DNA from: Capnocytophaga leadbetteri
Lineage (GTDB): Bacteria > Bacteroidota > Bacteroidia > Flavobacteriales > Flavobacteriaceae
Assembly (NCBI RefSeq): GCF_003054025.1
Contig: NZ_QBKG01000003.1
Location: 62,001-126,000, forward strand
Direction: 5' to 3'
Length of the DNA: 64,000 nucleotides
Shown here: positions 1 through 64,000 of the stretch, piece by piece
Layout of the letters: each line of letters begins with the position of its first letter
Numbering within the stretch: the stretch's first letter is position 1
Notes under the pieces: model-generated
The model's database searches: none
Seen by the model: only the letters and a program-made list of their open reading frames with translations
Told to the model about the DNA's origin: nothing
Program-made: the position numbers and the translations under genes

Positions 1-58
1 CAAAAACGTACTGCTAAAACAAGTATCATCAGATACCGTACAGATGATTATTAATTAG
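1..58 (+). CDS. possible 3' end of an upstream gene (partial)
   Basis: The first bases stay open to a stop in two frames. One ends with TAA at 52-54 (tail QKRTAKTSIIRYRTDDY) and one with TAG at 56-58 (tail KNVLLKQVSSDTVQMIIN). Either could be the C-terminus of a plus-strand gene that begins outside the window. There is too little sequence to choose a frame or a family. Confidence 0.25.
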   Translation, partial: KNVLLKQVSSDTVQMIIN

Positions 59-106
59 TCAATTTGCCAATTAGCTAATTTGTCAATGAATAGTAACGCA
101 AATCAT

Positions 107-170
107 CAAATTGGCAAATCGGCAAATCGGCAAATCGACAAATCGACAAATCAGCAAATCGACAAATCAA
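107..170 (+). repeat. 8-bp tandem repeat (CAAATYGR), 8 units
   Basis: Eight consecutive octamers of the form caaatYgR (caaattgg, caaatcgg, caaatcga and close variants) run from 107 to 170 and stop 6 bases before the ATG of the ROK regulator gene. The repeat therefore forms most of that gene's leader. The same octamer recurs at 28779-28856 and 53718-53757, with shorter traces at 26990-27008 and 61925-61990. Confidence 0.9.
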
Positions 171-176
171 AAAAAT

Positions 177-1391
177 ATGGCTCTTAAATTTTTAGAAGAA
201 GTAAGAATGGGCATCCGCAGTGCCTCTCTTAAGAAAGACATTATCTGTTATTACATCAATAACGGTGATAATACCCTTGCCGACCTTGGTAAGGAACTCA
301 ACCTCAGCGTACCTACGGTTACCAAGCTGGTAGGTGAACTGATTGACGACGGTATCGTAATGGACTTCGGGAAGCTCGAAACCCCAGGAGGTCGCCGCCC
401 TAATGTATACGGACTTAATGAGAGTTCGGGCTACTTCATTGGGGTAGATATCACCCATTCTCACGTAAATATAGGGCTTATCAACTTCAAAGGCGAACTG
501 ATTGACGAAAAAATCCGTATCCCTTTTGCTGAAGAGTTACCCCAAGAGCGCTTTGAGCTGTTATGCCAAATCATCAACGACTTCATAGCGCAAACAGTGG
601 TTCCTAAAGAGCATATCCTCAGCATCGGCATCAATATTTCAGGGCGCGTCAATACCCAATCCGGACATAGTTACAGCGGTTTTTACTTCGATGAACGTCC
701 GCTAACCGAAATGTTCGAAGAGCGTTTGGGCATAGGGGTAACCATCGATAACGACTCCCGCGCAATGGCTTACGGCGAATATATAAAAGGCAGGGTAAAA
801 GGCGAAAAAGATATTCTATTCTTGAATGTAAGTTGGGGCTTAGGCTTAGGTATCATCATCGATGGTCAGTTGTATTACGGCAAGTCAGGCTTCTCTGGCG
901 AGTTCGGGCATATAGCGGTTTTCGATAACGAAATACTCTGCCATTGTGGCAAAAAAGGCTGTTTAGAGACTGAAGCCTCTGGCTCGTCATTACACCGCAA
1001 ATTTATAGACAAACTCCAACACGGTCACTCGTCTCTACTCACCCAGCAAAAGAACTACGACCCCAAAGCACCCGTCTCTTTAGAAGACATCATAAAAGTA
1101 GCCCTACAAGAAGATATGCTCGCCATAGAGCTTATTGAAGAAGTGGGCAATGCTTTGGGCAAACACACCGCTAGCCTTATCAACCTTTTCAACCCCGAAT
1201 TGGTGATTATAGGGGGCACGCTTGCCACTGCGGGCGACTACCTACTACTACCGCTGCGCAGTGCCATCAAAAAGTATTCACTAAACTTAGTAAATAAAGA
1301 TTCGCAGATAAAAGTATCAAAATTAGGCGAAAAAGCAGGACTTTTAGGCGCTAGCCTTTTAGCCCGTAGCAAATTTATAGGACTGATATAA
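177..1391 (+). CDS. ROK-family transcriptional regulator / sugar kinase-like (NagC/XylR type)
   Basis: The 404-residue protein has an N-terminal winged helix-turn-helix (residues about 20-75, including LADLGKELNLSVPTVTKLV) followed by a ROK kinase fold. Visible ROK marks are the nucleotide-binding strand GVDITHSHVNIGLINF, the active-site region IDNDSRAMAYGEY, the zinc site GEFGHIAV...CHCGKKGCLE (His plus three Cys) and a C-terminal IIGGTLA segment. HTH plus ROK suggests a repressor sensing a sugar or amino-sugar ligand; the ligand is not evident. The frame is open back to a TTG at 111, but those 22 codons are translated octamer repeat, so I take ATG 177. Its stop overlaps the mazG start by one base (TAATG), so the two are probably co-transcribed. 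Confidence 0.9.
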   Translation: MALKFLEEVRMGIRSASLKKDIICYYINNGDNTLADLGKELNLSVPTVTKLVGELIDDGIVMDFGKLETPGGRRPNVYGLNESSGYFIGVDITHSHVNIGLINFKGELIDEKIRIPFAEELPQERFELLCQIINDFIAQTVVPKEHILSIGINISGRVNTQSGHSYSGFYFDERPLTEMFEERLGIGVTIDNDSRAMAYGEYIKGRVKGEKDILFLNVSWGLGLGIIIDGQLYYGKSGFSGEFGHIAVFDNEILCHCGKKGCLETEASGSSLHRKFIDKLQHGHSSLLTQQKNYDPKAPVSLEDIIKVALQEDMLAIELIEEVGNALGKHTASLINLFNPELVIIGGTLATAGDYLLLPLRSAIKKYSLNLVNKDSQIKVSKLGEKAGLLGASLLARSKFIGLI

Positions 1392-2164
1392 TGGATAAAC
1401 GACTCGAAGCCTTCCAAAGGCTACTAAACATAATGGACGACCTGCGGGCGCAATGTCCGTGGGACAAGAAACAAACGATGCAGAGCCTGCGTCACCTCAC
1501 TATCGAAGAGACTTACGAATTAGGCGATGCCATACTCGATAACGACCTGCAAGAGGTAAAAAAAGAGCTCGGCGACCTATTGCTACACATTGTTTTCTAT
1601 GCCAAAATAGGCAGCGAAACAGGCGATTTCGATATTGCTGATGTAGCCAATGGGGTCTGCGACAAACTCATCATACGTCACCCTCACATCTACGGCGATG
1701 TCAAGGTCGATAACGAAGAAGATGTAAAGCGCAATTGGGAAAAGATAAAGCTAAAAGAGGGTAATAAAAGTGTATTGGGTGGGGTACCCAAAAGCCTGCC
1801 AGCCCTTGTAAAAGCCAGCCGCATACAAGATAAAGCGGCAGGAGTAGGCTTCGATTGGGACAATATAGACGATGTGTTTGCCAAAGTAAAAGAAGAAATA
1901 GAAGAGCTTCACGCTGAAGTAAAAGCACAAAAGCACACCGCCATTGAAGCTGAATTTGGCGATGTGCTTTTCAGTTTAATAAACTATGCGCGTTTTCTAA
2001 AAGTAAACCCCGAAGATGCCTTAGAGCGTACTAATAAGAAGTTCATAGCTCGTTTTCAGTACTTAGAGCGCAAGGCTGCCGAGAGCGGTAAGTCATTACG
2101 CGATATGACTTTAGCCGAAATGGAAGCCTATTGGCAAGAAGCTAAAGGGGTTTTTGAGCAATAA
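1391..2164 (+). CDS. mazG: nucleoside triphosphate pyrophosphohydrolase MazG
   Basis: MazG is an all-alpha NTP pyrophosphohydrolase that converts (d)NTPs to NMP plus PPi and removes aberrant nucleotides. The 257-residue protein has the usual tandem MazG domains. The first carries CPWDKKQT followed by the metal-binding EETYE (residues about 35-50). The second carries EEIEELHAEV and EAEFGDVLFSLINYAR (about 170-200). Length is normal for the long two-domain form. The ATG overlaps the stop of the ROK gene, so the two form an operon. Its 3' end overlaps the convergent methyltransferase gene by 23 bases. Confidence 0.95.
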   Translation: MDKRLEAFQRLLNIMDDLRAQCPWDKKQTMQSLRHLTIEETYELGDAILDNDLQEVKKELGDLLLHIVFYAKIGSETGDFDIADVANGVCDKLIIRHPHIYGDVKVDNEEDVKRNWEKIKLKEGNKSVLGGVPKSLPALVKASRIQDKAAGVGFDWDNIDDVFAKVKEEIEELHAEVKAQKHTAIEAEFGDVLFSLINYARFLKVNPEDALERTNKKFIARFQYLERKAAESGKSLRDMTLAEMEAYWQEAKGVFEQ

Positions 2165-2924
2165 GAGCAATAGCATCAAGGTTTTGCTGGTGCTTGCGGA
2201 AAGATTGTTTCATTTTCTGAACGCGCTTGCGCAAGTCAGGGTAGCGCAATAAGTTGAATAAGAATTTGAGGGTGCGGAAAAAGCCTTCATCTTCTAAAAT
2301 ACGGCTGCCCTCTAATAATAGCATCGGGCTGTGTTGTTCTTTTATTACTTTAAAACCTTGTTCTTCTAAAAGTGTTTTCCACTCTTTAGCCGTCATAGGT
2401 CGGGCGTGCACCCTGATGTTGCTGCTAAGGTCTTTAAAAAGGCCATTTTTCACCTCCTCGCTCACCTCATCAGGCTGCAAGCCAAGTTCGTGTATAGCAT
2501 AATACCCCCCTGGTTTAAGCAGGCGGTACGCCTCGCTTATAATAGCTCGTTTGTGCTCAATAGGCTGCATAGTTAGCATCGCCTCGCCATATACTTTATC
2601 AGCAAAACCATCAGGCAGTTGGGTATCAGCCGCATCGGCTATAATCACTCGTGCCTTATCGTAGCGGATATTCTTCTTAGCAAGCACCGCCGCCTCTTTA
2701 TTCATATCAACCCCCGTATAGCTAAAAGGTTTGTAAGAGCAGGCTATACTACCTGTAAAGCCCAGCCCTGGGGCAAACTCTACTACATTGTCTTTAGAGG
2801 TAATCTCTAAATTGCGTACCAACCATTCGGTAAGCAAGCGACCTCCGGGTCGTAATACTTTTTTGCCAAGTTTAGCAAGAATCCAGTGTCCTTGTTTCTG
2901 ATTTAAGCTGCTTTCTGTTTTCAT
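2142..2924 (-). CDS. class I SAM-dependent methyltransferase
   Basis: A 260-residue Rossmann-fold methyltransferase. The SAM-binding motif I is FAPGLGFTGSIAC (about residues 50-62), followed by an acidic strand end (YTGVDMN), a central GEAML segment and the post-motif LLKPGGYYAIHELGL typical of small-molecule methyltransferases. The substrate cannot be read from sequence. The gene is monocistronic on the minus strand with its own TATACCTTTG promoter, and it overlaps the end of mazG convergently. Adjacent bases read as an ordinary ATG start. Confidence 0.85.
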   Translation of the reverse strand: MKTESSLNQKQGHWILAKLGKKVLRPGGRLLTEWLVRNLEITSKDNVVEFAPGLGFTGSIACSYKPFSYTGVDMNKEAAVLAKKNIRYDKARVIIADAADTQLPDGFADKVYGEAMLTMQPIEHKRAIISEAYRLLKPGGYYAIHELGLQPDEVSEEVKNGLFKDLSSNIRVHARPMTAKEWKTLLEEQGFKVIKEQHSPMLLLEGSRILEDEGFFRTLKFLFNLLRYPDLRKRVQKMKQSFRKHQQNLDAIALIAQKPL

Positions 2925-2949
2925 TGTTCCAATTATTTAATTTAGGACA

Positions 2950-2957
2950 CAAAGGTA
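2950..2957 (-). promoter_or_regulatory. Bacteroidota -7 promoter box for the methyltransferase gene
   Basis: On the minus strand the bases read TACCTTTG, matching the TAnnTTTG -7 consensus. A TTGG at about 2976-2979 sits at a suitable -33 distance. The box ends 26 bases before the ATG at 2924, giving a leader of about 20 nt. Confidence 0.65.
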
Positions 2958-3007
2958 TAAAATAAAAATTAATTGCCAATTATTAATGCTAATTATTAAT
3001 TGTTTTG

Positions 3008-3015
3008 TACCTTTG
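3008..3015 (+). promoter_or_regulatory. Bacteroidota -7 promoter box for hisS-tyrS
   Basis: TACCTTTG at 3008-3015 fits TAnnTTTG. It lies about 73 bases before the hisS ATG at 3089, which leaves an A-rich leader of about 70 nt. Confidence 0.65.
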
Positions 3016-3088
3016 CAGTGTTATAAAGAGAAAAGCGACAAGCTATCTAATTATTTTTTGAGAATTAACCTTGAATAAACAAAGAACA

Positions 3089-4444
3089 ATGGCTGTACAG
3101 AAACCCAGTATTCCTAAGGGCACCCGTGATTTTTCACCTGCCGAATTAGCAAAAAGATACTTTATCATCAATACCATACGCAATACATTTAGTACTTTTG
3201 GCTTTCAACCTATCGAAACGCCAAGTTTTGAGAATTATGATACCCTAATGGGCAAATACGGTGAAGAAGGCGACCGCCTTATCTTCAAAATCCTCAATTC
3301 AGGCGATTTTACACAAGGGGTAAAACAAGAAGATTGGGAGGCTAAAAACCCTCAAAAGCTCACCCCTCAAATATCCGAAAAAGCCTTGCGTTATGACCTT
3401 ACGGTACCTTTTGCGCGTTATGTAGTACAGCACCAAGCCGAACTTACTTTTCCTTTCAAGCGTTACCAAATACAGCCCGTTTGGCGTGCCGATCGTCCGC
3501 AGAAAGGGCGTTTCAGAGAGTTCTACCAATGCGATGCCGATGTGGTAGGCAGCAATAGCTTGTGGCAAGAGGTAGAGTTTGTACAGTTGTACGATGCGGT
3601 TTTTACAGCGCTTAATCTAAAAGGGGTTACTATAAAAATTAACAACCGCAAGATACTCAGCGGTTTTGCCGAAGTGATAGGCGAAAGTGATAAACTCATC
3701 GACTTTACAGTAGCTTTAGACAAACTCGACAAGATAGGCGAAGAGGGCGTTATAAAAGAAATGAGCGAAAGAGGTATCAGCGCAGCGGCTATCGAAAAGA
3801 TAAAACCTATTTTTGGGCTCAAAGGCTCGTTTACCGAGAAGTTAGCTGCCTTATCTGCTATTTTAGCTACCTCCGAAGTGGGGCGCAAAGGCATAGAAGA
3901 ACTCACTTTTGTAGGCGAACAAATCGCTGCATTAGGGTTACAAACTGCCTTATTAGACCTCGATGTTACCTTAGCACGCGGACTGAATTACTACACAGGG
4001 GCTATCTTCGAGATTGCGGCACCTGCCGGAGTGCAAATGGGCTCAATAGGGGGCGGTGGTAGGTATGACGACCTAACCAGCATCTTCGGTCTCAAAGGAA
4101 TGAGTGGTATTGGCATCTCCTTTGGTTTAGACCGTATCGGTTTAGTGATGGAAGAGCTCAACCTCTACCCCGAAACGCTCAGCAGTACCGTCGAAATACT
4201 CTGCTTAAACTTTGGCAATGCCGAAGCGCTACAGAGTATGAAGCTTTTGCAACAACTCAGAAAAGAAGGCAAAAAAGCAGAACTTTACCCCGAAGCGGCT
4301 AAGATTAAAAAGCAAATGGACTACGCTAACAAACGCAGCATACCCTACGTAGCTATTATAGGCGAAAGCGAGCTACAAAAAGGCACCTATATACTGAAGA
4401 ATATGCTAACGGGAGAGCAAGAAGAATGTGAGTTTAGTAAATAA
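3089..4444 (+). CDS. hisS: histidyl-tRNA synthetase
   Basis: A class II aminoacyl-tRNA synthetase charging tRNA-His. The 451-residue protein begins with [12 protein letters not shown], the usual HisRS N-terminus. Motif 2 lies in [18 protein letters not shown], the histidine-A loop is [13 protein letters not shown], and motif 3 is [19 protein letters not shown] lies between. The C-terminal anticodon-binding domain starts near residue 355. The frame extends to a TTG at 3071, but ATG 3089 gives the conserved N-terminus, so I use it. tyrS follows after 32 bases, so both synthetases probably share the promoter at 3008. Confidence 0.97.
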
Positions 4445-4476
4445 TGATAATATTGTAATATATAACAAATAAACTA

Positions 4477-5772
4477 ATGAAGAACTTTATAGAAGAACTG
4501 CGCTGGCGCGGTATGATTCAGGATATTATGCCTGAAACAGAACAACACCTTATGGAAGGGCTCCGCGCTGCCTATGTAGGGATTGACCCTACTGCCGACT
4601 CGCTACATATTGGTCACTTAGTAGGTGTGATGATGTTGCGCCACTTTCAGAACTGCGGACATAAACCTTATGCCTTAGTAGGGGGTGCTACCGGTATGAT
4701 AGGCGACCCTTCAGGCAAATCAGCAGAGCGCAACCTATTAACAGAAGAAGTACTTGCCCACAATATAAAGGGTATCCAAAAGCAATTAGCTAAATTCCTC
4801 GATTTCGAAAGCGAAGCCCCTAACCGTGCCGAGTTAGTTAATAACTACGACTGGATGAAAGAATTTTCTTTCCTCTCATTCATTCGCGACATCGGTAAGC
4901 ACATCACTGTCAATTATATGATGGCAAAAGACTCAGTTAAAAAACGCTTCGACCCCAACGAAAACACCGATGGTATGTCGTTTACTGAGTTTTCATACCA
5001 ATTGCTACAAGGGTATGACTTTTTGCACCTATACCGCCAAAAAGGACTAACGTTACAAATGGGGGGCTCTGACCAGTGGGGCAATATCACTACTGGTACC
5101 GAGCTTATCCGCCGTATAGCAGGAGGCAAGGCATACGCCCTTACTTGTCCGCTTATCACTAAGGCCGATGGTACTAAGTTTGGCAAAAGCGAAGGTGGCA
5201 ACGTATGGCTCGATGCTGAAAAAACCTCACCTTATAAGTTCTACCAGTATTGGATAAACGTATCCGACGAAGATGCACAGCGATACATCAAAATCTTTAC
5301 GATGCTAAGCCGTGAGGAGATTGAGCAACTTATCAGCGAGCACCAAGCAGCCCCTCACCTACGCGTATTGCAAAACAAATTGGCTGAAGAGCTAACCGTA
5401 CTCGTACACGGACGTGAGGAACTACAAAAAGCCCAAAAGGCTTCGCAAATACTCTTTGGCAACTCAACTTCTGACGACCTCAGACAGTTAGATGCTAAAA
5501 CATTCTTAGAAGTGTTTGACGGAGTGCCACAAGCTGAAGTAACTCGCACAGATATAGCGGCAGGCTTAGATATGATAGCAGCTTTATCGGCCAAAACAGG
5601 CTTTATAGCCTCTAACTCCGAAGCAAGACGCGCACTAAAAGAGAAATCAATCGCTGTAAATAAAGAAAAAGTAGAAGAAAGCTATATCATAGGTGAGAAA
5701 GACATCATCGACGACAAGTTTGTGTTGCTACAGCGCGGAAAGAAAAACTACTTTGTAATTGTGATAGTCTAA
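4477..5772 (+). CDS. tyrS: tyrosyl-tRNA synthetase
   Basis: A class I synthetase charging tRNA-Tyr, 431 residues, of the bacterial TyrRS type. HIGH is at residues 44-47, the second nucleotide-binding motif is KFGKS near residue 235 (KMSKS equivalent), and the tyrosine pocket shows [14 protein letters not shown] and [11 protein letters not shown]. The C-terminal 70 residues form an S4-like RNA-binding domain ([17 protein letters not shown]). It is the second gene of a hisS-tyrS unit and is followed by a strong bidirectional terminator at 5808-5845. Confidence 0.97.
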
Positions 5773-5807
5773 ATACAAGACAAAATACAAGATACAAAAC
5801 AAAAAAT

Positions 5808-5845
5808 GCTTTGACAAAGTTCAAAACTTTGTCAAAGCCTTTTTA
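5808..5845. terminator. bidirectional terminator between tyrS and a convergent lipoprotein gene
   Basis: Perfect 14-bp arms GCTTTGACAAAGTT (5808-5821) and AACTTTGTCAAAGC (5825-5838) flank a 3-nt loop. An A-run lies 5' and CTTTTT lies 3', so it can serve both strands. The core CTTTGACAAAGT also forms the terminator at 48059-48099. Confidence 0.9.
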
Positions 5846-5849
5846 GCAG

Positions 5850-6431
5850 TTATAACTCTCTAAAAGAGCTGATAATTTCTTTCATTTGCTGCTCGTTCTG
5901 AGTCTTTTTGCTATCGAGTGTCCAAGTAAAGATTTGGTAGTAAGTTTTCTCAGTTTCTACCACTGCCACTATGTAGAACACCTTATTGCCGTTTACTTGT
6001 TCAGTAGTCTCAACCACCATAGCAGGCAGCCTATGAATAGTAGTGGTCGTGATTTTCGCCGCAGAAGGGCGCATCATCTTAGCCTCTACCCAACCCTGAT
6101 AGCACACATCAAAGTAATCCTTTAGGCGGAAGCGCTCAGCAAAAGCTTTTTTGGTTTGTACACCCAGCTTGTCTTTCAGCAGCTCAAATAGAGCTTCTGT
6201 CAGTTCCTCTCGATTATCGTCAATCACAGCCACAAAAAAGGCTTCTTTAGGATTGGCGTATTGTAGCGAGGCTTGGTCATAAAGATTGTTTTGGTAAGTA
6301 AGAGAAGTAGGTAGTTTCATTTCATACTTATCCTCTACTTTTACTACCTGCACCGAAGTCTCTGTGGCGCGGCAAGATACTAATAGTAAAAGGATAAAGA
6401 TGAAAGGTAATTTTTGATTAAAACGTTTCAT
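5850..6431 (-). CDS. hypothetical lipoprotein
   Basis: A 193-residue protein with a type II signal peptide: short basic start, hydrophobic FIFILLLLVSC with lipidation Cys at residue 20. The mature part starts RATETS and has alternating strands with no catalytic motif I recognise. Its layout (an FFVAVIDDNREEL stretch, then VEAKMMRPSAAKITTTTIH and VVVETTEQVNG) resembles small envelope proteins of the PsbP/DUF1795 kind, but that is only a resemblance. It is monocistronic with its own promoter and converges on tyrS across a shared terminator. Confidence 0.75.
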   Translation of the reverse strand: MKRFNQKLPFIFILLLLVSCRATETSVQVVKVEDKYEMKLPTSLTYQNNLYDQASLQYANPKEAFFVAVIDDNREELTEALFELLKDKLGVQTKKAFAERFRLKDYFDVCYQGWVEAKMMRPSAAKITTTTIHRLPAMVVETTEQVNGNKVFYIVAVVETEKTYYQIFTWTLDSKKTQNEQQMKEIISSFREL

Positions 6432-6460
6432 CTCTTGCTAATTTAGTTTATTTCTGCGTA

Positions 6461-6468
6461 CAAAGATA
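6461..6468 (-). promoter_or_regulatory. -7 promoter box for the lipoprotein gene
   Basis: The minus strand reads TATCTTTG, fitting TAnnTTTG. The box ends 29 bases before the ATG at 6431. Confidence 0.6.
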
Positions 6469-6546
6469 GAATTTTTTTTGTTAATACCAATTTTTTGTAA
6501 GATTTTTTTGTAATATAACTTTTTATAACCTATTTCATACTGAAAA

Positions 6547-7197
6547 ATGTTCCCTTTGAAAGACACTTTAAAACACCGCGGTCTGCGCAATCAGTTAGCC
6601 GACCTGCTCAAAGAAAAAGGCATACGCGATACGCGTGTGCTCGAGGCGATACGGGCTATACCACGCCACCTGTTTATGGATAGCTCTTTTGAAGACCACG
6701 CGTACCAAGACAAGGCTTTCCCAATAGGCGAAGACCAAACTATCTCGCAGCCTTATACGGTAGCCTTTCAAACAGAACTGCTACAGGTAGCTCCGCGCCA
6801 AAAGGTGTTAGAGATAGGCACTGGTAGCGGCTATCAGTCAAGTGTGCTGATGTACCTCGGGGTATATCTGTATACTATCGAGCGACAACAAAAGCTCTTC
6901 AAGCTCGCCCAACAATTACTACCCAAACTGATAAATCGTCCTGTACAGATGTATTTTGGCGATGGTTATAAGGGCTTACCCCAAGAAGCCCCTTTCGACC
7001 GCATATTAGTCACGGCGGGGGCTCCTTATGTGCCCAATCCGCTATTGGCACAATTAGCTATTGGCGGACGTATGGTGATACCCATAGGCGAAAAAACACA
7101 AGTAATGACCCTCTACGAACGCATCAGCGAAAAGGAGTTTCATAAAACTACCTACGGCGACTTTCAGTTCGTACCAATGCTGAAAGAGAGAAATTAA
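6547..7197 (+). CDS. pcm: protein-L-isoaspartate O-methyltransferase
   Basis: A repair methyltransferase acting on L-isoaspartyl residues of aged proteins with SAM. The 216-residue protein has the PCMT signature: the N-terminal segment VLEAIRAIPRHLFM, the substrate region FPIGEDQTISQPYTVA, SAM motif I VLEIGTGSGYQS, and the late motifs DRILVTAGAP and GGRMVIPIG. Length and order are those of bacterial Pcm. dnaE follows after 43 bases on the same strand with no obvious terminator between. Confidence 0.96.
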   Translation: MFPLKDTLKHRGLRNQLADLLKEKGIRDTRVLEAIRAIPRHLFMDSSFEDHAYQDKAFPIGEDQTISQPYTVAFQTELLQVAPRQKVLEIGTGSGYQSSVLMYLGVYLYTIERQQKLFKLAQQLLPKLINRPVQMYFGDGYKGLPQEAPFDRILVTAGAPYVPNPLLAQLAIGGRMVIPIGEKTQVMTLYERISEKEFHKTTYGDFQFVPMLKERN

Positions 7198-7240
7198 ACC
7201 CACAGACAGGTTTTTTAATATTTTTATAGATTAGAAAGAA

Positions 7241-10200
7241 ATGTACTTAATATTCGATACCGAAACCACGGGGTTACCCCGTAATTATAATGCTCCTATT
7301 AGCGATAGCAACAACTGGCCGCGTGCGGTGCAAATAGCGTGGCAATTGCACGACCAGTGGGGGACACTTATAGAACATCAGGATTTTTTAATTACTCCTG
7401 ATGGCTTTGACATTCCTTATGATGCCGAGAAAGTACACGGCATCTCTACCCTACTAGCTGAAAAGCAAGGGGTACCCATTGCTGAGGTGTTCGCTGCTTT
7501 CAACGAGGCTCTTAGCAAGGCTCAGTACGTGGTGGGACAAAATATAGGCTTCGATATCAATATTATGGGGGCTGAGTTTTACCGCTATGGGGTGGAAAGT
7601 CCGTTGGATAAACTACCGGTAATCGATACTTGTACTGAGGCAACCGCTAACCTCTGCAAAATAGAAGGAGGTCGCGGGGGTAAATATAAATTCCCTTCAC
7701 TTACTGAGTTGCACTCTTTCTTATTTGGCGTACCTTTTGCCGAGGCTCACAACGCTACTGCCGATGTAGAAGCTACTGCCCGCTGTTTCTTTGAACTTAT
7801 AAGGCGTGGTGAGGGCTTCAAAGAAGGTACTTTCAGTAGAGAATATATTGAAAACTTTCAAGCGCATCACTCCTCTCCCATAGGGCTTATAGGGCTCAAA
7901 CACGTAAACCTCAAAGAGGCTTCCGAGGCATTGCGCAGCAAAGGCAGTACTCCTGAAATAACCGCTTCAGAAGAAGAGATAGCACTACTTGAAACGGCTG
8001 CCTTTGCCCATCTACACAATCATACTCAATACTCTATCTTACAATCGACTACAGCTATAAGCGACCTTGTGAAAAGTACCGCTAAAGAGAAAATGCCTGC
8101 CGTAGCCCTAACCGATAGCGGCAATATGATGGCGGCTTTCCACTTCGTGCAAGAAGTACAAAAATACAACAAAGAGGCTGAAAGCAAAAACAAAGAAGCT
8201 GAAGAGAAAGGAGAAACGCCTACCGAAACACTTATCAAGCCTATAATAGGTTGTGAGTTCAATATATGTGAAAATCACTTGGATAGAAGTCACCAAGACA
8301 ATGGTTACCAAGTGGTTATCTTAGCTAAAAACAAAGAGGGCTATCAGAATCTTATCAAAATGGCTTCGATAGCCTCTACTAAGGGCTTTTATTACGTGCC
8401 TCGTATCGACAAAGAGATTGTTGCACAGTATAAAACCGACCTTATAGTGCTTTCAGGGGGTATCAATGGTGAAATTCCCTCTAAAATACTCAATATAGGT
8501 ACCAAACAAGCTGAAGAAGCATTGCTGTGGTGGAAAAACCTCTTTGGTGAAGATTTCTATTTAGAAGTGATGCGCCACGGGCAGCAGGAAGAAGAGCACG
8601 TAAATGGTGTGTTGGTAGAGCTGTCTAAAAAGCACAACGTGAAGCTCATCGCTACTAATAACACTTTTTACATCCATAAAAAAGATGCTAGTGCCCACGA
8701 TATTCTGCTATGTGTAAAAGATGGTGAGAAGCAGAAAACACCTATTGGGCGCGGACGTGGCTATCGATTTGGAATGCCTAATGACGAATACTACTTCAAA
8801 ACAAGTGCCGAGATGAAGGCACTCTTCAAAGATATACCTCAGGCAATCATAAACATACAAGAGATTATCGATAAGGTTGAGCCCTACGGCTTAGCTCGCG
8901 ATATACTCTTACCTAAATTTGATATTCCTGAACCCTTTCAGGTAGCAGACGACCCTACAGGCAAGAAAGGTGAAAACAATTATTTGCGTCACCTTACCTA
9001 TGAGGGGGCTAAGCGCAAATACCCTGAAATTACTGATGAGGTGCGCGAACGATTAGACTTTGAGCTTTCTATTATAGAAAAGACAGGTTATCCTGGTTAC
9101 TTTCTGATAGTGCAAGATTTCATTGCAGCTGCGCGCAAGATGGGGGTATCAGTAGGGCCTGGTCGTGGGTCGGCAGCAGGGTCGGCAGTGGCTTATTGCT
9201 TAGACATTACCAATATGGACCCGATAAAGTACGACCTGCTGTTTGAGCGTTTCCTAAACCCTGATCGTGTATCAATGCCAGATATTGATATAGACTTTGA
9301 AGACTCTGGCAGACAAGATGTTATCAATTACGTGATTGATAAGTATGGCGAGAGTCAGGTAGCACGTATCATCACTTATGGTAAGATGGCGGCTAAGTCG
9401 GCTATAAAAGATACCGCCCGTGTGCTGGATGTGCCTCTGCAAGAGTCGAACCGATTAGCAGGTTTAGTACCCTCTAAACCCCCCGGACTTTCACTAAAGA
9501 ACCTCTTCAATTGGGACGAGAAAAAGCTCAAAGAAAAAGTGCGCAGTGAAGAACTACCAAAAGTAGATGAACTCAAGCAGCTTTTGGCAGGCGGAGGCGA
9601 AGAGGAGAGCAACCAAACTATTCAGCAGGCCAACATTATTGAGGGCTCGGTACGCAACACCGGTATTCACGCCTGCGGGGTGATTATTACCCCTGACGAT
9701 ATCACCAACTTTGTACCTGTAGCCTTAGCCAAAGACTCTGACCTATTCGTTACCCAGTTTGACAACTCGGTAGTAGAAAGTGCTGGACTGCTGAAGATGG
9801 ACTTTTTGGGGCTTAGTACTCTTACCCTTATCAAAGATACGATTGAGAATATAAAACAAACACACGGCTTAGAGCTCGATGCAGAGGCTTTTCCGTTAGA
9901 CGATAAAAAGACCTACGAACTCTTTCAACGAGGGGAAACGGTAGGGATATTCCAATACGAGTCCGCAGGTATGCAGAAGTATATGCGCGAACTCAAGCCT
10001 ACTGTTTTTGCTGACCTAATAGCGATGAATGCTCTTTACCGCCCAGGGCCTCTGGAATATATACCGAGCTTTATCAAGCGGAAACACGGTATTGAACCCA
10101 TAGAATACGACTTGCCTGATATGAAAGAGTATCTGGAAGAAACCTATGGTATCACGGTATATCAGGAGCAGGTGATGCTACTCTCGCAAAAGCTAGCAGG

Positions 10201-11701
10201 TTTTACCAAAGGTGAGGCTGACGTACTGCGTAAAGCAATGGGTAAAAAGCAAATAGCCGTGCTAGCTAAAATGAAACCTAAATTTGTTGCCCAAGCATCA
10301 GAAAAGGGACACGATGCCCAAAAACTCGAAAAGATATGGGCTGACTGGGAGAAGTTTGCGGCTTATGCGTTCAACAAGTCGCATTCTACCTGCTATGCGT
10401 GGGTGGGCTACCAAACTGCCTATTTGAAAGCTAACTACCCTGCCGAGTATATGGCTGCGGTATTATCTAACAATATGAACGATATTAAGACGATTACTTT
10501 CTTCCTTGAGGAATGTCATCGTATGGGTATTAGGGTATTACCTCCGGATGTGAACGAGTCGTTATACAAATTTACGGTGAACAAAAATGGGGATATCCGC
10601 TTTGGTATGGGGGCAGTAAAAGGAGTCGGTAAGGCAGCGGTAGACACTATAGTAGAAAACCGCAAAGAGCGCCCTTACACCTCTATTTTCGACTTAGCAA
10701 AGCGAGTAGATTATAAGAGTATCAACAAAAAAGCCTTTGAAAGTATCGCTTTAGCAGGTGGTTTTGACTCTTTTGCGGGCACTCACCGCGCTCAATATTT
10801 TTATGCTGAAGCTGATGGTATTCCTTTCCTTGAGAAAGCTATTCGTTTTGGGAACAAATATCAGGAAAGCAAAAACTCGGCACAGATGAGTCTGTTTGGG
10901 GGGATAGACGAAGCCGAGATACCTGAACCGGTGATACCTAAATGTGAGTCTTGGGGGAACCTTGAGCAGCTGCGTCGCGAAAAAGAAGTAGTGGGTATCT
11001 ATATATCAGGACATCCGTTAGACGATTTTAAACACGCTATTCAGCATTATTGCAATATCAATTTATCGCAGCTACAAAACCTCACACCACTTATCAACCG
11101 CGAACTTACCGTAGCGGGTATGATAACCGATGAGCAACACCGCACCAGCAAGAATGGTAGTCCGTTTGGGTTCTTCACTTTAGAAGATTATGACGGCTCT
11201 TTCGAGTTCAGACTTTTTAATAAGGACTATGGAGAGTTTCGCCAATATATGGTAATGGGAGCCTTTCTATTTATCAAATTCAAAGTAGTGGAAGGCTTTT
11301 TGAACAATCAAACTCAGCAACGAGGCGAGCCAAGGATACAGGTACTACAGATAGAGTTTCTGCAAGATGTATTAGAAAAACTCTCTAAAAAAGTTACCTT
11401 TCACCTAAATATAGAGGATATTAGTCAGCCGATGATTGATAAATACAAGTCTTTAGTGAGCAAACACAAAGGAAAACAGCCTGTTTACTTCGTGGTACAT
11501 CATAAGGAGGATAATATCCACCTAAATATGGACAATGCACAGTTGAAAGTGAATATCAACAATGCGTTTTTAGACGAGTTAGAGGCTCAATCGGTAGTTT
11601 ATAACCTCAACAACCAGCCTTTAGAGAAATTTATAGCTAAGAAAGTAGAGACTCAAGAAGAGGAAGAACCTGCTATAGAAGAACTAGGTCTATCAGACTA
11701 A
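7241..11701 (+). CDS. dnaE: DNA polymerase III alpha subunit with N-terminal 3'-5' exonuclease domain
   Basis: Replicative polymerase, 1486 residues, about 300 longer than E. coli DnaE because a DnaQ-type exonuclease occupies residues 1-185. Exonuclease motifs are intact: FDTETTG (I), VVGQNIGFDINI (II) and AHNATADVEA (III). A PHP domain starts near residue 253 (FAHLHNHTQYS). The polymerase core shows GPGRGSAAGSAVAYCLDIT, catalytic aspartates in MPDIDIDFEDSGRQ (about 681) and KMDFLGLSTLT (about 850). An HhH region and an OB fold (ELTVAGMITDEQHRT, about 1290) follow. This fused arrangement is known in Flavobacteriia and lets polymerase and proofreading sit in one chain. A bidirectional terminator follows the gene. 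Confidence 0.97.
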   Translation: MYLIFDTETTGLPRNYNAPISDSNNWPRAVQIAWQLHDQWGTLIEHQDFLITPDGFDIPYDAEKVHGISTLLAEKQGVPIAEVFAAFNEALSKAQYVVGQNIGFDINIMGAEFYRYGVESPLDKLPVIDTCTEATANLCKIEGGRGGKYKFPSLTELHSFLFGVPFAEAHNATADVEATARCFFELIRRGEGFKEGTFSREYIENFQAHHSSPIGLIGLKHVNLKEASEALRSKGSTPEITASEEEIALLETAAFAHLHNHTQYSILQSTTAISDLVKSTAKEKMPAVALTDSGNMMAAFHFVQEVQKYNKEAESKNKEAEEKGETPTETLIKPIIGCEFNICENHLDRSHQDNGYQVVILAKNKEGYQNLIKMASIASTKGFYYVPRIDKEIVAQYKTDLIVLSGGINGEIPSKILNIGTKQAEEALLWWKNLFGEDFYLEVMRHGQQEEEHVNGVLVELSKKHNVKLIATNNTFYIHKKDASAHDILLCVKDGEKQKTPIGRGRGYRFGMPNDEYYFKTSAEMKALFKDIPQAIINIQEIIDKVEPYGLARDILLPKFDIPEPFQVADDPTGKKGENNYLRHLTYEGAKRKYPEITDEVRERLDFELSIIEKTGYPGYFLIVQDFIAAARKMGVSVGPGRGSAAGSAVAYCLDITNMDPIKYDLLFERFLNPDRVSMPDIDIDFEDSGRQDVINYVIDKYGESQVARIITYGKMAAKSAIKDTARVLDVPLQESNRLAGLVPSKPPGLSLKNLFNWDEKKLKEKVRSEELPKVDELKQLLAGGGEEESNQTIQQANIIEGSVRNTGIHACGVIITPDDITNFVPVALAKDSDLFVTQFDNSVVESAGLLKMDFLGLSTLTLIKDTIENIKQTHGLELDAEAFPLDDKKTYELFQRGETVGIFQYESAGMQKYMRELKPTVFADLIAMNALYRPGPLEYIPSFIKRKHGIEPIEYDLPDMKEYLEETYGITVYQEQVMLLSQKLAGFTKGEADVLRKAMGKKQIAVLAKMKPKFVAQASEKGHDAQKLEKIWADWEKFAAYAFNKSHSTCYAWVGYQTAYLKANYPAEYMAAVLSNNMNDIKTITFFLEECHRMGIRVLPPDVNESLYKFTVNKNGDIRFGMGAVKGVGKAAVDTIVENRKERPYTSIFDLAKRVDYKSINKKAFESIALAGGFDSFAGTHRAQYFYAEADGIPFLEKAIRFGNKYQESKNSAQMSLFGGIDEAEIPEPVIPKCESWGNLEQLRREKEVVGIYISGHPLDDFKHAIQHYCNINLSQLQNLTPLINRELTVAGMITDEQHRTSKNGSPFGFFTLEDYDGSFEFRLFNKDYGEFRQYMVMGAFLFIKFKVVEGFLNNQTQQRGEPRIQVLQIEFLQDVLEKLSKKVTFHLNIEDISQPMIDKYKSLVSKHKGKQPVYFVVHHKEDNIHLNMDNAQLKVNINNAFLDELEAQSVVYNLNNQPLEKFIAKKVETQEEEEPAIEELGLSD

Positions 11702-11728
11702 TTTGATGATTTGATGATCAAGACAATA

Positions 11729-11768
11729 AAAAAACTGCAAGAGGAACTAAGTACTCTTGCAGTTTTTT
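11729..11768. terminator. bidirectional terminator between dnaE and susD-like gene
   Basis: Arms AAAACTGCAAGAG (11731-11743) and CTCTTGCAGTTTT (11754-11766) pair perfectly over 13 bp with a 10-nt loop. A-run and T-run flank the stem on either side, so it serves the convergent genes. Confidence 0.9.
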
Positions 11769-11792
11769 AGTTTTAGAAGAAAAGATTGTATG

Positions 11793-13664
11793 TTACCATC
11801 CAGGATTTTGTACTAACACTCCTTTATTCTTTTGCAACTCATCAAAAGGAATTGGGTATAAGTACATTGCTCTTTTGAACAAACGTGTTTCGTAAGCAGT
11901 ACGTTGGAAAAACTCTGCTTTATTATCAGTCTGCATATTCATTCCGTAGAAAGGTCCTCCTTGAGCACCTTGTCCAGGAGCTGCGTTATCGGCTATCATC
12001 CAGCGGCGTACATCAAAATAACGTTGCCCTTCAGTAGCAAGCTCTACACGGCGTTCACGGCGTATAGCTTCGCGTTGTTGTTCTTGGTTGCCCACAATAC
12101 TAGGATAAGACACTTCAAGATTAGGAATACCTGCACGCTTACGCACTTTATTTACATAAGTAAGAATATCAGGTGAAGAAGGGTCTACCTCATTGAGCAT
12201 TTCTGCATATAACAAATAGAAATCGGCTAAACGGAAAATAATAGAAGGTCTGAATTTGCTACGAGGATGATTACCCGCATTGTAAACTGTACGATTGATG
12301 CGTTTGTAGAGCAAATAGCCAGACCAAGGGTAGTCAGCTTTGGTTTTATCATTGCCTTGACCTGGGAAAAAGCTCACTTTATTATTGCTAACGTGCCATC
12401 TTCTACCGTGATAGAATACAGTTTGGTAGAAACGAGGTTCGCGGTTTATCCACATTCTAAAGGTGCCCACCTCGGTGCGCCCTGTAGTATCATCACCTGC
12501 TACTGACATACCTGTTTCGGAGTACAAAGGCGAATCTTGTATGGTTTTACCATCATTCATAAAGAAAGCATCGACAAGCTCTTGGGTAACAGCTATGCAG
12601 GCAAAACCTACTTTTTCGGTACGAGGCGTACAACGTCTGTCTACTCCTTCTCCTCCTATATTACCCCAGTCATTGAAGTAAGTAGCCCAAACAATCTCTT
12701 TGTTATAAGTTTGGAAAAGGTTGTAAAGCGACTTATCAGGGTCTATAGTACCATCGTTTTTCTTTTCTTCGTACAATTCGTATTTACCTTGGCTATAGTT
12801 GATAAAATCTCTTACTGCTGCTAACGCTTTTTGTTTTTTAGTAGCATCGTAGTCAGGGAAAAGGCGTTTGCCATCAGGATTGGTAAGCGAAAGGGCTTCA
12901 GTATAACCACCATTGAATAGTGGGCTGGCAGCATATACCCATAACTTAGCACGTACTGCTAAAGCAACCCCTTTAGTAGGCAAGAGGGCTTCGTTTTGTT
13001 CTGAATCTACTATGGTTTTTCCTGATAAGTTGAAGTCAGTAAGCCCGCTATTAGGATCGTCTATTAGGGCTTTGAGCTCTCCATCTATCCAATTTACCAC
13101 TTCATCTACACTATTGCGAGGAAACTCCCACGATTTAGCATTAGGGTCGGCTATGGTGCTCATAATAGGGATAGGCCCATATTGCTCGAATAGCAAATAG
13201 TGATAGTATGCCCTCATAAATTTGGCTTGAGCCATCATCTGTTTATAGTCTTCAGCACTTACATAGTCGGCAGTACCTTGTTCGGGTATTACTTTTGCTT
13301 TAGCCATAAATATATTGGCTTGGCGTATTTTTTGGTACATCAGTGCCCAACGGTGGTAGTAGGCATTACTAGCATTATAACCACTACTTGTGAGGTTTTT
13401 GAGTGCCCATTGCGATATTTTCAGCTCATCGCTAAAGCCAGCCCAAGGGTTAGCACGACCCGTATTAGCATCGCCCCTCATAGCCGAATAGTCTGGAATA
13501 GCAGCAAATATGGCTCTGTGGAACTTCTTTTCCATAGTAGCATTATTGAATATTTCGTCTTCTGAGAGCTCTGCTGCCAACTCGTCAGATACGTTTAGAA
13601 AATCTTTGTTGCATCCTACAGTTAGTAACACTGCAGTAGCAATGGGTAGTATATATTTTTTCAT
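11793..13664 (-). CDS. SusD/RagB-family outer-membrane nutrient-binding lipoprotein
   Basis: The surface lipoprotein partner of a SusC transporter, binding the substrate before uptake. The 623-residue protein has a signal peptide with lipobox TVGC (Cys 18), then NKDFLNVSDEL, a typical SusD start. Helical TPR-like segments follow (AKFMRAYYHYLLFEQYGPIPI is the classic SusD motif stretch), and a C-terminal RagB/SusD domain contains KVRKRAGIP, RRERRVELATEGQRYFDVRRW and LYPIPFDELQKN. The susC gene lies 12 bases upstream, so the pair is co-transcribed. No hydrolase or regulator flanks it, so the substrate cannot be inferred. The residues after the lipid Cys (N-K-D) partly resemble the surface-export signal reported for Capnocytophaga lipoproteins. 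Confidence 0.95.
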   Translation of the reverse strand: MKKYILPIATAVLLTVGCNKDFLNVSDELAAELSEDEIFNNATMEKKFHRAIFAAIPDYSAMRGDANTGRANPWAGFSDELKISQWALKNLTSSGYNASNAYYHRWALMYQKIRQANIFMAKAKVIPEQGTADYVSAEDYKQMMAQAKFMRAYYHYLLFEQYGPIPIMSTIADPNAKSWEFPRNSVDEVVNWIDGELKALIDDPNSGLTDFNLSGKTIVDSEQNEALLPTKGVALAVRAKLWVYAASPLFNGGYTEALSLTNPDGKRLFPDYDATKKQKALAAVRDFINYSQGKYELYEEKKNDGTIDPDKSLYNLFQTYNKEIVWATYFNDWGNIGGEGVDRRCTPRTEKVGFACIAVTQELVDAFFMNDGKTIQDSPLYSETGMSVAGDDTTGRTEVGTFRMWINREPRFYQTVFYHGRRWHVSNNKVSFFPGQGNDKTKADYPWSGYLLYKRINRTVYNAGNHPRSKFRPSIIFRLADFYLLYAEMLNEVDPSSPDILTYVNKVRKRAGIPNLEVSYPSIVGNQEQQREAIRRERRVELATEGQRYFDVRRWMIADNAAPGQGAQGGPFYGMNMQTDNKAEFFQRTAYETRLFKRAMYLYPIPFDELQKNKGVLVQNPGW

Positions 13665-13676
13665 AATAATCTTTTT

Positions 13677-16600
13677 TTAAAGTGAAAAGTCTAAACCAAA
13701 GGTAAAGGTTCTCTGCAAGGGGTATTTCATACCTGCATTAGCATTACCCATTTCAGGATCCCACATTTTGATAGTATCCCACACGTATAGGTTGTTACCC
13801 ATTAAGTACATTCTACCACTAGTTAAGCGCAATTTTTTAAGTAGGTCTTTAGGTAGATTATAGCCTATTTCTAAGTTTTTGAACCTAATGAAAGAAGCAT
13901 CGCGTAGCCACCAAGTACTGCCTACTTGGTTATGACCGTTATTAGCCGTTCTTAGACGTGGGTACAATACATCTTGCGAAGGATTATCGGCTGTCCAACG
14001 ATTTAAGGCTTCAGCACGTAAGCTTGATTCGTCTATACCCCAAGAGAAAGGGAAAAATCCTTCAGGATTACTGCCTCCTAATACAGTAGACACGTTGCCC
14101 ACCCCTTGGAAGAACACGTTGAGATATAGATTTTTATATCCGAAGTTGAAGCCTACCCCGTATGAAATCTCTGGAGTAGTAGGATGCCAATCGCCATACA
14201 TTTGGTCGTATTGGTCTATTTCGCCATCATTATTAAGGTCGGCGTATTTTATATCACCAGGGCGTAGCTCAGGTTGCATAGATGAGCGTGCTATATGAGC
14301 CTTAGGGGTGTAGGTTTTCTTGCCAGAACCATCAGTAGTAATATTGAAATCATCATCAGTTAAGAGGCGTTCGGCTACATATAGACGATTTTTTCTGAGG
14401 GGTTGCCCTGTAGAGTTCATCCATTCGTAGCGGTTAGGTGTTTCGTCTCTTTCTACGATTTTATTTCGTGCATAAGTAAAGTTACCACGCATACCTACAC
14501 TAAAATCTTTGATAAGCGTTTTAGCAGAGAAGCTAGCATCAATCCCCTCATTGGTTACGATACCGAAATTTTGCCAAGGATTTTCATTAAATCCGTTTTG
14601 TGAAGGTACCATCTGGCGTCTGAGCAAAATGTCGTGGCGGCGGTTATTGAAATAGTCGGCTTGGAGAGTAATACGGTTATTGAAGAACGCCAAATCTACC
14701 CCGTAGTTTTGTTTATCTTCTATTTCCCAACCCAAATTAGGAGAAGCAAAACGTCCTTCGGTGATACCGCCTAAATAGTTGATACCACCATTGTTGTTGA
14801 TACCATAGCCATAGCCATAGGCTCCTTGATTATATGAAGGGCGGTACAAGAAGCGGTCACCCCCTGTATTATCGTTACCAGTTCTACCATAAGAAACACG
14901 CACTTTTAGTCCGTTCATCACTTTGTGAAGTTTTTCACCGTAATAAGGCTCATTGTCTACTATCCAAGCTAAACCTACCGCAGGGAAGAAACCAAAACGG
15001 TGCCCCTTAGCAAAGTTTTCACTACCGGTAAAACCAAAGTTAGCTTCTACTGAATAACGCTTGTCGTATATATAGACAGCACGCCCTACATAGCCTTGTT
15101 TTCTGAAAGCTAATAGGTTGTCGTGGCTTTGACTATCGCTGTGGTTGTATAGTAATAGCCCTGTAACATTGTGCTTAGTATCGAATATACGTTTGTATTC
15201 TAAAGCACTTTCTATGTATATTCTTTTAGAAGAAGAGGTAGAAGCGTTGAGCGAAGTAAGAGGCGATTCGGTAACCATCTGTTTGAGGTTTAGGTTACCA
15301 TTGATGTCGCGACCTCCGTTTTTGCTGTAATCTACTATATATTGAGCCGGTGTTTTGCTACGTCTACCTATCATAGTGGCAGTAGCATCATAGCTTACCA
15401 TAGCTCTGAACTTAAGTCCTTTGGTAAGGACATCTAAATCTTGCTTGAGGGTAACTGCTGACTGAATGTTAGAACGCCATTCTTTGGCATAGCCTGACTC
15501 CATTAATAGGTTGTAAGGGTTTTGACGAGTACTACTAGCACGTGGGTGAGCAGCGTGCATTCCGTTAGAAAACTGCATTGGGAATAAGTTAGGTGGTGCT
15601 AAGGTAATGACGTGGAAAAGGGCATCAGTACCTACCCCAGGGTATACGTTTTGCAAATACTGACCACTGAGATTTACGCCTAAAGTAGTGCTATTGCTCA
15701 CCTCTAAGTCTACATTACTACGCAAGTTATAGCGTTTTACACCTATATTATTTTCGTATTCTTTTTTAGGATTGCTTTTGAAGAGCCCAGATTCATCATA
15801 ATAAGCACCTGAGATGAAGAATCGAGAGCGTTGCCCCCCACCTCTGAAGCTAAGAGTGTAGCGAGAATTGACAGTAGATTTCTTTAGCAAATCAAGCCAA
15901 TTGACATCAGGATAGAGGTCGTTATCGGTATGGGCTGCATATTTATCAATAAGAGATTGTGGATATACGTGTGCTTTGCCTTCGTTTTCTAAGGCCTCGT
16001 TATAGAGGTTCATAAAATCTACAGAACCTAAGAATTTAGGCAACCGTGTAGGGGCAGAAACAGTAGTTTCGGCTCTGAAAGAGATTTTGGTCTTTTCGCG
16101 CAAAGCCCCTTGTTTAGAGGTGATAAGCACTACCCCATTAGCTCCTTGAGCCCCATAGACAGCAGTAGCAGCAGCGTCTTTTAGTAGTGTAAAGCTCTCT
16201 ATTTCATCAGGCTCTATATCTGACATTGAGCGTGGTACCCCATCGACTAACACTAATGGATGAGTACCACCAGCAAATGAACTGATACCGCGAATGAAGA
16301 ATTCGGAATCATCATAACCAGGTTCGCCAGAGCGCTGAATAGAGATAAGTCCGGCAACTTGACCTGCTAAGCCATTGATAAAGCTACGCGAAGGGATTTT
16401 GAGGTCAGCGCCCTTAACGGTACTTACCGAACTTACGATACTCTCTTTCTTCTGTGTACCGTAGCCTACGACAACTACATCGGAAAGCTGTTGAGCATCT
16501 TCTTTCAGAATTACATTAAGGGTTAGGTTTTTACCTGTTCCTGTGACTTTTCTACTTTGTAGTTTATAACCTACATAGGAGAAGTCTAAGACATCTCCTT

Positions 16601-16787
16601 TTTTTACTTCAATGAAGTAATTACCGTCTAAGTCGGTAGTTACCCCTTTACTAGTGCCGTGTACTAAGATATTAGCTCCAGGCAATGGTAAATTTGTTTC
16701 GTCTGTTACTTTACCAGCTACCTTTACTTGAGCAGCAAGAGGTAAAGCAAAGAGAAGCAATACGATGGATAATAAAAATCTATACAT
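13677..16787 (-). CDS. SusC/RagA-family TonB-linked outer-membrane transporter
   Basis: A TonB-dependent transporter of 1036 residues. After a signal peptide (LLSIVLLLFALPLAAQ) comes a carboxypeptidase-D-like domain (VKVAGKVTDETNLPLPGAN), the SusC linker DVVVVGYGTQKKES, and a plug domain (GLAGQVAGLISIQRSGEPG, LVLVDGVPR, LKDAAATAVYGAQGANGVV). A long beta-barrel follows, ending in an aromatic C-terminus (FTFGLDFSL) suited to outer-membrane insertion. The frame extends 27 codons further upstream, but ATG 16787 begins the signal peptide, so I choose it. It forms a transport complex with the SusD-like protein 12 bases downstream. I saw no clear TAnnTTTG box directly upstream. Confidence 0.95.
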   Translation of the reverse strand: MYRFLLSIVLLLFALPLAAQVKVAGKVTDETNLPLPGANILVHGTSKGVTTDLDGNYFIEVKKGDVLDFSYVGYKLQSRKVTGTGKNLTLNVILKEDAQQLSDVVVVGYGTQKKESIVSSVSTVKGADLKIPSRSFINGLAGQVAGLISIQRSGEPGYDDSEFFIRGISSFAGGTHPLVLVDGVPRSMSDIEPDEIESFTLLKDAAATAVYGAQGANGVVLITSKQGALREKTKISFRAETTVSAPTRLPKFLGSVDFMNLYNEALENEGKAHVYPQSLIDKYAAHTDNDLYPDVNWLDLLKKSTVNSRYTLSFRGGGQRSRFFISGAYYDESGLFKSNPKKEYENNIGVKRYNLRSNVDLEVSNSTTLGVNLSGQYLQNVYPGVGTDALFHVITLAPPNLFPMQFSNGMHAAHPRASSTRQNPYNLLMESGYAKEWRSNIQSAVTLKQDLDVLTKGLKFRAMVSYDATATMIGRRSKTPAQYIVDYSKNGGRDINGNLNLKQMVTESPLTSLNASTSSSKRIYIESALEYKRIFDTKHNVTGLLLYNHSDSQSHDNLLAFRKQGYVGRAVYIYDKRYSVEANFGFTGSENFAKGHRFGFFPAVGLAWIVDNEPYYGEKLHKVMNGLKVRVSYGRTGNDNTGGDRFLYRPSYNQGAYGYGYGINNNGGINYLGGITEGRFASPNLGWEIEDKQNYGVDLAFFNNRITLQADYFNNRRHDILLRRQMVPSQNGFNENPWQNFGIVTNEGIDASFSAKTLIKDFSVGMRGNFTYARNKIVERDETPNRYEWMNSTGQPLRKNRLYVAERLLTDDDFNITTDGSGKKTYTPKAHIARSSMQPELRPGDIKYADLNNDGEIDQYDQMYGDWHPTTPEISYGVGFNFGYKNLYLNVFFQGVGNVSTVLGGSNPEGFFPFSWGIDESSLRAEALNRWTADNPSQDVLYPRLRTANNGHNQVGSTWWLRDASFIRFKNLEIGYNLPKDLLKKLRLTSGRMYLMGNNLYVWDTIKMWDPEMGNANAGMKYPLQRTFTFGLDFSL

Positions 16788-16914
16788 ACAAATAAAAGTT
16801 TTTGTTTTGACTGCGCAAAGTTGCGAAATATTTTTATAACTACCAAATTTTCTTCTTAAAAAAATCATAATTTTAACATTTACTAAACAAACATATTAAA
16901 AAAATAAGGATAAA

Positions 16915-17030
16915 TAGGTATTGCATTATTTGCAATGTTTCGATATTTTTGTTGCTGATTTGATAATAGATTTTGTTGAGGCTTCCTGTATTCTTCCTAT
17001 ATCTATTATATATCCTTTCTATAGTGAAGA
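16915..17030 (+). repeat. dispersed element of about 115 bp, copy 1
   Basis: This stretch of the susC-dps gap (16788-17164) aligns by eye, in opposite orientation, with 35045-35160. Shared landmarks are TTGCATTATTTGC, a TTGTTGCTGATTTG-like segment and TATTCTTCCTATAT, in the same order. Its last part (CTTCCTGTAT...CTTCCTATATC) recurs again at 59798-59820. Apart from this element and the dps promoter, I see nothing in the gap. Confidence 0.6.
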
Positions 17031-17127
17031 TGTAATTGCAGTATTTTTAATAAAGTAGCAAAATGTTTGCTTATTCTAAAATTAGAAATATCTATCGTTA
17101 TGGCCTTCTTTTCAGTGAAAAATGGCG

Positions 17128-17135
17128 TACCTTTG
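17128..17135 (+). promoter_or_regulatory. -7 promoter box for dps
   Basis: TACCTTTG fits TAnnTTTG and ends 29 bases before the dps ATG. A T-rich stretch (TTCTTTT, near 17106-17112) stands at about the -33 position. I see no OxyR- or Fur-like site with confidence. Confidence 0.65.
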
Positions 17136-17164
17136 CGGCGTAGAATTTTAAAAACAAATATCTT

Positions 17165-17644
17165 ATGAAATTAAATACTTTAGGGCTTAACAAAGCCGAT
17201 GTTGAAAAAGAAATTGGGCTACTTAATGTGCTCTTAGCTAATTATCAAACTTATTACCAAAACCTTCGCGGAGTGCATTGGAATATCAAAGGAAAACGCT
17301 TCTTTGAACTGCACGTGAAGTTCGAAGAACTATACACTACCGCCCAAGAACAGGTTGACGAAATAGCTGAACGTATCCTTACCCTCGGCGGCGTGCCTTT
17401 CCATACCCTAGAAAGCTACGTGAAACACGCCTCTGTGCCTGTAGGTGAAAATATCTTTGACGATGAAAAAACCGTTCGATTAGTAATCGATACGATTAGT
17501 GCTTTATTGCCTTTGGAAAGAGAAATCCTTGATTTTTCTGACGAAATTAACGACGAGGGTACTAACTCACTAATGAGCGACTTCATCTCTGGTCAGGAAA
17601 AGAACGTGTGGATGCTTAAAGCTTACCTCAACGAAGTAATTTAA
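17165..17644 (+). CDS. dps: Dps family ferritin-like DNA-binding/iron-storage protein
   Basis: A Dps dodecamer subunit that oxidises and stores iron and protects DNA in stress. The 159-residue protein carries the inter-subunit ferroxidase ligands with Dps spacing: H38, H50, E54, D65 and E69 (HWNIKGKRFFELH and then QVDEIAERIL). It lacks a long basic N-terminal tail, so DNA binding may be weak. It is a single gene with its own promoter and an intrinsic terminator at 17679-17710. OxyR-type oxidative-stress control is usual in the family, but I see no operator here. Confidence 0.95.
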   Translation: MKLNTLGLNKADVEKEIGLLNVLLANYQTYYQNLRGVHWNIKGKRFFELHVKFEELYTTAQEQVDEIAERILTLGGVPFHTLESYVKHASVPVGENIFDDEKTVRLVIDTISALLPLEREILDFSDEINDEGTNSLMSDFISGQEKNVWMLKAYLNEVI

Positions 17645-17678
17645 GGTTATCAATTCGTCTATATTTTTTAACAATCGA

Positions 17679-17710
17679 GACTGCCCCCAAAAAGGGCAGT
17701 CTATTTTTTT
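17679..17710 (+). terminator. intrinsic terminator of dps
   Basis: GACTGCCC (17679-17686) pairs with GGGCAGTC (17694-17701), followed by TATTTTTTTT. Confidence 0.92.
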
Positions 17711-17776
17711 TGGCTGATTGGTATTTTTTTATTACTTTTGCGTATCTGATTTGAGCGAATTGCTCTTTGTTATTAA

Positions 17777-17856
17777 CATACTCCGCTGCGCCAGCTCGCG
17801 GACTTCCTTCGAATAAAACATCCCCCCTACCCCCCTTCAAAGGGGGAGATGCGATG
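17777..17856 (+). repeat. composite dispersed element, copy 1 (core plus C-rich part)
   Basis: A 34-base core at 17777-17810 (begins CATACTCCGCTGCGCC, ends GACTTCCTTC) matches the reverse complement of 35210-35243 with one mismatch. TCAAAGGGGGAGATG (17837-17851) matches the reverse complement of 35197-35211. In this copy a C-rich insert (17811-17836) separates the two. The element leads directly into the 38-bp tandem array. Confidence 0.75.
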
Positions 17857-18068
17857 GTTAGCATACACGAGCATTAGGACGAGGAAACGTGGCGGTCAGC
17901 ATACACGAGCATTAGGACGAGGAAACGTGGCGGTCAGCATACACGAGCATTAGGACGAGGAAACGTGGCGGTCAACATACACGAGCATTAGGACGAGGAA
18001 ACGTGGCGGTCAGCATACACGAGCATTAGGACGAGGAAACGTGACGGTCAGTATAGATGTTATGGTCA
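17857..18068 (+). repeat. 38-bp tandem repeat array, 5 full units plus a partial
   Basis: Units start at 17857, 17895, 17933, 17971 and 18009 with no spacers. Each begins GTCAGCATACACGAGCAT and ends GGAAACGTGGCG. They differ by only one or two bases (GTTAGC in unit 1, GTCAAC in unit 4, GTGACG at the end of unit 5). A degraded sixth unit runs from 18047 to about the RBS of the next gene (ATG 18082). With the terminator and the composite element, this fills the 438-base dps-DUF2931 gap. The near identity of units suggests recent expansion. Confidence 0.93.
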
Positions 18069-18081
18069 ATAAAGGATAATT

Positions 18082-19206
18082 ATGAAAAAGATATTATTAT
18101 TTTTACTCTTAACCCTGCAGCTCGCTAGCTGTCAAAACCATAATAGCAATAATAAGAATATAAACGAACCTCAATACGATTGGGGCGTAGCGGTGAATAC
18201 CCCCATAGGTTACCCTATACGGTTTTACGCTGCTATGGTAGGAGGATCTCCCATTGTAGGAGAGTTGTACACTGAAAAAGAAGAACCCGATTGGGGAAAT
18301 GCTTTTGGTTATGAAAGCACTTCAATGGACAAGCTACCTAAAAGCGTAGATATGGTATGGCTGTCGTATAAAGAAGATTGTTTTTATAGGCTCAAAACGG
18401 CTATTGATTACGAAAAGATAGCAAAACTTTTTAGAGAAGGTTTTAATCAAAGAGTACCTAATGGAGAAGTAAGACATAAAACCTATGATACTATAGTAGT
18501 GGGTATTGCCCCTGGGGGTGTAGTAGTGTTATGGGCAGGTAGAGGTTATAAAAAAATTACTGAAATAGGAAGATACCAAGCCGAAAAAATAGATTTGAAA
18601 GAGCCACCTGGGTTAGATAGTCACGAAAGACTTATATTTGACAAAGAGTATAGTAAAAAAATATTATCAAGTAACTCAGTTATTCCTGAAAAGGTACGCG
18701 AAGCCAATAAAAACAAACCTATCCCCTTTGGCTTATGGGATAGTTATAGAGACCATCAATACCAATGGTTCGCTATCTACGAAATTCCCGATGGAAAGAT
18801 AGGTGATGTAGACTATCGCTATTGGAATGGAGAGGCAGGCACTACCTTGTATACCGATTTCGCTTCCTATATGGGTAAAGAAGGTTTCTTCTATTTAGAA
18901 GAACCTATTCAAAAACGTTCCTTATTTAAAGAATTAGTCATTTCTTACAAAGCTGAAAGCGGACAAAAATATTTGGCTGAAGTAAGTTTTGATTGGGAAG
19001 CAGTAGTAGCAGCTTATCAAAAAGTCTTTAGAGAAGAAGCCGATAAAGTAACGGCTCATTTGGATATTCGGATAAATCGCGACAATGATTACCTCACCTT
19101 TCAATTGATAGGTGACAATGGCAAACAAACTATTTTAGAACCTAAAGAATTAAAATTTTATAAACTTTCCGATAGGAATATTATAACACCTACTCCTTTA
19201 GATTAA
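18082..19206 (+). CDS. DUF2931 family lipoprotein
   Basis: A 374-residue secreted lipoprotein: signal peptide ILLFLLLTLQLASC with lipid Cys 17. The mature part starts with the DUF2931 pattern YDWGVAVNTPIGYPIRFYAA and continues with MVWLSYKEDCFYRL and GVVVLWAGRG. The family is common in Bacteroidota, often in clusters near type VI secretion or Rhs-like loci, but its function is unknown. The C-terminal third (from about residue 210) has less family character. It heads a plus-strand run (18082-22832) with 21 bases to the next gene. The 38-bp repeat array occupies its upstream region, so its promoter is either inside or beyond the array. Confidence 0.75.
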   Translation: MKKILLFLLLTLQLASCQNHNSNNKNINEPQYDWGVAVNTPIGYPIRFYAAMVGGSPIVGELYTEKEEPDWGNAFGYESTSMDKLPKSVDMVWLSYKEDCFYRLKTAIDYEKIAKLFREGFNQRVPNGEVRHKTYDTIVVGIAPGGVVVLWAGRGYKKITEIGRYQAEKIDLKEPPGLDSHERLIFDKEYSKKILSSNSVIPEKVREANKNKPIPFGLWDSYRDHQYQWFAIYEIPDGKIGDVDYRYWNGEAGTTLYTDFASYMGKEGFFYLEEPIQKRSLFKELVISYKAESGQKYLAEVSFDWEAVVAAYQKVFREEADKVTAHLDIRINRDNDYLTFQLIGDNGKQTILEPKELKFYKLSDRNIITPTPLD

Positions 19207-19227
19207 AGAGATAAAAAATTAATAAAA

Positions 19228-20079
19228 ATGAAGAGTTTATTTACAATATTCTTTTGTGTGCTTTTTGCGATGGCTGGAGCGCAACCTAAAAATGATTGGC
19301 AGGAAGACCAATTGCGCGGCAAAGTGAAGAGTTTGCGCGCTATCCCCTATAAAGTGAAAGGCGGTGAAGGTACTGCTTTTAGCAAAGGCGAGATTGAAGA
19401 CGATGACGACCTTGTGGTCTTCAAAATGTCGAATATCTACAATAAATATAAACGCTATAACCCTGAGGGTATGCTGGTAGAAACGCGCTTTTTGTTCAAA
19501 GACGAAACTATCTATTTGCGCAGTGAGTATTATTACAATCCGCAGGGTAAGCTGTTTATGGAAAGGCAGAACTCTGACAAGATAATGTTTGTGTACGACC
19601 CACAAGGCTTTTTGGTGAAAGAAGTAACCTATTCGCCTGGGGGCTTTCTTAAATCGCATATTGATTATGAGGTAGATGCGCAAGGACACAGAGAAAAAGA
19701 GACTCATTATATGAGCAATGCGCCTACGGAAAGCACTACTTATCAGTACAACCGCAAAGGGCAGGTAATTGAGAGTATAAAGTATGACAAGGAAGGCAAC
19801 TTTGTGGAGAAACGTCTTTTTAAATACAACGCCCAAGGCTTGGTGGTGCGCATACGCACTTACAACAAAGACAACCGACTGATAAAAACGAGTGATAAGA
19901 CCTATAACCCCCAAGGCGATTGCATTCGCTGGAAAGTGCATAATAAAACTACTAAAGTGAAAATCGTTGAAACCTATCAGTATACCTACGATGCTCATAA
20001 CAACTGGGTGAGTGCCGTGTACTTCGTAAATGGCAGTCCCACCCAAATTATAGAACGAACCCTTGACTATTATGAATAA
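19228..20079 (+). CDS. secreted YD/MORN-like repeat protein
   Basis: A 283-residue protein with a cleavable signal peptide (FTIFFCVLFAMAGAQ). The body is a series of beta-hairpin repeats, each with a Y-N-x-x-G core: YNPEGMLVETRF, YNPQGKLFMERQ, YDPQGFLVKEV, YNRKGQVIES, YNAQGLVVRIRTY and YNPQGDCIRW. These resemble the YD repeats of Rhs proteins and the antiparallel-strand toxin_WG/MORN-type repeats of Bacteroidota secreted proteins. No enzymatic domain is present. Its last 8 bases overlap the start of the DUF5682 gene, implying translational coupling. Function unknown. Confidence 0.75.
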   Translation: MKSLFTIFFCVLFAMAGAQPKNDWQEDQLRGKVKSLRAIPYKVKGGEGTAFSKGEIEDDDDLVVFKMSNIYNKYKRYNPEGMLVETRFLFKDETIYLRSEYYYNPQGKLFMERQNSDKIMFVYDPQGFLVKEVTYSPGGFLKSHIDYEVDAQGHREKETHYMSNAPTESTTYQYNRKGQVIESIKYDKEGNFVEKRLFKYNAQGLVVRIRTYNKDNRLIKTSDKTYNPQGDCIRWKVHNKTTKVKIVETYQYTYDAHNNWVSAVYFVNGSPTQIIERTLDYYE

Positions 20080-22360
20080 AATTCACCTTTTTGGTGTACG
20101 ACACCTTTCGCCTAATGCTGCTACGCATCTGCTGCAATTCTTAGACAAGCACAAACCTAAATGTATCCTCATAGAGGGTCCGGCTGATGCTACTCCGTTA
20201 ATGCCCCAAATGGCTCAGAAAGGGGTGAAGCCGCCTATCGCTATGTTGGGCTATACCACTGAACTGCCTATAGAGACGGTACTCTATCCGTTTGCTTCAT
20301 ATTCACCTGAATACCAAGCTATTTGTTGGGGGGTAAAGAAGAAAGCTACTCTTCGGTTTATAGATTTGCCTTCGGAAAATATGCTAAAGCTACGCCAAGA
20401 GCAACCCACGGAAGAGGAGGGTGAAAAGGCTAAGGCTTTCTATACCTATCACAATAGTCTGTACAAGCAATTAGCTGAGCAGATGGGCGAAACTGACTAT
20501 GAAAATTACTGGGAAAGGCACTTTGAGCATCGACAAGAAAAGGATAGCTTTGCCCCTACCCTTGCGCTGCAATCGGAAGAAATGCGCAAGATGGTAGTAG
20601 ATAAGGAATGTGAGGAAGCTCCGTTTGACTTTTCGTACAACCTTATTCGCGAGGCGTATATGAAGCGCGAAATAGCGCAGGCTTGCACCGAATTTAAGCC
20701 TGAGGAAATAGTGGTAATTGTGGGGGCTTATCACCTATCGGGTATAGAAAATGACTTGCCTGCGATGACTGATGAGGAGCTGAAGAAGTTGCCCAAAGCC
20801 AGCAGTCAGCTTACCCTTATGCCTTATTCGTATTTGCGCCTAAGCAGCCGCACAGGTTATGGAGCGGGCAATATGGCTCCTTATTACTTTGAGCTGATGT
20901 GGCAAGCGATGCAGCAAAACACTATGGATAAATTGGCGGCTACTTATCTGACTAAAGTTGCCAAGATATTGCGCTCGCAAGGGCAAAACGCCTCGTCTGC
21001 CAGCGTGATAGAGGCGGTGCGTCTTGCCAATGTGCTATCGGCTATGAAAGGGGGTGAATACCCTGTATTGGAAGACCTACACGATGCCGTCATCACTTGC
21101 TTTGGCGGTGGTGGATTGGCAGGGGTAGCCGAAGCCATAAACAAGGTAGACATAGGTACGGCTATAGGGGCACTACCTGAAGGGGTAAGCCAAACGCCCG
21201 TGCAAGAGGATATGAACCAAGAGCTAAAACGGCTTAAACTGACAAACTACAAATCGGCCGTAGCACAAGACCTCAGCCTCGACCTGCGCGAAAATCTGAA
21301 AGTGAAAAGCAAAGAAGCTGCTTTTATCGACCTAAATCGCTCGACTTTCTTGCACCGACTAACGGTGCTGGGCATTCACTTTGCTACCCAGCAGGGTACG
21401 GCTCAGGACAAAGCTTCGTGGGCAGAGAAATGGGTGCTACAATGGAGTCCGGAGGTAGAAATAGAGATAGTAGAAGCGAACCTAAAAGGGGAAACTTTAG
21501 AGATAGCTACTGCCTTTGTACTAAAAGAACAGCTAAGCGAATGTACCGATATATCATTAGTAGCCAAGATTATACGCAAAGCTTGCGAGTGTAGGCTCAC
21601 GGATATTTTCAGCAATGCGTTAAGCACTTTGCAACGGCTGTTAGTAGACACTAATAGCTTTGTGGAAACGGCTATGGCTGCGCAAGAGCTATCGGTGCTG
21701 ATACAATACGGCGACCTTAGACAGTTTAACCTTGAACCGCTGAAGCCTATACTGCAACAGCTTTTCCTAAGGGCAGCCCTCTTGCTAACTGATGCGGCTG
21801 CTTGCGATGACAAAGCTGCCAACACTATAGTGCCGGCTATCAACGCTATGGAGTACATAAGTGAGCAACAATACGAGCTGGTAGATGTAGAAACGTGGCA
21901 CAAAGAGGTAGCGCACGTGGCGTGGCGAGATGACCTGAATAGCAAGCTGTCGGGAGTGGCTTTTGCCGTTCTGTTAGAGCATAATTTGGCGACCGAAGAG
22001 GAGTGCAGTAGGGAGGTATCGCGGCGGCTTTCTGCTGGCGTTCCTGCTGATTTAGGAGCGGCGTGGTTTGAAGGTTTTTCTGGGCGCAACCGCTATGCCC
22101 TACTATCGCGCACCATTATATGGCAGGAGTTAGACAATTATGTACGTCAGTTAGACGAAGAGCAGTTTTTGCGGTCGGTAGTTTTCTTGCGTCGCGCTTT
22201 TGCTGATTTCGAGCCTAACCAAAAGAACAGTATAGCCGAACTATTGGGCGACCTTTGGGGTACTGGTAAAGAGGCGACCGCTGAACGCCTGCAAGAAGTG
22301 TTGAACGAAACCGAAACCAGCAAATTAGAAGAACTAAACGATTTTGACTTTGATTTTTAA
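20072..22360 (+). CDS. DUF5682 family protein (TraB/TIKI-like N-terminal region)
   Basis: A 762-residue cytosolic protein. The N-terminus IHLFGVRHLSPNAATHLL, then CILIEGPADATPLMP and FASYSPEYQAICWGV are DUF5682 hallmarks. Around residue 210, EEIVVIVGAYHLSGIEND resembles the VVxVGAGHxxGI motif of the TraB/TIKI superfamily. With the initial G-x-R-H and the E-G-P strand this suggests a TIKI-like fold (inference). In other bacteria DUF5682 genes usually sit with a MoxR AAA+ ATPase and a VWA protein; neither is present here. The frame opens with TTG 20063, but ATG 20072 (overlapping the previous stop as ATGAATAA) matches the family start. A DinB-fold gene follows 4 bases later. Confidence 0.85.
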   Translation: MNKIHLFGVRHLSPNAATHLLQFLDKHKPKCILIEGPADATPLMPQMAQKGVKPPIAMLGYTTELPIETVLYPFASYSPEYQAICWGVKKKATLRFIDLPSENMLKLRQEQPTEEEGEKAKAFYTYHNSLYKQLAEQMGETDYENYWERHFEHRQEKDSFAPTLALQSEEMRKMVVDKECEEAPFDFSYNLIREAYMKREIAQACTEFKPEEIVVIVGAYHLSGIENDLPAMTDEELKKLPKASSQLTLMPYSYLRLSSRTGYGAGNMAPYYFELMWQAMQQNTMDKLAATYLTKVAKILRSQGQNASSASVIEAVRLANVLSAMKGGEYPVLEDLHDAVITCFGGGGLAGVAEAINKVDIGTAIGALPEGVSQTPVQEDMNQELKRLKLTNYKSAVAQDLSLDLRENLKVKSKEAAFIDLNRSTFLHRLTVLGIHFATQQGTAQDKASWAEKWVLQWSPEVEIEIVEANLKGETLEIATAFVLKEQLSECTDISLVAKIIRKACECRLTDIFSNALSTLQRLLVDTNSFVETAMAAQELSVLIQYGDLRQFNLEPLKPILQQLFLRAALLLTDAAACDDKAANTIVPAINAMEYISEQQYELVDVETWHKEVAHVAWRDDLNSKLSGVAFAVLLEHNLATEEECSREVSRRLSAGVPADLGAAWFEGFSGRNRYALLSRTIIWQELDNYVRQLDEEQFLRSVVFLRRAFADFEPNQKNSIAELLGDLWGTGKEATAERLQEVLNETETSKLEELNDFDFDF

Positions 22361-22364
22361 GGAT

Positions 22365-22832
22365 ATGAAAGAAGTATTTGCTTTGTACCGAAAATTGCGT
22401 GAGCGTCAGTTAAAGTTGCTGAACAGCTTCACGCCTGAAGAGCTCGCCACCATACCAGCGGGTTTTAAGAACAACATATTGTGGAATATAGCCCACTGTG
22501 TGGTAACCCAGCAGCTGTATTGCTATGCTAATAGCGACCTGCCGACTTACCTAAGCGATGATTTTATAGCGAAGTACCGCAAAGGTACTGTACCTGATGG
22601 GCATATCCCTACCGCTGCCGAGATAGAGGAAGTGCGCAGCCTGATGTTCAGCACCCTTGACCATCTGGAAGCTGACTACGCTAAAGGGATATTTAAGCAC
22701 TACAACCACTACCTGACAGGCATAGAGTACCCTTTGACCAATATTGATGAGGCTATTTACTTCAATATTTCGCACGAAGGAGTACATTTGGGAAGTGTGT
22801 TAGCGTTGAAATGCGCTATTGCTAAAAAATAA
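22365..22832 (+). CDS. DinB-family (YfiT-like) four-helix metal-binding protein
   Basis: A 155-residue DinB superfamily protein. The three family histidines are visible: one in NIAHCVVTQQLY (about residue 43) and two in ISHEGVHLG near the C-terminus. Members include thiol-dependent transferases and proteins of unknown role; nothing here identifies the substrate. The frame is open to TTG 22344, but ATG 22365 follows a purine-rich AAGGAT and avoids overlap, so it is preferred. It is the last gene of the 18.1-22.8 kb run. Its stop codon lies within the arm of the long hairpin at 22830-22888. Confidence 0.85.
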   Translation: MKEVFALYRKLRERQLKLLNSFTPEELATIPAGFKNNILWNIAHCVVTQQLYCYANSDLPTYLSDDFIAKYRKGTVPDGHIPTAAEIEEVRSLMFSTLDHLEADYAKGIFKHYNHYLTGIEYPLTNIDEAIYFNISHEGVHLGSVLALKCAIAKK

Positions 22833-22888
22833 AGACGAAAAATGAAAGACGAGAGTGTGTTGCTCTCGTCTTTCATTTTTCGTCTTTA
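22830..22888. terminator. 26-bp perfect hairpin shared by two convergent genes
   Basis: The arms 22830-22855 and 22863-22888 are exact reverse complements over 26 bp, with a 7-nt loop. Each arm begins with TAA, so the stop codon of the DinB gene (22830-22832) and of the ABC exporter gene (22886-22888, minus strand) both lie in the stem. It should terminate both strands. Confidence 0.9.
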
Positions 22889-24631
22889 TAAAAACTGTAC
22901 TTCGTATAGGTTGCGGTAGTAGCCGTTCTCTATTTGTAGCAACTCGTCGTGAGTGCCTATCTCTACGATATTACCTTTGTCGAGTACGATTATCTTATCT
23001 GCTTTTTTGACCGTAGTAAGTCGGTGGGCTATGATGATAGAAGTGCGCCCTTCGGTTATCTTTTCGGTAGCCTCTTGTATCAGCCGTTCGGAGTGCGAAT
23101 CGACTGATGAGGTAGCCTCGTCTAAGATGAGTATTTCTGGACTATGCACATAAGCACGGAGGAAAGCAATAAGCTGTCGTTGCCCTGCTGAGAGCATCGT
23201 ACCGCGTTCCTTAACATTATAATCATAGCCTTCGGGCAGCTGCATCAGAAAGTCGTGTACGCCTATGCGCTTAGCAGCCTCAATGACCTGTTGGCGAGTA
23301 ATATCGGGATTACGCAGCGTGATATTGTTGTAAATACTATCAGCAAAGAGGAATACATCTTGTAGCACGGTAGCTATGTGCTTGCGCAAAGAGGTAAGCG
23401 TGAAAGTGTTGATATTCACGCCATCTATATAAATAGCCCCTGCAGTAAGGTCGTAGAAACGATTCAGCAGGTTGGTAATAGTAGTTTTACCAGCCCCCGT
23501 AGCCCCTACTATAGCTACTGTCTCGCCGTGTTTTACTTCAAAAGTAATTCCGTGCAAAATCTCTTCACCGGCTATATATTCAAAATGAACATTTTCAAAA
23601 CGGATAGAGTTCTTTACCTGAGTAAGCTCTTTCGTACCTTGTTTTTCGGTATCGGCATCGGTATCGAGGATAGCAAAGACACGTTCTGAAGCAATGACCC
23701 CCATCTGTAGGGCGTTGAACTTATCGGCTATATGCCTAAGCGGGCGGAAAAGTTGTTGTGAGAGCTGAATGAATAGGAAGATATTGCCTAAGTCGTACAC
23801 GCTATTATTTACCAACTCTCTACCGCCAAACCAGACGATGAGCGCAATGGTAATAGAGATACCCAAATCGCCAATAGGGAAGAAAATAGAGTTATACCAA
23901 ATGGTTTTCAGCCACGCTTGTTTGTGCTTTTCGTTTATCTTTTTGAAACGTTCGAGTTCTTCTTTCTCTTGAGCAAACAACTGCAATACCTTAATGCCCG
24001 AAATACGCTCTTGCACAAAGGAATTGAGGTTAGCAACCTCGTGACGGACTTCTACAAAAGCTGCTTTCATAGAGCGCTGAAACCAACGGGTGAAATAGAG
24101 TATCAGCGGCATAGTAGCATAGCTAATAAGGGCTAACTTCCAATCGATTACAAACATTACTATGGTAATGACCAACATTTTGAGCAGGTCGCTTGCCATC
24201 TCGAAGAGTCCTGAGCTGAATATCTCGCCGATACGCTCCATATCGTTTACGGCACGAGTAACGAGCACCCCTATAGACGACTTATCAAAATAGCGCATCT
24301 TTGCCCATAGCAGGTGGTTGAACAGGCGCTGACGGATGTCGCGTATTACTGTCTGTCCCAACCAGTTAGAGAAGTATGAAAAGAGGAATTGCATTAGTAC
24401 CTCAGCCAATAGTAGCGCCACCAAAACGTAGGTAATGAGTACTAACCCATCGTAGTTTTTGGGTGTAATATAGCTATCGATAGCTACCTTGATAAGGTAA
24501 GGCTGAGCTGTAGAGAAGATAGACGATAGCACTGCAAAGAGTGCTACCGCTATAAAAGTACCTCTATAAGGTTTAACAAAATAAGAAAGTTGTCGGAAGG
24601 TATGTTTGGTACGAATATTGTGTTCTGCCAT
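22886..24631 (-). CDS. ABC exporter, fused permease and ATPase (MsbA/MdlB type)
   Basis: A half-size exporter of 581 residues. The first about 320 residues form an ABC type-1 transmembrane domain with six hydrophobic segments. The ATPase domain has Walker A GATGAGKTT (about 374), the Q-loop VLQDVFLF, signature LSAGQRQL (about 480), Walker B ILILDEATSSVD and the H-loop IIAHRLTTV. It should act as a homodimer or heterodimer in the inner membrane. Lipid or drug export is the family role, and the substrate is not readable. It is a single gene with its own promoter, and its stop codon is embedded in the shared hairpin. Confidence 0.93.
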   Translation of the reverse strand: MAEHNIRTKHTFRQLSYFVKPYRGTFIAVALFAVLSSIFSTAQPYLIKVAIDSYITPKNYDGLVLITYVLVALLLAEVLMQFLFSYFSNWLGQTVIRDIRQRLFNHLLWAKMRYFDKSSIGVLVTRAVNDMERIGEIFSSGLFEMASDLLKMLVITIVMFVIDWKLALISYATMPLILYFTRWFQRSMKAAFVEVRHEVANLNSFVQERISGIKVLQLFAQEKEELERFKKINEKHKQAWLKTIWYNSIFFPIGDLGISITIALIVWFGGRELVNNSVYDLGNIFLFIQLSQQLFRPLRHIADKFNALQMGVIASERVFAILDTDADTEKQGTKELTQVKNSIRFENVHFEYIAGEEILHGITFEVKHGETVAIVGATGAGKTTITNLLNRFYDLTAGAIYIDGVNINTFTLTSLRKHIATVLQDVFLFADSIYNNITLRNPDITRQQVIEAAKRIGVHDFLMQLPEGYDYNVKERGTMLSAGQRQLIAFLRAYVHSPEILILDEATSSVDSHSERLIQEATEKITEGRTSIIIAHRLTTVKKADKIIVLDKGNIVEIGTHDELLQIENGYYRNLYEVQFL

Positions 24632-24654
24632 TGTTGTAGTGCGTTTGTACGGGG

Positions 24655-24662
24655 CAAAGATA
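24655..24662 (-). promoter_or_regulatory. -7 promoter box for the ABC exporter gene
   Basis: The minus strand reads TATCTTTG, ending 23 bases before the ATG at 24631. Confidence 0.6.
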
Positions 24663-24681
24663 CGGATAATTAGTGAATTTT

Positions 24682-24713
24682 TTTGTGCCTTTCTATTTTT
24701 TTTACTATCTTTG
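24682..24713 (+). promoter_or_regulatory. promoter of the lytic transglycosylase gene
   Basis: TTTG at 24682-24685 and TATCTTTG at 24706-24713 are separated by 20 bases, a good -33/-7 match. The ATG at 24759 follows a leader of about 40 nt. It is divergent from the ABC exporter promoter. Confidence 0.75.
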
Positions 24714-24758
24714 TCGCCTTACAACGTAACACTTAAGAAAAACAATCTCTTTTAGAAT

Positions 24759-26078
24759 ATGCAATTTAGAAAATATACACTCGGAACATTTATGTGCTTT
24801 ATGATGGGCGTACTTGCCCCTCAAGCCCAAAATACTACTCCTAAAGACACTATTAAAACAATATTGCCTGCTAATAAACACGAAGCCCTCAATAAGCTGA
24901 ACGACAACCCTAAAGCTAAAAAATACGATGAGAAATGGCTGAAAGAGCTCTCTAATTCAGACCTTTTCTTTCAGATGAGCGAAGATATTGCTTCTGAACC
25001 TACTAACGTAGATTATGGCGAACTACCTACTGAAGTACTCAAAGAACGCCTTGAGAAACTCAATGAAAAAAGTCTCTTCAACATAGAGTACAACCCTGTA
25101 TTAGAACAGGTTATCAAATCATTCCTCAAAAACCGCCGCTCGTCATTAGAACGCCTGATGAGCCTTAGCGATTACTACTTCCCGATGTTTGAGCAGGAAA
25201 TGAGCAACCAGAAAATTCCTTTAGAAATTAAATATTTGGCTATAATTGAATCGGCATTAAACCCTAAAGCCCGTTCGCATGCAGGAGCTACCGGTTTATG
25301 GCAGTTTATGTACGCTACTGGCAAAAGCTATGGCTTAGAGGTCAATAACTACGTAGATGAACGCAGCGACCCCATTAGAGCTACTAAGGCTGCTGCTAAA
25401 TACCTGAACGAACTCTACAAAATCTTTGGCGATTGGGATTTAGTGCTCGCCGCTTATAACTCTGGTCCTGGTAACGTAACTAAAGCGATACGTCGCTCAG
25501 GAGGCAAGACTAACTATTGGAATTTGCGTCCTTACTTGCCTAAAGAGACCGCCGGCTATGTGCCTGCTTTCTTGGCTACGCTCTATATATTTGAATATGC
25601 TAAAGAACACGGTTTCAAACCTCAAAAGCGTGCTAACCATTTATTTGAGACTGACACTATACGCGTAAAACAAGCGGTACCATTTAAAGATATAGCTGAG
25701 ATTACCGGTATGGATGTGCAAGATATACAGTTTTTCAACCCTTCTTACCAGCTTGATATAGTGCCTTATGTAGAAGGACGCAACTATGCTGTACGCCTAC
25801 CGATATCGGAGATAGGAAAATTTGTAGCCAACGAAGAGGCTATCTACTCTTACCTAAATGAAGAAAAAGCTAAACGCGAAAAACCACTGCCTGAAGTGAT
25901 GAAAGGCGACCAATATTCAGCCAAAGCAGGTAAGAAAGTGCTCTATACCGTTAAGAAAGGTGATAATCTTGGTAAGATTGCTAGCCGCAACGGGGTGAGT
26001 ATCTCTAACCTCAAACGATGGAACCGCATCAAAGGTAAAAACGTAAGAGTAGGACAACGACTTATTATCTATAAATAA
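24759..26078 (+). CDS. MltD-like lytic murein transglycosylase with LysM domain
   Basis: An exported enzyme that cleaves the glycan strands of peptidoglycan, 439 residues. After the signal peptide comes a family-specific N-terminal region. The SLT domain runs from about residue 145 to 285: catalytic Glu in AIIESALNP (about 162), then GATGLWQFM and LAAYNSGPGNV. A LysM domain closes the protein (YTVKKGDNLGKIASRNGVS, about 394-438). One LysM is seen clearly, and a weaker one may lie near 300-345 (VKQAVPFKDIAEITGM). Single gene with a strong promoter and a terminator at 26088-26120. Confidence 0.93.
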   Translation: MQFRKYTLGTFMCFMMGVLAPQAQNTTPKDTIKTILPANKHEALNKLNDNPKAKKYDEKWLKELSNSDLFFQMSEDIASEPTNVDYGELPTEVLKERLEKLNEKSLFNIEYNPVLEQVIKSFLKNRRSSLERLMSLSDYYFPMFEQEMSNQKIPLEIKYLAIIESALNPKARSHAGATGLWQFMYATGKSYGLEVNNYVDERSDPIRATKAAAKYLNELYKIFGDWDLVLAAYNSGPGNVTKAIRRSGGKTNYWNLRPYLPKETAGYVPAFLATLYIFEYAKEHGFKPQKRANHLFETDTIRVKQAVPFKDIAEITGMDVQDIQFFNPSYQLDIVPYVEGRNYAVRLPISEIGKFVANEEAIYSYLNEEKAKREKPLPEVMKGDQYSAKAGKKVLYTVKKGDNLGKIASRNGVSISNLKRWNRIKGKNVRVGQRLIIYK

Positions 26079-26087
26079 AACTTTCAT

Positions 26088-26120
26088 AAAGAGTCCGAAA
26101 GATTTTCGGGCTCTTTTTTT
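26088..26120 (+). terminator. intrinsic terminator of the transglycosylase gene
   Basis: AAAGAGTCCGAAA (26088-26100) pairs with TTTCGGGCTCTTT (26104-26116) with one G-U pair, followed by more T residues. The next ATG is only 6 bases beyond, so the UbiA gene probably depends on read-through or on a promoter inside this region. Confidence 0.85.
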
Positions 26121-26125
26121 GTATA

Positions 26126-26992
26126 ATGAAAAAAACTACTTTATTAAAACTTCTAAGCTTATTTTCAGCAGTGAGGGGCTATAATATTATGATGGTATGT
26201 TTAGCTCAGTATCTGGCGGCTATCTTTGTGCTATCGCAACGCCCTTATAAAGAGGTGCTTTTTGACGAATCGCTATTTATGCTCGTACTCTCAGGAGCTT
26301 TAGCCATAGCTGGTGGTTATATCATCAATGGGTTTTACGACCAAGAGAAAGACCTCATCAACAAACCTATGAAAACGATGATTGACCTCTTAGTAAGTCA
26401 AAACACACGGCTCACCCTTTATTTCTTGCTTAACCTCTTATCGGTGATAGTAGCCAGCTATGTATCTTTCAGGGCTGTACTCTTCTTTTCGCTCTATATC
26501 TTTGCTCTTTGGCTCTACTCACATCGCATAAAAAAAATAGCCTTCTGGGGCAACCTTAGTTCCGCCAGCTTGGCTATTATTCCCTTCTTTGCTGTATTTG
26601 TCTATTACCGCAATTTTGACCACAGTATCTTTCTACACGCTATCCTTATTTATTTGCTCGTACTTACCAAAGATTTCGTAAAGGACTTAGAAAATATCAA
26701 AGGCGATTTAGTGCACAATTACGCTACTATACCTGTAGTGTATGGCGAGCGATTTGCTAAATGGCTTATCACCCTTAGCGTATTGCTGTGTAGCCTACCT
26801 GTATACCTACTGCTCAATTATTTCAGTATTGGTTGGTTAGGATACTTCTTACAATTTATGATGGGCTACTTATGCCTCTTTCTCCTTTTCTTATGGCTAA
26901 GCCATACCCAACCTCGCTATGCCCTACTTCACAATATGATAAAACTCATCTTAGTAATAGGCGTATTAGCGACTGCTACCATTAATAATTGA
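26126..26992 (+). CDS. UbiA-family prenyltransferase
   Basis: A 288-residue polytopic membrane protein with about eight to nine hydrophobic segments. It has the two Asp-rich UbiA motifs: NGFYDQEKDLINKP (residues 68-81) and KDFVKDLENIKGD (about 181-193). These bind Mg-diphosphate of a polyprenyl donor. Close relatives in Flavobacteriia are often annotated as geranylgeranylglycerol-phosphate geranylgeranyltransferase, but the acceptor cannot be told from sequence. Menaquinone, heme or lipid modification are all possible. It converges on rsgA with only 16 bases between the stops. Confidence 0.85.
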   Translation: MKKTTLLKLLSLFSAVRGYNIMMVCLAQYLAAIFVLSQRPYKEVLFDESLFMLVLSGALAIAGGYIINGFYDQEKDLINKPMKTMIDLLVSQNTRLTLYFLLNLLSVIVASYVSFRAVLFFSLYIFALWLYSHRIKKIAFWGNLSSASLAIIPFFAVFVYYRNFDHSIFLHAILIYLLVLTKDFVKDLENIKGDLVHNYATIPVVYGERFAKWLITLSVLLCSLPVYLLLNYFSIGWLGYFLQFMMGYLCLFLLFLWLSHTQPRYALLHNMIKLILVIGVLATATINN

Positions 26993-27008
26993 CAAATCGG
27001 CAAATCAA
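26990..27008 (+). repeat. short trace of the CAAATYGR octamer
   Basis: TGACAAATCGGCAAATCAA spans the UbiA stop codon and the 16-base gap to the convergent rsgA stop. It is two units of the octamer found at 107-170. Confidence 0.6.
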
Positions 27009-27929
27009 CTAATTATCTCTTTCTTCACCGTTGAGTATTTGCAGATAGCTCTTATAGCGCGACCAAGCAATAGTACCCTCCTCTAAAGCCTCTTTAACAG
27101 CGCACTGGGGTTCATCAGTATGGAGGCAGTTATGAAACTTGCAATGGTGCTTAAGAGCAAAAAACTCAGGGAAGTAATCCGTCAGTTCTTCTTTCTCTAT
27201 CTCTACCATACCAAACCCTCTAATACCAGGAGTATCGATGATACGCGCCCCATTGGGTAGGTCAAACATCTCAGCAAAGGTAGTAGTGTGCTGCCCTTGT
27301 AGGTGCTGCTCGCTTATAGCGGCTGTCTTAAGGTGCAACTCTGGGTCTATCGCATTGATAAGAGTCGACTTACCTGACCCCGAATGCCCCGATACCACAC
27401 AGGTTTTGCCCTCCATTGCTGTCATTACCTTATCTATATTCTTACCTGTAGCAGCCGAAATACCGATACACTCATAGCCTGCTTGGCGGTATAGCTGGGC
27501 GAGGAACTTCACTTCATCAATCTCTTCTGCATTATAAGTATCTATCTTGTTAAAAAGCAGTATGGTCTTGATACCATACGCCTCAGCCGTCACTAAAAAA
27601 CGGTCTATAAAGGTAGTAGAGGTCAGCGGATTATTGAGTGTTACTACTAAAAAAGCAAGGTCTATATTCGAGGCAATAATATGCGTCTGCTTCGATAGGT
27701 TTACCGAGCGGCGTATAATATAGTTATCGCGAGGCTTAATTTCGGTAATAATACCCTTAGTCCCCTCTTCTACCTCAAAAGTCACCCTATCGCCTACCGC
27801 TATCGGATTCGTATTTTTAATACCTTTCAGCCTAAAACGCCCTTTGATGCGGCAATCATACGCTACCCCTGTAGCTATATCTTTCACCACATACCAGCTA
27901 CCTGTCGATTTATATACCAATCCTTCCAT
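27009..27929 (-). CDS. rsgA: ribosome small-subunit-dependent GTPase A
   Basis: A late 30S assembly GTPase, 306 residues. The order is N-terminal OB fold, then a circularly permuted GTPase: G4 LFNKID (about 122-127), G1 GHSGSGKST (about 180), G3 DTPGIRGFG (about 220), then a C-terminal zinc knuckle with HCKFHNCLHTDEPQC. All key residues are present. Its ATG directly abuts the stop codon of the upstream EF-hand lipoprotein gene with zero spacing, so the two are transcribed together. Confidence 0.96.
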   Translation of the reverse strand: MEGLVYKSTGSWYVVKDIATGVAYDCRIKGRFRLKGIKNTNPIAVGDRVTFEVEEGTKGIITEIKPRDNYIIRRSVNLSKQTHIIASNIDLAFLVVTLNNPLTSTTFIDRFLVTAEAYGIKTILLFNKIDTYNAEEIDEVKFLAQLYRQAGYECIGISAATGKNIDKVMTAMEGKTCVVSGHSGSGKSTLINAIDPELHLKTAAISEQHLQGQHTTTFAEMFDLPNGARIIDTPGIRGFGMVEIEKEELTDYFPEFFALKHHCKFHNCLHTDEPQCAVKEALEEGTIAWSRYKSYLQILNGEERDN

Positions 27930-28736
27930 TTAATTATATACTACTGAAGTAGTTTCAGGCTTTTTCAAGTCGATGCGGAAAATATGTTTAGGGTCTTTAG
28001 CGTCTATTTTTCCGTTATTATTACTATCTAAGTAAGCGTATACAAATAGCAGGTCATTCACATAATCGTAATCAGAACCCACTACCCCGTAATTCTTCTC
28101 TATAAGCGCACGCACTAGCTTACCGTCTAAGCTAAAGAGGTAAAAGCGACGTAAATCATCGCGATTTATATAACCGTCTTTGTTAGTATCCTCATCATAG
28201 CAAGACACCATATAATATTGGCGTTTTACGGGTTTGTTAGCCAACACATCCGTTAGCGGTGAGGGGTAATAAAAGTTTTTTATCCTCACAGGTTGTTCAA
28301 ACAGCATTTTGCGTTCGCCAGTGGTATTGTTGGTTATCAAGATATTCATCAGGTCATCACCATAGATAGCTTCAAAACCGGCTACTATATTGTTGTGCAT
28401 ATTATAGTAGTCTGCCTTATTGCGTAGTTCTTCATAATCGTTCTCATTTCTGTACGACAGCTCGTTATACTCTATATCGTTTGTATAGGGAGAGCCGTCA
28501 TCATCATAGCGTACTTTTAGCATAGGCAGCAAAGCGTACTGAGGGTACCCCGTAAAAATCACTCTTAATGGTCGTAGAGTAAGCTCAGCGTTGTTAGCTT
28601 TTAGGATGCTGTCGTTCTCAGCAGGGTCTTGGCGATAGACATCGTGATAAGGTTTATCGTATACATCAGACGCTGTTTTTCTCTCGCAGCTTACCCACAA
28701 AAGACCTGATAATAATAAGAGAAATGTTCTTTTCAT
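27930..28736 (-). CDS. hypothetical lipoprotein with two EF-hand-like loops
   Basis: A 268-residue lipoprotein: signal peptide LLLLSGLLWVSC, lipid Cys 17. In the C-terminal half two calcium-loop motifs are clear: DEDTNKDGYINRDD and DSNNNGKIDAKD, each D-x-D/N-x-D/N-G followed by an acidic residue, as in EF-hand and dockerin loops. The rest is beta-rich with LPMLKVRYDDDGSP near residue 70. Family unknown to me. The gene is joined directly to rsgA, and an octamer repeat array lies upstream between it and cvpA. Calcium binding is inferred from the loops. Confidence 0.75.
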   Translation of the reverse strand: MKRTFLLLLSGLLWVSCERKTASDVYDKPYHDVYRQDPAENDSILKANNAELTLRPLRVIFTGYPQYALLPMLKVRYDDDGSPYTNDIEYNELSYRNENDYEELRNKADYYNMHNNIVAGFEAIYGDDLMNILITNNTTGERKMLFEQPVRIKNFYYPSPLTDVLANKPVKRQYYMVSCYDEDTNKDGYINRDDLRRFYLFSLDGKLVRALIEKNYGVVGSDYDYVNDLLFVYAYLDSNNNGKIDAKDPKHIFRIDLKKPETTSVVYN

Positions 28737-28778
28737 TGTATTTGATTTTTTATAGTTATATCGTTAAAAGGATTTTGA

Positions 28779-28856
28779 CAAATTGACAAATTGACAAATT
28801 GACAAATTGACAAATCGACAAATCGACAAATTGACAAATCGACAAATTGACAAATT
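28779..28856 (-). repeat. 8-bp tandem repeat, 9 full units plus a partial
   Basis: Nine octamers of caaattga/caaatcga run from 28779 to 28850, with a partial unit to 28856, ending at the cvpA stop codon (28855-28857). It fills the space between cvpA and the EF-hand lipoprotein gene on the minus strand, so it lies in the leader or intercistronic region of the latter. Confidence 0.92.
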
Positions 28857-29331
28857 AAAACACATTAGCATACACTACGGCACTGATACTCTTCACAGGC
28901 TCGTACAAGACTGATTCGCTAAGAGCTGAGGGCGATAACCATTTTTCTGTCTGAAAAGTGCGCTCTAAAAATACAAAGAGCGACCCAACTATTACCGCTG
29001 CCTTTAGTACTCCGAAGAGAGCCCCTGCCAAGCGATTCAAAAATCCTAACTCAGCCGCCTTTAGCATTTTGGTAAGCACTTTAGCCAAAAACATCACTGC
29101 CAACATCAGCACTATCAGCGTGATTCCAAAAGCCACTACCTCTATCGTTTGTTGGCTGCTGGGCATCAGTTCACCCAACAGACGTGCCGTAAAAAACGAA
29201 AAGTGTATCGCCCCGTAGATACCTACTACTATGGCTAATAAAGATGCCATCTCAATAATGAGACCGCGCATAAAGCCTCGTACCAGTCCGAAGCCTAAGA
29301 TTACTAATAATAGAATGTCTATCTTGTTCAA
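28855..29331 (-). CDS. cvpA: CvpA family inner-membrane protein
   Basis: A 158-residue protein with four hydrophobic segments and the CvpA start MNKIDILLLVILGFGLVRGF (glycine-rich first helix). In E. coli CvpA is linked to colicin V production and bile or envelope stress; its molecular role is not settled. The start codon is TTG at 29331: it gives the conserved N-terminus directly, and no nearby ATG does. The downstream end touches the octamer array. The upstream neighbour on the same strand is the large unrecognised secreted protein, 28 bases away. Confidence 0.85.
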   Translation of the reverse strand: MNKIDILLLVILGFGLVRGFMRGLIIEMASLLAIVVGIYGAIHFSFFTARLLGELMPSSQQTIEVVAFGITLIVLMLAVMFLAKVLTKMLKAAELGFLNRLAGALFGVLKAAVIVGSLFVFLERTFQTEKWLSPSALSESVLYEPVKSISAVVYANVF

Positions 29332-29359
29332 TTTTGAATTGCGAATTATAAATTATAAA

Positions 29360-31633
29360 TTATTTTACGGTTTTTCTAAAGTACTCACACTCGTTTAGCA
29401 CCTCTTTGTAGTACTTAGTATGCGGATATTTCCGCAGTTCTTTAAAGCCTTTCCAGTCTTTAAACATAACATCATCATAGTTAGCCCCATCCTTATTTTT
29501 GTAAAAATAAGCTTGGTTGTAAAACTCATTGCGCTCTGTTTTGGCAAGCAGATAGGCTATTTTGGCTCTTTGCTCGTCGTTAGTAGCGTGTTTTTGAGCC
29601 AAAAGGTAATACTGCTTCGCCTTATCCATACCGAGTAGCAACACTCGGTTTTCGTCTTTTACTCCCAGCGAACCCGCTTCTCCCAGAATATTATTGTAGT
29701 AAAAAGCGCGCAAACTACCGTAGTAAGAAGCGTTGTAAAACGCATTCCCTACCAAGAGAGCATTGTTATATACGTCGTCATTTTGCGCTATTTTCGCCTC
29801 CATCTCCTTCACTTTTTCTAAGAAAGAGAGCTTAGTATAGGGGTTTCGCTGTTTTTTAGCGTGTTCGCAATCGTGACAGTCGGTTATAAAGCCATTAAAC
29901 GGATTAGCAGGCAATAGCGCATCACTCTTTTTCAGCCTCTTAGTTACCATTCTGCCTGTCTCTTCATCATATACCTTTTCATTTACATAAGGCGTTTGCT
30001 TCATTTGGGCAATCGCCCCGTCTATAGCATCGCGATAAAACGCATAAATAGCGCGACTCTCATAAATATCACCTAAGTTAAAAGCGTAGTAGTTAGCCCA
30101 ATGTTGTTCCCACTCACTTTTATCGGTTTTTAGCAAAAACTGCTCCATCGCTACCGACTGCTGCTCATTTTTGTAGTAATTAGGTTGAAAGTTGAGCAAC
30201 TCGCTCATCAGTGTATTGCCTTTCTCGCGGTATAGTGCCGCCAAGTATTGCCTTACCAAAGCAAAAGCATTACCACTGCGCAACTTTCCTTTTTCGCTGT
30301 CGTTAGCATCCTCAAAATAGTGCCACAACCATTGCACACGCTTCAATAGTCGTTTTTCTACTTCTTTATCGATAGTCTTACAGCTTGTTACCTCATTTAG
30401 CACATCTATAATTCTTATTTGTGCTTGTTGTTCTGGCGTTTTAGTCTCTTTTTCTGCCTTTTGCAGGAATGCCTTAGCCCGTGCATTCTCGCCTTTATAC
30501 ATCAGCAGATAGCCCGCCGCTACATTCCATAAGTACTTGTTTTTCACCGCAGTATGCTCTGCCGCATTAACGAGCCAATCTATAGCAAAGCCACTCATCT
30601 CCTTCTTATTGTGCTGGTGATAGGTAGCTGTTTGCTTCAGCGGATTGTCTTCATTCCATACATTTACCTTGTATTCTACGCCATTCACATAGCGCGATAG
30701 CAAAAAGTCCACCTCTTCCGAAGCCGGATTTATAGCCAAAATACGCTGTATAGCCTCTGCCTCGTCTTTGTCATAATACCCTTGCATAGCCCACAGAGCG
30801 CATTGCTCTTGAGCGGACAGACTTGGCAAAATACTGTTCATTTGCGCATTGGTAAGCGGATGATAATCGTAAGTGAGTATCTGGGCTTTGTCAGGCATAC
30901 CTACCCACACCTTGGCAAGCGTAGCATTGGCATTAGCGTATTGCTTTTGGGCTTTGTAGGCACCTGCCACATAGTACAAAGCGCGGTAATACAAACGGTT
31001 TTTAGGTTGTGCGTCTTGGGTTTTAGCAAAATAGTCTATCACACTGCTTCTATTAGCCGAATAGAAACGCAAACGCACCGACTGAAACCACATCCGATTA
31101 GCAAAGAAAGCATCTTTTTGCTTCAAGGCTTGCGCGTAGAGCTTATCTGCTTTGCTTATTTCAGTTTGTGCGATACGCTCTGCCTGCTTGCTTTCGTCGT
31201 AATTCCAAGGGTTGAAGTGAGTCGCCGTAATAGGCTCATTATTGCGAGCTATCTGTAAAAAAGCAAAAAAATTCTGCACTCGCTCATTTTTATTAGCTTT
31301 AAGGGTTTGCAAGGACGGACTCTCACCATACATCAGCACGTATATAGTATTAGTAGGGAGTTGAGTCCCCAAATAGGCATTCCAGTCAGCTACGTCATTT
31401 CGGCTGTAGTCACGGCTACTCGCATTGATGTACTGCCAGTTGTAGAAAGCGTTTTCAGTATCGAAGAAAAGAGGTTGGTAATTAGTATTATTCACCGTCA
31501 CTTCAGGTGAAAACACCGAGCCGTACTCGCGCCATTCAGGCTCGAATATACAAGCGTAGAGGTACATCCCTGCACTAAGTACGCAGGCTACACAAGCCGT
31601 AATAATAATTGTTTTTTTTCTTAATAGTTTCAT
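29360..31633 (-). CDS. large secreted or lipidated protein of unknown function
   Basis: About 757 residues with an N-terminal hydrophobic helix (TIIITACVACVLSAGMYLYAC) that can be a signal anchor or lipoprotein signal (L-Y-A-C). Start is ATG 31633 or ATG 31651, six codons earlier; I prefer 31633 for its compact basic N-terminus. The body is helical and rich in Tyr, Asn and Ala, with TPR-like stretches: ALYYVAGAYKAQKQYANANA, LMYKGENARAKAFLQKAEKE and AKQYYLLAQKHATNDEQRAK. A CHDCEH motif near residue 585 could bind metal or heme. I do not recognise the family. Confidence 0.75.
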   Translation of the reverse strand: MKLLRKKTIIITACVACVLSAGMYLYACIFEPEWREYGSVFSPEVTVNNTNYQPLFFDTENAFYNWQYINASSRDYSRNDVADWNAYLGTQLPTNTIYVLMYGESPSLQTLKANKNERVQNFFAFLQIARNNEPITATHFNPWNYDESKQAERIAQTEISKADKLYAQALKQKDAFFANRMWFQSVRLRFYSANRSSVIDYFAKTQDAQPKNRLYYRALYYVAGAYKAQKQYANANATLAKVWVGMPDKAQILTYDYHPLTNAQMNSILPSLSAQEQCALWAMQGYYDKDEAEAIQRILAINPASEEVDFLLSRYVNGVEYKVNVWNEDNPLKQTATYHQHNKKEMSGFAIDWLVNAAEHTAVKNKYLWNVAAGYLLMYKGENARAKAFLQKAEKETKTPEQQAQIRIIDVLNEVTSCKTIDKEVEKRLLKRVQWLWHYFEDANDSEKGKLRSGNAFALVRQYLAALYREKGNTLMSELLNFQPNYYKNEQQSVAMEQFLLKTDKSEWEQHWANYYAFNLGDIYESRAIYAFYRDAIDGAIAQMKQTPYVNEKVYDEETGRMVTKRLKKSDALLPANPFNGFITDCHDCEHAKKQRNPYTKLSFLEKVKEMEAKIAQNDDVYNNALLVGNAFYNASYYGSLRAFYYNNILGEAGSLGVKDENRVLLLGMDKAKQYYLLAQKHATNDEQRAKIAYLLAKTERNEFYNQAYFYKNKDGANYDDVMFKDWKGFKELRKYPHTKYYKEVLNECEYFRKTVK

Positions 31634-31689
31634 ATCTTTATTTATCTTCATAATGCCCGTAAGCTGATAATATTATTTGTAAAGCATAT

Positions 31690-31830
31690 TTATAAGTTCT
31701 TGTTTTGAAGCCTTTGTTTTTTACTAGCCCTTGCTTCGTCTATCATCTTAAAAAATTCTTCTTTTGCTATTAAAGTATAATCTTCTTTCTTCTCTAAAAT
31801 AGTAATTGCTTGTATAGTTATCGCACTCAT
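31690..31830 (-). CDS. small hypothetical protein (46 aa)
   Basis: A 46-residue ORF from ATG 31830, preceded by AAAAAGAATT. It is charged at the C-terminus (FFKMIDEARASKKQRLQNKN) and starts MSAITIQAITILEKKEDYTL. Its start lies 8 bases after the stop of the 73-residue ORF upstream, so they form a two-gene unit. Size and pairing recall toxin-antitoxin modules or immunity-type genes, but no family is recognised. Confidence 0.5.
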   Translation of the reverse strand: MSAITIQAITILEKKEDYTLIAKEEFFKMIDEARASKKQRLQNKNL

Positions 31831-31838
31831 AATTCTTT

Positions 31839-32060
31839 TTATATTATTCTTGGGTCGTATGGTTTGATTAATCCTTGATCGTATAGCTCTGAACCTACTT
31901 TTTGGCATTCAGCTACTAATTTTTTCAACTCCTCCACTTCAGTTATTTCTTTAAGAGAGGCTTCCCTTTCAGGAAAAACAACTCCTAAATTTTTACTTAT
32001 AAGCACTTTATCAACAGTCGTGCCTGTTAATCTGTTTATTTTTATAGCGGTTGCTGGCAT
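31839..32060 (-). CDS. small hypothetical protein (73 aa)
   Basis: A 73-residue ORF with no signal peptide. A helical middle (ASLKEITEVEELKKLVAECQ) is followed by a short polar tail. No family recognised. It is the first gene of a pair with the 46-residue ORF. Upstream is the repeat-rich patch starting near 32330, so this pair may belong to the same accessory patch. Confidence 0.5.
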   Translation of the reverse strand: MPATAIKINRLTGTTVDKVLISKNLGVVFPEREASLKEITEVEELKKLVAECQKVGSELYDQGLIKPYDPRII

Positions 32061-32384
32061 AATATTTTTATTTTAGTTATAAAGGGTACTCTATAATTAT
32101 CTTTTTCTCAAAGATATATAGAAGCTGTTTAAACTTTTTTAGAGAAATAAAAGTTCTCGAAAATTAGTAAATTTGTGTGTTGCAAAAAAAGAACACCAAA
32201 ATTCAGCAACTTTGTGCAAAGATACAATAAATAATTGGATTATTACTTTTTTAAGTGTAAAAAAGAAGATTTAGCTTTCATAATGGAGAGCAACCAGATG
32301 TTTATTTTCTTGATATAACTTAGATTGGAATGCCCTTATTAGGGTTTATCTCCAAGTTCCTCAAAAAAAGTTTAAACAGGTTTT

Positions 32385-32540
32385 GTCACGTCCCACCTGT
32401 CTCACTCGTCCCACCTGTCTCACTCGTCCCTCCTGTCCCACTTGTCCCACCTGTCCCACTTGTCCCACCTGTCCCACTTGTCCCACCTGTCCCACCTGTC
32501 CCACCTGTCTCACTTGTCCCACCTGTCTCACTTGTCCCAC
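32385..32540 (+). repeat. C-rich 9-bp tandem array (TCCCACYTG), array 1
   Basis: About seventeen units of TCCCACCTG/TCCCACTTG/TCTCACTTG run head to tail. Nine is a multiple of three, so all three plus frames stay open and yield repetitive reading frames (PPV, CPT and SHL repeats). These are compositional artefacts. Upstream, 32061-32384 is AT-rich with no feature I can name. Confidence 0.92.
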
Positions 32541-32573
32541 AATTCAGAATTCAAAATTCATAATTTGCCAATT

Positions 32574-32712
32574 CCCTTCGCACTATTTAGAGCGCATTAT
32601 AGGCTTAAAAAACGCTTATCTCTATGGTAGGTAAAGGTAAATAGTAGGGTAGTTCTTTTGTATTGTGTTGATTTTTAATGTGATAAAAATTTAACAACAC
32701 ATTTGATACATT
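32574..32712 (+). repeat. direct repeat of about 139 bp, copy 1
   Basis: Starts CCCTTCGCACTATTTAGAGC, passes through a shared AGGCTTAAAAAACGCTTATC segment, and ends AACAACACATTTGATACATT. It matches 33239-33375 with scattered substitutions and small indels in the middle. Each copy ends just before the stop codon of a small minus-strand gene. A third, truncated copy starts at 33956 and stops after ACTATTTAGAGC. Confidence 0.85.
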
Positions 32713-32714
32713 AC

Positions 32715-33014
32715 CTACTGCCAGTGCATATTATTCTTAGAGAGAAAATTCTTAAATAATGAATAAGGAACAGGTTGTAACTCAAAAAATAATTCTTCTT
32801 TATGATCTGTTTCTAAATCAAAAATATCTTCATTCTCAATATAGTATTTGTTTGCAAATTCTCTATCTATAATTGTTTTATATCTATCACCTAGAAAAGT
32901 AAAAGTTATAGCCATAATCTCCGAATCTTCTATTTCTATATTATTAATGATACATTCAGCAATTTTAGGAGATACAAAAAAAGCTAAATCTTTTCTATAT
33001 AAAAAGTATGCCAT
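32715..33014 (-). CDS. small hypothetical protein, immunity-like (99 aa)
   Basis: A 99-residue cytosolic protein, acidic overall (IEIEDSEIM, NEDIFDLETDHKEELFFEL), with no signal or membrane segment. Small, acidic and orphan, it looks like a polymorphic-toxin immunity protein. Its ATG comes one base after the TAG of a broken upstream reading frame (33016-33105), the spacing usual for toxin-immunity pairs. AT content is higher than in the core genes around it. No family recognised, and the immunity role is inference from context. Confidence 0.6.
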   Translation of the reverse strand: MAYFLYRKDLAFFVSPKIAECIINNIEIEDSEIMAITFTFLGDRYKTIIDREFANKYYIENEDIFDLETDHKEELFFELQPVPYSLFKNFLSKNNMHWQ

Positions 33015-33015
33015 A

Positions 33016-33105
33016 CTAAAAACCTAATTCTTTTAAATATTTCATTTTCCCTAAAGGAGATTTAGGAATATTTACACCTTCTTCCCATTGGTGCAAGCTT
33101 GCTGC
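33016..33105 (-). pseudogene. broken 3' tail of a lost gene
   Basis: On the minus strand a frame opens after a TAG and reads AQAASLHQWEEGVNIPKS then PLGKMKYLKELGF before TAG at 33018-33016. The protein-like part begins at the hairpin repeat (33090-33112); upstream of it the sequence is only repeat. It is best read as the last about 25 codons of a gene cut off by the repeat element, directly preceding the 99-residue gene. Confidence 0.55.
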
Positions 33106-33112
33106 TTGTGCC
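33090..33112. repeat. hairpin element GGYGCAAGC...GCTTGTGCC, copy 1
   Basis: GGTGCAAGC (33090-33098) and GCTTGTGCC (33104-33112) can pair with G-U tolerance over a 5-nt loop. The same element stands at 33859-33881. It forms the junction between a gene tail and the AATTCARAATTCACAATTCTC segment. Confidence 0.75.
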
Positions 33113-33138
33113 TAATTCAGAATTCACAATTCTCTCCC

Positions 33139-33230
33139 CGTCCCACTCGTCTCACCAGTCCCAGCCCTCCCAATCCTCCCAGCCCTCCCAGCCTTCTCAA
33201 CCCTCTCACCAGTCCCACTTGTCCCACAAT
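33139..33230 (+). repeat. C-rich tandem array, array 2 (diverged)
   Basis: A looser array of about 9-bp units such as TCCCACTCG, TCTCACCAG and TCCCAGCCC. It lies between the hairpin at 33090 and the second copy of the direct repeat. With those it fills the 33015-33389 interval. Confidence 0.8.
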
Positions 33231-33238
33231 TCAAAATC

Positions 33239-33375
33239 CCCTTCGCACTATTTAGAGCGTATTATAGGCTTAAAAAACGCTTATCTCTATAGTGGGTAAA
33301 GAGAAATAGTGGGGCAATTCTTTTGTATTGTGTTAATAGTTAGCCTTATGTTTTTAACAACACATCTGATACATT
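33239..33375 (+). repeat. direct repeat of about 139 bp, copy 2
   Basis: Matches 32574-32712 in the same orientation, from CCCTTCGCACTATTTAGAGC to AACAACACATCTGATACATT. The middle part differs (GTTAATAGTTAGCC here). It ends 15 bases before the stop codon of the 127-residue gene. Confidence 0.85.
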
Positions 33376-33389
33376 CCCCCCTTATCCCA

Positions 33390-33773
33390 CTAATAGAACT
33401 CAACTTTACAATCTGATAAAGCATAGATTCTACCATCAGATATCTCTATATTTTCTCCAGATATTTTTGCTGTCAATAAACCTAAATGTTTAGCACCTAA
33501 TGTTATACCTTTTCGCCATCCTTCAATATCTCCCTTATAAGATAATCCATGGAATAATTCGTTGGTAGGTAGCCAAATTTTACAATTCTCAGTGAGAGCT
33601 CCTCCTTCCTTAGCCATAAAAAATAAAGATGTAAGTTTAGAAAACAAAGTTTCTTTTTTAACCTTACTTCTTTTCTTTTTACGAAAAAAATCCTCTCCAT
33701 CATCAGCAACATAGAGAAATTCTCTACCTTCTACCTTTATTGTTCCTGGTATATGTCTGTTAATATTATCCAT
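33390..33773 (-). CDS. small hypothetical protein, immunity-like (127 aa)
   Basis: A 127-residue cytosolic protein starting MDNINRHIPGTIKVEGREFL, with a basic stretch (FFRKKKRSKVKKETLF) and a C-terminal beta-rich part (GLLTAKISGENIEISDGRIY). No family recognised. The frame is open to a TTG at 33788, but ATG 33773 overlaps the TAA of a broken upstream frame (ATGGATAA), the classic toxin-immunity overlap. As with the 99-residue gene, the partner is only a tail. The immunity role is inferred from architecture. Confidence 0.6.
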   Translation of the reverse strand: MDNINRHIPGTIKVEGREFLYVADDGEDFFRKKKRSKVKKETLFSKLTSLFFMAKEGGALTENCKIWLPTNELFHGLSYKGDIEGWRKGITLGAKHLGLLTAKISGENIEISDGRIYALSDCKVEFY

Positions 33774-33842
33774 TATATGATGTTTCAATAAATGTTATAT
33801 TATTCAATCCTGCTTCTTTAAAAACTTTTCAATAGTGCTCTT
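33766..33842 (-). pseudogene. broken 3' tail of a lost gene (frameshifted)
   Basis: The minus strand reads KSTIEKF, then changes frame in a T5 tract (33821-33828 area), then KEAGLNNITFIETSYNG and TAA at 33768-33766. One extra T would join them into STIEKFFKEAGLNN..., a convincing protein tail. A TAA stands immediately upstream (33845-33843), followed by a G-run (C-run on the plus strand) and the hairpin element at 33859. It is the remnant of a gene whose stop overlapped the start of the 127-residue gene. Confidence 0.55.
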
Positions 33843-33858
33843 TTAACTCCCCCCCGCT

Positions 33859-33945
33859 GGCGCAAGCTTGCCGCTTGTGCCCAATTCAAAATTCACAATT
33901 CTCTCACCTGTCCCACTTGTCCCACCAATCCCACTTGTCCCACAA
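33859..33945. repeat. hairpin element copy 2 with short C-rich array 3
   Basis: GGCGCAAGC (33859-33867) pairs with GCTTGTGCC (33873-33881), followed by CCAATTCAAAATTCACAATT and four to five C-rich units (TCTCACCTG, TCCCACTTG, TCCCACCAA, TCCCACTTG). From 33951 the start of the direct repeat follows (CCCTCGCACTATTTAGAGC) and breaks off at the next gene. It is a third, truncated copy of the same module. Confidence 0.8.
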
Positions 33946-33985
33946 TTCAAAATTCCCCTCGCACTATTTAGAGCATCACAACACC

Positions 33986-34957
33986 TTACTCACTCAAATT
34001 TGCCCCTACAAACCATATAACCCTCCTAATAGGTTGAGAAGAGTGTTCTCTAAGGTCTGCTAACATTTCTTTGCGCTGAGCATCGCTCACTTCTTCTATT
34101 TTTATCAGGTCGCCAGCTTGCCAAACCCGCCCTTTGTAATAGGTTTGTTCAGCCACCTTATAAATATCCGAAGCATCTGTGCGTACTAAGGTGCTGATAG
34201 CCTGCGCCTCGGCGTGCGTAAGTCCCCCTACCAAATTAAGCACCTGACCATCAGCCGAATGCACACCCCAAGCGAACATCGGCAGAGCAATATCCAGAGG
34301 AAGCGGGTACTCTCTAAGTTTGCCCAGATATCGCAAGGCGGTCGAGCGGTCGTAGATAGAGTTAGCCCCTGTAGCGGTGATGCGCCCCATATTGTAGTAC
34401 ATCAGCACCCCATAATCTACCGGCGGCACGCCCGTTTCCTCTCTGTACTTCACTTGGTGTAAGCGTATAGTGGCAGAAAGCTGATAAGGATACTCCTTCT
34501 TAAACGCCTCCAACATACTGAAATAGGCTTGTTTAGTAGAAAGCGACCAATCACAATCAAACTGCACCTCACTAACCCTAAGGTGGTAATACCTATTGAT
34601 TTGCTCAATATAGTCACCTAATTTATGCGCCAGCGTACTTATATAGGTAGAGTTTCCTTCGGTAAGTTCAGAGTTAAAAATCTCATTTTTAAGATAGACA
34701 ACCGGTATAACCGTCTTGCCTTGTACGCTAAGGGTATCAATATCTACAGGGGCGATGGGGACGGGCGCATTGTCGCGCAACCCCACATCACAATAGCGAA
34801 TATAAAAGCGTTCTATCCGGTTATTCTTCACAAAATCAGCTTCTTCAGCCGAAAATTGCACCTGTGTTTTCCAGCAATACAGAGCCTGCTCAGGCGGAGT
34901 ATCCTCATAACTACAAGCCCCTAACAATACTAATAATAGGTATAGATATTTTTTCAT
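33986..34957 (-). CDS. hypothetical lipoprotein, possible TIM-barrel glycosidase-like
   Basis: A 323-residue lipoprotein: KKYLYLLLVLLGAC with lipid Cys, then SYEDTPPEQ. The body has an alternating strand/helix pattern. VSEVQFDCDWSLSTKQAY (about residue 145), an FDxDxS/T-type segment, is followed by YGVLMYYNMGRI and LPMFAWGVHS, in the way GH18-like or GH-superfamily TIM barrels are built. Catalytic acids are not certain. The frame is open to 35020, but ATG 34957 starts the signal peptide. A TATCTTTG box ends only 5 bases before this ATG, suggesting a leaderless transcript. Confidence 0.75.
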   Translation of the reverse strand: MKKYLYLLLVLLGACSYEDTPPEQALYCWKTQVQFSAEEADFVKNNRIERFYIRYCDVGLRDNAPVPIAPVDIDTLSVQGKTVIPVVYLKNEIFNSELTEGNSTYISTLAHKLGDYIEQINRYYHLRVSEVQFDCDWSLSTKQAYFSMLEAFKKEYPYQLSATIRLHQVKYREETGVPPVDYGVLMYYNMGRITATGANSIYDRSTALRYLGKLREYPLPLDIALPMFAWGVHSADGQVLNLVGGLTHAEAQAISTLVRTDASDIYKVAEQTYYKGRVWQAGDLIKIEEVSDAQRKEMLADLREHSSQPIRRVIWFVGANLSE

Positions 34958-34962
34958 AAGGG

Positions 34963-34970
34963 CAAAGATA
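34963..34970 (-). promoter_or_regulatory. -7 box almost touching a start codon (leaderless?)
   Basis: The minus strand reads TATCTTTG followed by CCCTT and ATG (34957). Transcription starting at the usual distance would begin at or next to the start codon. Confidence 0.55.
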
Positions 34971-35044
34971 GGTAAATTTTCCAATTTATAAAATTGCCAA
35001 TTTATCAATTTTCTCATCATTTCATTGCTAAATCAGCAAATAGA

Positions 35045-35160
35045 TTAAGAGTACAGAAAGAATATACATTGAATATAGGAAGAATATAGAATACCTAAGG
35101 AATCTCTTTTGTCAAATTAGCAACCAAAACAGCAAAACGCTGCAAATAATGCAAATCGAC
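35045..35160 (-). repeat. dispersed element of about 115 bp, copy 2
   Basis: The reverse complement aligns with 16915-17030: TTGCATTATTTGC, TTGTTGCT-like and TATTCTTCCTATAT landmarks in the same order. It lies next to copy 2 of the composite element. The whole 34958-35325 gap consists of these two elements, octamer-like traces and the promoter at 35272. Confidence 0.6.
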
Positions 35161-35170
35161 AAAATAACTA

Positions 35171-35262
35171 AAGTTTTTCGTGTATATTGACCGTCACATC
35201 TCCCCCTTTGAAGGAAGTTCGCGAGCTGGCGCAGCGGAGTATGTGCAAAGGGGGGATGTTTA
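35171..35262 (-). repeat. composite dispersed element, copy 2 (inverted relative to 17.8 kb)
   Basis: Read on the minus strand it contains the 34-base core (35243-35210), GGGGGAGATG, then GTGACGGTCAATATACACGA (35197-35178). The last part matches one half of the 38-bp unit at 17857-18046. Here it is present once; there it is amplified. Confidence 0.7.
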
Positions 35263-35271
35263 CAATTTTTT

Positions 35272-35302
35272 TTTGCTATTTAAAATAATTGTTGTACCTT
35301 TG
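35272..35302 (+). promoter_or_regulatory. promoter of the TPR membrane protein gene
   Basis: TTTG (35272-35275) and TACCTTTG (35295-35302) with a 19-base spacer match the -33/-7 consensus. ATG 35326 follows after 23 bases. Confidence 0.75.
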
Positions 35303-35325
35303 CCGAACTTTAATGAAAATTATAT

Positions 35326-36114
35326 ATGGCAATTTACAAAAAGAACAACAACCGACCTAATAGACACAAAGACACCGAGCTCTTAGAAGAAGCTCACGAA
35401 GCTCATTTACACCAAGAAAGTACTACCGCCGAAGTGTTTGACGCCCTCGATGCTGGCGCTAACCGCACCGAAGATTGGGTACGCAAAAACCAAAAACCTA
35501 TTATCATCACCCTTATAGCTATTGCGGTGGTAGGGTTAGGCTATTTGCTATACCAACAGTTCGTAAAGGCTCCTAATGAAAAGAACGCCGCTAACGAACT
35601 CTTCTTCGCTCAACAAGTCTTCGATGAGGCTATGGAAGCTACCGATGCTAAAGCTAAAGATTCACTCTTTAGAGTATCCATCAAAGGCGGTGGTGGTAAG
35701 TACGGATTTGAGCAAATAGTTCAAAACTACAGCGGTACCAAAGCGGCTAATTTGGCTGAGTACAGTATGGGTATGGCGTATATGCGTTTAGGCGATTACA
35801 CCAATGCTATCAACCACCTAAAGCAATTCGATGCTTCTGACGACATCTTTGGCGCTTTAGCCTATGGCAATATCGGCGATGCTTACCTACAACAGAAAAA
35901 CCCTGCCGAGGCGCTTAATTACTACGTGAAAGCCTTCGAATACAGCAAAAACGACTTTATCACGCCTATATACCTCAAAAAAGCTGGTATCGTAGCTACC
36001 CTTCAAGGCAAAAAAGACGATGCACTGAAGTATTATGAGCGTATCAAAGACGAATTTCCTACTTCAGAAGAAGCGCGCACCGTCGATATCCTTATCGGAA
36101 AAATAAGCTATTAA
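35326..36114 (+). CDS. tetratricopeptide-repeat membrane protein (YfgM-like)
   Basis: A 262-residue protein. The N-terminal about 60 residues are polar and cytosolic, followed by one transmembrane helix (PIIITLIAIAVVGLGYLLY) and a periplasmic TPR region. TPR units are visible as AEYSMGMAYMRLGDYTNAIN, ALAYGNIGDAYLQQKNPAEA and ATLQGKKDDALKYYERIKDE. The topology equals that of E. coli YfgM, an ancillary Sec-translocon subunit and chaperone partner, so a similar role is a reasonable guess. Strong promoter upstream and a hairpin downstream, so it is monocistronic. Confidence 0.85.
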   Translation: MAIYKKNNNRPNRHKDTELLEEAHEAHLHQESTTAEVFDALDAGANRTEDWVRKNQKPIIITLIAIAVVGLGYLLYQQFVKAPNEKNAANELFFAQQVFDEAMEATDAKAKDSLFRVSIKGGGGKYGFEQIVQNYSGTKAANLAEYSMGMAYMRLGDYTNAINHLKQFDASDDIFGALAYGNIGDAYLQQKNPAEALNYYVKAFEYSKNDFITPIYLKKAGIVATLQGKKDDALKYYERIKDEFPTSEEARTVDILIGKISY

Positions 36115-36139
36115 TAATATACATCAGATAATAAGAAAG

Positions 36140-36178
36140 CAGGTAACAGGTAAGCAAACATTACTTGTTACCTGTTAT
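36140..36178 (+). terminator. terminator-like hairpin after the TPR gene
   Basis: CAGGTAACAGGTAA (36140-36153) pairs with TTACTTGTTACCTG (36161-36174) with one mismatch, followed by TTATTTC. Confidence 0.75.
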
Positions 36179-36213
36179 TTCATAATTAAAAATTCAAAAT
36201 TCATAATTAAAAA

Positions 36214-36702
36214 GTGGCTACAGAAAATAAAAACCTATCTCAGTACGACAAAAGTACCCTTCCTAACGCTAAAGATTTCAAAATAGGAATTATCACCTCA
36301 GAGTGGAATGAACAAGTAACGCACGGAATGCGCGATGGGGCTATCAACACCCTAAAGGACTGTGGTGTAGAGCCTGAAAACATCATTAATTGGTCTGTAC
36401 CGGGCAGTTTCGAGCTCGTACACGCAGCCAAACGTATGCTCGATACTACTACTGCCGATGCTATCATCGTAATAGGTTGTGTCATACAAGGCGAAACAAA
36501 GCACTTCGACTTTGTATGTCAGGGGGTTACACAAGGCATCGCCCACCTCAATGCCGTACAGAGCGATGTCCCTGTTATCTTCTGTGTCCTAACCGACAAC
36601 ACCCTACAACAATCACTCGACCGTAGTGGTGGCAAATTAGGCAACAAAGGCGTTGAGGCGGCTGTCACAGCACTCAAAATGGTAGCCGTAGGAAGAGAAT
36701 AA
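36214..36702 (+). CDS. ribH: 6,7-dimethyl-8-ribityllumazine synthase
   Basis: The penultimate enzyme of riboflavin synthesis, condensing 5-amino-6-ribitylaminouracil with dihydroxybutanone phosphate. The 162-residue subunit shows SEWNEQVTHGM near the N-terminus, the substrate motif VPGSFELV, and GCVIQGETKHFDFVCQGVTQG with the catalytic His region, then PVIFCVLTDNTLQQSLDR. Start is GTG 36214, giving MATENKNLSQYDKS, a normal leader; no ATG is better placed. A short AT-rich AATTCAAAATTCATAATT repeat fills its leader. The DUF4294 gene follows after 12 bases. Confidence 0.96.
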   Translation: MATENKNLSQYDKSTLPNAKDFKIGIITSEWNEQVTHGMRDGAINTLKDCGVEPENIINWSVPGSFELVHAAKRMLDTTTADAIIVIGCVIQGETKHFDFVCQGVTQGIAHLNAVQSDVPVIFCVLTDNTLQQSLDRSGGKLGNKGVEAAVTALKMVAVGRE

Positions 36703-36714
36703 AACTATAGTAAT

Positions 36715-37377
36715 ATGAAACACTTATTGGTCATTTGTTTTTTATTCATTGCCTGCCCCCTACTACCGGCACAAATACGCGATACGCTGTTTATATTCGA
36801 CAAAAAGTTCTACGCAGGCGATACTATCCAGCTTACCGAGATTAACCTCTTTGGTAAAGAGCGCTCATTTGCCGACCTCGAGGCTCAAAAGCGCTACCTC
36901 CTCTTGCGCAGTAGGGTCAAACGCGTTTATCCCTACGCCAAAATGGCAGCCGATCGCCTCAGCGCTATGCAGCACACTATGGATACTATGCAGAACAATC
37001 GCCAAAAAAGAGTGTACATCAAGCGCACCCAGCATTATATAGAAGAACACTTTACTGACGAGCTGAAAAAACTCTCTCGCTCACAAGGGCGTATCCTCAT
37101 CAAACTCATTCACCGTCAAACAGGCAGAACTGCCTATAACCTTGTAAAGGAATTGCGCAATGGTTGGAATGCCTATTGGTATAACAAAACCGCTTGGTTG
37201 TACGACCTATCGCTCAAAAAAGAATACGACCCTCATAACGTAGAAGAAGATTATTGGATAGAGGAAATCATACTTCGCGCTATAAACAGAGGCGAACTCG
37301 AACCTCAAGTACCTGCCCTCCGATTTAACTTCACCGAGCTTACTGAAGAGCGCAAAAAACGCCTATCCGACAATTAG
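36715..37377 (+). CDS. DUF4294 family exported protein
   Basis: A 220-residue protein with a signal peptide (LLVICFLFIACPLLPAQ). The mature part fits DUF4294: ADLEAQKRYLLLRSRVKRVY, PYAKMAADRL, a helical middle (RTQHYIEEHFTDELKKLSRS), and GRILIKLIHRQTGRTAYNLV. It is widespread in Bacteroidota, with no known function. It is co-directional with ribH, 12 bases away, so probably in its operon. The following gap carries octamer-like AATTTGCTAATTTGC traces. Confidence 0.85.
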   Translation: MKHLLVICFLFIACPLLPAQIRDTLFIFDKKFYAGDTIQLTEINLFGKERSFADLEAQKRYLLLRSRVKRVYPYAKMAADRLSAMQHTMDTMQNNRQKRVYIKRTQHYIEEHFTDELKKLSRSQGRILIKLIHRQTGRTAYNLVKELRNGWNAYWYNKTAWLYDLSLKKEYDPHNVEEDYWIEEIILRAINRGELEPQVPALRFNFTELTEERKKRLSDN

Positions 37378-37459
37378 CCAATTTTCTAATTTGCTAATTT
37401 GCTAATTCATTTGGCATACTAATTGATTAAATACCCCCTAAAAACTAACACCTAACACT

Positions 37460-38236
37460 ATGAAAAACCTAATTACAGTATTTTGTATATGCTTTAGCAG
37501 CTTACTGATAGGGCAAACAACCGATTTGCCCTTCAAAAACGGAGAGTGGTTGCGCTTCAAAGTGCGATATGGTATCTTCAATGCCAGTATGGCTACCCTA
37601 TCGCTAAAAGAAGAGATGTACAATGGCGAAAAAGTATACCACGCTATTGGCAAAGGCTCTACTACGGGCTTGGCTCGTGTATTTTTCAGAGTAGATGATG
37701 TATACGAAAGTTACTTTGGTATCAATGATGGCAAACCGCGCTTGTTCATCCGCAATATCTACGAAGGCGGCTATACCAAATACCTCAAAATGTACTTCAA
37801 TCACACCGAAAACAAGGTAAAAATTAACAATGTAGAGAACGGAAACAACACCGAAATCAGCTTTCAACCCGGGTTGCAAGATGTTATCTCGGCTTTTTAT
37901 GCTTTGCGTCATTACCCCAACATCGACCAACTCAAAACAGGCGAGCAAATCTCCTTAGATATGATTTTTGACGATGATGAAGTGTATAAATTTAAGCTAA
38001 AGCTATTGGGTAGAGAGCAAGTAAAAACTAACTTCGGAACAGTTAATACACTGAAGTTCTGCCCTTTAGTGCAAGACGGACGTGTGTTTAAAGAAGAAGA
38101 AAGTATCACGATGTGGATAACTGACGACAAGAATAAAATACCCGTAAAACTAAAGGCTTCCTTACGCGTAGGCTCGTTAATAGCAGAGCTCGACGGCTTC
38201 AATTCTCTTAAGCACGAAACAAATTTAAAAAAATAA
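37460..38236 (+). CDS. DUF3108 family periplasmic protein
   Basis: A 258-residue exported protein (signal LITVFCICFSSLLIGQ). The mature protein starts LPFKNGEWLRFKVRYG, the DUF3108 opening, and continues as a beta-rich domain: GSTTGLARVFFRVDDVYESY, NFGTVNTLKFCPLVQDGRVF and ITMWITDDKNKIPVKLKA. The fold is related to periplasmic lipid-carrier-like barrels in the family. Function is unknown. No promoter box is seen directly upstream, and an 82-base gap separates it from the DUF4294 gene. Confidence 0.85.
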   Translation: MKNLITVFCICFSSLLIGQTTDLPFKNGEWLRFKVRYGIFNASMATLSLKEEMYNGEKVYHAIGKGSTTGLARVFFRVDDVYESYFGINDGKPRLFIRNIYEGGYTKYLKMYFNHTENKVKINNVENGNNTEISFQPGLQDVISAFYALRHYPNIDQLKTGEQISLDMIFDDDEVYKFKLKLLGREQVKTNFGTVNTLKFCPLVQDGRVFKEEESITMWITDDKNKIPVKLKASLRVGSLIAELDGFNSLKHETNLKK

Positions 38237-38270
38237 TTTGCTTTTTCATAAATAGTTTAAAAATTTTACG

Positions 38271-38278
38271 TATATTTG
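38271..38278 (+). promoter_or_regulatory. -7 promoter box for the Sel1-repeat gene
   Basis: TATATTTG fits TAnnTTTG, 42 bases before the ATG at 38320. I see no good -33 element at the right distance. Confidence 0.55.
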
Positions 38279-38319
38279 TGGCCTAAACCGATAATAAAAA
38301 AAAGTAAAGAAACGACACT

Positions 38320-40674
38320 ATGAAAAACTTATTTTTAGCACTTTCTATCTTTTTAGTAGCCAATGCATACGGGCAAGATAGCAATATGAGGAAAATTATG
38401 CGCCTTGCCGAGAAAGGCGACGCCCAAGCTCAAATGGAGCTGGCTGATGCTTATTTCAATGGCAAAGGCGGATTAAAACGTTCTTTCCAAGATGCCGTAG
38501 TATGGTTAGAAAAAGCGGCTGAAGCAGGCGATGTCAATGCTCAATACCAAATAGCCCAGTGCTATATGGAAGGAAAAGGTGTAGCTAAATCTGAAGAAAA
38601 AGGAGTAGAATGGCTCACCAAAGTAGCCGAAGGCGGCAATGCCGATGCGCAACGCCAGTTGGCATTATGCTACCGCGATGGGCGTGGTGTAGCACAATCT
38701 AACGAAAAATACTTCTTCTGGATTGAAAAAGTAGCCGATGGTGAAAAACCTGAAACTCAATTAGACCTCGCTAAAGCTTACTACGTAGGCGATGGAGTGA
38801 AAAAAGACCTCAATAAAGCTCGATTCTGGGCTGAAAAATCTTCTGCTAAAGGCAACTTAGAAGCCGAATACCTTTTGGCTAAATGGGCTTACGAAGCTAG
38901 TCCTAATAGCCCAGACGCCCTACAAAAGCTAATGAAAGTCGCTGAAAAAGGCAATCCTGAGGCACAAAACGCTATTGGTCAGGCTTACCTCAATGGTAAA
39001 GGCGTAACCAAATCCGAAGAAAAAGCAATAGAATGGCTTGAAAAAGCAGCTGCCAAAGGTAGTGCTGAAGCCCAATACACTATGGGTAACTTCTATTTCT
39101 ACGGCAATAGCCCTCTTATTGGCAAATTCTACAAAAAAGCGATTGAGTATTACACCAAAGCAGCTGCTAAAGGCGATGCTAATGCGCAACGCCAATTATC
39201 TGTTTGCTTGTACAACGGTATAGGAGGCACTCAGTCTTACCGCGATGCTTTCAACTGGTTGTCAAGATCTGTAAATGCTGACCCTACCCCTGTAACAGAA
39301 AATAATTTAGGGGTATGCTATACTACCGGAAACGGAACACGTGCATCTATACCTCAGGCTATGGAGCTTTTCCAAAAAGCAAGCGAAGCAGGCGATGCTA
39401 TGGCACAGTATAACTTAGGTTCTCTCTTGTTAGAAGAAGGACAGTTAGACGTTAAGAAAGGCTTTGAATACCTCGAAAAATCAGCTGCTAAAAACAACCT
39501 TTTAGCACTAAAAAAATTAGGCGACTTATATTATAATGGTAAGTACACTAACCTAACACGCGAACGTGGTTTTGAGTATTATACCAAAGCAGCTCAACAA
39601 GTGCCTGCCACTGCTACTGAAACTTTAGATTACTTCTTCCAACAGCAAGACGAAGTCTATTCAGAGGTGCTTTACCTCCTTTCACAATGTTATGCTGAAG
39701 GCAAAGGGGTAAAAAAATCAGGTAAAGAAGCCGAAATGTGGGCTATCAAAGCCGCTGATTTATCTAATAAAGCTGCTTTCGACTACCTACTAAAAAGAGT
39801 AGAGGCTAACGACCCTAAAGACCCTGCTTCAGTAAATGCTATCTTAACTGTAGCCGATGGTTATTTCTATGGAAAAGGTGCTAAAAAAGATTATAACAAG
39901 GCTTTTGAACTGTACGAAAAATTAGCTAAACAAGAGAATTTAGTAGCTCAAAAACGTTTAGTAGAGTATTATTCTGATGCGAAAAACCCTAAAAAAGACG
40001 CTGAAAAAACACTCTCTTGGCAAGAGCGTATCGCTAAAAGAGGTGATGCTGAAACACAGTACCAAATCGGTAAGTACTACCTAACTTTGGTACCCGACAC
40101 AGCTACTAATACAGCTTCAACCCCTGCTCAAACAGCTAAACCAGCACAAGCAGCAGTTACTGCTACAGCAACTACTCAGCAGAATAACAACCCTTCTATT
40201 CGTCACCGTTCGGCTATGAAAGCCAATGTTAAGTTTACAAGCAAAGAAAAGCCGATGAAATATATAAGCGAAACCAAAGGGGTACAATGGCTTACAAAGG
40301 CTGCAGAGCAAAACTACGTACAAGCACAAAACGAACTTGGTACGTATTACACTGCTAAGCAAGACTTTGGTCAGGCTCTAAATTACTACCAAAAGGCAGC
40401 ACAACGCGATTTTGCTGAGGCACAATGCAACCTTGCTAACTGCTATTACAATGGTACAGGAGCAGAACGTTCTTACGAAAGAGCTGCCGAACTATACCGC
40501 CTATCAGCTCGCAATGGCTATCCACTTGCTCAATATCGCTTAGCTCACTGCTACTTTCACGGTGAAGGTATTGGTCAGTCAGACAACCGCGCTGCCGATT
40601 GGTTTGACCAAGCTTGCGAAAATGGCGAACAAAGAGGCTGCGAAATGCTAAGAGTAGTAATAGGAAAAAAATAA
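38320..40674 (+). CDS. exported Sel1-repeat protein
   Basis: A 784-residue protein with a signal peptide (LFLALSIFLVANAYGQ). It is almost entirely Sel1-like (SLR) repeats of about 36 residues with the A-x-x-x-L-A-x-x-Y-x-x-G-K-G-V pattern: GDAQAQMELADAYFNGKGG, NAQYQIAQCYMEGKGV and so on to the C-terminus (AQYRLAHCYFHGEGIG). A low-complexity Thr/Ala linker (about 590-625) breaks the solenoid. SLR proteins serve as scaffolds; no enzymatic part is seen. Single gene with a promoter and a strong terminator at 40705. Confidence 0.9.
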   Translation: MKNLFLALSIFLVANAYGQDSNMRKIMRLAEKGDAQAQMELADAYFNGKGGLKRSFQDAVVWLEKAAEAGDVNAQYQIAQCYMEGKGVAKSEEKGVEWLTKVAEGGNADAQRQLALCYRDGRGVAQSNEKYFFWIEKVADGEKPETQLDLAKAYYVGDGVKKDLNKARFWAEKSSAKGNLEAEYLLAKWAYEASPNSPDALQKLMKVAEKGNPEAQNAIGQAYLNGKGVTKSEEKAIEWLEKAAAKGSAEAQYTMGNFYFYGNSPLIGKFYKKAIEYYTKAAAKGDANAQRQLSVCLYNGIGGTQSYRDAFNWLSRSVNADPTPVTENNLGVCYTTGNGTRASIPQAMELFQKASEAGDAMAQYNLGSLLLEEGQLDVKKGFEYLEKSAAKNNLLALKKLGDLYYNGKYTNLTRERGFEYYTKAAQQVPATATETLDYFFQQQDEVYSEVLYLLSQCYAEGKGVKKSGKEAEMWAIKAADLSNKAAFDYLLKRVEANDPKDPASVNAILTVADGYFYGKGAKKDYNKAFELYEKLAKQENLVAQKRLVEYYSDAKNPKKDAEKTLSWQERIAKRGDAETQYQIGKYYLTLVPDTATNTASTPAQTAKPAQAAVTATATTQQNNNPSIRHRSAMKANVKFTSKEKPMKYISETKGVQWLTKAAEQNYVQAQNELGTYYTAKQDFGQALNYYQKAAQRDFAEAQCNLANCYYNGTGAERSYERAAELYRLSARNGYPLAQYRLAHCYFHGEGIGQSDNRAADWFDQACENGEQRGCEMLRVVIGKK

Positions 40675-40704
40675 GTTTATCAATCTCATACTGATTTAAA
40701 TATC

Positions 40705-40747
40705 GCCGGAGGTCATAGCTCAAAATATGACCTCCGGCATTTTTTTC
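40705..40747 (+). terminator. intrinsic terminator of the Sel1-repeat gene
   Basis: GCCGGAGGTCATA (40705-40717) pairs perfectly with TATGACCTCCGGC (40726-40738), followed by ATTTTTTTT. Confidence 0.95.
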
Positions 40748-40768
40748 TGTTAAAATCATAAGGCGGTT

Positions 40769-40799
40769 TTTGCCATTTACTATTATTTTTGTATTTTTG
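40769..40799 (+). promoter_or_regulatory. promoter of the antiporter gene
   Basis: TTTG (40769-40772) and TATTTTTG (40792-40799) with a 19-base spacer; the ATG at 40817 follows after 17 bases. Confidence 0.7.
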
Positions 40800-40816
40800 C
40801 CCGAAATAAAATTATT

Positions 40817-42118
40817 ATGGAGTTATACTACGCTTTTTCTGTAATTATCGTTCTAGCAGCACTGTTCTCATACGTAAATGTACGTTATGTGAAACTGCCT
40901 ATGACCATAGGTATTATGGTCATCGCTATGATGGTATCCGTAGGGGTTCGCCTCTTCGGAGGCGAGATATTTTCAGGATTATCGCATAAGTTAGAATCTC
41001 TATTACAAGGCTTTGACTTTACCGAAATACTGATGGGGGCAATGCTTAACTTCCTGCTTTTTGCCGGTGCTTTGCACATCAATATCTCTGACCTAAAAGA
41101 GTATAAACTTCCTATTTTCACTTATGCCACTATCAGCGTAGTGCTTTCGGCGTTCTTCGTGTCGCTTTTGTTGTACTACATAGCTCCGCTGGTAGGCATT
41201 CACATACCTTATGTGTACTGTCTGCTTTTTGGTACGCTCATTTCGCCTACCGACCCCATCGTAGTATTGGGAGTATTAAAACAGGCTAAAGTACCCAAAC
41301 GCATCGAGACTAAAATAACAGGCGAATCGCTTTTTAATGATGGGGTAGCCGTAGTGATGTTTGCCGTAGTGCTCAAATTGGCTACCGATACCTCGTTTGT
41401 ACCTTCGTTCAATACCATTACCAAGCTCTTTTTACTCGAAGCAGGAGGTGGTATTTTCTTAGGGGTACTATTAGGTTGGGTAGCTTCAGAAATGATGAAG
41501 AAAGCAGACGACTATCACGTTAGCGTGCTCCTTACCTTAGCGGTAGTAATGGGGGGCTTCTTAATAGCTAAGGCTTCGCACGTATCATCTCCTTTGGCAA
41601 TGGTGATTGCTGGTTTATTTATAGGCAATGTGGGCAAGAAAGCCAATAGCGAGGAAAATAAAGACTACCTCGAAAGGTTTTGGGCAATAGTAGACGAGAT
41701 TATGAATGCTATTCTATTCCTATTCATAGGTTTTGAGATGCTGCTAATCAAGAATTTAGACGGACAGTTTCTTTTAGGCGGAATAGCCATCATAGTGTGT
41801 TTATTAGCGCGTGGGCTTTCTATTTATATCCCTGCCAAAACGATACTTCGCAAAGTAACTACCTACTCACGCGGCTCACTTATCACTATGGTATGGGGCG
41901 GTATACGCGGTGGGGTATCTATCGCCTTAGTACTCTCAATTCCGGCAGATAAAGCTGGCATAAAAGAAACATTATTACAAATCACTTATATAGTAGTACT
42001 ATTCTCTATACTGATACAAGGACTTTCGGTAGGCAAGGTAGCCAGCAAGGCACTGCACCGCGATGAGGTAATGGCAAGACTGAAGAGGATAAAGCAAATA
42101 CAAAGAGCAAAACAATAA
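40817..42118 (+). CDS. Na+/H+ antiporter, CPA1 (NhaP) family
   Basis: An inner-membrane exchanger of 433 residues with about twelve transmembrane segments. The CPA1 ion-binding motif is intact: LISPTDPIVVLGVLKQAKVP, then ITGESLFNDGVAVVMF, with the paired acidic residues used for Na+/H+ exchange. RGGVSIALVLSIP near residue 365 is the late conserved helix. No RCK domain follows. It should contribute to pH and sodium homeostasis. The OlsF-like acyltransferase gene begins 22 bases downstream on the same strand. Confidence 0.93.
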   Translation: MELYYAFSVIIVLAALFSYVNVRYVKLPMTIGIMVIAMMVSVGVRLFGGEIFSGLSHKLESLLQGFDFTEILMGAMLNFLLFAGALHINISDLKEYKLPIFTYATISVVLSAFFVSLLLYYIAPLVGIHIPYVYCLLFGTLISPTDPIVVLGVLKQAKVPKRIETKITGESLFNDGVAVVMFAVVLKLATDTSFVPSFNTITKLFLLEAGGGIFLGVLLGWVASEMMKKADDYHVSVLLTLAVVMGGFLIAKASHVSSPLAMVIAGLFIGNVGKKANSEENKDYLERFWAIVDEIMNAILFLFIGFEMLLIKNLDGQFLLGGIAIIVCLLARGLSIYIPAKTILRKVTTYSRGSLITMVWGGIRGGVSIALVLSIPADKAGIKETLLQITYIVVLFSILIQGLSVGKVASKALHRDEVMARLKRIKQIQRAKQ

Positions 42119-42140
42119 TACTACTTTAAAACAGAAAGAA

Positions 42141-43988
42141 ATGCAAAAAGATAAAGGTTTAGTGAGTGCCAAAGAAGTAGCTGCGGCCATTAATATAGAT
42201 AAATTAGGATTTCTGGGTACCTTTGGGGGGTGGACGCTGATGAAGCTGCTACGCCTCTCAAAGCTCAATGATATTTATAACCGCACCAAACACCGCCAAG
42301 GGATAGACTTCCTCAATACACTATTAGATGAGTTTGAAATAAAATTCGAGATACCAGAGGAAGATTTCAGAAATATACCCAAAGAAGGGGCATTCATCAC
42401 TATTTCTAACCACCCATTAGGGGGGATAGATGGTATTTTGCTACTTAAACTTTTAGTAGAAAAACGCCCTGACTTCAAGATTATTGCTAACTTTCTGCTA
42501 CAGCGTATCGAGCCTTTAGCTCCTTATGTGCTGCCTGTCAATCCGTTTGAAGACCGCAAGAACGTAAAATCAAGCGTATTAGGCTTTAAACACGCTATTG
42601 AACATTTGCGACAAGGACAGCCTTTAGGCTTGTTCCCCGCAGGCGAAGTATCTGTTACCAAAGAAGGGCAGCTAATGGTAGACAAGCCTTGGGAAGAGGC
42701 TGCTATGAAATTGGCACAAAAGGCAAAAGTACCTATCATTCCTATCTATTTTCACGCTAAAAACAGCAAATTATTCTACTTTTTGGCTAACATCAGCGAT
42801 ACGCTACGCACCGCTAAGTTGCCGTCAGAACTACTCACTCAGAAGGAGCGCACTATCTATATACGTATCGGAAAGCCTATTTCACTTGCTATGCAAGAAG
42901 AGCATCCCGAATTAGACGACTATACCGAGTTTTTGCGCAAGAAAACATATATTTTGGCCAATACTTTTGAGCAAGACAAGAAGTTTTTACCTTTATCTAA
43001 TGTACTGAGCATCAGCAAAGCTCAACCCAACCCTCAACAGATAGAAGCCCCTATACAGACTGACCTGATAGAGAAAGAAATAGATAACATCACCAAAAAA
43101 GATTACCGCCTACTAAAGAATAACAATTATGAGGTATTTCTTGCTCCTTATGAAGAGATACCCAACATAATGAAAGAAATAGGTAGGCTGCGCGAGATAA
43201 CTTTCCGTGAGGTAGGCGAAGGTACTAATGCTTCGTCAGACTTAGATAAGTTTGACCTTTATTACCGTCACCTTTTCTTATGGGATACACAAGCAAAGAA
43301 ATTAGTCGGGGCTTACCGAATGGGCTTAGGGGCTGAGATTTTCCCTAAATACGGCATTGAGGGCTTTTACACCCACGATTTATTCCGTTTTGAGCCCGAA
43401 CTCTACGATATGATGAGCAAAACCATAGAAATGGGGCGTGCTTTTATCATTTCAGAATACCAACAGAAGCCTATGCCGCTATTTTTGCTCTGGAAAGGGA
43501 TAGCTCATACCACTTTGCGCTATCCAGAGCACTCATATCTACTCGGCAGTGTGAGTATTAGCAATCAGTTTTCTAACTTCTCTAAGTCGCTAATGATTGA
43601 GTTTATGAAGTCGAATTTCTACGACCCTTATATAGCTCAATATGTGCGCCCTAAAAAGGAGTTTAAAGTAAAGCTGAAAGATGAAGATAAAGACTTTATT
43701 TTTGACGAAACCAAAGCCGACCTTAATAAGTTTGATAAGATTATTGACGAACTCGAGCCGGGCAACTTGCGCCTACCAGTGCTCATCAAAAAGTATATCA
43801 AGCAGAACGCTAAGGTTATCGCTTTCAACGTAGACCCTTTATTTAATAACTCGGTCGATGGGCTGATGTACATCAGAATAGCGGACCTACCTGATAGCAC
43901 AATGAAGCCTGTAATTGAAGAATTTCAAGCAGAACTCGAGGCCAGAGACAATGCCAAGAATGAGAGTAAAGCAGAAAACAAACAATAG
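42141..43988 (+). CDS. bifunctional acyltransferase: PlsC-like domain plus OlsB-like GNAT (OlsF type)
   Basis: A 615-residue protein with two acyltransferase halves. The N-terminal half is a PlsC-type O-acyltransferase: NHPLGGIDGILL (H-x5-D, residue about 90) and LFPAGEVS (about 166). The C-terminal half (about 330-560) is a PF13444-like N-acyltransferase: LREITFREVGEG, LDKFDLYYRHLFLWD and VGAYRMGLG. This combination matches OlsF, described as making ornithine lipid from ornithine in one protein; in Bacteroides separate GlsB/GlsA enzymes make glycine lipid. I infer aminolipid synthesis and leave the amino acid open. It lies 22 bases after the antiporter gene, probably co-transcribed. Confidence 0.85.
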   Translation: MQKDKGLVSAKEVAAAINIDKLGFLGTFGGWTLMKLLRLSKLNDIYNRTKHRQGIDFLNTLLDEFEIKFEIPEEDFRNIPKEGAFITISNHPLGGIDGILLLKLLVEKRPDFKIIANFLLQRIEPLAPYVLPVNPFEDRKNVKSSVLGFKHAIEHLRQGQPLGLFPAGEVSVTKEGQLMVDKPWEEAAMKLAQKAKVPIIPIYFHAKNSKLFYFLANISDTLRTAKLPSELLTQKERTIYIRIGKPISLAMQEEHPELDDYTEFLRKKTYILANTFEQDKKFLPLSNVLSISKAQPNPQQIEAPIQTDLIEKEIDNITKKDYRLLKNNNYEVFLAPYEEIPNIMKEIGRLREITFREVGEGTNASSDLDKFDLYYRHLFLWDTQAKKLVGAYRMGLGAEIFPKYGIEGFYTHDLFRFEPELYDMMSKTIEMGRAFIISEYQQKPMPLFLLWKGIAHTTLRYPEHSYLLGSVSISNQFSNFSKSLMIEFMKSNFYDPYIAQYVRPKKEFKVKLKDEDKDFIFDETKADLNKFDKIIDELEPGNLRLPVLIKKYIKQNAKVIAFNVDPLFNNSVDGLMYIRIADLPDSTMKPVIEEFQAELEARDNAKNESKAENKQ

Positions 43989-44003
43989 AAGTTTTTTAGA
44001 TAG

Positions 44004-44717
44004 ATGAAAAGAATCATATTATTTGCAACCATAGCACTGCTACAAATGGTAGCGGTAGCACAAACGGTAGTCGTACCTAATAAGTTTGCTTTCCTAAAGA
44101 GTGATAACGAATACCAGCTAAATATACTCACCAAATTCTTGATTGAAAAACAAGGGTTTAAAGCCTATATGGAAAACGAAGTGCCTGCGGAATTGCTAAA
44201 CACCCCTTGCAATCTACTCAAAGCTGATGTGAAAAACGAATCAAATATGATGACTTCTAAACTCAGATTAGTGCTAACCGACTGTGCTAATAAAGAAGTT
44301 TTCAGTTCTGAAGTAGGTAAAAGTAGAGAAAAAGAGTACAAAAAATCATACCAAGAGGCACTGCGTAATGCTTTAGCCGGAAATGCTTTGGCTACTTTCA
44401 GAAAACAGTATCAGCAACCTCAATCGCCACAACCTTCTCAGTCATCAGTTAATGAAACTCCAGAAGAAGATTCTATTTACCAACTCAATGCTAAAAAAGT
44501 AGGCGATTTGTACGAGTTGCGCTGGCGACACAATGATGAGTTATTTTTAAAAGCTAGAAAGACTATTACCCCCGACCTATATGTAGCTTATGAGGTAGCC
44601 AACCATAAATTTGGTATAGTACAAAAAGATGGCTCAACTTTTTACAGAATCACCTTATACACAGAAATAGAGGGGAAAGACACTGTCGTTTTGGCAGCAA
44701 TTAAATTTATTGAATAA
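44004..44717 (+). CDS. hypothetical secreted protein
   Basis: A 237-residue protein with a signal peptide (ILFATIALLQMVAVAQ). The first mature part (VVVPNKFAFLKSDNEYQLN) leads into a mixed alpha/beta region ending RNALAGNALATF. A Gln/Pro/Ser-rich linker (QQPQSPQPSQSS) is followed by a second small beta domain (DLYELRWRHNDELFLKARK). Not recognised as a named family. It follows the acyltransferase by 15 bases and precedes the DUF4268 gene by 17, so it is in a long operon. Confidence 0.75.
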   Translation: MKRIILFATIALLQMVAVAQTVVVPNKFAFLKSDNEYQLNILTKFLIEKQGFKAYMENEVPAELLNTPCNLLKADVKNESNMMTSKLRLVLTDCANKEVFSSEVGKSREKEYKKSYQEALRNALAGNALATFRKQYQQPQSPQPSQSSVNETPEEDSIYQLNAKKVGDLYELRWRHNDELFLKARKTITPDLYVAYEVANHKFGIVQKDGSTFYRITLYTEIEGKDTVVLAAIKFIE

Positions 44718-44734
44718 CTAAAAAACAATCTTAC

Positions 44735-45175
44735 TTGTATTCTAAAGCTGAAGCAAAAAAACTACGCGAAGACTTCTGGACTTCCTTTGGCAAGTCGTTC
44801 CCCCGCAAATGGACGCTATACGACACTAAAATAAAGGATTTCAGTTTTAAGTTTTCATTCGACCTAAAAAAGGCACGAGTACTCATCGCTATAGAAGATA
44901 GCGATAAAGAAAAGCGCGCCTTGTATTATAACAAAATGCTTTCGCTAAAGAACATCTTGCAAACTGATTTTCTACCCGATGCTATCTACGAGGAGCATCT
45001 AATATTAGACAATCAGAAAGAAATAAGTGCTATATACATTGAAAAAACAGGTGTTAGCATTCATAACAAAGCCACTTGGCAAGAGGTAATGGTATTTTTG
45101 AATGATGGAATGGCACAAATAGAGGCTTTTTGGGCTGAATATAAAGATATTATTGTAGAGAATGACGAATTTTGA
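44735..45175 (+). CDS. DUF4268 family protein
   Basis: A 146-residue cytosolic protein. It begins MYSKAEAKKLREDFWTSFGK and continues RKWTLYDTKIKDFSFKF and LKKARVLIAIED, the DUF4268 pattern common in Flavobacteriia. Start is TTG 44735: it encodes the conserved first residues and there is no ATG until much later. DUF4268 domains are related to restriction-endonuclease-like folds in some proteins, but here the domain stands alone and no catalytic triad is obvious. Same-strand operon position. Confidence 0.82.
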   Translation: MYSKAEAKKLREDFWTSFGKSFPRKWTLYDTKIKDFSFKFSFDLKKARVLIAIEDSDKEKRALYYNKMLSLKNILQTDFLPDAIYEEHLILDNQKEISAIYIEKTGVSIHNKATWQEVMVFLNDGMAQIEAFWAEYKDIIVENDEF

Positions 45176-45192
45176 TAAAATAAAATAGTTTT

Positions 45193-45744
45193 ATGAAACG
45201 AAGAACCTTTTGGAATTTATTACTTATCCTTTTTGTGATTTCTTTTTTTGTAACACCATTAGGATATGAGAGTAAAATATTGCTGCAACGCATTTTTGCT
45301 AGTTCAGTAGATATTATACCCGAAAATCAAGCACGCACCATCGACTTTGATTGGCAACTGAAAGACCGCGATAATAAGCAGTTTAATTTTTCGCAAACCA
45401 AAGGAAAGAAGCCTGCTTTTGTGTATTTCTTTTCATCGTGGAGGGGTATCAGTATTGCCGACCTATATGCCGTAGAAAAACTATATGATACTTATAAGGA
45501 TAAGGTAGATTTTTATATCATCACCAATGAGTTACCTACTCCTGTAGACGAAATGATGCAAAAACGCAACTTTCACTTCAAGGTTACCTATCTAATTATA
45601 GGTGAGAAAATGCCTTTCGACCCTGAAAAAATACCTTCAGGCTATATAGTTGATAAGAACGGAAAGGTACGTGCTGAGAAAGAAGGAATAGCGCGATGGA
45701 ATAGCGATGCAGTACACCAACTGATAGAACAGCTCTTACAATAA
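45193..45744 (+). CDS. thioredoxin-fold membrane-anchored protein lacking cysteines
   Basis: A 183-residue protein with an N-terminal membrane anchor (WNLLLILFVISFFVTPLGY). The rest follows the TlpA/thioredoxin-like layout: KKPAFVYFFSSWRGISIADL in place of the W-C-x-x-C active site, YKDKVDFYIITNE, a cis-Pro-like region and SGYIVDKNGKVR. There is no cysteine anywhere, so it cannot be a thiol oxidoreductase. A chaperone-like or binding role is inferred. It ends the 40.8-45.7 kb plus-strand run. Confidence 0.85.
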   Translation: MKRRTFWNLLLILFVISFFVTPLGYESKILLQRIFASSVDIIPENQARTIDFDWQLKDRDNKQFNFSQTKGKKPAFVYFFSSWRGISIADLYAVEKLYDTYKDKVDFYIITNELPTPVDEMMQKRNFHFKVTYLIIGEKMPFDPEKIPSGYIVDKNGKVRAEKEGIARWNSDAVHQLIEQLLQ

Positions 45745-45808
45745 GTGTTTTTTATTTGTAAGTTAAAAATAATTATAGCAATAGTATTTTAAATTCAATC
45801 TAAAATAC

Positions 45809-45816
45809 TATCTTTG
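45809..45816 (+). promoter_or_regulatory. -7 promoter box for sufB-rpe
   Basis: TATCTTTG fits TAnnTTTG; the sufB ATG at 45893 follows a leader of about 70 nt. TTTT at 45787-45790 stands where the -33 element belongs. I see no IscR-like palindrome I would defend. Confidence 0.6.
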
Positions 45817-45892
45817 CGCGCTGTTTGAGAAATAGACAAAAAGGTCGGTTAAAATCAGATAGCTAACACACATAATTATTCAATAGATAAAA

Positions 45893-47362
45893 ATGGCTAA
45901 ATATACAGAAGAAGAACTTAAAGAAGAATTAGAAAATAGCGAATACAAGTATGGCTTTTACACTGATATCGAGTCGGATACATTTCCGAAAGGGCTCAAT
46001 GAAGAGGTCGTAATAGCCTTGTCGAAAAAGAAAAACGAACCCGAATGGATGACTGAATGGCGATTAGAGGCTTTCAGAGCGTGGCAAGCTATGGAAGAGC
46101 CACCACACTGGGCTAACATACAGTTCGAAACTCCTAATTTTCAAGATATTGCTTACTATTCAGCACCTAAACAGAAACCCAAACTTAACAGCCTTGATGA
46201 GGTAGACCCTCAGCTTTTAGAGACTTTCGAGAAATTGGGCATCTCGCTCGAAGAGCAAAAACGCCTTGCGGGGGTAGAAGACAAACCCGCAGTAGCTATG
46301 GATGTAGTAATGGACTCGGTGTCAGTAGCTACTACCTTTCAAAAGACCTTAGCCGAGCGCGGTATTATCTTCTGCTCAATGTCTGAAGCTATACAAAAGC
46401 ACCCCGACTTAGTACGCAAGTACCTCGGTACAGTGGTCCCTAAGACCGACAACTTCTATGCAGCTCTAAACTCCGCTGTCTTTTCTGATGGGTCTTTCTG
46501 CTATGTACCTAAAGGAGTGCGCTGCCCTATGGAGCTCTCTACCTATTTCCGTATCAATCAGGCAGGTACAGGGCAATTCGAGCGTACTCTCTTAATAGTA
46601 GATGAAGGCGCTTACGTATCGTACTTAGAGGGTTGTACCGCCCCCAGACGCGATGAAAACCAGCTACACGCAGCCGTTGTAGAGCTAATAGCAATGGAAG
46701 GTGGCGAGATAAAATACTCTACTGTTCAGAACTGGTTCCCTGGTGATAAAGACGGCAAAGGCGGTGTTTACAACTTTGTAACTAAGCGTGCTTTAGCAGA
46801 GAAGAATGCTAAGATATCATGGACGCAAGTAGAAACAGGGTCAGCTATCACTTGGAAATACCCTTCAGTAGTGCTAAAAGGTGATAATTCTATAGGCGAA
46901 TTTTACTCTATAGCGGTTACTAACCACTTTCAGCAGGCTGATACGGGTACTAAGATGATACATTTGGGCAACAACACTAAATCAACAATTATTTCTAAAG
47001 GAATTTCAGCAGGAAAATCACAAAATAGCTACCGAGGATTAGTAAAAGTAGTACCTAAGGCTAAGAATGCCCGCAATTTCTCTCAATGCGACTCATTACT
47101 AATGGGCAATAACTGTGGGGCACATACTTTCCCTTATATAGAGGCTAAAAACCCTACGGCACAGATAGAGCACGAAGCAACTACTTCAAAAATCGGTGAA
47201 GACCAGATTTTCTACTGCAACCAGCGCGGTATTGATACCGAAAAAGCCATTTCACTCATCGTAAATGGTTTTGGCAAAGAGGTACTAAATAAACTCCCTA
47301 TGGAGTTTGCCGTAGAAGCTCAAAAACTTTTAGAGATTTCATTAGAAGGAAGTGTAGGTTAA
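45893..47362 (+). CDS. sufB: Fe-S cluster assembly scaffold SufB
   Basis: A SufBCD scaffold subunit on which Fe-S clusters are built, 489 residues. Family signs: PKGLNEEVV with the N-terminal helical part, [62 protein letters not shown], and the conserved late region [23 protein letters not shown] (quoted here as [15 protein letters not shown]). Normally sufC, sufD and sufS follow. Here rpe follows after 25 bases, and the other suf genes are not in the window. The upstream promoter at 45809 probably drives sufB and rpe. Confidence 0.95.
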
Positions 47363-47387
47363 TTCTCAATTATTAATTGAAAAAAAT

Positions 47388-48035
47388 ATGATTCTTTCAC
47401 CTTCATTACTAGCAGCAGATTTTGGCAACCTGCAACAAGCGGTGCAGATGGTCAATGCCAGTGAAGCCGATTGGTTCCACATCGATATTATGGACGGGGT
47501 ATTTGTACCTAATATCTCGTATGGTATGCCGGTACTCTCGGCTATCAATAAGCACGCTACCAAGCCATTAGATGTACACCTAATGATTATCGACCCCGAC
47601 CGCTATATCAGTACCTTTGCAAAGCTGGGTAGCCACATACTCACGGTGCATTACGAGGCTTGTACCCACTTACACCGCACGCTGCAAGCTATCAAAGCCG
47701 AGGGTATGAAAGCAGGGGTTGCTCTCAATCCTCATACGCCTGTTGCTTTGTTAGAAGACATTATCAAAGATGTAGATCTTCTCTTACTGATGAGCGTAAA
47801 CCCAGGTTTCGGAGGACAGTCATTTATAGAAAATACTTATAAAAAAGTACGACAAGCCAGGGCGCTTATCACACAAGCAGGAGCTAATACTCTCATCGAA
47901 ATAGACGGAGGGGTAACCTTAAGCAATGCCAAAGCATTGGTAGAGGCAGGTGCCGATGCCTTAGTAGCAGGTAGCTTCGTGTTCAACGCTGCTAATCCTA
48001 CCCAAACAATAGCAGAGCTAAAAGCAAAAGCCTAA
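47388..48035 (+). CDS. rpe: ribulose-phosphate 3-epimerase
   Basis: Interconverts ribulose 5-phosphate and xylulose 5-phosphate in the pentose phosphate pathway. The 215-residue TIM-barrel protein shows SPSLLAADFGNL at the start, WFHIDIMDGVFVPNISYG with the catalytic Asp and metal His, LDVHLMI, HYEAC, LMSVNPGFGGQSFI and the C-terminal IDGGVTLSNA with the second catalytic Asp. Full length. It shares a unit with sufB and ends in the hairpin terminator at 48059. Confidence 0.96.
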   Translation: MILSPSLLAADFGNLQQAVQMVNASEADWFHIDIMDGVFVPNISYGMPVLSAINKHATKPLDVHLMIIDPDRYISTFAKLGSHILTVHYEACTHLHRTLQAIKAEGMKAGVALNPHTPVALLEDIIKDVDLLLLMSVNPGFGGQSFIENTYKKVRQARALITQAGANTLIEIDGGVTLSNAKALVEAGADALVAGSFVFNAANPTQTIAELKAKA

Positions 48036-48058
48036 AAAACAAAACAATATAATATAAT

Positions 48059-48099
48059 AACTTTGTCAAAGTTTCAGGACTTTGACAAAGTTTTTTTAT
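48059..48099. terminator. bidirectional terminator between rpe and the MMPL fusion gene
   Basis: AACTTTGTCAAAGT (48059-48072) pairs with ACTTTGACAAAGTT (48079-48092), 14 bp, 6-nt loop, then a T-run. Its core equals that of the terminator at 5808. Confidence 0.92.
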
Positions 48100-51000
48100 A
48101 CCTTTTGTCTAACTACTTCAGCCCCAATAATCTCTATATCAAAAGACTCGTCAGGGCGTGCTTTAAGGTATTGCAATTTGCGTATATGCACAAGGTAACT
48201 CTGCTGGGCTACAGCTCGTTTCTCATCATCTTCTATTACCGAAACAATCTCACGCTCTGGGTAAGTAAGGAGCAACAAAAAGTCTAACTGCCCATAATCA
48301 TCAGCTATGTGTAGTATACGCGCTTTAGCGGGCAGACTACGGCTCAGCTGATAGTACTTCGCTGCGTGAGCAGTATAATCAGCTTTTACCGCTCTTACTA
48401 CCTCAATATCTTTATACAGATAGTTCAGCTGCAATTTCTGCTTCAGATAATCCACCCCCTCTAAGCGTTGTCGCAACTGAGCAAACTGCTCACGGAAGTA
48501 CGCCCCCACCTGCTTAGCTTTCTCACGCGGGGTAGTACCAAATCGGGTATCATCAGGAGCGATAGGTTCAGCAGCTACTATAGTAACCGCCCCATCGTAG
48601 ATGATAAAATCCCCTTTAGGCAGCACTTCTGAAGTACCGTGAATATACACCGGCACTATAGGCTTCTGCAAAGTATCCGCTATGTAGAACGCCCCCTGAT
48701 GAAAACGATGAATGCGATTGCTCTCCGAGCGTTTCCCCTCCGGAAATATCACCACCGAAATCCCCTCTTGTAAGTGCTGTTGCAGCAAAGGCATTCCTTT
48801 TTCTATACCCTCTGATGCCGGATAAGCCCCCATAGCGCGAAGGTATCTACCAAAGATAACCGAGCGATACACCCAATCATTTACCACATAACTCAACCGA
48901 TGGCTATATAGCTCCAACGCAAGCGTATCAAGCCACGAAGTGTGATTGGCTATCACTACCGAAGGCGTATCGGTATTGAGTAGCTGGCGATTCTCTATGC
49001 GCTTGCGCACCCGCCAATTAGAGAAAAGCACCGTAGCGGCTAAGACTGATGAGAGCCTGCGTAACCCACGCTTGCTGCTCGGAAAAACAGTAGCCAGCAC
49101 CCAACCTACATTGCTGAGAATTACTGACGACAAGGCGTAGTAAGAAAGAGAGAATATAGAGTGCAACAACAAACGCAAACTAACCGGAGAAAGCCCTTTT
49201 TGAGGTCTTCGGAAGATAAAAAACTTAAATATAGTAGGATAAAACACAAAAGTAATAACCAAAGCAGTAAAAATACCCAGCACTGACACCGAAGCTATCG
49301 ACCTGAGCGCAGGGTGTTTAGCAAAAATAAGCGTTCCTATCGCCAAAAAGGTCGTAATAGAGGCTAATAATACTGATACTTTATAAACCGGAAGCTCATT
49401 TTTGCCATTAGTATAGTCTTTTTGCAGAGCACAAGTCATAAAAATACTAAAATCAACGGAATGACCGAGCACTAAGGTACAGACTATCATACTAAATACA
49501 TTAAATTCTATACCGAAAAAGTACATCAGCGCTGCCGTAACTACCCCCGTCACTCCAATAGGAATAAGAGTGAGCAGCACTAACTCTATACGCCTAAAAA
49601 AGAGCAATAAAATAAGAAAAATAGCTATAGAAGAATAATTTACCAATAGCAGTATATCGTCTTTAAGCTTACCCAAAAAAGTCTCGCTAAGGTTCTTGCG
49701 GTCTATCACTATAGCCCCTGTGCGCTGTTCTATCTGTTCAACAAAGCGCGTATGCTCGCTATCCGTCAGCTTCACAAGGTTAGCAAGGGTATAAAAACCG
49801 TCTTTTTCAGTGATAAAATCATCTAAAGGAAGCGCTGAAAGAGCCTTATAATCATCTAAAGAGCGTATAGGCTCAAAATCAGTGGTAAGAAAGTCGAAAA
49901 AAGGAGCATAAGTACTCTCTTTAAAGCCATATTGAACGCCCAACTGCTGTAATTGTGTTCGCAAAGCCTCCTGACGGGCTCCCGACCAGAACGTTTGCCA
50001 ACGCTTAATGCGCTCTTGCTGCTCCGTTTGCGGCAAAATAATGGCTGCCACCGAACTAAACTGCCTAATACTATCGGTTGCCTTCAGATGCTGCAATTGC
50101 TGGTATAAGTGGTAGTTATGCGTTAAGGCTTCTTCTAAACTATTGCCATAGGCAGCTGCGTACACCGATTTATACTGACTATCAGTCAGTTGTTCCAACT
50201 GCTGTTGGGCTACCTGATAGCGCGGATTTACATAATTAATACTCGCTATATCGCCGTTAAACTTCACCTTCTGAAAGTAGAAAAAACTCACCCCTATCAG
50301 CAACAAGCAGGCACCTACTATCCACTTATTGCGGTGGAAAGGGTAGCCCCCTACCCTATCGAGAAACGTACGGCGCACCACCACCCCCTTATCAGCGCGG
50401 TAAAGATGCGGCACTAACACCAGAGAGAGCAAGGCTGAAACCATAATGCCAATAAAGGCAAAAATGCCCAAATCTTGCATCACTTCTGAATGCACAAACA
50501 GCAAACAGAGAAAAGAAATAGCCGTAGTAATACTGCTGAGCAGAATAGGCACCGTTACAGCGCGATACAATTCCGAGGCCGTTTTGGCTACCTTGTAATG
50601 AGTGAGTATATGCAGCGAATAATCGATAGTAACCCCCAATAACACCGCCCCTAAGCTGATAGAAATAGCCGAAATACTACCCTTAAGTACATACAGAAAC
50701 GCCAAGGCAGAGAGCACCCCAAACACCGAGGGGATAAAGGCGATAAGCGGTATATACACACTGCGATAGAAGAAAATAAGCAGTAAGCAAAGTACTGATA
50801 ATGAAATAAGTACAGTAGTGAGTATATCCGTTTTTATCTGAGTCGCATTGCTAACCGATATAAACGGAGCTCCAAAAAAATGTATTTGCAGCTTTGCCCC
50901 ATAGTGCTGCTGTAGTTGCGCTTGCAGCTGTTCGAGCTGTTGCACCAAAGCCGTATTGTGCTCGGTATCATTGCCCTCAAAACGGGGAGTAACAAAAAAG

Positions 51001-51617
51001 AGCAAATGCTGCTCGTCTTTGGTAGTGAGAAAGCCATTCGTGAGCTTGAAATCCGTGCCTATATTGAGGGCTTGTAGCTTCTCTAATCCTCTGAAAGTGA
51101 GACCGAAAGGGTCAGTGCGTATAAACGATTGCGCTACCATACCCGCAGGGGTAAGCATTGCCTTGTAATGCGCCTGTATCAAAGCGTTAAGGCTGTCAGG
51201 CTGCATACGCGCTGCCAGGGAAGTGTAATCGTCTTCAGTGAGAAAGAGCGGCAAATGACTATTGACGAACTGCCACGCACTCTCTACCTCCTCATCAGCT
51301 ACAACACCCTGTACCCCAGCTATATAGGGTTGCAATGCCTTAGTATTCAGACTATCAACTATAGCGGTTGCGGCTGCCTGCATATCGGCAAGCGCCCCCT
51401 CTTTAGCCGAGAGTATCACCGAAATCTTATCGGCAAAATTGAGCTGTTTCAGTACCTTCGAGGTCAGATTGGTCTTATCGTTCTGCGGAAGCACTTTGGT
51501 TATATCCTCTTCAAAGCGCAAGCCCCTACCCCCCCATAGCGCTATAAGCAGCCACGCCGCCAAAAAAGCAACTGCCGCGAGCTTATGCCGAACTATATAT
51601 TGATAAATAATATTCAA
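48096..51617 (-). CDS. MMPL-type exporter fused to PlsC acyltransferase and a methyltransferase-like tail
   Basis: A 1173-residue fusion. Residues 1 to about 800 form an RND/MMPL exporter (COG4258-like): one N-terminal TM helix, a periplasmic loop, five TM helices (ILTTVLISLSVLCLLLIFFY), a second loop and five more. From about 880 comes a PlsC acyltransferase with NHTSWLD (H-x4-D) and FPEGKRS (about 954). The last about 95 residues resemble a degenerate Rossmann methyltransferase (ARILHIADDYGQLDFLLLL). Similar MMPL-acyltransferase fusions occur in aryl-polyene/flexirubin clusters of Flavobacteriia, so export and acylation of a lipid or pigment is a fair inference. A GT2 gene lies upstream on the same strand. 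Confidence 0.88.
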   Translation of the reverse strand: MNIIYQYIVRHKLAAVAFLAAWLLIALWGGRGLRFEEDITKVLPQNDKTNLTSKVLKQLNFADKISVILSAKEGALADMQAAATAIVDSLNTKALQPYIAGVQGVVADEEVESAWQFVNSHLPLFLTEDDYTSLAARMQPDSLNALIQAHYKAMLTPAGMVAQSFIRTDPFGLTFRGLEKLQALNIGTDFKLTNGFLTTKDEQHLLFFVTPRFEGNDTEHNTALVQQLEQLQAQLQQHYGAKLQIHFFGAPFISVSNATQIKTDILTTVLISLSVLCLLLIFFYRSVYIPLIAFIPSVFGVLSALAFLYVLKGSISAISISLGAVLLGVTIDYSLHILTHYKVAKTASELYRAVTVPILLSSITTAISFLCLLFVHSEVMQDLGIFAFIGIMVSALLSLVLVPHLYRADKGVVVRRTFLDRVGGYPFHRNKWIVGACLLLIGVSFFYFQKVKFNGDIASINYVNPRYQVAQQQLEQLTDSQYKSVYAAAYGNSLEEALTHNYHLYQQLQHLKATDSIRQFSSVAAIILPQTEQQERIKRWQTFWSGARQEALRTQLQQLGVQYGFKESTYAPFFDFLTTDFEPIRSLDDYKALSALPLDDFITEKDGFYTLANLVKLTDSEHTRFVEQIEQRTGAIVIDRKNLSETFLGKLKDDILLLVNYSSIAIFLILLLFFRRIELVLLTLIPIGVTGVVTAALMYFFGIEFNVFSMIVCTLVLGHSVDFSIFMTCALQKDYTNGKNELPVYKVSVLLASITTFLAIGTLIFAKHPALRSIASVSVLGIFTALVITFVFYPTIFKFFIFRRPQKGLSPVSLRLLLHSIFSLSYYALSSVILSNVGWVLATVFPSSKRGLRRLSSVLAATVLFSNWRVRKRIENRQLLNTDTPSVVIANHTSWLDTLALELYSHRLSYVVNDWVYRSVIFGRYLRAMGAYPASEGIEKGMPLLQQHLQEGISVVIFPEGKRSESNRIHRFHQGAFYIADTLQKPIVPVYIHGTSEVLPKGDFIIYDGAVTIVAAEPIAPDDTRFGTTPREKAKQVGAYFREQFAQLRQRLEGVDYLKQKLQLNYLYKDIEVVRAVKADYTAHAAKYYQLSRSLPAKARILHIADDYGQLDFLLLLTYPEREIVSVIEDDEKRAVAQQSYLVHIRKLQYLKARPDESFDIEIIGAEVVRQKV

Positions 51618-51663
51618 TTTCTATTTTTTATTTTTGAAACAAGTTTTTTAGCACTCTTACCCA

Positions 51664-51702
51664 AGCGAACGATGAGCGAAGGATAAGCGAAGGTTGAGCG
51701 AA
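51664..51702 (-). repeat. 11-bp TTCGCT tandem repeat, copy 1
   Basis: On the minus strand about three and a half 11-base units follow one another (TTCGCTCAACC, TTCGCTTATCC, TTCGCTCATCG, TTCGCT). A second set is at 59770-59802. It lies in the 102-base gap between the glycosyltransferase and the MMPL fusion gene. Confidence 0.75.
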
Positions 51703-51719
51703 CAAACACCAACTACTCC

Positions 51720-52715
51720 TTAAACAAAAAACAACTTCGGAAACAACACCTCCATAGGCTTCTTAATTAAGAAAATCTTCAGAGTAGCCCACAGAAAACT
51801 AAACCCATAGCTAAAAAACTGCACTAATACTGCCCAAACGGACATCAATCCTATCTGAATACTGCCATTTTCGCGAGCGCTATCCCACGCTATAAGCACA
51901 AAATAACACAGATACACCAAAAGCGCCCCTATAGAGCCGCACAAAGCCAATAATATAGCCCCACAAAGCCCTAAAGCAAAGCAGGTAGGGAGCCAAAAAG
52001 TAATTTTACGCGTGTGCGGATGCCAATGATTCAGAATGGCACGCGTTTGCCCAAACTTACTGACTTGCTTCTGAAATTTTTGCCAAGAGATGCGCCGCTT
52101 GTGAAAGACAAATGCCTCGGGTATAAACGCCGTCTCAAAGCCCTTACCCCATAATCTAATCACCAAGTCGGGGTCTTCACCTGGGTGAATCTTACCAAAA
52201 CCGCCAGTAGCCTCAAAAGCCGCCCTCGAAAGCCCCATATTGAAGCTGCGTGGCTCAAAACGCTGTACCCCACGCGCACTACCGCGTATGCCCCCCGTAG
52301 TGAAAAACGAAGTCATTGTATAATTGATAGCCTTTTGTACCTTAGTGAAATGCTCGTCAGCCGTATCAGCCCCTCCAAAACAATCTACATAATGCGCCTG
52401 CAAATAGTCGTCTACCGCCTCCAAATAATGAGGTGGCAAAAGGCAATCTGAGTCTAAAATGAGAAAATAATCGTACTTGGCGTGGCGCATACCATAATTG
52501 CGCGAGTCACCGGGACCTGTATTAGGTTTAGCCAAATAAGTGATTGAAAGTGAAGATTGGTATTGCTGACAAATTGATTCTGATGAAATGGTCGAACCAT
52601 CTTCTATCACTACTACCTCAAAATCAGCAGTATAAGTCTGCCCTGCAAGGCTCCTCAGCAGTTCGTCTAACTCGTCAGGACGGTTATATACAGGAATGAT
52701 AAAACTGTATTGCAT
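51720..52715 (-). CDS. glycosyltransferase family 2
   Basis: A GT-A-fold transferase of 331 residues. The N-terminal domain shows FIIPVYNRPDELDELLRSL, VVVIEDGS, NTGPGDSRNYG and the metal-binding LDSDCLLPP (D-x-D type). GEDPDLVIRLWGKGFETAF is the usual GT2 acceptor-side motif. Two to three hydrophobic segments at the C-terminus anchor it in the membrane (FALGLCGAILLALCG and LLVYLCYFVLIAW). Its downstream neighbour is the MMPL-acyltransferase fusion, so both may act on one lipid-linked product. The promoter is not evident. Confidence 0.9.
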   Translation of the reverse strand: MQYSFIIPVYNRPDELDELLRSLAGQTYTADFEVVVIEDGSTISSESICQQYQSSLSITYLAKPNTGPGDSRNYGMRHAKYDYFLILDSDCLLPPHYLEAVDDYLQAHYVDCFGGADTADEHFTKVQKAINYTMTSFFTTGGIRGSARGVQRFEPRSFNMGLSRAAFEATGGFGKIHPGEDPDLVIRLWGKGFETAFIPEAFVFHKRRISWQKFQKQVSKFGQTRAILNHWHPHTRKITFWLPTCFALGLCGAILLALCGSIGALLVYLCYFVLIAWDSARENGSIQIGLMSVWAVLVQFFSYGFSFLWATLKIFLIKKPMEVLFPKLFFV

Positions 52716-52817
52716 CTGTTAAAGTATTGTTAAAGTTTAGTGCTTTTGTAACATCTTGATTTTCTTGTACGTATAATAGACTGAACAAGAAAAGACAAAA
52801 TTAAGGATATTTTCTGA

Positions 52818-53681
52818 ATGAGACAACTAAAAATTACCAAACAGGTTACGAACCGCGAAACGGCCTCTCTTGATAAGTACCTACAAGAGATAGGGCGCGT
52901 TGATTTAATCACCGCTGATGAAGAGGTAGAATTGGCACAACGTATCAAAGAGGGCGATGTAGCTGCCTTAGAAAAACTGACCAAAGCCAACCTGCGCTTC
53001 GTTGTATCAGTTGCCAAACAGTATCAAAACCAAGGGCTTACCCTACCCGACCTCATCAACGAGGGCAATTTAGGGCTTATAAAGGCTGCCCAACGTTTTG
53101 ACGAAACACGAGGCTTTAAGTTTATATCATATGCCGTATGGTGGATTCGCCAGTCTATATTGCAAGCCTTAGCCGAACAGTCGCGTATAGTGCGCTTGCC
53201 TCTAAACAAAATTGGCTCTATCAATAAGATTAACAAGATGTACGCCTATTTAGAGCAAGCCAATGAGCGTGTACCATCGGCTGAAGAGATTGCCCGCGAG
53301 CTTGATATGTCAGTTAATGATGTGAAGGAATCGATGAAGAACTCAGGTCGCCATATATCTATGGACGCTCCTTTGGTAGAAGGCGAAGACTCTAACCTTT
53401 ACGACGTAATCCGAAGCAACGAGTCGCCCAACCCCGACAAAGAGCTTATCCTTGCCTCATTGCGCACCGAGATTGAGCGTGCCCTCGAGACCCTCACCCC
53501 TCGCGAAGCCGACGTGATTAGACTGTACTTTGGCTTAGGCGACCAGCACGCAATGACCCTTGAGGAAATAGGCGAAACCTTCGACCTTACCCGCGAACGT
53601 GTACGCCAGATAAAAGAAAAAGCTATCCGACGCCTCAAACACACCTCGCGAAGCAAAATACTAAAAACATACTTAGGATAA
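52818..53681 (+). CDS. rpoD: primary RNA polymerase sigma factor (RpoD/SigA)
   Basis: The housekeeping sigma factor of Bacteroidota type, 287 residues. Region 1.2 is [16 protein letters not shown], region 2 contains [17 protein letters not shown] and [20 protein letters not shown] plus the -10-reading [12 protein letters not shown], region 3 is [14 protein letters not shown], and region 4 has the [23 protein letters not shown]. Region 1.1 and the large non-conserved insert of E. coli are absent, as usual in this phylum. This sigma would recognise the TAnnTTTG boxes seen throughout the window. No clear box of that type precedes it. Confidence 0.96.
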
Positions 53682-53717
53682 TAAGACAATTTGCCGATTT
53701 GACAATGAAACATTTGA

Positions 53718-53757
53718 CAAATCGGCAAATTGGCAAATTGACAAATCGGCAAATTAA
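53718..53757 (+). repeat. 8-bp tandem repeat, 5 units, touching recJ
   Basis: Five octamers (caaatcgg, caaattgg, caaattga, caaatcgg, caaattaa) end 3 bases before the recJ ATG at 53761. Looser related sequence extends back to 53690. Confidence 0.88.
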
Positions 53758-53760
53758 AAA

Positions 53761-55458
53761 ATGAATTACATTTGGGAACCAAAACTACTACCTTCAGAAG
53801 CTATTATTGAAAAACTCAGACGAGAACTCCATTTGAGTCAAACCACCGCTACCCTATTAGCCCAGCGCGGTATCACTACTTATGATGAGGCAATGCACTT
53901 CTTCAGCCCCAGTTTAGCCTCTCTGCACGACCCTTTTCTGATGAAAGATATGCACAAGGCAGTCGCGCGTCTGAGCAAAGCTATCAATACTCAAGAAAAA
54001 ATACTTATTTACGGCGATTATGATGTAGATGGCACCTCAGCCGTATCGCTGTTGTACCGCTACCTCAGAGGCCACACTTCTCTGCTTTACACCTACATAC
54101 CCGACCGCTATACCGAAGGCTATGGCATTTCGTTTCAGGGGATAGACTACGCTGCCAGCAAGCGCTGTAGCCTTATTATTGCCCTCGACTGTGGCATTAA
54201 AGCTATCGACAAGGTGCAATACGCCACCGATAAAAGCATCGACTTTATTATCGGCGACCACCACCGCCCCGATGCGCAAGTACCTGACGCCGTGGCTATA
54301 CTCAATCCCCAACAAGCTGATTGCCCCTATCCTTACAAAGAGCTCTGCGGCTGTGGTATAGGCTTTAAGTTAGTACAAGCCTACCAACAGCATCTATCAC
54401 GTCCTTTTGAAGAAATACGCCCTTTGTTAGACTTGGTAGCTATTGCCACTGCTGCCGACATTGTAGCGATGAATGGCGAAAATCGCACCCTTACCTACTT
54501 CGGCTTAGAGGTGATAAACCAGCAACCTTCAGCGGGGGTTAGTGCTCTTTTAGGTGAAAATCAAAAAAGGGTAGGTATTGGTGATGTAGTGTTTAAGGCA
54601 GCTCCCCGCATCAATGCGGCAGGGCGGATAGAGCACGGCAAATACGCAGTAGCCTTACTGACCGAAACCGACAGCCGCAAGGCGAAAGAAAAAGCCTACG
54701 AGATTGAATTGCTAAATAGCGAACGAAAAGAATTAGACAGCAGTATTACCCAAGAGGCTTTGGCTCAAATAGAAGAAAACGGAGAGCAAAACCGCTATAG
54801 TACTGTAGTATTCAACCCCCATTGGCATAAGGGAGTCATTGGTATTGTAGCCTCGCGCCTGATAGAAACCTATTACCGCCCTACTTTAGTCTTTACCCAA
54901 AGTGGCGATAAGTATGCCGCATCGGCGCGCTCTATTACAGGGTTTGACATCTACGACGCTTTAGAGCAATGCAGCGAGTACCTAGAGCAGTTTGGCGGAC
55001 ACACCTATGCCGCAGGGCTCACGCTCTTACCTGAGCAATACTCAGACTTCAAAGAGGCTTTTGAGCAAGTAGTAGCGCAAAAGCTAGCTAATTTGCCTCA
55101 CGACCCTAAAATCTGCTTTGATACCCAACTACCACTGAGCAAAATAACCGAAAAGCTAATAGGGGTGCTCAAACGCTTTGAGCCTTTTGGACCTAACAAT
55201 TTACCTCCTCTTTTCTATGCAGAGAATGTAATCGATACAGGCTTTGCTAAAGCTATTGGGAAAGATGAAAAGCACCTAAAGCTCAACCTACGCGAGGTTG
55301 GCAGCCCTCACTACTTCGGGGCAGTAGCCTTTGATTTAGCTGACCGATTGCCCATAGTAGAATCGGGGCGACCTTTCAGCATTATCTACTCTATAGAAGA
55401 AAACATATGGAATGGTATTATACGCCCTCAGTTGCGCATACACGACATTAAGGGATAA
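53761..55458 (+). CDS. recJ: single-stranded-DNA-specific exonuclease RecJ
   Basis: A 5'-3' ssDNA exonuclease for recombination and mismatch repair, 565 residues. DHH-family motifs are intact: IYGDYDVDGTSAVSLL (about 82-97), LIIALDCG, and IGDHHRPD (about 164). The DHHA1 domain contains GGHTYAAGLTL (about 415), and a C-terminal OB-like domain has FEPFGPNNLPPLF. Length is normal. The octamer repeat forms its immediate leader. The end overlaps hemD by 11 bases, convergently. Confidence 0.95.
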   Translation: MNYIWEPKLLPSEAIIEKLRRELHLSQTTATLLAQRGITTYDEAMHFFSPSLASLHDPFLMKDMHKAVARLSKAINTQEKILIYGDYDVDGTSAVSLLYRYLRGHTSLLYTYIPDRYTEGYGISFQGIDYAASKRCSLIIALDCGIKAIDKVQYATDKSIDFIIGDHHRPDAQVPDAVAILNPQQADCPYPYKELCGCGIGFKLVQAYQQHLSRPFEEIRPLLDLVAIATAADIVAMNGENRTLTYFGLEVINQQPSAGVSALLGENQKRVGIGDVVFKAAPRINAAGRIEHGKYAVALLTETDSRKAKEKAYEIELLNSERKELDSSITQEALAQIEENGEQNRYSTVVFNPHWHKGVIGIVASRLIETYYRPTLVFTQSGDKYAASARSITGFDIYDALEQCSEYLEQFGGHTYAAGLTLLPEQYSDFKEAFEQVVAQKLANLPHDPKICFDTQLPLSKITEKLIGVLKRFEPFGPNNLPPLFYAENVIDTGFAKAIGKDEKHLKLNLREVGSPHYFGAVAFDLADRLPIVESGRPFSIIYSIEENIWNGIIRPQLRIHDIKG

Positions 55459-56113
55459 GTGATGCTACTACTGCCTGTAGCACTCCGTCTACAGTAGGCT
55501 CTGTAGCGACTATTACTGATGCCCAATGCGGAGTAGCTGCCTGCGCCGTAGTAGTGCCTATGCAATACACCTGCTCTGCGGCTGCTGTATGAGTGGATAG
55601 GTAGCTCTGCACCCCTGAAGGACTGAAAAACAGAATCGCATCTACTGGTGCTGCAAGGGTTATAGGGGTAAAGACCGTATCATAGACGGTAATCTCTGCA
55701 ACTTGTAGCTTTTCAGAGGCAAAGAAATCAGGGAGGGTGTTAAGGCGATGCGTACCTACAAAAAAAGCAATACGCCCCTCTTGATAGCGCGATAAGTCAT
55801 TGCGCATATAGGCTACCAAATCGGTAGCATAGTCGGTGGCATAACATACCTTAAACCCCTTTGATTGTAGCAGTTGCTGTGTTTTGACGCCCACACAAAG
55901 CACAGGCGTAGAGAGCAGCTCTTGCCACTGCGGATGTGCTAATACACTCTGTACCCCATTCTGACTAGTGAAAATAAGCCATTCATAAGGCAACGAAAGC
56001 GCAAAAGGTAGCGGAGGCGTAGCGATAAAATTATGCTGCACCAGCGTAAAGCCCAATGCTTGTAGGCGCTGTTGCTGTGCAGAGGTAAGGCATTTGGTAG
56101 ATAAGACTTTCAT
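55448..56113 (-). CDS. hemD: uroporphyrinogen-III synthase
   Basis: Closes hydroxymethylbilane to uroporphyrinogen III in heme synthesis. The 221-residue protein is weakly conserved, as the family always is, but has the usual marks: WLIFTSQNGVQSVL (about 50-63), VLCVGVKTQQLL, AFFVGTHRL, a hinge between two domains and ILFFSPSGVQSYL followed by VYCIGTTTAQAA. The frame is open to 56158; ATG 56113 gives the normal start KVLSTKCLTSAQQQRL, and upstream codons are low-complexity. Convergent with recJ. No other hem gene is present. Confidence 0.88.
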   Translation of the reverse strand: MKVLSTKCLTSAQQQRLQALGFTLVQHNFIATPPLPFALSLPYEWLIFTSQNGVQSVLAHPQWQELLSTPVLCVGVKTQQLLQSKGFKVCYATDYATDLVAYMRNDLSRYQEGRIAFFVGTHRLNTLPDFFASEKLQVAEITVYDTVFTPITLAAPVDAILFFSPSGVQSYLSTHTAAAEQVYCIGTTTAQAATPHWASVIVATEPTVDGVLQAVVASLIP

Positions 56114-56145
56114 ATATAAAAGATATAAAAGATATAAAAAAAAGA

Positions 56146-56183
56146 AATCGGTGTGCAACTATGAGGGTAGTAGCACACCGATT
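56146..56183 (-). terminator. intrinsic terminator of rng
   Basis: GCACACCGATT (56173-56183) and AATCGGTGTGC (56146-56156) form an 11-bp stem with a 16-nt loop. On the minus strand the stem is followed by TTCTTTTTTTT. It lies just after the rng stop at 56190. Confidence 0.85.
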
Positions 56184-56189
56184 AAATTT

Positions 56190-57734
56190 TTAAAGAGGGG
56201 TTCCTTCATTAGTTTTGAAACGATATTCTAAGTAAGAATAGGCGTCGCGGGGCAGTATCTTTATCCACCGCTTGTATTTCAGAAACCATTTAAAACGAAT
56301 AGAGTTTAGGAATCCTTTGGTCAAATAAGCTGCTATGAAAGGGTGTGCATTAAGCACAATACGCCCTTTGTAAGCATCCTCCTTAATAATGCTTTCAAGT
56401 TCTATGTTGATTTTATCAATAAGAACAATAGGGGCTTCAATTTCGCCCTCTTTGCTTGGGTTCTCTTCTTTAGTTTTGATGTTCAGCTCTTGGCGTACGC
56501 GTTGCCGAGTGATTTGTATAAGCCCAAACTTACTTGGGGGCAGTATTTTGTGTTTGGCGCGGTCTTCAGCCATTTCATCGCGAAGATGGTCAAACAATAT
56601 ACGGCGGTTATCGCTATTTGCCATATCAATAAAATCAACTACTATGATACCCCCCATATCGCGGAGGCGCAGTTGGCGTGCTATCTCGGTAGCAGCAATC
56701 AGGTTTACTGATAAGGCTGTAGTTTCTTGGTCGTTATTTTTGTTAGAGTGATTTCCACTATTTACGTCAATTACGTGTAAGGCTTCGGTGTGCTCTATGA
56801 CTAAGTAAGCCCCCTTAGGCATTGATACGGTACGACCGAAAGCCGTCTTTATCTGACGTTCAATATGAAATTTCTCAAAAATAGGTACCGATGAGCGGTA
56901 TAATTTTACGATGCTTTCTTTTTCAGGTGCTATCTCTTGCACATACTTCTTTATCTGCTCGTACAACTGTTCGTTATCTACGTGTATACCTGTAAAAGTA
57001 TCGTTGAACAAGTCGCGGAGTATGGCACCTGTTCTGTTCACTTCGCTCATCACCTTAGAGGGATAAACCGCTTTTTGAATTTTTCTGCACATCAAAACCC
57101 AGCGATTGAAGAGAGACTGTAAATCCTTGTCTAATTCGGCTACTTTTTTCCCTTCGGCTACCGTGCGCACTATTACGCCAAAGCCTTTAGGCTTAATGCT
57201 TTGCAAGAGTTTTCGCAAACGTTCTTTCTCGGATTTGCTCTCTATCTTCTGCGAGATAGAAATACGGTCAGAAAAAGGTACGAGTACTAAATACCTACCC
57301 GCTATAGAGAGTTCGGAACTGATACGAGGGCCTTTGGTAGAGATAGGCTCTTTGACTATCTGCACCAATATAGGCTGATTAGGTTTGAGAGTATCGGCTA
57401 CCGAGCCATTCTTATCGATATCTGGTTCAAGAGGGAAGTCTTTTAGGGAGAAATCTTTTAATTTCCCTGAGATAACCCACTTGATAAACTTAAGCAAAGA
57501 AGCTAACTGAGGTCCTAAGTCGTGGTAATGTAGGAAGGCATCTTTTTCGTGTCCTACATTAACGAAAGCCGCATTGAGCCCTTGTATAGGCTTGCGCACT
57601 TTGGCTAACATTATGTCGCCCACACCCAGACCGTTAGTATCTTCTTCTTTGTGAAGCTCTATCAGCCTACCGTCTCTGAGCAAAGCAAAATCTACGTAAG
57701 AGGAGCCAGAACGGATAATTAATTCTTTTTCCAC
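56190..57734 (-). CDS. rng: Rne/Rng family ribonuclease (RNase G-like)
   Basis: An endoribonuclease for rRNA processing and mRNA decay, 514 residues. An S1 domain begins near residue 38 (GDIMLAKVRKPIQGLNAAFV), followed by GPRISSELSIAGRYLVLVP and the DNase-I-like catalytic core with both metal aspartates (ALHVIDVNSG and IIVVDFIDM). The Zn-link C-P-x-C, present in E. coli RNase E/G after the QITRQRVR segment, is missing. In its place stands NIKTKEENPSKEGEIEAP, as I recall for other Flavobacteriia. The gene follows the 30-residue basic protein and HU on the minus strand, a conserved order in this class. Confidence 0.94.
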   Translation of the reverse strand: MEKELIIRSGSSYVDFALLRDGRLIELHKEEDTNGLGVGDIMLAKVRKPIQGLNAAFVNVGHEKDAFLHYHDLGPQLASLLKFIKWVISGKLKDFSLKDFPLEPDIDKNGSVADTLKPNQPILVQIVKEPISTKGPRISSELSIAGRYLVLVPFSDRISISQKIESKSEKERLRKLLQSIKPKGFGVIVRTVAEGKKVAELDKDLQSLFNRWVLMCRKIQKAVYPSKVMSEVNRTGAILRDLFNDTFTGIHVDNEQLYEQIKKYVQEIAPEKESIVKLYRSSVPIFEKFHIERQIKTAFGRTVSMPKGAYLVIEHTEALHVIDVNSGNHSNKNNDQETTALSVNLIAATEIARQLRLRDMGGIIVVDFIDMANSDNRRILFDHLRDEMAEDRAKHKILPPSKFGLIQITRQRVRQELNIKTKEENPSKEGEIEAPIVLIDKINIELESIIKEDAYKGRIVLNAHPFIAAYLTKGFLNSIRFKWFLKYKRWIKILPRDAYSYLEYRFKTNEGTPL

Positions 57735-57789
57735 TTTGTTGGATTTTTAGTTAATAATTCAATGAACAATTTAGGGTTGTTTTTAAGCA

Positions 57790-57818
57790 AGAAAAAGTAG
57801 TTAAAAACTACTTTTTCT
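57790..57818 (-). terminator. hairpin overlapping the end of the 30-residue gene
   Basis: AGAAAAAGTAGTT (57790-57802) pairs with AACTACTTTTTCT (57806-57818). The TAG stop of the small gene (57808-57810) lies inside the stem. It may attenuate transcription from HU into rng. Confidence 0.65.
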
Positions 57819-57900
57819 TTTTGTGGCGATTAGCTCTCGCTCTTTTTTTGCGTTTGTGGTTAGCCACTTTATGTCTTTTTCTTTTTTTTCCGCTTGGCAT
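57808..57900 (-). CDS. 30-residue highly basic protein, probable ribosomal protein (bL38-like)
   Basis: An ORF of 31 codons reads MPSGKKRKRHKVANHKRKKR then ARANRHKKKK. Nineteen of 30 residues are Lys, Arg or His. The same protein is found between HU and rng in other Flavobacteriia. I believe it corresponds to bL38, the extra large-subunit protein reported for the Flavobacterium johnsoniae ribosome, but that identity is from memory. It lies 27 bases after HU and 73 before rng, in one transcription unit. Gene finders often miss it. Confidence 0.8.
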   Translation of the reverse strand: MPSGKKRKRHKVANHKRKKRARANRHKKKK

Positions 57901-57927
57901 AACTTTATTATTTTTATATGATTAATA

Positions 57928-58218
57928 TTAATTTACTTTTACATTGTCTTTCACAGTGTCTACAAATACCTTAGCTGGCTTAAAGGCAGGAATGTTGTGA
58001 GCAGGTATTTTTAAGGTAGTATTTTTAGAAATATTACGCCCTGTTTTTTCGGCTCTTGTTTTGATTATAAAACTGCCGAAACCTCTCAAATACACGTTTT
58101 GTCCATCTTTTAAAGAGTTAATCACTTCATCCATAAAGTTTTCAACGATTAACTGAACTTCGTTTTTGTCAAGACCTGATTTGTCGGAAATCTTTGATAC
58201 AATTTCTGCTTTTGTCAT
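57928..58218 (-). CDS. hup: HU family DNA-binding protein
   Basis: A nucleoid protein that bends DNA, 96 residues. MTKAEIVSKISDKSGLDKNE and the helix VQLIVENFMDEVINSLKDG are followed by the beta-arm region VYLRGFGSFIIKTRAEKTGR, with NISKNTTLKIPAHNIPAFKP at the C-terminus, all typical HU/IHF residues. The frame is open to 58275; ATG 58218 is the conserved start. The promoter box at 58265 gives a leader of about 40 nt. First gene of the HU / 30-residue protein / rng unit. Confidence 0.96.
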   Translation of the reverse strand: MTKAEIVSKISDKSGLDKNEVQLIVENFMDEVINSLKDGQNVYLRGFGSFIIKTRAEKTGRNISKNTTLKIPAHNIPAFKPAKVFVDTVKDNVKVN

Positions 58219-58264
58219 CTTTGTTATTTTTATATATGAATATTTATCTTCGTATTTGTGGGCG

Positions 58265-58272
58265 CAAAGATA
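58265..58272 (-). promoter_or_regulatory. -7 promoter box for the HU-rng unit
   Basis: The minus strand reads TATCTTTG, ending 46 bases before the HU ATG at 58218. Confidence 0.6.
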
Positions 58273-58384
58273 CAAATTAAATATTTAATAAACACTATGT
58301 TAGCAGATTTTTTTTAGCTTTTATTTATCACCTTTCTTTCAAAAAGATAACAAAATACTGATTATCAGCTTTTTATAACTTTTG

Positions 58385-59617
58385 TCACTTTTCTTCATCT
58401 TCTACTGTTAGCTGGGCTACATCTTGCCAAAAAGTTGGATATGACTTAGTTACCACCTCTTTATCGAGTATTACGAGTGGGGTGAGGAGCATCAGCGGGG
58501 CAAACGCCATCGCCATACGATGGTCATTATAAGTAGCTACTTGCACTCCGCTATTCAAACTACGGCAAGGGGGGAATTGCAGGCTGTCGGTAGTGATGGT
58601 TACCTCCGCGCCGAACTTGCTCAGCTCGGTTTGTAAGGCTGTGAGGCGGTCGGTTTCTTTTATACTTAGGGTATGTAAGCCTGACAACACACAACCTATC
58701 CCCAAGCCTAAGCAGGTAACTGCAAGGGTTTGTGCTATGTCGGGGGTGGCATTGAGGTCGGCCGTAAAGCAGTCTGTTTGAGGAGCTGACACCTTAGTAA
58801 GTGTGAGGGTCGTATCACTGAGGGTAGTGGTAACCCCCAGCGCGCGATACAGCTGCTGTAGTGCGCTGTCGCCTTGCAAACTCGGTTGCTTAAAGTCGCG
58901 GAGTGAGAGGGTTGTACCTATAGGCGAAAGGGCTACAAAACTATACCAATAGGAAGCGGAAGACCAATCTGACTCTACCTGCCAATGGTAGTTCTGTAGG
59001 CTATCGGCAGGGGTGATTCGTATCTCGTTGCCGCTGAACTGCACGTGCTCTTCACCAATGCAATAGGACAACAGGTCGAGGGTCATCTGTAGGTAGGGTA
59101 AAGAGGTGATACTACCGGTAAGCTCTAAATGAAGTCCGTTGGGGAGCGTAGGCGCAATGAGGAGCAAGGCAGAGCTGTACTGGCTGCTGACATTGCCCTG
59201 CAAGCTAACACGGCTGCCTTTTAGTTCTTTCCCTTTGATACGCAGGGGTGGAAAGCCTTCTTTTTCTGTATAGGTGATATCTGCCCCAAGCGAGCGCAGG
59301 GCATCGACTAATAGGGCTATAGGTCGCTGGTGCATACGCTCTGAGCCCATCAGCAGGACATCAGCCCCTAACTGCGCTGCAAAATAGGCTGTAAGGAAAC
59401 GCATAGCCGTACCGGCGTGATGCACATCTATCAGCGGTGTGCAAGAGTACAATGCTTTTAGGAGTAAGCGGGTGTCATCGGCTGTAGAGAGGTTGCTAAT
59501 AGAGAGTTCGGGGTACAACGCCTGCAAGAGTAACGCTCTATTGCTTTCGGATTTAGAACCTGACAGCTGTAGTGACTGCCCTGAACGCAGTGAAGATTTT
59601 GAAAGGGAAATGTCCAT
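58385..59617 (-). CDS. aroA: 3-phosphoshikimate 1-carboxyvinyltransferase (EPSP synthase)
   Basis: The sixth shikimate-pathway enzyme, transferring enolpyruvyl from PEP to shikimate 3-phosphate. The 410-residue protein has LSGSKSESNRALLLQAL (PEP and phosphate binding), AGTAMRFLTAYFAAQLG (the N-x-G-T-x-x-R loop appears as HHAGTAMRF), DLNATPDIAQTLAV with the catalytic Asp, SIKETDRLTALQTEL and YNDHRMAMAFAPL. Slightly shorter than E. coli AroA, normal for Bacteroidota. Single gene with promoter TATCTTTG at 59702. No other aro gene lies in the window. Confidence 0.95.
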   Translation of the reverse strand: MDISLSKSSLRSGQSLQLSGSKSESNRALLLQALYPELSISNLSTADDTRLLLKALYSCTPLIDVHHAGTAMRFLTAYFAAQLGADVLLMGSERMHQRPIALLVDALRSLGADITYTEKEGFPPLRIKGKELKGSRVSLQGNVSSQYSSALLLIAPTLPNGLHLELTGSITSLPYLQMTLDLLSYCIGEEHVQFSGNEIRITPADSLQNYHWQVESDWSSASYWYSFVALSPIGTTLSLRDFKQPSLQGDSALQQLYRALGVTTTLSDTTLTLTKVSAPQTDCFTADLNATPDIAQTLAVTCLGLGIGCVLSGLHTLSIKETDRLTALQTELSKFGAEVTITTDSLQFPPCRSLNSGVQVATYNDHRMAMAFAPLMLLTPLVILDKEVVTKSYPTFWQDVAQLTVEDEEK

Positions 59618-59624
59618 TTTTAGT

Positions 59625-59690
59625 CGTTAGTGATTAGTGGTTAGTAATTAGTCGCTAGTCGTTAGCCGTTAGTGTATGGCATAATCTCTA
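59625..59690 (-). repeat. degenerate 7-bp repeat upstream of aroA
   Basis: Units such as TTAGTGA, TTAGTGG, TTAGTAA, TTAGTCG and TTAGCCG follow each other on the plus strand between the aroA start and its promoter box. It therefore forms most of the aroA leader. Confidence 0.65.
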
Positions 59691-59701
59691 CTTATTTTTG
59701 G

Positions 59702-59709
59702 CAAAGATA
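59702..59709 (-). promoter_or_regulatory. -7 promoter box for aroA
   Basis: The minus strand reads TATCTTTG; the ATG at 59617 follows after 84 bases of repeat-derived leader. Confidence 0.55.
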
Positions 59710-59769
59710 CAAAATATTTTTGAATTTTGATGTTTTTCTGTGTTTGGAAGGTTCATTAGATGTTTATAC

Positions 59770-59830
59770 TTCGCTAATCGTTCGCTAACTGTTCGCTCTT
59801 CCTGTATCCTTCCTATATCGATTGTATAGG
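59770..59830 (+). repeat. 11-bp TTCGCT repeat copy 2 joined to a CTTCCTGTAT segment
   Basis: Three 11-base units (TTCGCTAATCG, TTCGCTAACTG, TTCGCTCTTCC, 59770-59802) run into CTTCCTGTATCCTTCCTATA (from 59798), which matches the end of the element at 16915-17030. Confidence 0.7.
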
Positions 59831-59938
59831 GTAAGCGTAGAGAGAATAATTTTCTAAACATTCAAGAAAAAGCAAAAAATTAGGAATATGAGAAATGTAG
59901 TGTAACCTGTAACGTGTAATTACACGCACTTTACACAT

Positions 59939-60023
59939 TTATTAACATAGTTATTAACAAGCTATCGACAAGTTATTAACGAATTATCTGTTTGACTATA
60001 AAGACATTAAAGTATTTATTAAC
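59939..60023 (+). promoter_or_regulatory. cluster of four TTATTAAC sites
   Basis: Exact TTATTAAC occurs at 59939, 59951, 59973 and 60016, all in the same orientation within 85 bases of AT-rich DNA. It could be an operator cluster or part of an origin-like region. The sites differ from the DnaA box TTATCCACA at two positions, so I do not call an origin. Confidence 0.4.
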
Positions 60024-60032
60024 AGGTAATGA

Positions 60033-60400
60033 TAAGTTTGGCACAGTTTTTTCAATGTATATAGCGTAAGTTAGAAGATTAAACATTTATAATTTATTAG
60101 TGCATACTTATAATGTGAATGGTGGCTCTTTCAGCATATACAAAAAATTGGTTAAGAAATTAAATTACTGAGAAAAAATTGCTAAAAGAAACATTGTTAG
60201 ATAAGAATCATTAAAACGAAGTTGTTGAAAAAAATTAAATTCATTTTGTTGTTGGGAAACAACTTTTCATTGAGAAACATTGCTAAAATTTAATTGCTAA
60301 ACAGCTATCATTCATTGAGCTAACAAAATTGGGAGTTAGTAGTAGTATTTATATTATATGCATTGAAAAAAGTTTCCTTGTGATAAGGAAACTTTTTTTT
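60033..60400 (+). ncRNA. candidate small RNA with promoter box and strong terminator
   Basis: A TAAGTTTG box (60033-60040) fits TAnnTTTG. A textbook terminator stands at 60366-60400, yet no plus-strand gene lies between. The enclosed about 320 bases are AT-rich, with a local hairpin (GTTGTT GGG AAACAAC near 60252-60266) and repeated AAACATTGxTA and TTGCTAAA words. The longest ORFs are tiny (14 codons from 60118). It does not resemble tmRNA, RNase P or a tRNA. A non-coding transcript is the simplest reading. With the repeats upstream it fills the 59618-60524 gap. Confidence 0.4.
60366..60400 (+). terminator. intrinsic terminator without an obvious gene
   Basis: AAAAAAGTTTCCTT (60366-60379) pairs perfectly with AAGGAAACTTTTTT (60385-60398), 5-nt loop, then more T residues. 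Confidence 0.9.
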
Positions 60401-60434
60401 TGGTAAAGAGTGTAATTATTTCAAAATAAAATTG

Positions 60435-60442
60435 TACCTTTG
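60435..60442 (+). promoter_or_regulatory. -7 promoter box for the response regulator gene
   Basis: TACCTTTG fits TAnnTTTG. The ATG at 60525 follows after 82 bases that include a short GAATTCTGAATT repeat. Confidence 0.6.
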
Positions 60443-60524
60443 CACACTTTTTGAATTCTGAATTTTGAATTCTGAATTATTGTAACAAAAGCAAATATTA
60501 ATTATATAGATTTTAGAAAACGTT

Positions 60525-61922
60525 ATGAAAAACCCCATTCTTTTAGTAGAAGATGATGTAGTGTTTTCAAAAATGCTTAGTCGCTTTTTGGAACGCAACG
60601 GATATGATGTGATTGGGTGCTATAGTTTAGAAGAGGCCGAGAAAAACTTGACCCCTGCTATTAAAATGATATTTACCGACCTAAGGCTGCCCGATGGTGA
60701 TGGTATCAACTTTCTAAAGCAGGTGAAAGATATTTTCCCTAACTTGCCCGTGGTGGTTATGACCAGCTACGCCGAGGTTTCGACTGCTGTAGAAGCGATG
60801 AAACTCGGTGCTTTTGACTATATCTCTAAACCCTTTCAGCAGGAAGATGTGCTTAATGTGATAAAAAATGCCCAAAATACGGTATTTTCTACCCCTAAGC
60901 CTGAAACTGTAGAGACTGCTGCTCCTTTGAGCAAAACTGACCATAGCAGTCCGGCGAAAATGGTGAAAGCCCCTAAGGTGACGGAAGAAAATCCGTATAT
61001 AGAGGGGGTAAGTCCTGCGTCTAAAAAGCTGAGCAAGTTTATCAACTTGGTGGCTCCGACCGATATGTCGGTGCTCATTATGGGCGAAAGCGGTACTGGT
61101 AAAGAGGTGGTAGCAAAGCTGATACACCTGAAAAGCGAGCGCCGCAACAAGCCTTTTATAGCGGTAGACTGCGGAGCCATACCTAAAGAAATAGCCTCGA
61201 GTGAGTTTTTCGGACACGTAAAGGGTTCGTTTACAGGGGCTATCACCGATAAAAAAGGACACTTTGAAGAGGCTAATGGCGGTACAATCTTCCTTGATGA
61301 AGTGGGTAACCTTAGCTATGAAAACCAAATACAGCTGTTGCGTGCCCTACAAGAGCGCCGTATTAAGCCTATTGGTAGTTCAAAAGAAATAGAAGTAGAC
61401 ATCAGAGTATTGGCGGCTACTAATGAGGACTTATTGGAGGCGGTGAACAAAGGTGATTTTCGCGAGGATTTATACCACCGCTTGAATGAGTTTGCTATAA
61501 AAGTGCCATCGCTAAGCGAGCGCAAAGACGACTTGATGATATTTGCTTCGTATTTTTTGGAAAAAGCGAACGAAAAGCTGCACAAAAACGTGCAAGGCTT
61601 TACCGAAAGAGCTGTTCAGAAGATGCTCAACTACAACTGGGGCGGTAACCTACGCGAGTTATCGAACGTAGTGAAACGCGCTACACTGCTCACCACTACT
61701 GATTATATCAGCGAAAATGAGTTGCCTGACTTTGTGATGAGTGAGACTCGCCACTTCCCTACTGAACGTTTTTCATTTTCGACCAAAGAGAATGAGCGCG
61801 AACTGATTATCGGAGCGCTACACGAAACGAATAATAATAAGACTGAAGCGGCTAAACTGCTGGGCTTCACCCGTAAAACCCTTTATAACAAGCTAAAAGC
61901 GTATAACATAGAGGAGTTTTAG
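60525..61922 (+). CDS. NtrC-family sigma-54-dependent response regulator
   Basis: A 465-residue activator. The receiver domain (1-115) has the acidic pair D10/D11 in LLVEDD, phospho-acceptor D52 (IFTDLRLPDGDG), T80 and K102 (ISKPF). A linker of about 45 residues leads to the AAA+ domain: Walker A GESGTGKE (about 187), the sigma-54 contact loop GSFTGA (235-240, Ala to Ser relative to GAFTGA), and Walker B GGTIFLDEVG. The Fis-type HTH closes it (NKTEAAKLLGFTRKTLYNKL). No histidine kinase gene is in the window, so its partner is elsewhere. Promoter at 60435. Octamer-like repeats follow the stop. Confidence 0.94.
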   Translation: MKNPILLVEDDVVFSKMLSRFLERNGYDVIGCYSLEEAEKNLTPAIKMIFTDLRLPDGDGINFLKQVKDIFPNLPVVVMTSYAEVSTAVEAMKLGAFDYISKPFQQEDVLNVIKNAQNTVFSTPKPETVETAAPLSKTDHSSPAKMVKAPKVTEENPYIEGVSPASKKLSKFINLVAPTDMSVLIMGESGTGKEVVAKLIHLKSERRNKPFIAVDCGAIPKEIASSEFFGHVKGSFTGAITDKKGHFEEANGGTIFLDEVGNLSYENQIQLLRALQERRIKPIGSSKEIEVDIRVLAATNEDLLEAVNKGDFREDLYHRLNEFAIKVPSLSERKDDLMIFASYFLEKANEKLHKNVQGFTERAVQKMLNYNWGGNLRELSNVVKRATLLTTTDYISENELPDFVMSETRHFPTERFSFSTKENERELIIGALHETNNNKTEAAKLLGFTRKTLYNKLKAYNIEEF

Positions 61923-61924
61923 GC

Positions 61925-61990
61925 GATTTGCTGATTTGACAATTAGATAATTTGTCAATTTGACAATTAGACAATTTGTCGATTAGATGA
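61925..61990 (+). repeat. octamer-family repeat in both orientations
   Basis: GATTTGCTGATTTGACAATT is followed by AATTTGTCAATTTGACAATT and GACAATTTGTCGATT. This is the CAAATYGR family in mixed orientations, partly self-complementary, between the response regulator gene and the small ORF. Confidence 0.65.
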
Positions 61991-62087
61991 TTAAGAAAAG
62001 TTTTTAATTGTTAATATATTTTCTATGAGAGTTAGGGGCTGGACTCCTAACTCTCTATTAATTAAAGGCTTGTAAAACAAAAAGCGT

Positions 62088-62273
62088 ATGGAGAAGAAAC
62101 AAGAAGTAGTGGTGCTACGCCAATCGGAGAACGCGACACAAGTAATGATAAAAAACCCCAGTGAAAAACTATTAGCTTTTATGGAACAAATAGCTGAAAG
62201 GTCTAAAAAGCTAAAGGAGGAAATTATGCAAATGGAATTTAAAGAATACAAAAGAATCTTAGTAAAGAATTAG
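62088..62273 (+). CDS. small hypothetical protein (61 aa)
   Basis: A 61-residue charged protein, MEKKQEVVVLRQSENATQVM then a long predicted helix (KLLAFMEQIAERSKKLKEEI). There is no signal peptide. It lies 13 bases before the GH3 gene on the same strand with an A-rich leader, so translation is plausible. No family recognised; a small regulator or antitoxin-like protein is possible but unsupported. The antisense frame here is a shadow. Confidence 0.5.
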   Translation: MEKKQEVVVLRQSENATQVMIKNPSEKLLAFMEQIAERSKKLKEEIMQMEFKEYKRILVKN

Positions 62274-62286
62274 AAGAATATCAAAA

Positions 62287-64000
62287 ATGAAAAAACAACA
62301 CTTACTTATAGCGGTTTGTTGGGTATTAACCACGATTATCGGAAGGGCACAAAGTCCGCTGGTGATAACTAACAAAGCTAAAGAACAAGAACAATGGGTG
62401 GAAAACACTTATAAACAAATGACTTTAGATGAAAAAATAGGTCAGTTGTTTATGGTATCGCTGTTTTCGAGCCATATCGGTACTAAAAGAGCTGAAGAAG
62501 TAAAAGATTGGATTAAAAAATATTATATAGGTGGTATCATTTTCTCGAAAGGAGGTCCCAAAAGACAGGTGAAACTCACTAATGAGTATCAACCTCTCTC
62601 TAAAATTCCTCTTTTTATGGCTATGGATGCCGAATGGGGTCTGGCTATGCGCCTAGACTCTACTTTTGCCTACCCTTGGAATATGACAATGGGGGCAGTA
62701 AAAGACAATAGCCTAATAGAACGCGCGGGCAAGCGCATCGGGCAGCACTGCAAACAAATAGGTATGCAGTTTAACTTTGCCCCTGATATTGACATCAATA
62801 CTAATCCGGCGAACCCCATTATAGGTAATCGTTCGTTTGGGGAAGACAAAGAGAATGTAGCCCAAAAAGGACTTGCTTTTACCCGAGGTATGCAGTCGGT
62901 AGGCGTGTTAGGCAGTGCTAAGCACTTCCCTGGACACGGCGATACTGCCAAAGACTCGCACAAAACGCTGCCTACTATCAACTTTACCGCTAAGCGTTTA
63001 GAAGAAGTAGAACTCTATCCTTTTAGAGCCCTTTCTAAAAGCGTGGCGAGCGTAATGGTAGGTCACCTAAACGTGCCTGCCTTAGAACCTAAAAATGGGT
63101 TGCCCTCATCGCTCTCTAAAACGATTATCACCGATTTGCTCAAGAAAAAAATGGGGTATGAGGGGCTTATCTTTACCGATGCACTTGGAATGAAAGGCGT
63201 ATCGGAATACCTGCCTATAGGCGAGGTAGAAGTAGAGGCTTTTTTGGCTGGAAACGATATATTACTGATGCCGAGCAATCTGCCTAAAGGCTTTGAGGCG
63301 ATGAAAAAAGCGTACCAAAGCAAGCGCATCAGCGAGGAGCGTTTAGCCCACTCGGTAAAGAAAATACTAATGGCTAAATACAAAGTAGGGCTAACCACCT
63401 TCACCCCTATAGATGAGGCAACTGTGAGCAAAGAGCTACACACGACTGAAGATGACCTACTGACTGAAGCTATCTTTGAAAATGCGCTAACAGTAGCCCA
63501 AAACAAGAGTCAGATTATACCGCTAAAGCAGTTAGACAAACAGAAAATAGCTTATGTGAAATTTGGCAATGACAGCGGTTGGACCTTCTACAGCACCCTA
63601 AAGAAATACGCTGATGTAGCCCTTATAGAACCTAAAAATGAAGCGCAACTATACGAGGCTATAGAACCCTACACCACTATAATCATTGGGTTGCACAAAC
63701 CAGACAAAACTCCGTGGGACGCTTATAACTTCAGTGAAAATGAACTGAAATGGTTAGAGCATATCGCTAAGAAAAAGAAGACTATACTGACTGTATTTAC
63801 GCGTCCTTACGCTATGCTAAACGTAAAGCACATACACCCATTGGAGGGTATTGTATTTGCGTATCAGAACCATAAAGTAGCCCAAGAAAAAGCGGCTCAG
63901 TTGCTCTTTGGGGCGATAGAAGGGAAAGGCGTGCTACCTGTGTCTGCCCACCCTGACCTGCCGGTAGGCACCTCGGTAGAAACCCCTAAAATAGGGCGTT
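62287..64000 (+). CDS. glycoside hydrolase family 3 (NagZ-like beta-N-acetylhexosaminidase), 3' end outside window
   Basis: The first 571 codons of an exported enzyme, open to the window end. A signal peptide (LLIAVCWVLTTIIGRAQ) precedes the GH3 N-terminal domain: KIGQLFMVSLFSS, MAMDAEWGLAMRL, NFAPDIDINTNPANPIIGNR, the NagZ-type loop KHFPGHGDT (about residue 212) with the general acid/base His followed by DSH, and nucleophile region IFTDALGMKGVS (about 297). From about 390 begins a GH3 C-terminal-like alpha/beta domain. Homologues in Bacteroidota are near 1000 residues with a beta-lactamase-like serine hydrolase at the end; that part would lie beyond the window. A role in peptidoglycan amino-sugar recycling is inferred. 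Confidence 0.9.
   Translation, partial: MKKQHLLIAVCWVLTTIIGRAQSPLVITNKAKEQEQWVENTYKQMTLDEKIGQLFMVSLFSSHIGTKRAEEVKDWIKKYYIGGIIFSKGGPKRQVKLTNEYQPLSKIPLFMAMDAEWGLAMRLDSTFAYPWNMTMGAVKDNSLIERAGKRIGQHCKQIGMQFNFAPDIDINTNPANPIIGNRSFGEDKENVAQKGLAFTRGMQSVGVLGSAKHFPGHGDTAKDSHKTLPTINFTAKRLEEVELYPFRALSKSVASVMVGHLNVPALEPKNGLPSSLSKTIITDLLKKKMGYEGLIFTDALGMKGVSEYLPIGEVEVEAFLAGNDILLMPSNLPKGFEAMKKAYQSKRISEERLAHSVKKILMAKYKVGLTTFTPIDEATVSKELHTTEDDLLTEAIFENALTVAQNKSQIIPLKQLDKQKIAYVKFGNDSGWTFYSTLKKYADVALIEPKNEAQLYEAIEPYTTIIIGLHKPDKTPWDAYNFSENELKWLEHIAKKKKTILTVFTRPYAMLNVKHIHPLEGIVFAYQNHKVAQEKAAQLLFGAIEGKGVLPVSAHPDLPVGTSVETPKIGR

Follow-up and report, generated by a model that had tools for sequence, protein, structure and literature searches.

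Putative Orphan Rhs Immunity Genes in a Two-Unit Array of Capnocytophaga leadbetteri and Signs of Exchange at a Common 3′ Block

Organization of the Locus

The window, that is, the whole 64,000-nucleotide stretch of Capnocytophaga leadbetteri DNA considered here, belongs to a draft genome of 2.64 Mb in 40 contigs; repeats of the array type described below are break points of draft assemblies. For comparison, we used a set of 20 Capnocytophaga genomes, one per species, where the window genome is labelled G000, G001 is Capnocytophaga sp. oral taxon 863 F0517, G002 is C. bilenii Marseille-Q4570, G012 is C. gingivalis ATCC 33624 and G014 is C. sputigena NCTC11653. Between a 763-aa gene and a lipoprotein gene of the window lies a segment of ca. 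2.3 kb holding two small genes and several kinds of repeats, arranged as follows (window coordinates):

31652–33985, no strand: segment of ~2.3 kb with the array, between the 763-aa gene (29360–31651) and the lipoprotein gene (33986–35020); missing from orthologous sites
32390–32540, plus: 9-bp C-rich tandem array 1 (GTCCCACCT); the genome has arrays like it at other places
32565–32715, minus: block copy 1, beginning with GGTAATG at the gene-1 stop codon
32715–33014, minus: gene 1, 99 aa, putative orphan immunity gene, judged by the context of its C. gingivalis homologue
33016–33084, minus: tail 1, the end of a lost reading frame (..GVNIPKSPLGKMKYLKELGF*), putatively of a toxin, judged by sequence
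33090–33112, minus: hairpin repeat, recognized by its sequence pattern
33141–33217, plus: 9-bp C-rich tandem array 2, recognized by sequence
33229–33378, minus: block copy 2, 11 bp past the gene-2 stop
33390–33773, minus: gene 2, 127 aa counted from the ATG, putative orphan immunity gene, with a 37% identical paralogue in G000:C23
33766–33855 (tail start approximate), minus: tail 2, the end of a decayed reading frame, interrupted by a stop codon and overlapping the start of gene 2
33859–33881, minus: hairpin repeat, recognized by its sequence pattern
33905–33943, plus: 9-bp C-rich tandem array 3, recognized by sequence
33945–33975, minus: truncated block, model positions 122–152 only, 10 bp past the lipoprotein stop

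The two full block copies are 89% identical over a core of 108 nt and 84% identical over 146 bp. The initial annotation, made from the sequence alone, had counted three copies of one module within 1.6 kb; two copies of the block are indeed there, but the third amounts to the last ~30 bp of the block only. The rest of its description agrees with what we see. A hairpin goes with every module except the first (none lies at array 1), AATTC spacers accompany the C-rich arrays in the modules of 32385–33985, and the two small minus-strand ORFs each follow a broken tail, with ...MKYLKELGF* ending 1 base before the ATG of gene 1 and ...TFIETSYNG* overlapping the start of gene 2.

The segment has a GC content of 34.2%, compared with 41.9% in the window; gene 1 is at 25% and gene 2 at 31.5%. 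The lipoprotein gene has matches in six other genomes of the genus set. At five of these six orthologous sites the segment is missing, and the lipoprotein orthologue ends 16 bp from the orthologue of the 763-aa gene, overlaps it or is fused to it; in the sixth genome, the lipoprotein orthologue lies in a different neighbourhood. Such a distribution indicates that about 2.3 kb, including the array, was either gained in the window lineage or lost in the others. The initial annotation had supposed a cassette store that would differ between strains, and our comparison, made with other species, likewise finds a region that has not stayed unchanged.

A Block at the 3′ Edge of Cassettes across Capnocytophaga

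Using block copy 1 as a query, we found matches in 11 of the 20 genus genomes, five of which (G004, G007, G013, G017 and G018) gave weaker partial matches only. There were at least 27 matches in C. bilenii, at least 23 in G001 and 13 in the window genome. A 26-mer from the block start, with up to three mismatches allowed, occurs 13 times in G000, 26 times in G001 and 29 times in G002, and is present in nine of the 13 genomes searched; its reversed control gave no match in any of the 13. When a degenerate pattern of the block end was run against 84,980 species genomes, it hit 17 stretches, all of them from Capnocytophaga (the window's own records were possibly left out).

A profile scan covered 32 stretches, the window included, that had been selected mostly for matching the region, and it gave 72 block matches, some being fragments of one copy, in 30 of them. 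The longest array, L027 of C. bilenii, holds 11 block matches over ~11 kb. Neighbouring blocks within 3 kb lie on the same strand in all 40 pairs. An ORF ends between −15 and +100 bp of the block start at 51 of the 67 intact 5′ edges, compared with 401 of 3350 random positions (12%), and in 12 cases, representing nine different genes, the stop codon falls within the first five bases of the block. The median distance is 8 bp from a stop to its block (44 units) and 331 bp between array genes (29 gaps). Over an alignment of 38 block copies, the mean column identity is 83%; as for the cassette genes, 50 of 51 have a GC content below 41%.

Only the block marks the 3′ edge of a cassette; the hairpin and the 9-bp arrays do not. 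The hairpin pattern has 94 matches in the C. bilenii genome and nine in the window genome, eight of these nine lying in or beside block-bearing arrays, while the 9-bp arrays give 65 matches to the region within the window genome and occur in many other places. Both elements are probably passengers or a source of extra homology. Block ends were also considered as separate elements, and this was rejected: the first part of the last 30 bp had 59 loose matches, of which just seven had no preceding core, and inspection by eye showed six of the seven to be unrelated and one to be the window's right end.

In listings of the open-licence literature, we found no description of arrays of this kind in Capnocytophaga. 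A paper on polyimmunity loci mentions the genus once (PMC3482391).

Identity of the Array Genes

A family scan with Pfam cut-offs was run on 30 hand-picked array genes. Seven of them gave Imm or SUKH matches above the cut-off (SUKH twice, Imm9 twice, and Imm11, Imm26 and Imm43/Imm11 once each), three others proved to be a pentapeptide protein, an LRR protein and an AHH nuclease toxin tip, and the remaining 20 gave nothing above the cut-off. The AHH tip lies inside array L027, as does an Rhs-core end. As a class, the array genes may be taken for immunity genes, a function deduced from sequence.

Genes 1 and 2 themselves match no family above the cut-off, so their role rests on context; in agreement with the initial annotation, neither of them matches a housekeeping family. 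A search of 395 genomes of the phylum gave no homologue of either gene beyond the window genome, and a PDB search with small profiles gave one weak match for each (E 0.0028, to a designed barrel, and E 0.64), which we did not use. A DNA search found a homologue of gene 1 in C. gingivalis (L033), 93% identical at the amino acid level. This homologue is preceded by the same tail and, farther upstream, by a decayed Rhs-repeat piece that shares 72% identity with Rhs proteins over 32 aa. The gene-2 protein and the immunity protein of a cassette in another array of the window genome (G000:C23) are 37% identical, and the tails in front of the two genes also align, with a score that none of 5000 shuffles reached.

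It had been proposed that both tails be sought at the C-termini of longer toxins. Tail 1 does stand before the gene-1 homologue with its Rhs remnant, and tail 2 does match the tail of another cassette, but neither was seen to end an intact long toxin. With these Rhs links, the idea of immunity-like genes behind broken toxin tails appears well founded, and the most fitting view of genes 1 and 2 is that they are orphan immunity genes from Rhs polymorphic toxin systems.

Links to Rhs and T6SS

Rhs-core matches numbered 48 in 11 genomes; we examined the 32 of these that fell within the stretches analysed. A block was located within 3.5 kb downstream of nine of the 32 core ends, two of which have one block in common. 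All six cores with the QGQYYDFET motif had a block downstream versus three of the 26 others (Fisher 9e-5, with the grouping made post hoc and the copies not independent). Rhs-core ends precede block-bearing units in L027, L029, L032, L034, L041 and L094. In L100 of C. bilenii, a complete Rhs gene of 1551 aa is followed by a gene in the immunity position and then by a divergent block (profile positions 1–117), and in L109 of G018, an Rhs 3′ end is followed by an immunity gene and a divergent block (profile positions 1–116). In the six loci listed first, immunity genes thus stand after the 3′ end of an Rhs toxin, whereas for the window such an arrangement is suggested only by the homology with L033 and the tail match.

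The other 23 of the 32 core ends had no block within reach, among them the Rhs-tip arrays of G001 and the long Rhs genes of G010. Rhs arrays thus occur without the block and do not need it. One long Rhs gene of G010 has genes for VgrG, Hcp (TssD) and TssC next to it, and none of the four core ends of this genome has a block. TssC was found in ten of the 20 genus genomes, the window genome included, and was not found in G002, G012 and G018. Within its 40-contig assembly, the window genome shows two short Rhs ends only and no complete Rhs gene, and none was seen either in the stretches surrounding the window array and L027. The initial annotation had remarked that no toxin scaffold is visible near the array; this holds, the scaffold family being Rhs, located elsewhere in the genus.

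Evidence for Exchange at the Block

Eleven pairs of shared cassettes were compared, two of them with genes too diverged to judge. One cassette, with the immunity protein MNDYVKISG..., occurs three times in C. bilenii and once in the window genome, at four loci in all. Its genes are at least 99% identical and the 90 bp upstream are 94–99% identical, while its blocks are only 81–91% identical; between unrelated cassettes, block identity is 80.2% (sd 4.7, 935 pairs). Positions 1–61 of the MNDYVKISG blocks are 87–100% identical, like the gene, positions 62–90 are 59–79% identical (background 70, sd 12) and positions 91–121 are 77–90% identical (background 88, sd 6).

In two further pairs, genes that are 96–97% identical are followed by blocks that are 71% and 80% identical, the homology being lost at the block's first bases, and a third pair (MIHLDKP) loses it at the same place. 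The L034/L094 pair is alike for ~75 bp beyond the stop and diverges before the block; the L093/L033 pair is alike for ~30 bp beyond the stop. As to gene 1 and its C. gingivalis homologue, the genes are 88% and the blocks 85% identical in DNA, with similarity reaching to about block position 121. Either exchange or descent fits these two values, and the pair does not tell between them.

The block copies are themselves mosaic. Across 38 copies, identity in the first block half correlates with identity in the second half with r of 0.12, versus 0.48 (sd 0.07, minimum 0.25) for random column splits, and both halves share their nearest relative in one of the 38 copies, versus 12.4 (sd 2.9) in random splits. 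A fine scan of the same copies places the decoupling at about positions 28, 42–60 and 69–85. A single crossover point was considered as well: the contrast around position 61 is clear for one cassette, but decoupling occurs at several places over the 38 copies, and we therefore claim no such point. Mosaicism spread in this way fits a single crossover site less well than it fits recurrent homologous recombination or gene conversion. The initial annotation had placed exchange at the repeats in general. Shared cassette sequence does point to exchange at the block, but the hairpin is dispersed, the 9-bp arrays are widespread, and neither of them shares the block's place at the cassette edge.

Proposed Scenario and Its Alternatives

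Overall, we consider it likely that the locus is a two-unit store of orphan Rhs immunity genes and that tip-immunity units are exchanged homologously between the Rhs core and the block. Members of one Rhs lineage would carry a variable toxin tip and its immunity gene between the Rhs core, upstream, and a block of ~120 bp on the 3′ side, which starts at the immunity stop codon or, in some cases, within it. Between these two flanks, gene conversion or homologous recombination, presumably of the RecA type, would swap tip-immunity units, and the displaced units would be deposited elsewhere as co-oriented arrays. The toxin part would then decay to a short tail, whereas the immunity gene would be expressed and kept by selection on the antidote, presumably as a protection against neighbours still firing the toxin.

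It is tempting to go further and suppose that a dedicated ~120-bp 3′ handle, evolved in one Rhs lineage of the genus, and the Rhs core as a 5′ handle make up a recombinase-free cassette system moving units between an effector locus and antidote stores, although we hold this extension to be speculative and rather doubtful. If true, such cassettes would be a route to arrays like those of recombinase-associated acquired interbacterial defence (rAID) that needs no integrase. Related genomes hold units at several stages of decay, from those bearing an Rhs core to those with the immunity gene only, that have a 3′ module in common. One and the same gene can be found at several locations, where the join is pinned down to within tens of bases. 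The birth of immunity arrays thus becomes testable by strain comparison and simple recombination assays.

The arrays might instead have grown by sequential displacement of the Vibrio cholerae type, where incoming modules push old immunity genes back, mostly through illegitimate recombination, and the block would be a 3′ flank inherited passively. The end product in V. cholerae is the same, namely, orphan immunity arrays with effector remnants, according to the accessible text of PMC5361080. Rhs units have the block as their 3′ flank, and some shared cassettes stop short of the block start or run past it, as such an origin would allow. Several others, however, break at or within the block, the block is mosaic, and the stretches around the window array and L027 hold no complete Rhs gene; we regard this origin as unlikely. 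A chiefly regulatory block (a terminator, a promoter or an RNA), with mosaicism due to gene conversion among repeats that plays no role in moving genes, would agree with the location of blocks at or just past gene stops, between array genes. On the gene strand, the block outdoes 59 of 60 column shuffles in folding (energy z of −2.7, with one of the 60 shuffles as low; −1.35 for the other strand), and block copy 1 of the window folds better than 197 of 200 shuffles. The block consensus has only eight pairs, though, one of them with double changes (covariation term −0.33), and Rfam gives no block match near the gathering score. Nor does the segment contain the pattern TTTG/TAnnTTTG, which is the consensus promoter. 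The readings of the block as structured RNA, as an Rfam family or as a promoter found weak support or none and were set aside, and a regulatory role as the main explanation seems quite improbable.

The block start, GGTAATG...TTAAAA, could also be imagined as a tyrosine-recombinase site, as in rAID or integron cassettes. Among five block windows compared, positions 1–28 have the highest background identity (89%), the GGTAATG edge is where several shared cassettes break, and a tyrosine integrase lies ~1 kb from the block in both L100 and L109, two loci whose homology ends near that edge and whose immunity genes differ beyond it. Set against this, we saw no integrase by eye among window ORFs of at least 150 aa, decoupling within the block occurs at several points rather than at one site, and the consensus fold of the block is weak. 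For an attC-like foldable site behind each gene, as in integron cassettes, the block offers the eight consensus pairs and the fold energies given above. The integrase element (L031, L100 and L109) has full-length copies, 95–100% identical, in eight of the 20 genus genomes, with eight copies in G010, and its left end, fixed at ~250–270 bp before the ATG, has a sequence unlike the block. In L031, where the integrase lies beside the array and downstream of it, the immunity-gene homology stops at most ~35 bp from the expected left end, so the element appears to interrupt an immunity gene. Being widespread, unlike the block at its left end and apparently placed within an immunity gene in L031, it was rejected as the arrays' own recombinase; it might still act as a carrier. 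A dif-like pattern gave one match, different each time, in each of seven genomes, and its reversed control gave one match in three of the seven, so these dif candidates are not firm. The block start as a 28-bp dif/Xer site was dropped because its sequence and spacing differ by eye from them. Altogether, a site-specific recombination site at the block start appears very unlikely, and exchange of tip-immunity units by homology between the Rhs core and the block remains our preferred explanation.

Comparison with Known Systems

We compared the Capnocytophaga arrays with four systems, taking these from the accessible parts of the papers cited. rAID arrays are known from Bacteroidales and are linked with T6SS effectors; in the part available, the origin of their orphan immunity arrays is stated as open (PMC12247911). 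They are described there as made of co-oriented, short, AT-rich orphan immunity genes, SUKH among them, with a conserved intergenic sequence and a link to T6SS effectors (PMC12247911). The arrays of Capnocytophaga resemble them in being co-oriented (40 of 40), in encoding Imm or SUKH proteins (7 of 30), in having a GC content below 41% (50 of 51) and in possessing a conserved intergenic block, yet no dedicated recombinase was found beside them. Unlike in rAID, inspection by eye of window ORFs of at least 150 aa revealed no tyrosine recombinase upstream, and the L031 integrase lies downstream. Since no window ORF of this size looks like a recombinase and the L031 integrase is part of a widespread element, the defining rAID recombinase is missing on present evidence. 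The Capnocytophaga arrays further differ in that they keep toxin tails and Rhs-core ends, occur several to a genome and belong to another genus.

The orphan rhs-CT/rhsI modules of Enterobacteriaceae, as far as the available text of PMC3967940 describes them, are also displaced Rhs tips with immunity genes and involve homologous recombination in the Rhs core. The units in Capnocytophaga, in contrast, are often devoid of a core, are found at many loci and have a common 3′ block. Similarly, the T6SS immunity arrays of V. cholerae retain orphan immunity genes together with 3′ remnants of displaced effectors, but they sit in the 3′ region of T6SS clusters in the accessible account (PMC5361080), whereas the Capnocytophaga sites are scattered and have a repeated module between units. 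Finally, heterogeneous polyimmunity loci share with our arrays the co-orientation of structurally unrelated immunity genes. In the portion of PMC3482391 at hand, those loci are said to be closely spaced and never interrupted by toxin cassettes, while the Capnocytophaga arrays contain toxin remnants and have the median gap of 331 bp between their genes.

Repeats in and around the block-bearing units

The hairpin repeat was most abundant in C. bilenii, in which the pattern GGCACAAGC..GCTTGCGCC (three mismatches at most) returned 94 genome matches versus 0 for the reversed control; the remaining 12 genomes searched with the same tolerance contained from 0 to 16 matches each.

In several of the compared loci, the full block (the repeat 3' of the putative orphan Rhs immunity genes) is immediately preceded by partial tandem copies of its own start. 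These copies are about 19–31 bp long in L027, the longest array (~5088 and ~10263), L029 (3823) and L035 (4775), while shorter copies of 8 bp lie directly ahead of the full block in L031 and L044. Such an arrangement looks as if newer blocks had been placed over older ones.

Near the left edge of the window segment absent from 5 of 6 orthologous sites, there is one small ORF:

31690–31908, minus strand, small ORF with the end FFKMIDEARASKK

By eye, this end is similar to those of antitoxin-like ORFs in loci L092 (1534–1755) and L108 (2694–2912), which, like the window ORF, lie close to block-bearing units.

To the left of the window array, an inverted repeat at 32122–32382 (26-nt arms, 88% complementary, 209 nt between them) is MITE-like. 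Its arm core, GCTGTTTAAACTTTTT, was matched exactly in 12 of the 151 loci compared, several of which represent the same window place again.

Integrase element and dif-like sites

A tyrosine-integrase element (L132–L147) is present in eight near-identical copies in G010, a genome with long Rhs genes, with further copies elsewhere in the genus. Its left end is fixed, about 250–270 bp 5' of the integrase ATG; its cargo varies and, by eye, includes relaxase-like, SSB-like, efflux and Rhs genes. A dif-like pattern search in seven Capnocytophaga genomes (L083–L089) revealed one site per genome, with 2–3 mismatches, and the reversed control gave one match in three of the seven.
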